Assembly: GCA_015058205.1 (NCBI GenBank)
Contig: SVCS01000005.1
Coordinates: 1 to 35,239, forward strand
Source of the DNA: Clostridiales bacterium
GTDB taxonomy: Bacteria; Bacillota; Clostridia; Peptostreptococcales; Anaerovoracaceae
Direction of reading: 5' to 3'
Length of the DNA: 35,239 nt
Shown here: in pieces, positions 1-35,239 of the stretch
Numbering within the stretch: the first letter of the stretch is position 1
Layout of the letters: each line of letters opens with the position of its first letter
Made by a program: the position numbers and the translations under genes
Notes under the pieces: generated by a model
What the model was told of the DNA's origin: nothing
What the model saw: only the letters and a program-made list of their open reading frames with translations
The model's database searches: none

Positions 1-326
1 ACCATATTCAGTTCCTCCAGTGTGACATACCCCTGGACGAGCCCGTCATCCGCGAGTGCTGCGATATCTTTGTATGGGATATAGTATGAGATAGACTGAC
101 GCTCATCACTGATCCAGCCCGTGTCAGTAAAGAACTCGATCTGATCCTCTGCCATCTTTTCTATCGGCAGATCCCAACATCCGAATTCATCCCATTGAAT
201 GAACGAACGGCTGCGGCTCAATATCGGTGTTAGACGATATTCTCCATCTTTGCGGATATACGGTCCGATCGCCTCGATCTTCCCATCTTTCTCTGCAGCT
301 GCATAGAATTCATAATATGTGCTCAT
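1..326 (-). CDS. Hypothetical protein, 3'-truncated by the window edge
   Basis: Manual reverse-strand translation MSTYYEFYAAAEKDGKIEAIGPYIRKDGEYRLTPILSRSRSFIQWDEFGCWDLPIEKMAEDQIEFFTDTGWISDERQ... with no stop to position 1; preceded by a GGAGGGGAAAGGT ribosome-binding site. Confidence 0.6.
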   Translation of the reverse strand, partial: MSTYYEFYAAAEKDGKIEAIGPYIRKDGEYRLTPILSRSRSFIQWDEFGCWDLPIEKMAEDQIEFFTDTGWISDERQSISYYIPYKDIAALADDGLVQGYVTLEELNM

Positions 327-411
327 ACCTTTCCCCTCCTTCATCTCCAGTGATAATGTAGTAGCATAATACGCCGTGAGTACAAAAGTCTGTACTCAGA
401 ACCCGGAAATG

Positions 412-453
412 AAAAAGACGCCGAAACCATTGAAATTTCAATGTTTCAGCGTC
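412..453 (-). terminator. Rho-independent terminator, probably of guaA
   Basis: GACGCcGAAACcattgaaatttcaatGTTTCaGCGTC inverted repeat (417-453); followed by TTTTTC on the minus strand. Confidence 0.75.
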
Positions 454-561
454 TGATAAAATCACTGTATTTTTAGAACCATTTTAGAACCACGCCGCTT
501 CTTCCGATTGGCCAAAGCCAGTCATACCAAGGGTTTCAGCGATGTGGTAAGCCATCCGCAA

Positions 562-1536
562 CTATTCCCACTCTATGGTCGACACTGGTTTATCCGAGAT
601 ATCCCAGAGCACTCTGTTGATGCCCGGAACTTCTGCGATGATTCTGTCGCGGATGATGCAGAGCATATCCCAAGGAATCTCTACTGACTTTGCAGTAACC
701 GCATCTACCGTGTGAATCGCGCGGATGACTGCAGCCCATCCCATATAGCGTTTGCCGTCTTTGATGCCTGTTGACTTGACATCCGGAATTGCTACGAAGT
801 ACTGCCATGGAGCCGGATCCATCTTGCCGATCTCCTCACGGACGATGGCATCTGCTTCACGTACTGCTTCCAGTCTGTCGCGGGTAATTGCGCCGACGCA
901 TCTGACGCCCAGGCCAGGACCTGGGAACGGCTGTCTGTAAACCATGCTGTCAGGCAGACCCAGCTGCTTGCCGACAACTCTGACTTCATCTTTATACAGA
1001 AGCTTAACCGGCTCAACCAGTTCAAACTGCAGATCTTCCGGCAGCCCGCCTACATTGTGATGTGCCTTAACGCCATCCGATTCCAGAATGTCCGGATAGA
1101 TGGTTCCCTGACCGAGGAATTCGATACCCTCCAGTTTGGATGCCTCTTCTGCAAAGACATCAATGAATTCTTTGCCGATGATCTTTCTCTTCGTTTCCGG
1201 ATCATCCACGCCTGCCAGCTTGTCCAGGAATCTGTCAACAGCATCCACATAAATGAGATTTGCGCCGAGCTCTTCCTTGAACACTTTGATAACCTGCTCC
1301 GGTTCGCCTTTGCGCAGGAGTCCGTGGTTGACGTGAACGCATACCAGCTGGTCGCCGATCGCCTTGATCAGCAGAGCTGCTACAACAGAGGAGTCAACGC
1401 CGCCGGACAAAGCCAACAGCACCTTCTTGTCTCCTACCTGCTCCTTTACTGCCGCAATCTGCTCATCGATAAAAGCCTGCGCCAGCTCCGGATTGATGAT
1501 TCTCTCCATAGTTTCCGGTCTTACATTTGGATCCAT
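562..1536 (-). CDS. guaA: GMP synthase ATP-pyrophosphatase subunit (stand-alone, no glutamine amidotransferase domain)
   Basis: LLALSGGVDSSVVAALL PP-loop and C-terminal ...VLWDISDKPVSTIEWE typical of GuaA. It is 324 aa with an AGGAGG site just upstream of the ATG, so the amidotransferase domain is absent. Confidence 0.93.
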   Translation of the reverse strand: MDPNVRPETMERIINPELAQAFIDEQIAAVKEQVGDKKVLLALSGGVDSSVVAALLIKAIGDQLVCVHVNHGLLRKGEPEQVIKVFKEELGANLIYVDAVDRFLDKLAGVDDPETKRKIIGKEFIDVFAEEASKLEGIEFLGQGTIYPDILESDGVKAHHNVGGLPEDLQFELVEPVKLLYKDEVRVVGKQLGLPDSMVYRQPFPGPGLGVRCVGAITRDRLEAVREADAIVREEIGKMDPAPWQYFVAIPDVKSTGIKDGKRYMGWAAVIRAIHTVDAVTAKSVEIPWDMLCIIRDRIIAEVPGINRVLWDISDKPVSTIEWE

Positions 1537-1762
1537 TTCTTTTCCTCCTAATATATTTCAATGCATTATTTACGCAGTTCATGTATTTCATCAAAGAATA
1601 ATTGATTATATCACAAAAGTCAGTAAGCGAAAATCAGTATGTGAAAATATGTTGGGATACTTTCGGATGCTGCCCGCAAGGTACTTTTGGCTGCGGTGCT
1701 TTTGTGTTAGAATCGTAGGGTACGACATCATAAGGAACGACATCATAAGGAAAGGCTGAATC

Positions 1763-2650
1763 ATGACATCAGAAACATCTATGAAACCATTGCTCGCAAT
1801 CATATGCGTTAACTTCATATGGGGATTTGACTTCATCGCCATCGAATACATGATGGGGTTTATGTCCCCTGCCATGTTTACCTTTGTGCGGCTCATCATT
1901 GGATCAGTGGTTTTGACGGCATGTGTCTTCCTGTTCAGGGGTGGCCTGCATATCAAACGGAAGGATATGCCTCGCATTTTCATTTCCGGCGCGATCGGCA
2001 TGTCTGTTTATTTCACCATTGAAAATCTCGGTACGGGACTGACATCCGCCTCTTTTTCTTCTCTGATTATGGCCACCGTCCCGATCTTCGGCATGATCGG
2101 CGACCGCATTTTCTATGGAAACAAAATCACACCGCTCAAAGTTGTTTGCATTCTTGCCTCGATTTTCGGCGTCTACCTTCTGGTATCCGGTGAACCGATG
2201 GGCATCAGCGCAATCGGTGTTTTGGCAATGTTCGCCGCGGCGATTGCATGGACCATTTATATTGTTGTTGTGAAACCTCTCTATGATAAATACGATCTGC
2301 TGACCCTCCTGACAGGACTGTTCCTTTCCGGACTGATCGTCCAGATTCCAATCGTTGCGGTCAGCCAGGCTGTGACCCACACGCCGATCGTTGTGACCCC
2401 GATGGGCATCCTGGTGACGCTCGCCACCGCCATCGTCTGCATCATCATCGGGGAATTTGGATACATCTACGCCGTCGGCAAGCTGTCTACGACCCTAGTC
2501 GCTGCTTTTGAAAACGTACTGCCGGTTACTGCGGTCATTTTTTCCATTTTCATCTTCGGCAAAATTCTGACCGCCATACAAATCATCGGCGGTGTTATAA
2601 TACTGATAGCTGTTACTACTATTGCATTTCTCGAAAGGAATAAAGAATAA
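1763..2650 (+). CDS. EamA/DMT-family transporter
   Basis: 295 aa with about 10 hydrophobic segments; NFIWGFDFIAIEYMMGFMSPAMFTFVR and C-terminal EamA repeat pattern. Confidence 0.88.
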   Translation: MTSETSMKPLLAIICVNFIWGFDFIAIEYMMGFMSPAMFTFVRLIIGSVVLTACVFLFRGGLHIKRKDMPRIFISGAIGMSVYFTIENLGTGLTSASFSSLIMATVPIFGMIGDRIFYGNKITPLKVVCILASIFGVYLLVSGEPMGISAIGVLAMFAAAIAWTIYIVVVKPLYDKYDLLTLLTGLFLSGLIVQIPIVAVSQAVTHTPIVVTPMGILVTLATAIVCIIIGEFGYIYAVGKLSTTLVAAFENVLPVTAVIFSIFIFGKILTAIQIIGGVIILIAVTTIAFLERNKE

Positions 2651-3559
2651 ATGACGGATAAAATCATACGCGCAACCGCCGCGCAGGAATACATCAGAGC
2701 TTTTGCGGTAGATTCCACAGAAATGGTGGCGGAAGCCCGTGAAATACACAAGACATTCCCCGTCGTCACGGCAGCCCTCGGCAGACTCCTGTCCGCCGGC
2801 GCCATGATGGGCTCCATGATGAAAGGCGATAAGGACCTGATTACTCTGACCGTGAAAGGAGACGGACCTATCGGCAGCATCACCGTGACGGCAGATTCCC
2901 ACGGCAACGTGAAAGGATTCCCCGGAAATCCTTCCGTTGACATTCCTACCCGCGAGGATCCAGTCAGTGGCGCGGTCAAACTCGATGTTGGCGGCGCGGT
3001 TGGACCTGGCATCCTGACTGTAAGCATGGACCTTGGTCTCAAGGAACCGTACAATGGGCAGGTCGAACTTCAGACAGGTGAAATTGGCGAAGACCTAGCC
3101 TATTATTTCACTGTCTCTGAGCAGACACCAAGCGCTGTTGCCCTCGGTGTCATGATCGGCAAAGACAGCAGCGTCCTTCACGCGGGCGGCTTCATTATCC
3201 AGCTTATGCCGGATGCGAAAGAAGAAGTCATCTCAGCCCTGGAAGCCAAACTGGCTGATCTGGAACCTGTTACCACCCTGATGGAACGGGGCCTCGGGCC
3301 AGAAGAGATCCTGCGCCTCATCCTCGGCGATATGGATCTTATCATCACCGAAGAGAAGCCCGTCCGCTTCCACTGCAACTGCTCCCGTGAGCGCATATCC
3401 CATGCACTCGCCACCCTGAGCACTGCTGATCTGGAATCCATGATCGCCGATGACGAAGAGATCGAAGTGAAATGCTTCTTCTGCAATTCCGCCTACAAGT
3501 TCGGCACCGATGAACTGCGGGAGATACTGCAGCAACGAAACACAAAAGACACGGAATAA
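2651..3559 (+). CDS. hslO: Hsp33 redox-regulated chaperone
   Basis: Hsp33 N-domain (IIRATAAQEYIRAFAVDST) and the C-terminal zinc site CNC...CFFC. Confidence 0.95.
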   Translation: MTDKIIRATAAQEYIRAFAVDSTEMVAEAREIHKTFPVVTAALGRLLSAGAMMGSMMKGDKDLITLTVKGDGPIGSITVTADSHGNVKGFPGNPSVDIPTREDPVSGAVKLDVGGAVGPGILTVSMDLGLKEPYNGQVELQTGEIGEDLAYYFTVSEQTPSAVALGVMIGKDSSVLHAGGFIIQLMPDAKEEVISALEAKLADLEPVTTLMERGLGPEEILRLILGDMDLIITEEKPVRFHCNCSRERISHALATLSTADLESMIADDEEIEVKCFFCNSAYKFGTDELREILQQRNTKDTE

Positions 3560-3577
3560 TGTTATGACCCATACGCG

Positions 3578-4462
3578 TTATGATCCATACGCGGGCTGTT
3601 CAATCTGACAGCCCGCTTTTCTTGCGACGCTAACCAATGTTTTGTTCCACTGCGGGCTGGCGGTAAGCACCTGAAACAATACTTCTTTCACTCTGGCCTC
3701 CTCCCGGATATCGTGATGAAAGGTCATGAAGACATTTCTTCCAATCATCAAGCCTATGCTGTCATAAGCCTGAAGTCGTATAATGAGGTCTTCATCATAT
3801 TCTCTCAAATCCATCCTTCCCACGTGTTCCAGAATCACTAGTCTCCCATCAGGCAACATAATAATGAAATCCGGATGGTATGCCCGGTTGCTGATCGTTA
3901 CACGAGTTTCATATCGGTACGGAATATGCAGCCTCTCAAGAAGGTCCCCGATAAACCTCTCTGACTGCGTACGCATATATACCCCTCCCCTCGTCGGATA
4001 GATCAGTTCCTCCCTCCGGTTCTCCTTCTGGCTGTGCCGGTCCGAATTCCATATTCTCTGGTTCGGTGTCATCGTGATCCGTTCAATGTCCAATCCCGCA
4101 TCCTCATATTTCTTCAGAAGCGTTTCGATTTGAGGGTAGAGTCTTAAAATGATACGTACCGTTTCGCTCGTCCATCCTTCCTCAAGAATCTGTTCCAACA
4201 AAATCGCGCGAAGTTCTAAATACTGCTTACTTGCTAGTTGATACACCGTTTCAGGAAAACTCGTGATTCCTTTCACCGTTCCATCCAATCTATGATTGAA
4301 CTGGACGTGTCCATTTCTGACCCTGATACTCAGTTTTCCCTTCGGCAACGAACTCAGCTCTTTTTTCATTTCGCTGAGTTCACCGTATAGATTTGCGTTT
4401 ATTCTGTCGATTTTGGTTTTAGCGAGGACCGGAGTCAACAGCACTTTTGATTTTTCTCCCAT
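3578..4462 (-). CDS. Orphan gut-Clostridia protein family with PD-(D/E)XK nuclease-like C-terminus
   Basis: The ORF track gives 3578..4576, but MGEKSKVLLTPVLAKTKIDRINANLYGEL is a more likely start (about 4462). RTQSERFIGDLLERLHIPYRYETRV...YHPDFIIMLPDGRLVILEHVGRMD matches the YPDF...EHxGxMD pattern recalled from an abundant uncharacterised Firmicutes family. Confidence 0.7.
   Translation of the reverse strand: MGEKSKVLLTPVLAKTKIDRINANLYGELSEMKKELSSLPKGKLSIRVRNGHVQFNHRLDGTVKGITSFPETVYQLASKQYLELRAILLEQILEEGWTSETVRIILRLYPQIETLLKKYEDAGLDIERITMTPNQRIWNSDRHSQKENRREELIYPTRGGVYMRTQSERFIGDLLERLHIPYRYETRVTISNRAYHPDFIIMLPDGRLVILEHVGRMDLREYDEDLIIRLQAYDSIGLMIGRNVFMTFHHDIREEARVKEVLFQVLTASPQWNKTLVSVARKAGCQIEQPAYGS
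3591..3622 (+). terminator. Rho-independent terminator of the EamA-hslO transcript
   Basis: GCGGGCTGTtcaatctgACAGCCCGCTTTTCTT; lies inside the 3' end of the convergent gene. Confidence 0.8.
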
Positions 4463-4564
4463 TATTAATATTCCCCTTTTATTATTCGTGTTTAGGGTAT
4501 TTATACCATTATTAACAATATTTGGCAACTCTTTCATTGGCTTTCTTGATCTTTCTTTTTCTCT

Positions 4565-4860
4565 AACCACATACAAAACGAAAGATCAAGGGTTCTGCAT
4601 AACTGAAAGTGGTTATTGCCCTTCCCAAGTTCGCTCTCAACCACTCGCAATACGAAGTTTCAAGGACTTCAGGTGCTTGCTTGTGGTCATTCCCTTGTTG
4701 AAAGTTGTTTTCAACCACGCAAGATGTGTAATATCAAGGGTTTCACGCACCGCTGTGTGGTTGTGTTCCTTCTAAACCCCTGCTTCAACCACTCACGATA
4801 CGTAATATCAAGGGTTTCACGCACCGCTGTGTGGTTGTGTTTCTCTCTCACCCCTTCCTA
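4565..4860. repeat. Four-unit degenerate tandem array, 74-bp period
   Basis: AACCAC at 4565, 4639, 4713 and 4787 (exactly 74 bp apart). Each unit has TCAAGG at unit positions 22-27 and GTGGTT (GTGGTC in unit 2) at 45-50, then a divergent 24-nt pyrimidine-rich segment. Units 3 and 4 are nearly identical over about 50 nt. Confidence 0.9.
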
Positions 4861-4871
4861 ACCCCACAACA

Positions 4872-4905
4872 AAACCCCGGTCCGCACATTTGTGGATCGG
4901 GGTTT
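4872..4905 (-). terminator. Terminator of groESL
   Basis: AAACCCCGGTCC gCACatttGTG GATCGGGGTTT hairpin just downstream of groEL. Confidence 0.75.
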
Positions 4906-4945
4906 CTGATTAATCAACTTGATTGTTGCGAGGTGACCAGTGGAA

Positions 4946-6586
<1,641 letters not shown>

Positions 6587-6600
6587 TCATATACCTCCTT

Positions 6601-6879
6601 TTATTCAACCACGGCCAGGATGTCTCTCTGGTCCATGATGGATACTTCTTCACCGTTGTACTTCACATCTGTTCCGGCGTACTTGCTGAAAATAACCTTG
6701 TCGCCTACCTTCAGTTCCATCTTAACGTCTTCCGTTCCAGGTCCTACAGCCAGTACCTCAGCGATCTGAGGCTTCTCCTGAGCGCTGCCCGGAAGTACGA
6801 TTCCGCTTGCTGTTGTCTCTTCACTGGCAACTTCTTTGATAACTACTTTTGTGCCGAGTGGCTTGATTCCGTAACTCAT
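6601..6879 (-). CDS. groES: Co-chaperonin GroES
   Basis: MSYGIKPLGTKVVIKEVASEETTASGIVLPGSAQEKPQIAEVLAVGPG...; AAGGAGATG site upstream of this ATG, so it is preferred over the track start at 6906. Confidence 0.97.
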   Translation of the reverse strand: MSYGIKPLGTKVVIKEVASEETTASGIVLPGSAQEKPQIAEVLAVGPGTEDVKMELKVGDKVIFSKYAGTDVKYNGEEVSIMDQRDILAVVE

Positions 6880-6959
6880 ACTTGTCATCTCCTTTTTATT
6901 TTTCAAGGGCCTTCAAAGCCCCATTCTATCGGGCCTCTAATCCATCCCTTTCGTCGTTG

Positions 6960-6986
6960 TTAGCACTCCCCCTGTTCGAGTGCCAA
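6960..6986. promoter_or_regulatory. CIRCE operator (HrcA site) of groESL
   Basis: TTAGCACTC-cccctgttc-GAGTGCCAA against the consensus TTAGCACTC-N9-GAGTGCTAA, in the groES leader. Confidence 0.95.
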
Positions 6987-6990
6987 GTAT

Positions 6991-7019
6991 AATTTACCTC
7001 TATTGTACGGGTTTGTCAA
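6991..7019 (-). promoter_or_regulatory. Probable vegetative promoter of groESL
   Basis: Minus strand TTGACA (7019-7014), 17 nt, TAAATT (6996-6991), just upstream of CIRCE. Confidence 0.6.
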
Positions 7020-7054
7020 CCTGTTTTCTCATCCTTTCGATAAAAAAAGTACAA

Positions 7055-7080
7055 ATAAAAACGGCCCATCGCATGGGCCG
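7055..7080 (-). terminator. Rho-independent terminator of the P-loop ATPase gene
   Basis: Minus strand CGGCCCAT gcg ATGGGCCG TTTTTATTTG. Confidence 0.85.
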
Positions 7081-7108
7081 CTGCTTACCGTCAATATGAC
7101 CGCGCAAA

Positions 7109-7933
7109 CTACACAACTTCCTTGACGTCGATATTGACCTTGTTGACATTGAAAGCTGTCATCTCCTCAATGATCGTAGCAATCATAGCCTGAAAAGTCT
7201 CGGCTTTGCCTGGCAGATCATCGCTGTAATCCATATTGATAGTGACATTGAGTTCGATTCCTTCATTTCTCATTTCCCGGTTTTCTTTGACTGTCACCAT
7301 GTCGATCACATTGATGCTCTCCGCATCCTGCCTGATACAATCAATGATGTCAGTCATGACCTTTTCCGAAATGTTATACCGTCCCATATAGCTGTAGGAA
7401 GGACGGACGACAGATTTTTCGGCGCCTTCTTTCCAGTGTTCTATGGGATTGAAGTCCTTCAGCAACTTCATCGGCTTCATAAAATACCCGGAGAACTGCT
7501 TCTTCAGCTGGAATGTCGGCGCAGGGATGACATGCTGCCCCATTTCCTTGCGCTGCTTGCGGGCGATGACCCTTTCTTCGTCAGTGGTGATCTCTTCTAT
7601 GTAGATGCGTTCCTCCGGTTCTGGTAGCTCAAGTCTTGCAATGATCTTATCGACCATTCTGTCCGAGGTCCCGATGATCAGAATCGACTTCGGTTTCATT
7701 CGCGCGATGGCTGCTTTTGCCTCTTCTGCTCTGTCATCATCATCAAATACAGCAGCCTGCACGGCGCGGATGATCGTACGCTCACGTTTCGCGGAAATGC
7801 CGGAAATGACCTTGTTCTTATATATGAAAAGGCCATCGTCGATGATACTTTCTATATTCCTTTCTTTGCACAGGTTGATGGCTTGAAAACTCTTCCCTGT
7901 ACCGCTTCTCCCCGATAATGTGTAAACTTTCAT
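7109..7933 (-). CDS. P-loop ATP-binding protein with Asp23/Gls24-like C-terminus
   Basis: Walker A GRSGTGKS at the N-terminus; C-terminal GIELNVTINMDYSDDLPGKAETFQAMIATIIEEMTAFNVNKVNIDVKEVV resembles Asp23/Gls24. Confidence 0.75.
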   Translation of the reverse strand: MKVYTLSGRSGTGKSFQAINLCKERNIESIIDDGLFIYKNKVISGISAKRERTIIRAVQAAVFDDDDRAEEAKAAIARMKPKSILIIGTSDRMVDKIIARLELPEPEERIYIEEITTDEERVIARKQRKEMGQHVIPAPTFQLKKQFSGYFMKPMKLLKDFNPIEHWKEGAEKSVVRPSYSYMGRYNISEKVMTDIIDCIRQDAESINVIDMVTVKENREMRNEGIELNVTINMDYSDDLPGKAETFQAMIATIIEEMTAFNVNKVNIDVKEVV

Positions 7934-8003
7934 ATTGAATTCTTTCTATGCAAATGCTATAATTCAGTCATCAAATGCAGAATCTTTTAAGGAGGTAATA
8001 TTA

Positions 8004-8171
8004 ATGGCTTACAAAATTACTGACGAATGCATCGCTTGCGGCGCTTGCAAAGACGAATGTCCAGTAGAAGCTATCTCAGAAGGCGACATCTATGTTATCG
8101 ACGCTGAAGCTTGCATCGATTGTGGTGCTTGCGCAGGTGCATGCCCTGTAGATGCTCCAGTAGAAGAATAG
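8004..8171 (+). CDS. 2[4Fe-4S] ferredoxin
   Basis: MAYKITDECIACGACKDECPVEAISEGDIYVIDAEACIDCGACAGACPVDAPVEE: two CxxCxxCxxxCP motifs, AAGGAGG site upstream. Confidence 0.96.
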   Translation: MAYKITDECIACGACKDECPVEAISEGDIYVIDAEACIDCGACAGACPVDAPVEE

Positions 8172-8197
8172 TCTTTTACCAAGGAACGTAATTCTAT

Positions 8198-8225
8198 GAC
8201 CGCTTCATTGCGAAGCGGTCATTTC
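8198..8225 (+). terminator. Ferredoxin terminator
   Basis: GACCGCTTC attgc GAAGCGGTC atttcatttt. Confidence 0.85.
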
Positions 8226-8250
8226 ATTTTAAAGCCATATCATTTTTTTA

Positions 8251-8895
8251 CTAATTCTTTTCGTCTGATGCTCTGCTCATGTGGTAAGCCAGTGAGTGGA
8301 GACTCTCGCTGATGTGTACATTCTCCACCGCAACATGGGATGGTGTTTCAATGTCGATCGGTGCGAAATTCCACAATCCTCTGACACCTGCGAAACAAAG
8401 CTTGTCTGCAACTTCCTGGGCGACTTCCTTCGTTGTACAGATGATGCCAATGTCGATGTTGTTATTCTCAACGAATTCAACAATGCCTTCGTAATCCATG
8501 ACTTCAACACCGTTAATTACAGTTCCTATGAGTTCCGGCTTGACTTCGAAGATACCCTGCACTACGAAACCTGTCTTATAGTAATAGGTGTGGTTTACGA
8601 TGGCCTTGCCGAGATTGCCGGCTCCCACAACGACCATCTTGTACTCTCTGTCCAGTCCGAGGATGGAACTGATCTCATTGTAAAGACCTTCTACACTGTA
8701 TCCGTATCCCTGCTGTCCGAATCCGCCGAAGTTGTTCAGGTCCTGTCTGATCTGCGACGCGGTGTAACCGATGAGGCTGCTGAACTCATTGGATGAAATT
8801 TTATCCACGCCCTTCTTGCGGAGCTCATTAAGATACCTCCTGTAACGAGGAAGTCTTCTAATTACCGCATTGGATATTTTCGCCTGTTTTTTCAT
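8251..8895 (-). CDS. rex: Redox-sensing transcriptional repressor Rex
   Basis: RRLPRYRRYLNELRKKGV, SSNEFSSLIGYTASQIRQDLNNFGGFGQQGYGY, VVVGAGNLGKA. Confidence 0.97.
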   Translation of the reverse strand: MKKQAKISNAVIRRLPRYRRYLNELRKKGVDKISSNEFSSLIGYTASQIRQDLNNFGGFGQQGYGYSVEGLYNEISSILGLDREYKMVVVGAGNLGKAIVNHTYYYKTGFVVQGIFEVKPELIGTVINGVEVMDYEGIVEFVENNNIDIGIICTTKEVAQEVADKLCFAGVRGLWNFAPIDIETPSHVAVENVHISESLHSLAYHMSRASDEKN

Positions 8896-8978
8896 ATCGT
8901 TCTCTCCGAATTACCAATTCTGTTTCCATCGGAAACACTCCGTGGAGTGCCCGTAATCTTACCGAAATTATACCGAAA

Positions 8979-10922
8979 TCACTCCTGCAATTCAAGCCAC
9001 TGCTCATAGCAGGCATCGAGTCTGTCCTTATCCTCCGCCATCTTATCGCTGAGAGACTGGAGCTTCTCATGATCTGTCATCACTTCCGGCTTCTGTAGCT
9101 CATCGTGGGCTTTGCTGATTTCATCCTCAAGCCGCTCAATCTCCTTCTCCAGAGATTCTCTCTTTCGACGCAGCCGCCGTTCCTCTGCCTCTATTTCCTT
9201 CTTGCGTTTTCGTTCCTCTGCCGCAGACAGCCCAGTCTTCTCTTCTGTATCCTCTGATGCAAAGGCAACACCTTCTGCCGTTGTTGCTTTTGCAAGGCCA
9301 GCCACGTATTTGCTGCCTGATTCAATCAGCTGCTGTTTCTTCTCCACGTAGTAATCGTACTTGCCGAGGTAATTCACCAGTCCGGTTTCCGTCAGTTCCA
9401 TGATCCTCGTCGGAATCCTGTTCAGAAAATATCTGTCATGGGAAACGATCAGGCACGTCCCAGGGAACTCCAGTAACGCTTCTTCAAACACTTCCTTTGA
9501 CTCAATATCCAGATGGTTCGTTGGTTCGTCCAGGATGAGCGTATTTGCTCCGGACATCATGAGCTTGAGCAGGGATAGTCTCGCCCGTTCACCGCCGCTC
9601 AAAGATCCGACTTCCTGGAAGACTTCTTCGCCACGGAAAAGGAACCTGCCGAGGATATTGCGCAGCTCTCCCTCAGAGTAAAGACTGTATGCATCCTGCA
9701 GTTCCTCAATAACGGTATTGTTGTCGTTCAAGAGCTGCTGTCCCTGATCGTAGTATCCGAACTGAACATTGTGTCCAACCCTGATGTGGCCTGTGGTGCT
9801 GACCAGATCACCCATGAGCATCCTGATCAGCGTGGTCTTGCCGATGCCGTTGGCACCGACGATACAGACACGTTCGCCCCGCTTCACATCGATGGACACG
9901 CCTCGGAAGAGTTCCACTCTGTTGATGCCGTAGCCGAAGCTTTTGCTTAAGTCTTCAGCCAGCAGCACATCTTTACCGCTCTGAAAATTCTGCTGGAAAT
10001 TCAGTTTGAGCTTGCCTTTGCTCTGATCCGGCCGCTGCATCAGTTCCATGGCGCTGAGCCGCTTTTCTCTTGATGCCGCACGTTTAGCCAGTTTTTCTGT
10101 TCCGCGCTGCTTGAACCGACGGATCATCTCTTCCTGACGCTGGACCTCCTTCTGCTGCTTCTCGTACTGCCGCATCTCCGCTTCACGCCTGTTTCTGCGT
10201 TCAGCAGCATAGAAGTTGTAGTTTCCCTCGTAAATATTCAGTCGCGCGTTTTCGATTTCAAAAATCCTATTTACAGTCTCATTGAGGAAGTATCTGTCGT
10301 GTGAAACGATGATCATCGTTCCTCTGTATCCCTTGAGATACTGTTCCAGCCACTTCAGTGTTCCGATGTCCAGATGGTTCGTCGGCTCGTCGAGGAACAG
10401 GATATCCGGTTTCTCCAAAAGCAGGATTGCCAGAGCAAGTCTCGTCTTCTCACCGCCTGACAGAGTCGAAATTTTCTTATTATACATGGACTCGTCAAAA
10501 GACATGCTGGTGAGAATACCTCTGATTTCACTCTGGTACATGTAACCGCCCATGCGCTCATACCGCTCGCGCAGCTGCTCGTAGCGGGTCAGTTCTTCCT
10601 CCGCCAGAAGCTTCTCCATTTCCTTTTCCATCTCAGGGAAGTGTTCAAAAACTTTGTTCACTTCCTCGATGACTGTCCTATCGGAATCGAATCCGCCGTC
10701 CTGTTCTAGGTATCCGATTCTGAGATCGGAAGACACGAAAAAATCTCCCCCCTCGTGAGGGAGCTGGCCGGACAGGATCTTCAGAAGCGTCGATTTGCCT
10801 GCGCCGTTGATGCCGATGATGCCGACACGTTCTCCCTTATTGACGGCGAAGCTCACCTTGTTCAGCACCGTGTTGGAACCATCATATTCTTTTGTCAGAT
10901 TGTTCGCGGATATTACGATCAT
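8979..10922 (-). CDS. ABC-F family ATP-binding protein
   Basis: Two ABC domains (GINGAGKSTLLK, GANGIGKTTLIR; two LSGGE signatures), no transmembrane segments, coiled-coil C-terminus. Confidence 0.95.
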   Translation of the reverse strand: MIVISANNLTKEYDGSNTVLNKVSFAVNKGERVGIIGINGAGKSTLLKILSGQLPHEGGDFFVSSDLRIGYLEQDGGFDSDRTVIEEVNKVFEHFPEMEKEMEKLLAEEELTRYEQLRERYERMGGYMYQSEIRGILTSMSFDESMYNKKISTLSGGEKTRLALAILLLEKPDILFLDEPTNHLDIGTLKWLEQYLKGYRGTMIIVSHDRYFLNETVNRIFEIENARLNIYEGNYNFYAAERRNRREAEMRQYEKQQKEVQRQEEMIRRFKQRGTEKLAKRAASREKRLSAMELMQRPDQSKGKLKLNFQQNFQSGKDVLLAEDLSKSFGYGINRVELFRGVSIDVKRGERVCIVGANGIGKTTLIRMLMGDLVSTTGHIRVGHNVQFGYYDQGQQLLNDNNTVIEELQDAYSLYSEGELRNILGRFLFRGEEVFQEVGSLSGGERARLSLLKLMMSGANTLILDEPTNHLDIESKEVFEEALLEFPGTCLIVSHDRYFLNRIPTRIMELTETGLVNYLGKYDYYVEKKQQLIESGSKYVAGLAKATTAEGVAFASEDTEEKTGLSAAEERKRKKEIEAEERRLRRKRESLEKEIERLEDEISKAHDELQKPEVMTDHEKLQSLSDKMAEDKDRLDACYEQWLELQE

Positions 10923-10960
10923 AGTCTAGTTTCTGCGCGTTTCAGAATACTCCTGTTCTC

Positions 10961-11977
10961 CTACAGCGGCAGGTTCGGAATAGCGTCCAGAGTCAGATCA
11001 TCTGCTCCCTGCGCCTGGTATTTATAGTAGGCTGCGCATCCGATCATCGCTGCATTGTCAGTGCAGAGAATCGGTGACGGATGATACAGCTTCAGTCCAT
11101 GTTTCTCACATGCATCGCTTAACATGCCGCGGAGTCTGCTGTTGGCAGCCACGCCGCCGGCGACGACGATTTTATCCTTATTCAGAGACAATGCCGCGTC
11201 GATGGTCTTTGCAACTACGACATCCAGCACAGCCTGCTGAAATCCCGCTGCAACGTCGGCGATATTGATCTCGCGGCCCGCCTGTTTCTCGGAGTTGACG
11301 TAGTTAAGCACGCCGGTCTTGATGCCGCTGAAGCTGAAGTCCATGCTGCCTTTTTCAAGGAACACTCTCTTGAACTCCACCGCATCGGGATTGCCTTCTT
11401 TCGCGATTTTATCGATGAGAGGTCCGCCCGGATATCCAAGTCCCAACACACGGGCGACCTTATCGAAGGCCTCCCCTGCTGCGTCATCACGGGTTCCGCC
11501 AAGTACATGCAGTTCATTGTAATCGGTGACTTCCACGATGTTTGTATGACCGCCTGAAATAACCAGCGCCATGAATGGCGGCTCCAGCTCTTTGTGTTCA
11601 ATATAATTTGCGCAGATGTGTCCATGGATGTGGTGCACGCCAATCAGCGGCTTTCCTGTCGCCAGTGCATAGGCCTTCGCCGTAGCCAGTCCGATGAGAA
11701 GCGCTCCCACAAGACCTGGGCCGTAGGTCACGCCGATGGCATCGATGTCATCCATGGAAGCTCCCGCATCTGCGAGGGCTTTCTCACACACCCAGTTGAC
11801 GTTGTCCAGATGATGGCGCGATGCGATCTCCGGAACAACACCTCCGTAAGCTTTATGGATATCGATCTGTGACGAAATGACATTGGAACGCACATCGCGC
11901 CCTTCCAGCACGACTGCCGCCGCCGTTTCATCACAGCTTGATTCAATTGCAAGAATTGCGAATTTACCGTCTATCAC
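10961..11977 (-). CDS. tsaD: tRNA N6-adenosine threonylcarbamoyltransferase
   Basis: [38 protein letters not shown]. Confidence 0.98.
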
Positions 11978-11980
11978 GTT

Positions 11981-12433
11981 TTACTCCTCTTCATGACGCC
12001 ACATGAGCAGAGCGTCTTCATTTTCGAATTTGTAATAGCCTTTGCGGACGCCCTCTACTTCAAAGCCGAATTTCCTATAGAGATTGATGGCCGCCTCATT
12101 GCTCCTGCGCACCTCCAAGGTGTGATGCAGGATTCCTTCTCGTGCCGTGTGCTCGATCAGCACCTTGATGATTCCTTCAGCGATCTTCCTGTTCCGGTAC
12201 CCCGGCCTCACCGCTACATTCGTAATGTGCCCTTCGTCCATGATCCACCACAGTCCTGCGTATCCGACCACCTTGTCGCTATGTTCCGCGACGACGTAAA
12301 AGGCTCTTGGGTTCTCCTCCAGTTCATATGTGATGGACTCCATACTCCAAGGGTCTGGAAAGCAGATCATTTCAATTTCATAAATGTCTTCGGCATCCTT
12401 CGGCTCTGCCTGTCTGATTGTCACGTCAGCCAT
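11981..12433 (-). CDS. rimI: Ribosomal-protein-alanine N-acetyltransferase (GNAT)
   Basis: GNAT fold (ITNVAVRPGYRNRKIAEGIIKVL); position in the tsaE-tsaB-rimI-tsaD cluster. Confidence 0.92.
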   Translation of the reverse strand: MADVTIRQAEPKDAEDIYEIEMICFPDPWSMESITYELEENPRAFYVVAEHSDKVVGYAGLWWIMDEGHITNVAVRPGYRNRKIAEGIIKVLIEHTAREGILHHTLEVRRSNEAAINLYRKFGFEVEGVRKGYYKFENEDALLMWRHEEE

Positions 12434-13202
12434 TCGCTTTCACCTCAGCCTGCTTCGCCCTGAGCTTTCGTTCTGCCTCTGCCATCCTCATGTATTCCGG
12501 CTTGAGCATGTCGTAAGAGACGCTCTTCCCGGCTGCGAACGCCGCAGCACCCAGCACCGCCACTTCTTCTGCTCTCTGGTATCTTATCTCCTCCGGTGCA
12601 AAGGCAACGCCTTCCGTTCTATTTGCTTCTATCTTCTGTCCGCAGGTGTCCACGCCGTCGCCCAGCATGTAGATCTCGTCATACTCCTCGACAAGTTCCA
12701 TGAACTCATCGATGGTGTACGGACCTGCTTTGACTGCTTCCTGAAGCTGCACTGAGCCGTCGGTAGCGCGTTCAACAAGGTATCCTCCTCCGTAAACCTG
12801 GCTTCTGCGCGCATCAAGAATCGGGCAAACCAGTGCTCCATCAGAAGGTGCCGTGCCAGACGGCGCTGCGCACACGACTCTCATGGCCAACGCTTCCAGA
12901 CTCGATACCGGCACGCACGGGATGCCTTTGACCTGGGACAAGGCTCTCGCCGTGGACACGCCGATTCGTATTCCCGTGAAAGAACCAGGTCCGTTTGCGA
13001 CTGCAATTGCGGAAAGATCATCGATTGTGATTTCCGCATCAGAAAGTACCTGCTGGATCTGCGGTGTCAGATTCTGCAGATGTGAATATCTGTCATGGCC
13101 TTCTACATGTGCAAGGATGCGGCACTTGCTTCCATCATCAATTGCTTCGGCAACAGCCACCGATGCGAAGGCTCCTGTTGTTTCAATTGCTAGAATATAC
13201 AT
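12426..13202 (-). CDS. tsaB: tRNA threonylcarbamoyladenosine biosynthesis protein TsaB
   Basis: ILAIETTGAFASVAV, VANGPGSFTGIRIGVSTARALS. Confidence 0.95.
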   Translation of the reverse strand: MYILAIETTGAFASVAVAEAIDDGSKCRILAHVEGHDRYSHLQNLTPQIQQVLSDAEITIDDLSAIAVANGPGSFTGIRIGVSTARALSQVKGIPCVPVSSLEALAMRVVCAAPSGTAPSDGALVCPILDARRSQVYGGGYLVERATDGSVQLQEAVKAGPYTIDEFMELVEEYDEIYMLGDGVDTCGQKIEANRTEGVAFAPEEIRYQRAEEVAVLGAAAFAAGKSVSYDMLKPEYMRMAEAERKLRAKQAEVKANG

Positions 13203-13633
13203 ATGTCTTCTTCTGCGCCCTCTATTCTGTATTCTCGTGCTTCTTCAGATGCGCCCCGGTCGATGTGTATGACCACTGCATCCTCCGGCAATAAATCCTC
13301 AATGATGTCCGCCCACTCGACGACGCAGACACCGTCGCCGTAGAAGTACTCTTCATAACCCAGTTCGAACATCTCGTCAGGATCTCCGATTCTGTAGACA
13401 TCAAAATGGTACAGAGGCAGCCGTCCGCTTCTGTACTCTCTGATAATATTAAACGTCGGACTCGTTACCGTTTCCGTTACGCCTAAGCCTCTGGCGATGG
13501 ATTTGGTCAGGGTGGTTTTGCCGGTTCCCAGATCTCCGATCAGCGCGATCACTGTACCGGGCTGCACCTGCTGTCCAATCTTCTCGCCAAGTTTTTCTGT
13601 ATCTTTTTCGTTTGCAATATGAATTCTCGTCAT
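13190..13633 (-). CDS. tsaE: tRNA threonylcarbamoyladenosine biosynthesis ATPase TsaE
   Basis: ALIGDLGTGKTTLTKSIARGLG, VTSPTFNIIREY, LYHFDVYRIGDPDE. Confidence 0.97.
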   Translation of the reverse strand: MTRIHIANEKDTEKLGEKIGQQVQPGTVIALIGDLGTGKTTLTKSIARGLGVTETVTSPTFNIIREYRSGRLPLYHFDVYRIGDPDEMFELGYEEYFYGDGVCVVEWADIIEDLLPEDAVVIHIDRGASEEAREYRIEGAEEDICIF

Positions 13634-13659
13634 CCTATTATTCCATACGTCTTACACGA

Positions 13660-15099
13660 CTATTCGTACATCTCATAAACGGCTTCCATGGTCATGTCGT
13701 TCATGTTCATCGGTTTGTCGCCGTGTACTTTTTCACTCTTCTGTTCCGGGAACGGTTCGAGCATTTTGAGTCCGCCTTTCGGAACCGGCTCCCATGCATC
13801 ATCCACCTGCTTCCCAAGAATGTTGTTCTCAAGGGCGCGGATGACACCGCTGTGCGCGATGATGATAATATCCTTCGCATCGTCATTACGCAATATGTTT
13901 CTAAACGCTGCTTTGACTCTGTACTGCATATCGTAGAAGCTCTCAGCTCCCCGCATCTTGAATGCGAAGATGTCTTTGCCTCTGCGTTCATACTCTTCCG
14001 GATACTCTTCTGCGATCTCTCTGATCGGGTGTCCGTCCCAGGCGCCGAGGCTGATTTCTCTGAGTCCCGCGTCCAGTTTCACTTTTACAGGGCCTCCTGT
14101 CATCTCAGCAAGCTGCGGATAGGCTTTGTTGATGGCTTCTGCAATGATGTCCGCGGTTTCCTTCGCCCGCACCAAATCACTGGCGTAAATCCGTTCGATG
14201 GCGGGCATTGGTTCTTTGCCGAACTTGTCCATGCCCAGCATCTCCGCTTCCACATCCTCTCTCATGAGACTGACAATTTCCTGCCCTGCTGCCGCTGCCT
14301 GCGCACGGCCTTCGTCTGACAAAGGAACATCGTACTGCCCGATGAACATAGGCTCTTCATGCTGCTGCGTCTCTCCATGACGGACAAGGATGATTCTCTT
14401 TCTCGCCGTCAGAAGGTCCAGCTTCTCCCTGGCAAATCCCTTCGCGACGAACCGCTTGATATCCTCATACCCTTCCGGCGTATCCATATCCAGAAGGCAT
14501 CCTTCTTCGCCTGTCTCGACGCGGATCATACTGTCTGCATACCGATCCGTGATTGCCGCGAGTCCGCCTTGTCCCTCTGACGCCAGAATCTCATCAATCC
14601 GGCTTTTCGGAATGTATAGCGGGTGTCCCTTCTTGCCTTCAAAGACTGCTACCGCAAAGGCATCACCACCTGCGCCGTCTTTCGCAGCATCCGCCTCGGT
14701 GGCGCCATCCATGACCGCCCGCATAACGCTGACGCTGATGAGCGGACAATCTACCGGCATGAGCAAGTAACCTTCCTTGCCGGACTGTCTTGCCTTTGCA
14801 AGTCCTGCCTGTATGGAAGAGAACATGCCCTTCTCGTAGTTTTCGTTATATGCTTCGGTGACGCCAAGACGCGCGAGTTCCGGAATCAGCGCTTCCCTAT
14901 TGTGCCCCGTAACCACCGTGATATCGCTGAGTCCTGCTGCCTTTACTGTTTCGATCAGGCCTTCCAGCGCCGGTCTTCCATCGACAGGCAGAAGCGGTTT
15001 GAACGCCTGCATCCTCTTCGACAGCCCTGCTGCCAGAATCACTGCGCCGAAACGCCCATCGTATTGTTCTGTTTTCTCTCTATTGTAGCCGATTCTCAT
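13660..15099 (-). CDS. NTP transferase (MocA/MobA-like) fused to histidine phosphatase; resembles DVU_1551 family
   Basis: N-terminal AVILAAGLSKRMQAFKPLLPVDGRPALE; C-terminal IILVRHGETQQ...HSGVIRALEN phosphoglycerate-mutase-type domain. Confidence 0.88.
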   Translation of the reverse strand: MRIGYNREKTEQYDGRFGAVILAAGLSKRMQAFKPLLPVDGRPALEGLIETVKAAGLSDITVVTGHNREALIPELARLGVTEAYNENYEKGMFSSIQAGLAKARQSGKEGYLLMPVDCPLISVSVMRAVMDGATEADAAKDGAGGDAFAVAVFEGKKGHPLYIPKSRIDEILASEGQGGLAAITDRYADSMIRVETGEEGCLLDMDTPEGYEDIKRFVAKGFAREKLDLLTARKRIILVRHGETQQHEEPMFIGQYDVPLSDEGRAQAAAAGQEIVSLMREDVEAEMLGMDKFGKEPMPAIERIYASDLVRAKETADIIAEAINKAYPQLAEMTGGPVKVKLDAGLREISLGAWDGHPIREIAEEYPEEYERRGKDIFAFKMRGAESFYDMQYRVKAAFRNILRNDDAKDIIIIAHSGVIRALENNILGKQVDDAWEPVPKGGLKMLEPFPEQKSEKVHGDKPMNMNDMTMEAVYEMYE

Positions 15100-15136
15100 A
15101 TGCTATTCGTTTGTCCTCTTCATGCAGTTGATGCCT

Positions 15137-16012
15137 TTATTCATGCAGCTGACGCAGGCTTTCCGCATGGCGTGCCGCTGCTGTCGCTTCATTGTGCTCA
15201 GCGCGAACCAGAATCATCTCCGCCGCGATGCTGATGCTGATTTCTTCCGGTGTTTCAGACTTGATCTCAAGACCAATCGGTGTATAGACCTTGTCCAGTT
15301 CTTCCTGGGTAAATCCTTCCGACAGAAGCTGATCCGCCAGCAACTGGTTTTTGCGGCGACTTCCGATCATACCCAGGTATGCATGTGGCTTTCTAAGCGC
15401 CTGACGCAGAACCTGCAGATCTCCTCTGTGACCTCTCGTCACGATGATGAGGAAGCTGTCGTCATCCGGTTCAATTTCATCGAAACAGTGATCGAAGTTA
15501 TCGCACACAATGGTTCTTGATTCTGGAAAACGCTCTGTGTTGGCGTAATCCGCACGGTCATCTATAATCGTCGTCTCGAAATCGATGTGTCTGAGTACCG
15601 GATCAAGAGCCAGCGCTACATGCCCGCCGCCGAAGATGTATGCCTGAGAAGATGTCTTGAAATCTTCCACAAAGTTTCCCGGATTCTGCGGATCCACATA
15701 ACGGATCTGTATGGTGGCATCTCCGCCGCACCCCATGGCCAGAGCGCCTTCTCCTGTTGCCTTCTCATCAAGAATGAATTCGTATGTACGGAGTGGCTCC
15801 TTCGTCTTCAGCTGCTCTCTGCAGTGACGTTCTGTCTCTGCTTCCAGCAATCCGCCTCCGACGGTTCCCCATGTTTTCTCTTCGAAGTTCATGAGCAGCA
15901 CCGCGTCACGCTTACGCGGAGCGGAGCCTTTGGTCGCGATGACTTCGGCGATGACGAAAGGTACATTTTCTTCTATAAACTTTCTGGCTATGTATGAGAT
16001 TTTATCTGCCAT
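15137..16012 (-). CDS. XdhC/CoxF-family molybdenum hydroxylase maturation factor
   Basis: FVIAEVIATKGSAPRKRDAVLLM, GTVGGGLLEAE, AYIFGGGHVALAL, LGMIGSRRKNQLL. Confidence 0.93.
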   Translation of the reverse strand: MADKISYIARKFIEENVPFVIAEVIATKGSAPRKRDAVLLMNFEEKTWGTVGGGLLEAETERHCREQLKTKEPLRTYEFILDEKATGEGALAMGCGGDATIQIRYVDPQNPGNFVEDFKTSSQAYIFGGGHVALALDPVLRHIDFETTIIDDRADYANTERFPESRTIVCDNFDHCFDEIEPDDDSFLIIVTRGHRGDLQVLRQALRKPHAYLGMIGSRRKNQLLADQLLSEGFTQEELDKVYTPIGLEIKSETPEEISISIAAEMILVRAEHNEATAAARHAESLRQLHE

Positions 16013-16032
16013 TTTCCATTTTCTCCTTGTTT

Positions 16033-16998
16033 TTATTCTTCCGGCGGGTAGATCTTATCCAGCCGCTTCAGCCAGCTGCCGCATGGACACTCCCCGAAAA
16101 TCCACCTGCTGTAATAACCGGTTCTGTATCTGACCAGCGGTGCGCTGTCTCTATTAAGTGTAGTAAAGACGATTTCACCATAGTTGCTGAATCCCGGCGT
16201 CTTCGGCGACTCTGTACGGACCACTTCCCCCGTCACCGGGTTGATGAGTTCGATGAAGATATCTGTCTCACGGATGTGGCTGCCTTTGCCGTAACCGCAG
16301 CTGACGGCAAACCCGAGACCCACGTCAGCAACATCGCTGAATTCGAAAATCATGGCCTGGAAGGTTTCCTCCAACATCATGACGGTCTTGTTCGGCGCCA
16401 GTCCTCCGCTTAACAGAACGCTTCTCAGGTAAATCTCATCAGCGCCCGCTTCTGCCTGACGCGCCGCTGCTCTGGCCAGCGCTACCATGTGGGTCGGACT
16501 TGCGATGACACAGGTGACACCTTCGTCCCGAATCAACTGGAGAATCTGTTCCGCCTCTTCCCGTCCGCCTGACTGGGTTTGTGTAAATGCTTCTCCATAT
16601 GCAATTGTCTTGGCGCCTATGCGTGTCGCTGCGTCGGCGAAGAACGTTCCTGCCCTGCCGTCCTCGGAAGGAAGGAGAATCAGAACGTTGTCTGTCTCAT
16701 CGACAACCAGTTTCAGTCCCCCTGTGTAGAAGTCCAGTTCATGCTGCAGATCCGCCTCGCTGAGCTGCAGCGCAGAATTGTCCCCATTGCCTAGCTGCCC
16801 GTTTGCGCGCAGCTGCTCCTTTGTCGTAAATGGAACGTTGGCCCATCTGTCACAGCCGGTTCCGTCCAGGATCTTCTGCAGTTTTTCTCTTGTGTAAATA
16901 TCGATTGCCTGACGCAGGGTTGCAACAGCCAGGTCGGGTCTTCCGCCAAGCTCCTCGCTCAGAAACTCTGCTGTCCAAATATCTAAATCCAGTGCCAT
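16033..16998 (-). CDS. Degenerate PaaK-like adenylate-forming protein, resembles DVU_1553 AMP-dependent CoA ligase family
   Basis: VPFTTKEQLRANG, SPTHMVALARAA, LLSGGLAPNKTVMMLEETF, GEIVFTTLNRDSAPLVRYRTG. The SSGTTG loop is missing; see finding. Confidence 0.75.
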   Translation of the reverse strand: MALDLDIWTAEFLSEELGGRPDLAVATLRQAIDIYTREKLQKILDGTGCDRWANVPFTTKEQLRANGQLGNGDNSALQLSEADLQHELDFYTGGLKLVVDETDNVLILLPSEDGRAGTFFADAATRIGAKTIAYGEAFTQTQSGGREEAEQILQLIRDEGVTCVIASPTHMVALARAAARQAEAGADEIYLRSVLLSGGLAPNKTVMMLEETFQAMIFEFSDVADVGLGFAVSCGYGKGSHIRETDIFIELINPVTGEVVRTESPKTPGFSNYGEIVFTTLNRDSAPLVRYRTGYYSRWIFGECPCGSWLKRLDKIYPPEE

Positions 16999-17040
16999 AT
17001 CTTATCCTTTCGCACTTGCCATAACGTCTATTGTCGCCGT

Positions 17041-17730
17041 CTATACGATGGCCTTCTGTGCCACCAGAATGAAATATCCTATCTCACGCTTCTTACCGCC
17101 GCTCTCTGTCTTCACGTCAGTGTAAACATCCTCTGCTCCAATTTCGATTCCTGCATCCTCAAAGGCCAGCACCTTCATGCCCAACTCCTCTTCGATCATT
17201 CTGATCAGCGGTTCTCTGAAGAATGCGCCGCCGAAGCAGAAACTGGTGAAGTGACTCGGCGTCCCCGCCTCGCAGTCCCCTTCGTTATGAGGCATGTGCG
17301 CCTGACGGGCCGCTTCCATGGCCACTACTTTCAGCTGCTGGGCATCCGGATCTTTCTCGTAATAGTCTGTGATGATTAGTCTGCCGCCCTTTTTCAGCAC
17401 GCAGTAAGCTTCGTGGAGGGCTTCGTCCGGCTGGGGCATGGTGCTCAGCGTACACTCGCTGATAATACCGTCGAAGGTATAGGACATATAATCATCCATA
17501 AATCCGCCGTCCCCGAACTTCACATTGATGCCCGGATAGTCCTTCTTGGCCTTATCGATCTTAGCCAGATTGATGTCGATACCTTCCGCCTTCAGTCCCA
17601 TCTTGTTGAGACGATCGACGGTGTCGCCTTCTCCGCAGCCTACATCCAGGATGCGGCTTCCCATCTTGTAGTTTGCTATTTCAAGGGCTTTGTCGGTGAT
17701 TTCGAATCCGCCCGGTCTTGCGATTGCCAT
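17041..17730 (-). CDS. Class I SAM-dependent methyltransferase, resembles DVU_1556 family
   Basis: RILDVGCGEGDTVDRL, IISECTLSTMPQPDEALHEAYCVLKKGGRLIITDYY; FCFGGAFFREPLIRMIEEELGMKVLAFED tail; co-located with XdhC and CoA-ligase-like genes. Confidence 0.8.
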   Translation of the reverse strand: MAIARPGGFEITDKALEIANYKMGSRILDVGCGEGDTVDRLNKMGLKAEGIDINLAKIDKAKKDYPGINVKFGDGGFMDDYMSYTFDGIISECTLSTMPQPDEALHEAYCVLKKGGRLIITDYYEKDPDAQQLKVVAMEAARQAHMPHNEGDCEAGTPSHFTSFCFGGAFFREPLIRMIEEELGMKVLAFEDAGIEIGAEDVYTDVKTESGGKKREIGYFILVAQKAIV

Positions 17731-17776
17731 GTTTTTTCCTCCGATTTCACATTATCCGAATGTATATTATAACATG

Positions 17777-17814
17777 AAAAAAGGCAGCAGTCTGTATCCT
17801 CTGCAGCCTTTTTG
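17777..17814 (-). terminator. Hairpin separating the molbindin/moaC side from the accessory genes
   Basis: AAAAAGGCaGCAG tctgtatcct CTGCaGCCTTTTT; A/T tracts on both sides. Confidence 0.65.
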
Positions 17815-17860
17815 CGTTTTGCATTTACATTGCAAATCTAGCTCCTGATTTGAAAGGTTT

Positions 17861-18073
17861 TTATTTGCCGACCATGACATCAGTCGCCTTGATGACAGCA
17901 ACGGCATCATCACCTACCTTCAGATCCAGCTCTTTGATGGATGTCATGGAAATAGTTGCCGTGATTACGTTCCCTCCCGGAATCTCAATTTTCACGATGC
18001 CGTTTACAGCACCTTCATTTACCTCAACGACTTTTCCTTCAAACTGATTTCTTGCGCTTAATGTGTATTTCAT
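17861..18073 (-). CDS. Molbindin (TOBE-domain molybdate-binding protein)
   Basis: MKYTLSARNQFEGKVVEVNEGAVNGIVKIEIPGGNVITATISMTSIKELDLKVGDDAVAVIKATDVMVGK; GGAGG site upstream of this ATG. Confidence 0.93.
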   Translation of the reverse strand: MKYTLSARNQFEGKVVEVNEGAVNGIVKIEIPGGNVITATISMTSIKELDLKVGDDAVAVIKATDVMVGK

Positions 18074-18120
18074 AGTATTCCTCCTTGTTTCTTCTTTTTC
18101 CTGCTTACTTTCTTCTCTCG

Positions 18121-18591
18121 TCAAAACGTAAACCGGCCGCTTTTGCCGCCTTCCTTGCTGACGAGGTGGATCTCTTTGATTACCATTCGTTTATCGATGG
18201 CTTTGCACATATCGTAAACGGTCAGTAGCGCTGTGGATACACCAGTCAGCGCTTCCATTTCTACACCGGTCCTGCTGTCCGTAACAGCGCGGCAGATCGC
18301 TTTGATCTCGCAAGCTTCCTTGTCCACCTCGAAAGTGACTTCGGCGTTCGTCAGCGACAGCGGATGGCACATCGGTATGAGATCCGGCGTGCGCTTGGTC
18401 CCCATGATGCCTGCCACTTGTGATACGGTCAGCACGTCTCCCTTCTTGACTTTATTCCCTTTGATCGCATCCATCACTTCACGGCTGACGGAAATGATCC
18501 CTTCCGCGATCGCGACGCGGTGTGTGATATCTTTGCCCGATACATCTACCATACGGGCGTTTCCCTGTTCATCGAAATGTGTAAATTCCAT
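18121..18591 (-). CDS. moaC: Cyclic pyranopterin monophosphate synthase
   Basis: ARMVDVSGKDITHRVAIAEG, IPMCHPLSLTNAEV, VEMEALTGVSTALLTVYDMCKAIDK. Confidence 0.98.
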   Translation of the reverse strand: MEFTHFDEQGNARMVDVSGKDITHRVAIAEGIISVSREVMDAIKGNKVKKGDVLTVSQVAGIMGTKRTPDLIPMCHPLSLTNAEVTFEVDKEACEIKAICRAVTDSRTGVEMEALTGVSTALLTVYDMCKAIDKRMVIKEIHLVSKEGGKSGRFTF

Positions 18592-18639
18592 AATACTTAC
18601 TCCAATGCAAAAGCAACAACAACGCTTTTTTTCGCGAAA

Positions 18640-19740
18640 CTATTTCCGCAAAAGCATGATCGATTCTTCCCGCAGTCTCAGATAGTCCGGTGTCGGTTTT
18701 CCATCCATCTGGACGCGTTCCCTGTCCTGGATAAACCAGCAAATCAGCTCACTAGGATCTTTTCGAAGCGAGCCGCCTGCACCACTGTCCTCCGTACGCG
18801 AATCGCTGTCCTCCGGCAGCAGATAGTATCTGCGTTCAAAAGGCAGTTCATCCACTCCGGACAGATGGAAGGCCAGACAGTTTTTCTGCCGTTCGCCCCA
18901 AATCGGTTCGAAGGCATGCGCTCTGTATCCGACTGCATGAATGTCTTCCGGAATATCCTGCACGAGCTCCAGTGTGATGCCCCAGTCTTTCAGTTTGATG
19001 TGATGGGCATCCAGGCGCTCCGCGGCAGAGAAGTTCTTGCATCCGGTCATGCGTGCGACAGCGACCGTACCCGGATCGTCAAACAATTGTGCGGTTTTCC
19101 CTCTTGCCATAACATGTCCGCTGTCCATGATGAGAAGTTCTTCACTGAATCTGTAGATCTCATCTCTGCTGTGAGATACGAGGATAACCTGTCCCTCGTA
19201 GTCCTCCAGCATTGTCATCATCTCATGCTGCAGACGTTCCTTCAAATGCTCGTCCAACGCAGAGAAAGGCTCATCCAGAAGAATGATGTCCGGTCGGTAC
19301 GCCATGATCCGTGCCAGCGCAACTCTCTGCTGCTGTCCGCCGGAGAGCTGACCCGGCAGATGCTTCTCAAGTCCATGAAGGTGAAATCGTTCAATCATCT
19401 CTGCAACCCGGGTATTCCGTTCTTCATTGGAAAGACCAAGCCCGGCTCCGATGTTCTGGGCGACCGTCATAGTCGGAAACAGCGCATAGTTCTGGAACAT
19501 ATACCCCACTCTTCTCTTCTGGGGCTTCAGATTGATCTTCTGACCGTGGTCAAAAAGGACACGGTCATCAATCAGGATTCTGCCCCCGTCAGGTTTCTCA
19601 ATGCCTGCGATGCTTTTGAGCGTCATGCTCTTACCGCATCCTGACGGTCCCAGAATGCCGATCCGCTTCGCGTCAGAATCAAAGGCTATATCAAGGAAAA
19701 AATCCCCGAGTTTTTTTCTGATATCTATCGCAATGCTCAT
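18640..19740 (-). CDS. modC: Molybdate ABC transporter ATP-binding protein
   Basis: LGPSGCGKSMTLKSIAG, LSGGQQQRVALARIM, LLDEPFSALD; adjacent to ModB-type permease and ModA. Confidence 0.92.
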   Translation of the reverse strand: MSIAIDIRKKLGDFFLDIAFDSDAKRIGILGPSGCGKSMTLKSIAGIEKPDGGRILIDDRVLFDHGQKINLKPQKRRVGYMFQNYALFPTMTVAQNIGAGLGLSNEERNTRVAEMIERFHLHGLEKHLPGQLSGGQQQRVALARIMAYRPDIILLDEPFSALDEHLKERLQHEMMTMLEDYEGQVILVSHSRDEIYRFSEELLIMDSGHVMARGKTAQLFDDPGTVAVARMTGCKNFSAAERLDAHHIKLKDWGITLELVQDIPEDIHAVGYRAHAFEPIWGERQKNCLAFHLSGVDELPFERRYYLLPEDSDSRTEDSGAGGSLRKDPSELICWFIQDRERVQMDGKPTPDYLRLREESIMLLRK

Positions 19741-19756
19741 AGGATTCCAACGTCCT

Positions 19757-20452
19757 CTACCAACGCTTTATATTCTTCATTCGGCTTCCCGTCACCAAGT
19801 TTACCAAAAAGATGATAACAAAGGCAATCAGGAGTACGACAACGACCCAGAATCCCGCCGTCACGAAGTCTCCGTCCTGGATGACCATGGCGATTCTCTG
19901 AGAAATGGTCCCTGTCTTGCCCGGAATATTGCCGGCGAGCATGGATGTGGCTCCGTATTCCCCCATGGCTCTTGCGAAGGTCAGAATCGTTCCGGAGGCG
20001 ATTCCAGGTCCCGCTGTCGGAACCACGATTCTCCAGAAGATGTTCATTTCCGACATGCCCAGTGTCCTGCCTGCATAGACAAGATTGGCGTCGATCTGCT
20101 CAAATGCAGCACGCGCATTTCTATACATAAGCGGGAACGCGATGACTGTTGCTGCCAGGATACAGCCGAGCCAGGTATGTACGACTTGAATGTCCAGTTG
20201 CTGATCCAGGAAGATTCCAATCGGTCTCCTTCTGGAAAAAATGAGCAGAAGGATAAAACCCGCTACAGTCGGCGGAAGTACCATTGGCAAAGTCAGAATA
20301 CCATCGACGATTGCCTTTGCTTTGTATGAAAGTTTGATGACCTTCCTGGCTGCAAAAAGGCCGATGAAAAAAGAAACGATTGTTGCAACAACACCGGTCT
20401 TGAGCGAAATGATGAGCGGACTCCAGTCCAGACTTTCAAGAAATTCCATCAT
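19757..20452 (-). CDS. modB: Molybdate ABC transporter permease
   Basis: ILTLPMVLPPTVAGFILLLIF, ARAMGEYGATSMLAGNIPGKTGTI. MMEFLESLDW is the likely start (AAGGACG site), not the ORF-track start at 20536. Confidence 0.94.
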   Translation of the reverse strand: MMEFLESLDWSPLIISLKTGVVATIVSFFIGLFAARKVIKLSYKAKAIVDGILTLPMVLPPTVAGFILLLIFSRRRPIGIFLDQQLDIQVVHTWLGCILAATVIAFPLMYRNARAAFEQIDANLVYAGRTLGMSEMNIFWRIVVPTAGPGIASGTILTFARAMGEYGATSMLAGNIPGKTGTISQRIAMVIQDGDFVTAGFWVVVVLLIAFVIIFLVNLVTGSRMKNIKRW

Positions 20453-20490
20453 GATATAACGTCCTTCATTTGATTCTAAAAAATACAGAG

Positions 20491-20521
20491 TCCCGGTCAG
20501 AGAATCTTCTGACCGGGATCT
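20491..20521 (-). terminator. Intra-operon terminator/attenuator between modA and modB
   Basis: tCCCGGTCAG agaatctt CTGACCGGGa perfect stem; TATTTTTTAG follows on the minus strand. Confidence 0.8.
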
Positions 20522-20564
20522 TATATGCTTGATCAATCAATGTGCTTTTGCTCTGCATCAATGC

Positions 20565-21416
20565 TTACTCTACATCAATGTCGAAGAGATGCGTTTCATA
20601 AACCGACTTCGCATTGTCATTGGTCAGGTATTCAAGTACTGCCGCTGCAGCTTCGTTTTCTGCGTCATCAGCATCCTGATTCACGATCTGTGCGATTGGA
20701 TAGATGATGTCGCCTGCAACATCGTAGGAAACAGTCTGCAGAATTTTCACAGAATCTTCCTGTCCATAAGTGTCAGACAGATAAACGGTTCCTACTTCCG
20801 AGGACCCTTCCTGTACTGCTGCCAGAACTTTGCTTACATTGCCCTGTTCGCTGATTTCAACACCGCCCAGCGCATCGGAGACCTCCTGTGTCGTGTAAAC
20901 AGCAGGGTCTTCTGCTTCAGGGAGGACACCTAGATTCATCAGTGCTCTGCGGGTGTATTTCCCTACCGGTACACTGCCGTCAGCCAGTGCGATGCTCTCT
21001 GCATCTCCCAGATTCTCAAGTCCTGTTACCGATGTTTCGCTGTCCGGCTGGGTAATGACGACCAGCTGGTTGTTCAGAACATTGGAGCGAGTTCCCTCAA
21101 CCACAAGGCCTTCGGCTTCCAGATTATCCATGTTCTTCTGCGCAGCGCTGAAGAAAATGTCGCAAGGCGCACCTTCCAGAATCTGCTCTTCCAGTGTTCC
21201 GGAACTGTCGCAGTTGAGCACTACATCAACTCCAGGATTTTCTGCCTCGAAGCTTGCTTCCAACTCCTCAAGGGAAGACTGCATGCTTGCAGCCGCAAAA
21301 ACAATAACTTCTGTGCTCTCTTCCGGCGCTGCGGCTTCTTCCTCACTGCTTCCGCAAGCAGTAAATGCGAATACCATCGCCAGACAAGTGAGCAGCACCA
21401 ATAATGATTTCTTCAT
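20565..21416 (-). CDS. modA: Molybdate ABC transporter substrate-binding lipoprotein
   Basis: MKKSLLVLLTCLAMVFAFTACGSS lipobox; VIVFAAASMQSSLEEL, GAPCDIFFSAAQKNMDNLE. Confidence 0.96.
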   Translation of the reverse strand: MKKSLLVLLTCLAMVFAFTACGSSEEEAAAPEESTEVIVFAAASMQSSLEELEASFEAENPGVDVVLNCDSSGTLEEQILEGAPCDIFFSAAQKNMDNLEAEGLVVEGTRSNVLNNQLVVITQPDSETSVTGLENLGDAESIALADGSVPVGKYTRRALMNLGVLPEAEDPAVYTTQEVSDALGGVEISEQGNVSKVLAAVQEGSSEVGTVYLSDTYGQEDSVKILQTVSYDVAGDIIYPIAQIVNQDADDAENEAAAAVLEYLTNDNAKSVYETHLFDIDVE

Positions 21417-21429
21417 TCCTACCTCCTGA

Positions 21430-22407
21430 TTACTTTCTCGCACAGTCGGAAGTTCTGCCATTCAGAATCTCCAATCCGTGCTTTAATGAAGACATAATAA
21501 ATTCCATACTCTCTCTGACTGCCTTCGGACTTCCCGGAAGATTGATGATCAATGTTGTTCCGCGAATCCCGGAGACTGCTCTCGAGAGCATCGCACGAGG
21601 AGTCTTGGTCATCGAGTAGGCGCGAATCGCCTCCGATATCCCCGGCGTCATGCGCTCGCAGACTGCTTCTGTCGCTTCAGGCGTGATGTCTCTCGGCGAA
21701 AATCCCGTTCCGCCCGTTGTCATCACAAGGTTTACCTGCCGCTGATCAGCAAGTCTGATGAGCTCCTTTTTTAGTATATCTTCATCATCAGGAATGAGAA
21801 TTGTTTCAACAACATCGTAGCCGTTTTCTGTTAGTATGCCACCAATCAGAGGGCCACTTTCGTCTTTTCTTAGTCCCTGGGCGCCTTTATCGGACAGCGT
21901 GATCCATGCTGCGGTGAATGGCCTTGCAGGGTCCGGCTCGATTTGAACGACTTCGTCGCCAACCTTGATCGCGCCTCCGTGCACTACCCTCGCGAAGACA
22001 CCTTCTCTCGGCATAATGCAGTCGCCGACCATGTGGTAAATCGCACAATGGGTGTGACACTCCTTGCCGATTTGTGTCATCTCCAGGAGCACGTCTCCAA
22101 TGCGGAATCGGGTTCCGACAGGAAGATTCCGAAAATCAAATCCCTCAATGACCAGATTCTCGCCAAAGGCACCGAACTTCACCTCTGCGCCTCTCGCTCT
22201 GAAATCTTCTATCTTTTCAAGACCCAGAAGGCTGACCTGCCTGTGCCAGTTCCCCGCATGGGCATCTCCTTCAATGCCGTAATTTTCTCTAAGCATCGCT
22301 GTTTCAACTTGCTGCTTCTGGGTTCCTTTCTTTTCACTTGTGCAAATTGCGATCAGTTTTCCCAATTTGTTCGTCCTTTCTGTCTGTTCTTTCCGCTCGC
22401 CCGTCAA
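21430..22407 (-). CDS. MOSC domain fused to MogA/MoaB-type molybdopterin adenylyltransferase
   Basis: N-terminal MOSC (IEGDAHAGNWHRQVSLL, FGAFGENLVIEG, GKECHTHCAIYHMVGDCIMPREGVFARV) then WITLSDKGAQGLRKDESGP...VMTTGGTGFSPRDITPEAT. Confidence 0.95.
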   Translation of the reverse strand: MTGERKEQTERTNKLGKLIAICTSEKKGTQKQQVETAMLRENYGIEGDAHAGNWHRQVSLLGLEKIEDFRARGAEVKFGAFGENLVIEGFDFRNLPVGTRFRIGDVLLEMTQIGKECHTHCAIYHMVGDCIMPREGVFARVVHGGAIKVGDEVVQIEPDPARPFTAAWITLSDKGAQGLRKDESGPLIGGILTENGYDVVETILIPDDEDILKKELIRLADQRQVNLVMTTGGTGFSPRDITPEATEAVCERMTPGISEAIRAYSMTKTPRAMLSRAVSGIRGTTLIINLPGSPKAVRESMEFIMSSLKHGLEILNGRTSDCARK

Positions 22408-23408
22408 CCGCCGATTTGAGACATGGCTCTCGGTTCCACCGTTGCTCTGTCCTGGAAGGTATGTCCCTGCGGCTTCCTGCGCAAGGTTTCCTCCAGGGCG
22501 TTTCGAATTGCTGCGTCTACATCCGTCTCATCTCCACCTGTTCTCTGTGCTGCATGCAAAGCTTCCTTCAGATCCGTTCCTTCTTCATAGCAAAGGCACG
22601 GCTTGAGCAACCCCAGAGACGTCAGCCTAATGCGGTTGCAACTGTCGCAAAATCTGTGATGCATAGCGCTGATCAATCCGATGGCACCGCCTTTGACCGC
22701 TTCACTGCCCGGCAGTCTGTAATAGACCGCCGGCCCATTGCCGTGAACCCTTTCATCCTTTTCAAGAGAAGGATACTTCTCCTTCAGCCTGCTCAGCGCC
22801 TCATCATTGGAGAGCCCTGTATCCGGATTTCCGAAACCGACAGGCATGATTTCAATGAATCTTACATCGATGCCCTTTTCAAATGCAAAAGCTGCGAAGT
22901 CGCAGATCTCATCTTCGTTGAATTGCTTTTGCAGAAGGCAATTAACTTTCGTTCTGATTCCTTTATCGATACAGGCGTCAATGGCTTCCAGCACATTGGA
23001 GAGCTGACCGCCGCCGGTGATGTGGTGATAGCGATCCTCTCTGAGAGAATCCAGGCTGATGTTCAATCCGTCGATCCCAGCCTCTGCCAGCTCGTCGAGA
23101 TGAGGCAAAAGCTGCTGACCATTTGTCGTCAATGTGACCTGTTCCACACCCGGAAGTTCTTTGATCTCTCGCACCAATGCGGTGCAGCCTCTGCGCACAA
23201 GAGGCTCCCCTCCTGTGATCTTGAACCGCGTGATGCCGATGCTGACTGCCGCTCTGCATATTCGCAGTATTTCCTCATAGGTCAGAATGCGGTTCATGGA
23301 CACCTTCTCGATGCCTTCTTCCGGCATACAATACCGGCATCTGAGGTCGCATCTATCAGTGATGGAAATACGCATATAGTTGATTTCTCTGCCGTAACTG
23401 TCCTTCAT
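22404..23408 (-). CDS. moaA: GTP 3',8-cyclase MoaA
   Basis: ISITDRCDLRCRYCMPEEG radical-SAM CxxxCxxC; C-terminal CDSCNRIRLTSLGLLKPCLC. Confidence 0.98.
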   Translation of the reverse strand: MKDSYGREINYMRISITDRCDLRCRYCMPEEGIEKVSMNRILTYEEILRICRAAVSIGITRFKITGGEPLVRRGCTALVREIKELPGVEQVTLTTNGQQLLPHLDELAEAGIDGLNISLDSLREDRYHHITGGGQLSNVLEAIDACIDKGIRTKVNCLLQKQFNEDEICDFAAFAFEKGIDVRFIEIMPVGFGNPDTGLSNDEALSRLKEKYPSLEKDERVHGNGPAVYYRLPGSEAVKGGAIGLISAMHHRFCDSCNRIRLTSLGLLKPCLCYEEGTDLKEALHAAQRTGGDETDVDAAIRNALEETLRRKPQGHTFQDRATVEPRAMSQIGG

Positions 23409-24431
23409 TTATTTACCAAACCCGCAGTTCGGGAATGTACACACATCACACCCAAGGCAAAGACCGCCCTGTCCCAGTTTGTCAAAATCTTCTTTGGAAA
23501 GAATCTCTCCTGCCATAACTCTCGGCAGAACGAGATCGAATATCGTTCTCTTCGCATACATGACGCAGCCCGGAAGTCCCATGACCGGAATCTGCTCATC
23601 GCCATAGTAAGCCAGCAGGAACATGGCTCCCGGAAGCACTGGTGCGCCATATGTCACAACTCCGCCGCAGACGTTTCTGATTGCCAGCGGTGTTTTGTCA
23701 TCCGGGTCTACGCTCATTCCTCCAGTGCAGATAATCATATCCGCGCCTGCTTCAATCAGTTCCCTTGCTGCGCTCTCAATATGAGCCGCTTCATCGTCGC
23801 TATATTTATGCCCGATGACTTCTACGCCAAATGCACTGAGCTTATCCACAACAACCGGCGTAAATGTATCCTGAATTCTTCCCAGAAAGACTTCATTACC
23901 TGTTGTTACGATGCCTGCTTTTTTCGGAAGGAACGGCAGCACATTCAGAATCGGTTCTTCGCCCGCCTCCTCCTTGACAGCATCCATCTTCTCTTTTTCT
24001 ATGACGAGTGGAATAATGCGTGTTCCTGCCAGTTTGTCTCCTTTGTGCACCGGGAAGTTCCCATGGCGCGTCGCGATCATCATCTGACCGAAGGAGTTCA
24101 CCATCTCCAGCTTTTTCTCGTCTATTTTAAGCAACCCGTCGCACGCAGCCGTCAGCTCGATTTTGCCTTCCTTGACTTCACCGCGATCGATATTATCACC
24201 CTTGCAGATTGCGCACAGCACCTCTGCCGCGTCATTCTCATGCATCATGGTGTCATCATTTTCCCAGACGTATATATGATCCTTCCCTACGCTCAAAAGC
24301 ACAGGAATGTCCTCTTCCTTTATAATGTGACCTTTTCTGAAAACAGGTCCCTTGCTTACATCTTTGATGATCTGCGTGATATCATGACACAGTACGTGTC
24401 CGACTGCGTCCACAGTTTTGATTTCTTTCAT
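23409..24431 (-). CDS. MoeA-like molybdopterin-binding protein with Cys-rich C-terminus
   Basis: VDAVGHVLCHDIT, AGIVTTGNEVFLGRIQDTF, IICTGGMSVDPDDKTP, PVMGLPGCVMYAKRT; ends GGLCLGCDVCTFPNCGFGK. Confidence 0.92.
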   Translation of the reverse strand: MKEIKTVDAVGHVLCHDITQIIKDVSKGPVFRKGHIIKEEDIPVLLSVGKDHIYVWENDDTMMHENDAAEVLCAICKGDNIDRGEVKEGKIELTAACDGLLKIDEKKLEMVNSFGQMMIATRHGNFPVHKGDKLAGTRIIPLVIEKEKMDAVKEEAGEEPILNVLPFLPKKAGIVTTGNEVFLGRIQDTFTPVVVDKLSAFGVEVIGHKYSDDEAAHIESAARELIEAGADMIICTGGMSVDPDDKTPLAIRNVCGGVVTYGAPVLPGAMFLLAYYGDEQIPVMGLPGCVMYAKRTIFDLVLPRVMAGEILSKEDFDKLGQGGLCLGCDVCTFPNCGFGK

Positions 24432-24471
24432 TCGGCTTCTTCCTCTTCTCTGCTATATTGATATATGATTC

Positions 24472-24511
24472 ATTATATCCCACAACCCTGTTGCAAAATG
24501 TTGTTACAACA
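24472..24511 (-). promoter_or_regulatory. Mo-operon promoter with Crp/Fnr-like palindrome
   Basis: TATAAT at 24477-24472; 21 nt upstream, perfect TGTTGT-T-ACAACA palindrome (24499-24511), centred about -40; poor -35 sequence. Confidence 0.6.
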
Positions 24512-24515
24512 ACAA

Positions 24516-24554
24516 AAAACGACGAATTTCCTATTTCACAAACTCGTCGTTTTC
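24516..24554 (-). terminator. Terminator of the MoxR/DUF58/transglutaminase operon
   Basis: AAAACGACGA atttcctatttcacaaac TCGTCGTTTT. Confidence 0.8.
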
Positions 24555-24604
24555 GTTTTGAATGATTGATACGTGCAGCGACTCTGCTGTCCTGTGGTTC
24601 TCTG

Positions 24605-25738
24605 CTAATCAGGGAACGAACATGTAAGTGTTATCGTGCTCGAATCTTTCAGTATTGTCCCCAGATTCGGACTGCAGCTCCACTGGATCGAGTTGAATAC
24701 ACTGTCCTCATTCTCATCCTTCCAGTCACTGTATTCCTGAGGGGTTTCATCTTCTCCAACACCCTCTAGATATTTGTCGTACTTATCCTTCAGCACTTCT
24801 TCTAATTTTTTATCAAAGTCGCTGTTCAGAAGTTCTTTTGGTACGGAAATGACGTCATCCTCAACAGATACACCCGCTTCTTTCAATGCGTCAGCAACTG
24901 TCTTGTCTTCTTCTATTTCGATATCTGGAATGCTGACATACTCACCTGAAACCTTCACTTGCGTCTTCTGAGGCGTTGGCTCCGTACCCTGTGTTGGATC
25001 TGTATTCGTGCCGCCGGAGTTTCCGGCACCCACCTTGACCGTATACGGTCCAAGCGTTGCTTTCTTCTTTGTCTTTTTATCTGTTGCTGTTATTGTGATT
25101 TTGTTCTTTCCTTCGCCCAGCTCTATCTTATAGTAATGACTTCCGCCATCCGATTTGTATAACGTAGCGCTGCCACCCACAACGCTGACCTTGATATTGT
25201 CGCTGCTGATGGCATTCTTTGTCCTGAAAGGATAGGCACGGGCGGTGACCCTGATCTTAAAAGTGTCGCCCGCTACCGGCTTCTCAAGCTTCGAGATTTC
25301 ACTTGAAACATCCGAAGTTATTCTTGGTGCTTTGGACGTCTTAAAGGAATGACCCCTGTACCTGAAGTGGGAACTGCTGCCTGATCGGAACACTCTGGAT
25401 CCGCTGAATGGCCGCAGGGTATTCGGGTTCCTTGCTGCATTTGCCGCGTTGATTTTATTCTGCTTTTTCTGGAGTTTATAATCCTTTTCCTGTTTCTTGC
25501 TCAGCTTATAGCCATCTCCGCTGACAAGCACCTGGTACCGGTCTTTGTTGATACCATTCACTGGATCATGTCCCTTGTCAGCCACATGCGAACTGAGCGT
25601 TCCATAAACAGTGCCTGTCCCTGCAGCGAGAACTGCAACAACAATCAAAGACAACAAATGTCTCTTCAGAAACCGGTTATTGATCTTAAGGCCGCCGGGT
25701 TTCGGCATTTTCACTTTTCCCAAATTCGGCAGTTTCAT
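24605..25738 (-). CDS. Secreted/membrane-anchored protein with Ig-like region, unknown function
   Basis: Signal-anchor HLLSLIVVAVLAAGTGTVYG, basic linker, beta-rich segment, Thr/Pro linker, acidic C-terminal region; stop overlaps the start of the transglutaminase-like gene. Confidence 0.75.
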   Translation of the reverse strand: MKLPNLGKVKMPKPGGLKINNRFLKRHLLSLIVVAVLAAGTGTVYGTLSSHVADKGHDPVNGINKDRYQVLVSGDGYKLSKKQEKDYKLQKKQNKINAANAARNPNTLRPFSGSRVFRSGSSSHFRYRGHSFKTSKAPRITSDVSSEISKLEKPVAGDTFKIRVTARAYPFRTKNAISSDNIKVSVVGGSATLYKSDGGSHYYKIELGEGKNKITITATDKKTKKKATLGPYTVKVGAGNSGGTNTDPTQGTEPTPQKTQVKVSGEYVSIPDIEIEEDKTVADALKEAGVSVEDDVISVPKELLNSDFDKKLEEVLKDKYDKYLEGVGEDETPQEYSDWKDENEDSVFNSIQWSCSPNLGTILKDSSTITLTCSFPD

Positions 25739-27834
25739 GATCTCTTCTCCTTCTTCCCAATCTTATTCTTGAGCTTGACAGGACGGATGGAATGCTTCGT
25801 TCCATCGACCACCGCCAGCATAACCTGCCTGTCGCGATCCGTGACCTGATGCATGCTGTAGGATGCTCTGTTTCCGATTTCAGTCGTCAGTTCATCCGCG
25901 GTGAGACCTATTTCATCCATGTATCTGTACATATCTCTGACGGCCTCTCTCGGTTCGCCGTTCCTGAAGAACTTCTTTCTCTTACGCAGCTGAAGCGCTC
26001 TTCTGACTACTCTTCCAACCAGAATGGCAAGCAGCGCAAGGATCGCAAGCGCAATCAACGCTCCTACGATCATCAGGAATCTGGACATCTTTTTGCCAAT
26101 GCCTTTGTCGATATCCTGATAGTTATCCTCCGGCGCCTGCCCTTTGGCCTTATTCTCATCAAAGTTGTTCTTCACAGACTTGTTGCTGATTCCGATATTG
26201 TAATCTGCTTCCTCCATGACCCCTGCATATTCAGGGCATGTCTCTACAGGAACAAACCCGATCCCATCTACATAGATTTCCGTCCACGCGTGGGCCGCCC
26301 CCTGTTCCACATTGATCGGACCGCCCAAACTGTTCTGCACATCATCCGGTGTGATGAGATAACCTTCTACATACCTTGCAGGAATACCGTAGTAGCGGAA
26401 CATCATTGTCGCCACTGTTGCATAATGGACATCGTATCCGAGTCCTGTCTTGAAGAAGTTTCTCACTGCGGACTTTTTGCCAGCAGGTTTGCCTGGATTT
26501 TCATCGTAATTCGCATAGGTCATCAAAATACTTTTGACTTTCCTGATCGCTGTATTATATTCAATGTGCCCTCTGCTCTGATCGCCTTTATCGCCAACAT
26601 ATTTTTCAAGAGCTGCAGCATCCTCATCGGAAATGAAGAGATAGTTATCGTAAACGTATTTATTGTAATGGCTCTCAACCGTCATGTATTCGTCGATCTT
26701 CGCCTTGTTTTTCGTCGTAAACAGCTTCCCTGCTACCCTGGTCCATTTGCTGACTGCATTTGCGCCCATTGTGTAGGAGTACTCCTTCAGTCTGGATCCC
26801 CTGGTTGCGGTGATAAAGCTGTCATTCCAATTCTTTGCCCCGGCAACTCCGTGTTTGTTTATTTCATACGGAATGTACGCATATTTTCTGGAAGCCTGCT
26901 CGACCTTAACTGCAACAGTTGACTTGACGCCCCGGTCGAATCCAGCAAGCCGCGCTGCCTGCCCGACCTGCCCCAGTCCATTCAATCCTGCACGATGGAA
27001 CCAGTAGATACGGTTTCTGTTCTCATAATAGGAAGAGTACGGCAGTGTCTTCCACTTGCATCCGTCCAGCACGTCCCCTACGAACCCCCTCAGGTATACG
27101 GACTGCGGATCGGTCATCTCTACCGTCAGCGCCAGTCCTTCTCCAGTCGTTCTCTTTGCCTTTGTCAGGTCGCCTTCACCGAGAGGACTCCTGCCGTAAT
27201 ATGACGTTGCGATGCTTTTGCTCGCCTTATCATCGATTTTCTGCACAGCGTCCGGTTTGTCCGCGAGCTTGGAGACAACCGGTACACAGACAATGACCAA
27301 CGCCAATCCAACAACCGCCAGCGCATAAGCCATTCTGCTCCAGCGCCAGCCGCGGGAATCTGCTTTCCTGCCTGGGCAAACCGCCAGAAACATAACCACG
27401 CCGAGAGCCAGTACAGCCATGCTGATTACCGATGCGCTCAGTCCGAATCCTATGGTCACCGGCAAGAAGAGCAATGGATAAATCAATGTGAACCATTTGT
27501 TTCCGCTCTTTGCGATGAGGATGGACAGGATCACGAAGAAAAGCAGTACTGCCGTCAGGAACAGACCGCTTTCATCTGACGCACCCTTGAGCTGGTCCAG
27601 AAAGATGCCTTCCTTCCCCGCCAGAGTTTCTGCAATCTGGTTCCAGGATCTGATCATACCGCCCGGGAAACTGCCGCTTCCGATACCGCCTCCGGCCTTC
27701 AGACCAAACTGGCTCTTGAACACCATAAAAGCGCCGATACCCATGATGATGCCGGTTATGAGATACTTGGCGTATTCAATTATCAGGGACTTCTTATTTG
27801 AAGTCTTCCGGTCCGTATAAATCAGTCTTTCCAT
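25735..27834 (-). CDS. Transglutaminase-like domain membrane protein
   Basis: N-terminal transmembrane helices, YATVATMMFRYYGIPARYVEGYLIT...AAHAWTEIYVDGIGFVPVETCPEY core, C-terminal TM helix and cytoplasmic tail. Confidence 0.9.
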   Translation of the reverse strand: MERLIYTDRKTSNKKSLIIEYAKYLITGIIMGIGAFMVFKSQFGLKAGGGIGSGSFPGGMIRSWNQIAETLAGKEGIFLDQLKGASDESGLFLTAVLLFFVILSILIAKSGNKWFTLIYPLLFLPVTIGFGLSASVISMAVLALGVVMFLAVCPGRKADSRGWRWSRMAYALAVVGLALVIVCVPVVSKLADKPDAVQKIDDKASKSIATSYYGRSPLGEGDLTKAKRTTGEGLALTVEMTDPQSVYLRGFVGDVLDGCKWKTLPYSSYYENRNRIYWFHRAGLNGLGQVGQAARLAGFDRGVKSTVAVKVEQASRKYAYIPYEINKHGVAGAKNWNDSFITATRGSRLKEYSYTMGANAVSKWTRVAGKLFTTKNKAKIDEYMTVESHYNKYVYDNYLFISDEDAAALEKYVGDKGDQSRGHIEYNTAIRKVKSILMTYANYDENPGKPAGKKSAVRNFFKTGLGYDVHYATVATMMFRYYGIPARYVEGYLITPDDVQNSLGGPINVEQGAAHAWTEIYVDGIGFVPVETCPEYAGVMEEADYNIGISNKSVKNNFDENKAKGQAPEDNYQDIDKGIGKKMSRFLMIVGALIALAILALLAILVGRVVRRALQLRKRKKFFRNGEPREAVRDMYRYMDEIGLTADELTTEIGNRASYSMHQVTDRDRQVMLAVVDGTKHSIRPVKLKNKIGKKEKRS

Positions 27835-28882
27835 AGTTCATGAGTATTTCTGTACCGTCAGCTTCCTCAGAAATGTATATGTAATTAGAGAATTCTTTAT
27901 CGATATCCGACTCAGCAAACTGCTGCGCTGCGGATTTGTCACTATCTCTAAATGGGCTGGATATCAGCGATGTGACCGCCATCCAGAAGGACTCCTCGCT
28001 GTCGATTCTGACCGTTTCAAATCTGTCGTTCAGATAATCAAACCATCCCAGGGAATGATACACTCCTTTCCTGAGCAATGTATAAGACAGTGACGATGTG
28101 AACTCTATCTTCTTGTCAATCTGATTCTTATCATCAGACGACGGCCTCTTATCTAATATGACAAGGACACGGTTCTCGATTGGCAGACCGTGTTCTCTTA
28201 TCATAATCTCATCCAGTTTGCTGGAAAGTTTCCAATGGATGGCTTTGTAACTATCTCCTTCTCCATAAGCCTTGATGTCGAACATCTCCGATGGATCATT
28301 GCCCTTCTGACTCTGTGAGTATTTATAGCTCTCCATATCGTAAGTGCTCACTTCCTCTGGAGAAATCACAAGCTCTGCAATCTGCGGCAGATAATAGAGA
28401 TTGCTGTCCAGCTCACTGTTCCTGTCATAGGATGTCTTCTTTGAGAAGATGCCCAGCGGGTCAGTGATTACGGCCTCTGCAGCAGTCAGTTTCAGGAGTC
28501 CGCAGTGTTCATCTTCTAATGCAAAATCAATCCTGTCCTGTTTGCCCGGCCAGATGGAGAAGTCCGAGTTGATCTCATCCTTCTCACCGTTGAGCATGTT
28601 CTCCGCAATCACCTTCGTCCTGCACTTGATGATCGGCAGTCTTCCGGGATTGGATACCGTGAATGCCGCCTTCGCCTTTTGTCCTCTCTCTCCCTGGAGC
28701 GGCGTTTGAATCACTGCCGAAATCATTCCTCCCGTCAGTCCGGTGATCAGCGCTGCTCCGCCCAGCAGCACTGCGAACAGCACCACAAGAAACGCTGCGT
28801 ACCCTGCGTCTGTAAACAGGTATAGCGCAACGCTTGCAAGTAGAAGTCCTATGAGGATGAATGTACGAACACTTACTTTCAT
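27794..28882 (-). CDS. DUF58 domain protein
   Basis: Two N-terminal TM helices; GNDPSEMFDIKAYGEGDSYKAIHWKLSSKLDEIMIREHG typical DUF58 motif. Confidence 0.93.
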   Translation of the reverse strand: MKVSVRTFILIGLLLASVALYLFTDAGYAAFLVVLFAVLLGGAALITGLTGGMISAVIQTPLQGERGQKAKAAFTVSNPGRLPIIKCRTKVIAENMLNGEKDEINSDFSIWPGKQDRIDFALEDEHCGLLKLTAAEAVITDPLGIFSKKTSYDRNSELDSNLYYLPQIAELVISPEEVSTYDMESYKYSQSQKGNDPSEMFDIKAYGEGDSYKAIHWKLSSKLDEIMIREHGLPIENRVLVILDKRPSSDDKNQIDKKIEFTSSLSYTLLRKGVYHSLGWFDYLNDRFETVRIDSEESFWMAVTSLISSPFRDSDKSAAQQFAESDIDKEFSNYIYISEEADGTEILMNYGKTDLYGPEDFK

Positions 28883-28897
28883 TGGAATGCCGATCTT

Positions 28898-29824
28898 TTA
28901 CTTAGCTGCCTTTTTACTGCCGATGATTTCGTCGAGAATGTTCTCCTTCGTAACGCCTGTCAGCTGCGCCTTCGGCTGGAGAACCAGTCTGTGTGCACAG
29001 ACATCCTTGAATACATTCTGGATGTTCTCCGGTGCCACGAAATCCTGTCCTTTGATGTAAGCGTCTGCCTTTGCCATATCTGCAAGGGCCAACGCACCTC
29101 TTGGGCTAAGTCCAAGTCTGACGAACGGGTGCTTTCTCGTCGCTTCAGCAAGTTCTGAAATATATCCGTAAATCTTATCGTCAACAAACATCATTCTAGC
29201 CTGGGCCTTCATCTGTAGGATGTCCTCTTTTGTGACAACTGTTCTGACCGTTGAGAGAGGATCCTGCACGCTTCTGTCCTTGAGAATTTTCGCCTGATCT
29301 TCTGCAGACGGATAGCCAATAGAGAGCTGTACCATGAATCTGTCCAGCTGTGACTCCGGCAGCATCTGTGTTCCTGCAGTACCGATCGGATTCTGTGTCG
29401 CAACAACGATGAATGGTTCCGGAAGTTTATATGTCTTACCATCTACGGTTACCTTTCCCTCCTGCATGACTTCAAGCAGCGCGGACTGCGTTTTACTTGA
29501 GGTTCTGTTGATTTCGTCCGCCAGAAGGAAGTTGGTAATAACTGCTCCCGCCGTATATTTGAACTCACCGCTTGCCTTGTCATACATGCTGAATCCTGTA
29601 ATGTCAGACGGTACCACGTCTGGCGTGAACTGCACTCTCTTGAAGTGCAGACCCATGGCCTTGCTGAATGCAAGCGCCATTGTTGTCTTGCCTACGCCCG
29701 GTATATCTTCCAGCAGGATATGGCCGCCGGCAATGATTGCCGTCATCACTTTATCGATTGCATCATCCTTACCGATGATTGCTCTTTTGACTTCGTTTTT
29801 TACTGCGAGAATTCTGTTATCCAT
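28898..29824 (-). CDS. MoxR family AAA+ ATPase
   Basis: GGHILLEDIPGVGKTTMALAFSKAM, DEINRTSSKTQSALLEVMQEG, VATQNPIGTAGTQMLPESQLDRFM. Confidence 0.97.
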   Translation of the reverse strand: MDNRILAVKNEVKRAIIGKDDAIDKVMTAIIAGGHILLEDIPGVGKTTMALAFSKAMGLHFKRVQFTPDVVPSDITGFSMYDKASGEFKYTAGAVITNFLLADEINRTSSKTQSALLEVMQEGKVTVDGKTYKLPEPFIVVATQNPIGTAGTQMLPESQLDRFMVQLSIGYPSAEDQAKILKDRSVQDPLSTVRTVVTKEDILQMKAQARMMFVDDKIYGYISELAEATRKHPFVRLGLSPRGALALADMAKADAYIKGQDFVAPENIQNVFKDVCAHRLVLQPKAQLTGVTKENILDEIIGSKKAAK

Positions 29825-29937
29825 CGATGGATTACCTCCGTGTCAAATACATGGTGTCTATTTTTCCTTAAATATTATCTTACCACAAGAGCACAGGATA
29901 ATAAAGAAGTCGGCTCCTGTTTTGCAGAGTGTTGTCA

Positions 29938-29968
29938 TAACAAAACAACAGCGGGTCTCCCCGCTGCT
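29938..29968 (-). terminator. Terminator of the Crp/Fnr regulator transcript
   Basis: Minus strand CAGCGGG gaga CCCGCTG TTGTTTTG. Confidence 0.75.
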
Positions 29969-29993
29969 GTTCACAAGTCAAATAAGTCAATAA

Positions 29994-30068
29994 TCAAAAC
30001 GTTTTTTCGTTTTTCAGCAGATTCATCATACTTCCCCAGATGATGTTTGTATGTTGTTCTGCCAACAT
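29994..30068 (-). CDS. Possible 24-aa small ORF coupled to the Crp/Fnr gene
   Basis: TAATG overlap with the regulator stop; translation MLAEQHTNIIWGSMMNLLKNEKTF; lies before the hairpin terminator. Confidence 0.3.
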   Translation of the reverse strand: MLAEQHTNIIWGSMMNLLKNEKTF

Positions 30069-30733
30069 TATTTCGTTTTTTTATCTTTTTTCTTCAGGAT
30101 GGTAAAGGATGAACCTTTGAAGTCGATGATTCCTTCCTTCTTCATCTTGCTGAGTTCATTGGACAGGGCTGATCTGTTGACACAGAGAAACTGTGCCAGC
30201 TGCTCCCGGTTCATTCGCACCGTTACCGTATCTGCACCGGCTTTTGCCTGCAGGACGTGCAGATAAACCATGATCCTTTCCCTGAGTCCGCGCTCCGCCA
30301 GAATCTCAATCTTATGACCCATCTTGATATTGTTGTCCGCCATCATATAGTTAAGAGCACTGTTCAATGTTTCGGCGTAAGGGCTTTTGCGGATGGAATG
30401 CATGGATACAAATACAATCTCCGACGCTTCATTGCTGATGAAGTCGAAGGCCGCAATACGGCTTTTTGATACCGCAAAAGCAAGGCCGAATACCGACCCC
30501 TCATCAAAGACATCAACAATATGGACTTCTCCGTTCAGATAGGTTTTCTCGCTTCTGACACTGCCCTTTTTGACGATGCAGAACTTGTCAATAATGTCCC
30601 CCTCGAAGAAAATCGTCTCTCCCGGACCATAGCTTCTGCCGGAAATCTTGAGCTGCTGAAACGCCTCTATGTAGTCTGTCTTTTTCAGTTCGTCGAACAG
30701 ACCGCTTTCGATTACACTTTCAAGATACTGCAT
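30068..30733 (-). CDS. Crp/Fnr family transcriptional regulator
   Basis: Cyclic-nucleotide-binding-like domain (GETIFFEGDIIDKFCIVKKGSVRSEKT) and HTH (MNREQLAQFLCVNRSALSNELSKMKKEGII). Confidence 0.95.
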   Translation of the reverse strand: MQYLESVIESGLFDELKKTDYIEAFQQLKISGRSYGPGETIFFEGDIIDKFCIVKKGSVRSEKTYLNGEVHIVDVFDEGSVFGLAFAVSKSRIAAFDFISNEASEIVFVSMHSIRKSPYAETLNSALNYMMADNNIKMGHKIEILAERGLRERIMVYLHVLQAKAGADTVTVRMNREQLAQFLCVNRSALSNELSKMKKEGIIDFKGSSFTILKKKDKKTK

Positions 30734-30762
30734 ATGTGCTCCTTCGCCTCTATGTTAGCACA

Positions 30763-30791
30763 ATTATACAGCAAAAAATGTTTGTACAACA
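30763..30791 (-). promoter_or_regulatory. Promoter and candidate autoregulatory site of the Crp/Fnr gene
   Basis: Minus-strand TATAAT (30768-30763); TGTTTGTACAACAACA-type element starting at 30779, 14/16 identical to the Mo-operon element. Confidence 0.5.
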
Positions 30792-30794
30792 ACA

Positions 30795-31652
30795 TTATTC
30801 AAAGGCGCTTTTCATATTCCAACTGATAAACGCCATGGAACTATTATCGTTGTGATCGAACTGCCAGAAGCCATCGAGCTCCTTTCCCTGATAGAATCCT
30901 TTCTCAGGATGATAGATGAGATGCGTTTGGATATATTGAAGGAATTGTTCTTCCTGCTCGTCTGTCATATGTGAAAAACCGCGCCGCAGCGCTTCTTCCG
31001 CTGCTTCAGGGCTCTCATATCTAGCCTGCCTGAACGGCGAATAAATATACTTCAGCTCCGGAAAAACATCTCTGTCCATCAATTCGCCCATAATCATGTA
31101 GTGTATGCCGATGCCGGGACGTTCGTAGCCGATTGCTTTTGCAAGGTGTCTGTCGTAACCTTCCACAGGAATATCCCAGGCTCCAATGCAGCACCTGCGT
31201 TTTGCTACGGACTCAAGCTTCTTGAGAGAACTTGTCAAATCACGTGTAATCAGCGATCGTGATGAGAATGCGATGTCGCACTTTGGAAGATCCCGCATGT
31301 TCCAGTCCTCGTTCCAGTTCAGTTGGATTGGATGAATGCGTTCGGCAACACCAGCCTCTTCTGCGCCCTGCGTCAGATACTTCAGCATTTCCGGTGAGAA
31401 ATCCGCCGCAAACACCTCGTGGCCTTTCTGCGCATAGGGAATTGCCAAGGTCCCTGATCCACATCCCATGTCGAACAGCGTATCTTCCGGCTCTGCTTCT
31501 AGATAGTCGTAAAATATTTCAATGTAAGGATCCGGTTCTCCTACCTTCCTGCGGAACCGCGGCGCAAAGGCATTCCAAAAATCAATATTGTTTGAACGTT
31601 CTTTCGCGTCTTCTGTGTTTCGCCACATTTCATTCCAATTGATCGATGTCAT
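30795..31652 (-). CDS. Class I SAM-dependent methyltransferase
   Basis: TLFDMGCGSGTLAIPYAQKGHEVFAADFSPEML motif I region. Confidence 0.9.
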   Translation of the reverse strand: MTSINWNEMWRNTEDAKERSNNIDFWNAFAPRFRRKVGEPDPYIEIFYDYLEAEPEDTLFDMGCGSGTLAIPYAQKGHEVFAADFSPEMLKYLTQGAEEAGVAERIHPIQLNWNEDWNMRDLPKCDIAFSSRSLITRDLTSSLKKLESVAKRRCCIGAWDIPVEGYDRHLAKAIGYERPGIGIHYMIMGELMDRDVFPELKYIYSPFRQARYESPEAAEEALRRGFSHMTDEQEEQFLQYIQTHLIYHPEKGFYQGKELDGFWQFDHNDNSSMAFISWNMKSAFE

Positions 31653-32278
31653 TGATGCTTCTCCTTCACGATAATCAGTCCGCCGCGTTCTTCCATTCCT
31701 GTCTCCCAGAACCGGTCGAATCTGAGCCAGTGAGCCTTTCCATACGTTGCTGCCTTCGCATAAGTCACCGTCTGATTCCCTTCCTGCCTATCTTCATATC
31801 CGACGAGCAGGAACCAGTGCCACTCAAAAAAACTATATTCTTTTCGCTTGTGATTCAGCATCAGCATTGGAACTGGCATCCCAGCGTCAATTTGTTCCTT
31901 TAGAACCCGCTCTGCCATCGCATAGGTCTCCGTTCCCGGAAACTCTTCCATCTCGATTCCCCTGATGCCGCTGCTGCGCAGATAATCATCTGCGCCGTCA
32001 ATAAATGTTTTCAGATCCTTGATTCCCGTCTTTCGCGGTTTCAGGTATGGCTTCATCTGCATGCCAAACCGGACATATTCCCTGCGCGTCAGTCGCGCCG
32101 CATTGAAGGGAATGCCCTCGGGTATATCACGGAACATCGCCATGTAGATCATCAGATCACACATGGTCAGAGCGCCGCATCCGCCGATGTGCATCCAGAA
32201 ATCCAGAAACCATCTCTGATTTCCTCCGTATGATCTTCCAATATTGAAATATGGTAATTCGTTTCTGTTCAACTCCAC
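31649..32278 (-). CDS. Papain-like/C39-like cysteine-peptidase-fold protein
   Basis: GGCGALTMCDLMIYMA (candidate Cys) and EWHWFLLVGYED (candidate His); overlaps the methyltransferase start (ATGA). Confidence 0.6.
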   Translation of the reverse strand: MELNRNELPYFNIGRSYGGNQRWFLDFWMHIGGCGALTMCDLMIYMAMFRDIPEGIPFNAARLTRREYVRFGMQMKPYLKPRKTGIKDLKTFIDGADDYLRSSGIRGIEMEEFPGTETYAMAERVLKEQIDAGMPVPMLMLNHKRKEYSFFEWHWFLLVGYEDRQEGNQTVTYAKAATYGKAHWLRFDRFWETGMEERGGLIIVKEKHQ

Positions 32279-32366
32279 GCTCCTTGTGTGAAACTATATC
32301 ACAACTTCTGTTTTCGCGAAAGGTACAGCGATGGACTTACTGCCTTTGCGGTTGTACAATAGACAC

Positions 32367-32936
32367 ATGAATAATCTGTTTATCGAGGGCCCGATTCAGA
32401 CGGGCAAATCAACGTTAATACGCAAAGTCCTCCGTGAAGTCTTTGGTCCGTCTCTGGACGGCGTTGCGGGCTTCACCAGTCAGCGTCTCACCAATTCCGA
32501 CGGTCAACTTCTCGGATTTCGTCTCGCACCTGCCAATGCGGAGTTGTCAGTCATCGCCGATCCCACCGCATGTGACAATATCTTCAAATCATTCACTCCA
32601 AATGGCCCCCATGTTGATATGAGCGTGTTTCATACAGCCGGCACCGCATATCTTGATGAGGCCTTCGCACAGGCAAAGGCAGGACAAGCGCGGTTGGCAC
32701 TGCTCGATGAAATCGGAGGCCATGAAATGAAAAACGACGCCTTCCGGCGCCGTTTATATGAACTGTTAGATTCTGAAATACCCTGTGTAGGCGTCATCAA
32801 ATCTCCTGCCAACACCCGCCGCATGGATGACTCCCTGCTGGCGCTGAACGAGGAACTGCACGCACATGTGTCCGTTGTCACTGGACTGGGCACCTTTGAC
32901 CCATTGCTGCGGGAATTCCTGAAACAGAATATCTGA
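32367..32936 (+). CDS. P-loop nucleoside-triphosphatase (THEP1/NTPase_1-like)
   Basis: MNNLFIEGPIQTGKSTLIRKVL Walker A, ARLALLDEIGGHEMKNDAF Walker B, PCVGVIKSPANTRRMD. Confidence 0.8.
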   Translation: MNNLFIEGPIQTGKSTLIRKVLREVFGPSLDGVAGFTSQRLTNSDGQLLGFRLAPANAELSVIADPTACDNIFKSFTPNGPHVDMSVFHTAGTAYLDEAFAQAKAGQARLALLDEIGGHEMKNDAFRRRLYELLDSEIPCVGVIKSPANTRRMDDSLLALNEELHAHVSVVTGLGTFDPLLREFLKQNI

Positions 32937-32955
32937 TGGCCACTTTTATGCGGTC

Positions 32956-33837
32956 TTATTTTATAATCACGCAGCTTCCGTGCAGATCGCCAAGTGGCAC
33001 CAGTTTCAATGGTTTCCCGCCGGATTCGACCAGCTTCCGCTCAAACTCCTTTACAGCCTGATGGATGCCTTTGAACCGCGTGTTGTTGTAGTCATGTATG
33101 ATTAAGATGCCGCCCTCGTTGAGTCTTGGATAGAAGAACTCAATACCGGCTTTTGCCGGTTCATAGAGATCAGGATCGATGCTGACAAAAGCGAACTCCG
33201 CATGAGCCAGTCCTGCTGCCGTTTCAGGGAAATGACCTTTTCTGATGTGGCACTTCTCCGGGTGCGGCAGACGTTCCAGAACAGCGCCGACGGTCGTATC
33301 GGCAAAGTCCCCTTCCTCCGCATCTGATAACCGAAAAGCTTTTTCTGTTGCAATGTCTCCTTCCGTAAAACCTTCGAACGTATCAAAGAGATAGAACTGT
33401 CTGTCCGGCAGAAAGGCATTAATCTGCCATGCGATATCGCCCTGATAGACGCCCAGTTCTGCGACCGCACCGGGAACGTGATCGATACGTCCTGCCAGCT
33501 CCTTCAGGCAGCGGCTTCTGAGATCGAAGTCCTCGTACAATTCATGCAGCTTCATGATATTGCCGTAGAACCGGCAGACCTTCAGCTGTTCTTCGATGGC
33601 TCTCGCCCGTTCTTTATCGATGGCGCTGACGATGAATTCATCCGGTGCCAGATCGACTGCAGTTTGTATAGAGAACACCGGCGGTTTCTCCAGTGCTTCA
33701 GGATAGCTGCCGTCTTCCACGGTCCACTTGCCCGGATCATTATCTGCAAAACCAAGAAACTCGACCTTGTTCGGGTCCAACAATTTCGATGCTGACAGGC
33801 CCATATGGCCTGCGCCTGCAATTACGATCTTTTTCAT
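32956..33837 (-). CDS. Rossmann-type N-terminus plus TylF/MycF-like methyltransferase
   Basis: N-terminal KKIVIAGAGHMGLSASKLL; C-terminal VAELGVYQGDIAWQINAFLPDRQFYLFDTFEGF...FVSIDPDLYEPAKAGIEFFYPRLNEGGILIIHDYN. Confidence 0.85.
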   Translation of the reverse strand: MKKIVIAGAGHMGLSASKLLDPNKVEFLGFADNDPGKWTVEDGSYPEALEKPPVFSIQTAVDLAPDEFIVSAIDKERARAIEEQLKVCRFYGNIMKLHELYEDFDLRSRCLKELAGRIDHVPGAVAELGVYQGDIAWQINAFLPDRQFYLFDTFEGFTEGDIATEKAFRLSDAEEGDFADTTVGAVLERLPHPEKCHIRKGHFPETAAGLAHAEFAFVSIDPDLYEPAKAGIEFFYPRLNEGGILIIHDYNNTRFKGIHQAVKEFERKLVESGGKPLKLVPLGDLHGSCVIIK

Positions 33838-33901
33838 AATACCACCTGCTTGTAATCAAAGAGATGTGATGCCTTTGCATTATTATACATCAAAAGAAGG
33901 G

Positions 33902-35239
33902 TTACTTTTGCTGAAGATTCTTTATGATTTCCGCGTGCTTCGTGCGGGTGATCGGATACCGGACCATCATGAGCAGGGCAAGCAGCGCGAAAAAGGCCGG
34001 TATGAATGTGAAGGATACATGTATGCACTGCATCGTTTCCAGACTCTGCCGGGCTGCATCCGTTTGAAATCCTGTCAGATGGAGCAGGATTCCCAGAACC
34101 TGAAATCCGACCGCTTCAAAGACAGACTCTGAGAGACCCTGCATGGAGATGATCAGGCCGGCTCTGTCGGTGCCGTTCGCAAGCTTGTCGGCGTCACACA
34201 CATCGTAGAGCATGGAAGGAATCAGCTGCCAGTAACAGATGCTCCCAATACCGTATATAAAGAAGAGTAACAGAAGGTGCGGAACGCTGGAGACGCCGAT
34301 AAACCCGTAGATGGTCAGGCAGGCAGCGGACATTCCAATCCCGCCGATACAGAGGGTTCTCTTATCCAGCACCCGGTTGATTCTGATGAGCGGCGGAACG
34401 AGCAATACCGAAACGATCTGCATGACGAGCATGATGAGACTGACTTCTTTGGCTGTCAGTTCCATGTTATACGTGAAAAAGTACATTCTATCTGCCATCA
34501 TAATGGAGTTGGAAATCAGATAAAACACACTGGTGAGCACAATGAGCCTGGCAGGCTTGAAGCGTAAGACCTGTCCGTAGTTGCGAAGGATATCCGCCGC
34601 TGCAGAAAGGCCTTTGAATCTGCCTTTGCCTCCAGAGGCGGAATTCTCTGCATCGTCTTCATGGTCTTCAGCAGCCATATGTTCCGGATCATGTACCATC
34701 CATCCGGTGATGAATATCGCGGCGGCTGAAATAACGCCCACGAAGATACCTACGCTCAACCATCCGGTTTCAACCCGTGCGCCCCATTGCATGAGAAGAT
34801 CGACGATAATCGGCGGCAGCGCTGTTCCGAAAGCACTTCCGATAGAATAAAAGATATAGACGATACCTCTCAGTTCCGTTCTCTCTTCATAGTTGTCAGT
34901 CAGCTCCGCTCCCCATGCCGTATAAGGCACGAAGAACACAGAGTAGCCTGTCCAGAATGCGATGAACATGAAGATATAATACGCATAGCGAACAGCCTGC
35001 GACGCGTCTATTACGATAAAGATGAGACTGCAGCATACCGCCAGCGGAAATGTCGCCGCAAGGAGAAAAGGCTTGCGCCGGCCCATAGAGGATTTGGTTT
35101 TGTCGGAGACATAGCCGACAAAAGATCCGCTGACCACATCCCAGACGGCGCCTATGGCAACAATAGCCCCTGCAACGGCGGGGTCTATCCCCGCAACTGT
35201 CGTAAAGAAGAACAGGGCGAAGTTTCCCATCAGGCTATA
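33902..35239 (-). CDS. GPH/MFS-family sugar:cation symporter, 5'-truncated at the window edge
   Basis: Multi-helix; GAIVAIGAVWDVVSGSFVGYVSDKTKSSMGRRKPFLL, SVFFVPYTAWGAELTDNYEERTELRGI; reading frame stays open to the right edge. Confidence 0.9.
   Translation of the reverse strand, partial: YSLMGNFALFFFTTVAGIDPAVAGAIVAIGAVWDVVSGSFVGYVSDKTKSSMGRRKPFLLAATFPLAVCCSLIFIVIDASQAVRYAYYIFMFIAFWTGYSVFFVPYTAWGAELTDNYEERTELRGIVYIFYSIGSAFGTALPPIIVDLLMQWGARVETGWLSVGIFVGVISAAAIFITGWMVHDPEHMAAEDHEDDAENSASGGKGRFKGLSAAADILRNYGQVLRFKPARLIVLTSVFYLISNSIMMADRMYFFTYNMELTAKEVSLIMLVMQIVSVLLVPPLIRINRVLDKRTLCIGGIGMSAACLTIYGFIGVSSVPHLLLLFFIYGIGSICYWQLIPSMLYDVCDADKLANGTDRAGLIISMQGLSESVFEAVGFQVLGILLHLTGFQTDAARQSLETMQCIHVSFTFIPAFFALLALLMMVRYPITRTKHAEIIKNLQQK

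Follow-up and report, generated by a model that had tools for sequence, protein, structure and literature searches.

In REP/REPIN-RAYT systems, or REPtrons, the RAYT is an HUH enzyme that acts on single-stranded hairpins (PMC3116915, PMC8266576). Here we describe a family of nuclease-like genes of Clostridia that shares much with these systems: inverted palindromic repeats, a repeat family of its own beside each paralogue, tandem clusters, dispersed copies in some genomes, and co-evolution of protein and repeat. The arrangement by which REPtrons are recognised, a gene's own palindromes clustered beside it and co-evolving with it, is also found in the nuclease family. In contrast to REP/RAYT, the protein is of the PD-(D/E)XK type, the repeats are private words of 7–12 bp with a spacing phased to the DNA helix, and copies beyond the cis array are mostly few. 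Because no HUH enzyme is present and the sites look double-stranded, the nuclease module is not a member of the REP/RAYT family.

Homing endonucleases of the AP2-HNH and PD-(D/E)XK types likewise combine a small DNA-binding domain with a nuclease, and they too are intergenic, patchily distributed and often decayed; a homing gene accompanied by an array of sites for its own product is not known to us. Multiple sites for the cooperative assembly of one protein occur at the TnsB-binding ends of Tn7 and in plasmid iterons. Unlike these, the nuclease module has neither a transposase nor a replication protein, usually has one array per gene, and carries a different word at every paralogue. The large proteins of the PADLOC candidate PDC-S68 and AAA/helicase proteins of plasmids have a related nuclease domain, whereas the present family has no helicase part, and only in this family did we see arrays together with an N-terminal domain that would read their sites. 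We could not find such nuclease-linked arrays described in the open-access literature. The module ties a large unannotated gene family of gut Clostridia to intergenic repeats that would otherwise pass as meaningless hairpins or candidate RNAs.

The array and its gene at the hslO-groEL locus

The window, by which we mean the whole 35,239-nucleotide stretch of Clostridiales DNA that was analysed, contains the following features.

3561 to 3593, no strand: 16-bp direct repeat, two copies of GTTATGACCCATACGC, in the interval from the hslO stop to the nuclease stop, close to the insert's left-hand border
3578 to 4462, minus strand: putative cognate nuclease gene, 294 aa, ATG at 4462
4178 to 4342, minus strand: part of that gene coding for residues 41–95, the predicted site-reading domain
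4565 to 4614, no strand: array unit 1, inverted pair AACCAC...GTGGTT
4639 to 4688, no strand: array unit 2, inverted pair AACCAC...GTGGTC
4713 to 4762, no strand: array unit 3, inverted pair (C)AACCAC...GTGGTT(G)
4787 to 4836, no strand: array unit 4, inverted pair (C)AACCAC...GTGGTT(G)
4871 to 4905, minus strand: hairpin of the groEL terminator, marking the insert's right-hand border, common to empty-site relatives

Four 50-bp inverted repeats (AACCAC...GTGGTY) recur with a period of exactly 74 bp within positions 4565–4860. AACCAC starts at 4565, 4639, 4713 and 4787, and GTGGTY follows 44 bp later in each unit, as GTGGTT at 4609, 4757 and 4831 and as GTGGTC at 4683; an earlier note on this DNA had described the same four-unit layout, which is confirmed. 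Identity at a lag of 74 bp was 0.64 over 4565–4860, with far lower values for the best lag of 60–89 in 5000 shuffles (mean 0.31, maximum 0.39). Units 3 and 4, which had been called nearly identical, do agree at 46 of 50 positions, and all other unit pairs agree at 29–34 of 50. Tandem Repeats Finder overlooked the array because the interiors of the units have diverged. The note had further suggested that a 24-nt segment pairs with the next unit; this is clear for unit 1 only and is not a feature of arrays elsewhere, and we rejected cross-unit pairing as a property of the array. We also rejected an interspersed element spread across the window's genome, since a search of that genome for exact AACCAC-N34-42-GTGGTT returned only units 1, 3 and 4.

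The array is bounded by the groEL terminator on one side and the start of the 294-aa gene on the other. The gene is transcribed away from it, and the array ends about 100 bp before the ATG, as had been noted for this PD-(D/E)XK-like gene. AlphaFold2 modelled the protein (pLDDT 93.9) as a long N-terminal helix, a beta-beta-beta-alpha domain (residues 43–95) and, after a helical linker, a C-terminal domain that resembles PD-(D/E)XK (residues ∼150–262, with E168, D198, E212 and H213). Support for PD-(D/E)XK is at the profile level: E168, D198 and E212 are conserved, and the lysine of the ExK motif is replaced (E212-H213-x-G215). Because this classical lysine is not conserved, catalysis by the predicted nuclease is uncertain. 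A Pfam search of the 294-aa gene gave no match, and a Y1 transposase, also sought with Pfam, was not found, model and profiles indicating PD-(D/E)XK. PADLOC and PHROGs searches did match the nuclease domain, which is homologous to the PADLOC candidate PDC-S68 (E = 7e-19). Foldseek against the PDB found no significant match for the whole model or for the N-terminal domain alone. The topology of the N-terminal domain fits AP2, but neither Pfam nor Foldseek supports that identity, which we rejected; in this the protein differs from the AP2-HNH homing endonucleases.

Gene and array together fill the hslO-groEL gap in four genomes (G000, G047, G008 and G035). In two others (G014 and G020) both are absent; the gap there contains only some 80 bp plus the common groEL terminator, so that empty sites exist. 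The gene has the opposite orientation in G019 and G007 with the array still on the groEL side; the G019 array is degenerate, and the G007 gene is truncated yet its array is kept. Similar modules elsewhere adjoin recN and rpsA (annotations by eye). These comparisons of loci show that gene and array form a removable module within which the gene can be inverted. No target-site duplications were found at the locus, where the relatives are too diverged for exact insertion ends or target-site duplications to be defined.

Arrays beside other members of the gene family

The earlier note had taken the gene for an orphan; it belongs instead to a large paralogous family with eight members in the window's own genome (1.85 Mb, 123 contigs, about 94% complete). 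Family matches occur in 45 of the 49 genomes of the genus and in several families of Clostridia, single genomes of Clostridia having as many as 16 matches, and nearly all matches outside Clostridia are to the nuclease domain alone, within other, often larger, proteins. The named close relatives are uncultured Clostridiales MAGs, including ones from goat-gut and horse-faeces samples. An origin in known phages or plasmids was rejected: scans of viral contigs for a phage origin found no relative, and plasmid matches were mainly to the nuclease domain of AAA/helicase-like proteins. Three unannotated human-gut phage records showed weak matches to the family. Many family genes (G038, G021, G370, G410 and others) contain in-frame stops and are probably decaying.

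We called an array where a 7-mer occurred at least four times, in both orientations, in the 530-bp flanks of a gene, and we used as control windows real sequence more than 900 bp away. Word clusters flanked 41 of 86 members in a first set (6 of 166 control windows) and 25 of 41 members in a held-out set from other families of Clostridia (4 of 112 control windows); shuffled sequence yielded clusters in 2 of 543 windows. With both sets joined, 66 of 127 members had an array compared with 10 of 278 distant windows, in a sample made up mostly of MAGs, where contig ends may lead to undercounting or miscounting of arrays and where related arrays are partly non-independent. Homologues are thus not consistently without arrays, and the link between array and gene, offered earlier as an inference, is supported by the arrays of other family members. 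In about half of the members the 7-mer method detected no array.

The arrays consist of 4–13 copies of a private 7–12-bp word, arranged in inverted pairs immediately 5′ or 3′ of the gene. Where a word could be defined, 34 of 61 arrays were 5′ and 27 of 61 were 3′; in 3′ arrays the first copy often falls less than 60 bp past the stop codon. The words are gene-specific, and include CAACCAC, AAAGTACAAAA, CTCATRAAAG, TTGCCACAAG, ATTCTATAA, AAAGTCTCC, TTGTACACC, TGACCCGTAA and GGGATGA, among others. At one locus (L161 in G370), the gene is flanked on both sides by its own word, with one copy in a TTGACA...TATAAT promoter-like sequence.

Spacing of the sites and the domain that may read them

Distances between same-orientation copies cluster at 40–43, 51–53, 61–64, 72–75, 82–85, 91–95 and 101–106 bp, placing these copies whole helical turns apart with a period of about 10.45 bp (peaks at 10.4–10.5 in both sets). 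In the 41 arrays of the first set the mean cosine was 0.75 at about 10.4 bp, and 0 of 2000 jittered controls were as high; in the held-out set it was 0.68 at 10.5 bp. Drawing a single random distance from each array (n = 55) gave R = 0.69 (Rayleigh p about 5e-12). Within single arrays the spacer shifts by one turn while the length of the pair stays fixed (72, 61, 72; 73, 84, 74; 75, 64, 64). Stem mismatches, counted in the sense of the gene, comprised 11 G-U and 15 A-C; on these small numbers, neither strand shows RNA selection. Whole-turn phasing and the absence of a G-U bias therefore indicate that the sites work as double-stranded DNA.

The identity of the word was compared with that of each protein domain. 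At the groEL locus, the orthologues of G047 and G008 have nuclease domains that are 99% identical and N-terminal domain halves that are 48 and 37% identical (about 45%), and despite the near-identical nucleases their words differ (CAACCAC in G047, AAAGTACAAAA in G008). Between G047 and G035, the halves are 62 and 78% identical and the word core is the same. Identity in the N-terminal domain predicted word similarity (standardised betas 0.14 and 0.11), which nuclease identity did not (−0.03); the correlation of N-terminal domain and word is weak across all pairs (r = 0.18), and the strong cases are close pairs. Every pair with an identity of at least 0.62 over residues 40–68 has a word similarity of 6–8, against a mean of 3.1. 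By these sequence comparisons, the word tracks the N-terminal beta-beta-beta-alpha domain and not the nuclease domain, and we infer that the N-terminal domain reads the word.

These data suggest that the protein encoded next to the array binds it as a set of clustered double-stranded DNA sites, and that gene and array form a cognate nuclease/site-array module at the DNA level, a reading to which we assign a probability of roughly 0.75. It agrees with the suggestion in the earlier note of a protein-binding array, which gains support from the B-DNA phasing and from the apparent match between motif and N-terminal domain. The safest statement is that gene and array would constitute a cognate protein/DNA-site pair, with the sites phased for cooperative assembly. 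In the mechanism we propose, the N-terminal domain would recognise the private word, and at least eight protomers would align along one face of the DNA (four pairs in the window's array). Assembly on the array would control or deliver the C-terminal PD-(D/E)XK nuclease, and breaks or nicks at arrays may promote the duplication and relocation of arrays and gene via recombination.

Dispersal of the arrays and competing explanations

Arrays also occur away from family genes. In G431, a single contig of 1.67 Mb, CCCGTAA inverted pairs are found only in three arrays; one adjoins its own nuclease, and annotation by eye places the other two at asnA/clpB and at an ABC transporter. G446 holds 37 TCATCCC/GGGATGA pairs in about 13 arrays (reversed control pattern, 0); only one of these arrays adjoins a family gene, and the satellites are often at contig ends. 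Some are fused to ATGCATCCC blocks or a GTTATCCC unit in exact 53-bp register. Blocks with different words are joined through hybrid units, also in exact 53-bp register, at L237, L238 and L239 of this genome. A solo mosaic array in G004 (L037/L192, G004:C7 at about 86.5 kb) is composed of AAAGTACAAA, CAACCAC and CAACCAACGG units on a contig without a family gene. As judged from these arrangements, which show each case, single-word arrays can stand alone, scatter, and join in register to arrays of other words. Dispersal ranges from the 37 pairs of G446 and the three arrays of G431 to the cis array alone in the window's genome.

If breaks or nicks at arrays drive recombinational relocation, the gene-array pair would be selfish and REP/RAYT-like, albeit with unrelated chemistry. 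We are less sure of this recombination-driven spread of arrays and gene than of the module itself, and put it at slightly under even odds. In our judgement the most likely biology is a selfish element analogous to REP/RAYT, with its own palindromes, co-evolving specificities and occasional dispersal. Tentatively, and with not quite half of our belief, we propose a class of selfish element in which a PD-(D/E)XK protein occupies a helically phased private array, specificity, array and satellites diversify together, and many insulated pairs share a genome. If true, a REP/RAYT-like system would have arisen from an unrelated nuclease, dozens of natural protein/site pairs would allow the code by which a small beta-beta-beta-alpha domain recognises DNA to be read, and one could ask directly what makes a nuclease retain phased sites for itself.

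The array might instead be a sink that holds a toxic nuclease inactive, such that loss of the array would free the nuclease and the array would play an antitoxin-like role. The tight linkage of gene and array and the 4–13 sites per gene are consistent with such sequestration or addiction, and private words would prevent cross-buffering; however, G004, G446 and G431 contain solo arrays that have survived with no cognate gene close by, no array could be detected for about half of the members, and the truncated G007 gene retains its array. We consider sequestration unlikely.

It is also quite improbable that the protein, bound to the array, regulates its own gene, whether by repression or by activation. 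An autoregulatory operator would suit the 34 of 61 arrays that are 5′ of their gene and the L161 5′ array, with its additional site in promoter-like sequence, but not the 27 that are 3′. Because the genes with 3′ arrays lack their own word upstream beyond chance (2 of 26, against 1.5 expected), simple promoter control is unlikely, and we rejected a simple operator. Such an operator would also hardly explain why the phasing extends across hundreds of bp or why satellites lie at unrelated genes.

Another doubtful explanation is a host function, in which the arrays would be anchoring or silencing sites for nucleoid structure or defence and the protein would be domesticated, perhaps as a catalytically dead nuclease. 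The missing ExK lysine, the dispersal of arrays in some genomes and the nuclease domain common to PDC-S68 are compatible with this, but patchy presence, frequent in-frame stops and very fast word change more closely resemble a selfish or conflict gene.

A structured RNA array working with the nuclease, as in type III toxin-antitoxin systems or as CRISPR/TIGR-like guides, is very improbable: the hairpins can be folded on paper and the interval between a terminator and a nuclease gene would be a suitable location, but this reading, which the earlier note had offered alongside protein binding, is opposed by the whole-turn spacers, the absent G-U bias, arrays on either side of the gene, the lack of any Rfam match in the window, and a constant part that is a palindromic word while the remainder drifts. 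A ToxIN-like type III system would be expected to have its array upstream of the toxin and transcribed into an antitoxin RNA, in contrast to the 3′ position of 27 of 61 arrays, their helical phasing and their lack of G-U bias. CRISPR and TIGR-Tas systems have conserved RNA repeats with variable guide spacers, whereas in the nuclease arrays a palindromic DNA word is constant and there is no RNA signal; a scan of neighbouring proteins found no Cas or Tas match.

Many family genes (for example L077, L049, L025 and L093) share an A/T-rich, partly palindromic element (TGTAAAATATT / TTGGTAAATATTTACCAA) in a promoter-proximal upstream position, and this element does not depend on the array word. TGTAAAATA occurs in 11 of 84 family upstream regions (shuffle maximum, 6), and the element may act as an operator that all family genes have in common. 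Elsewhere in the window, positions 1722–1752 contain a short tandem repeat of ACGACATCATAAGGA in 2.1 copies.
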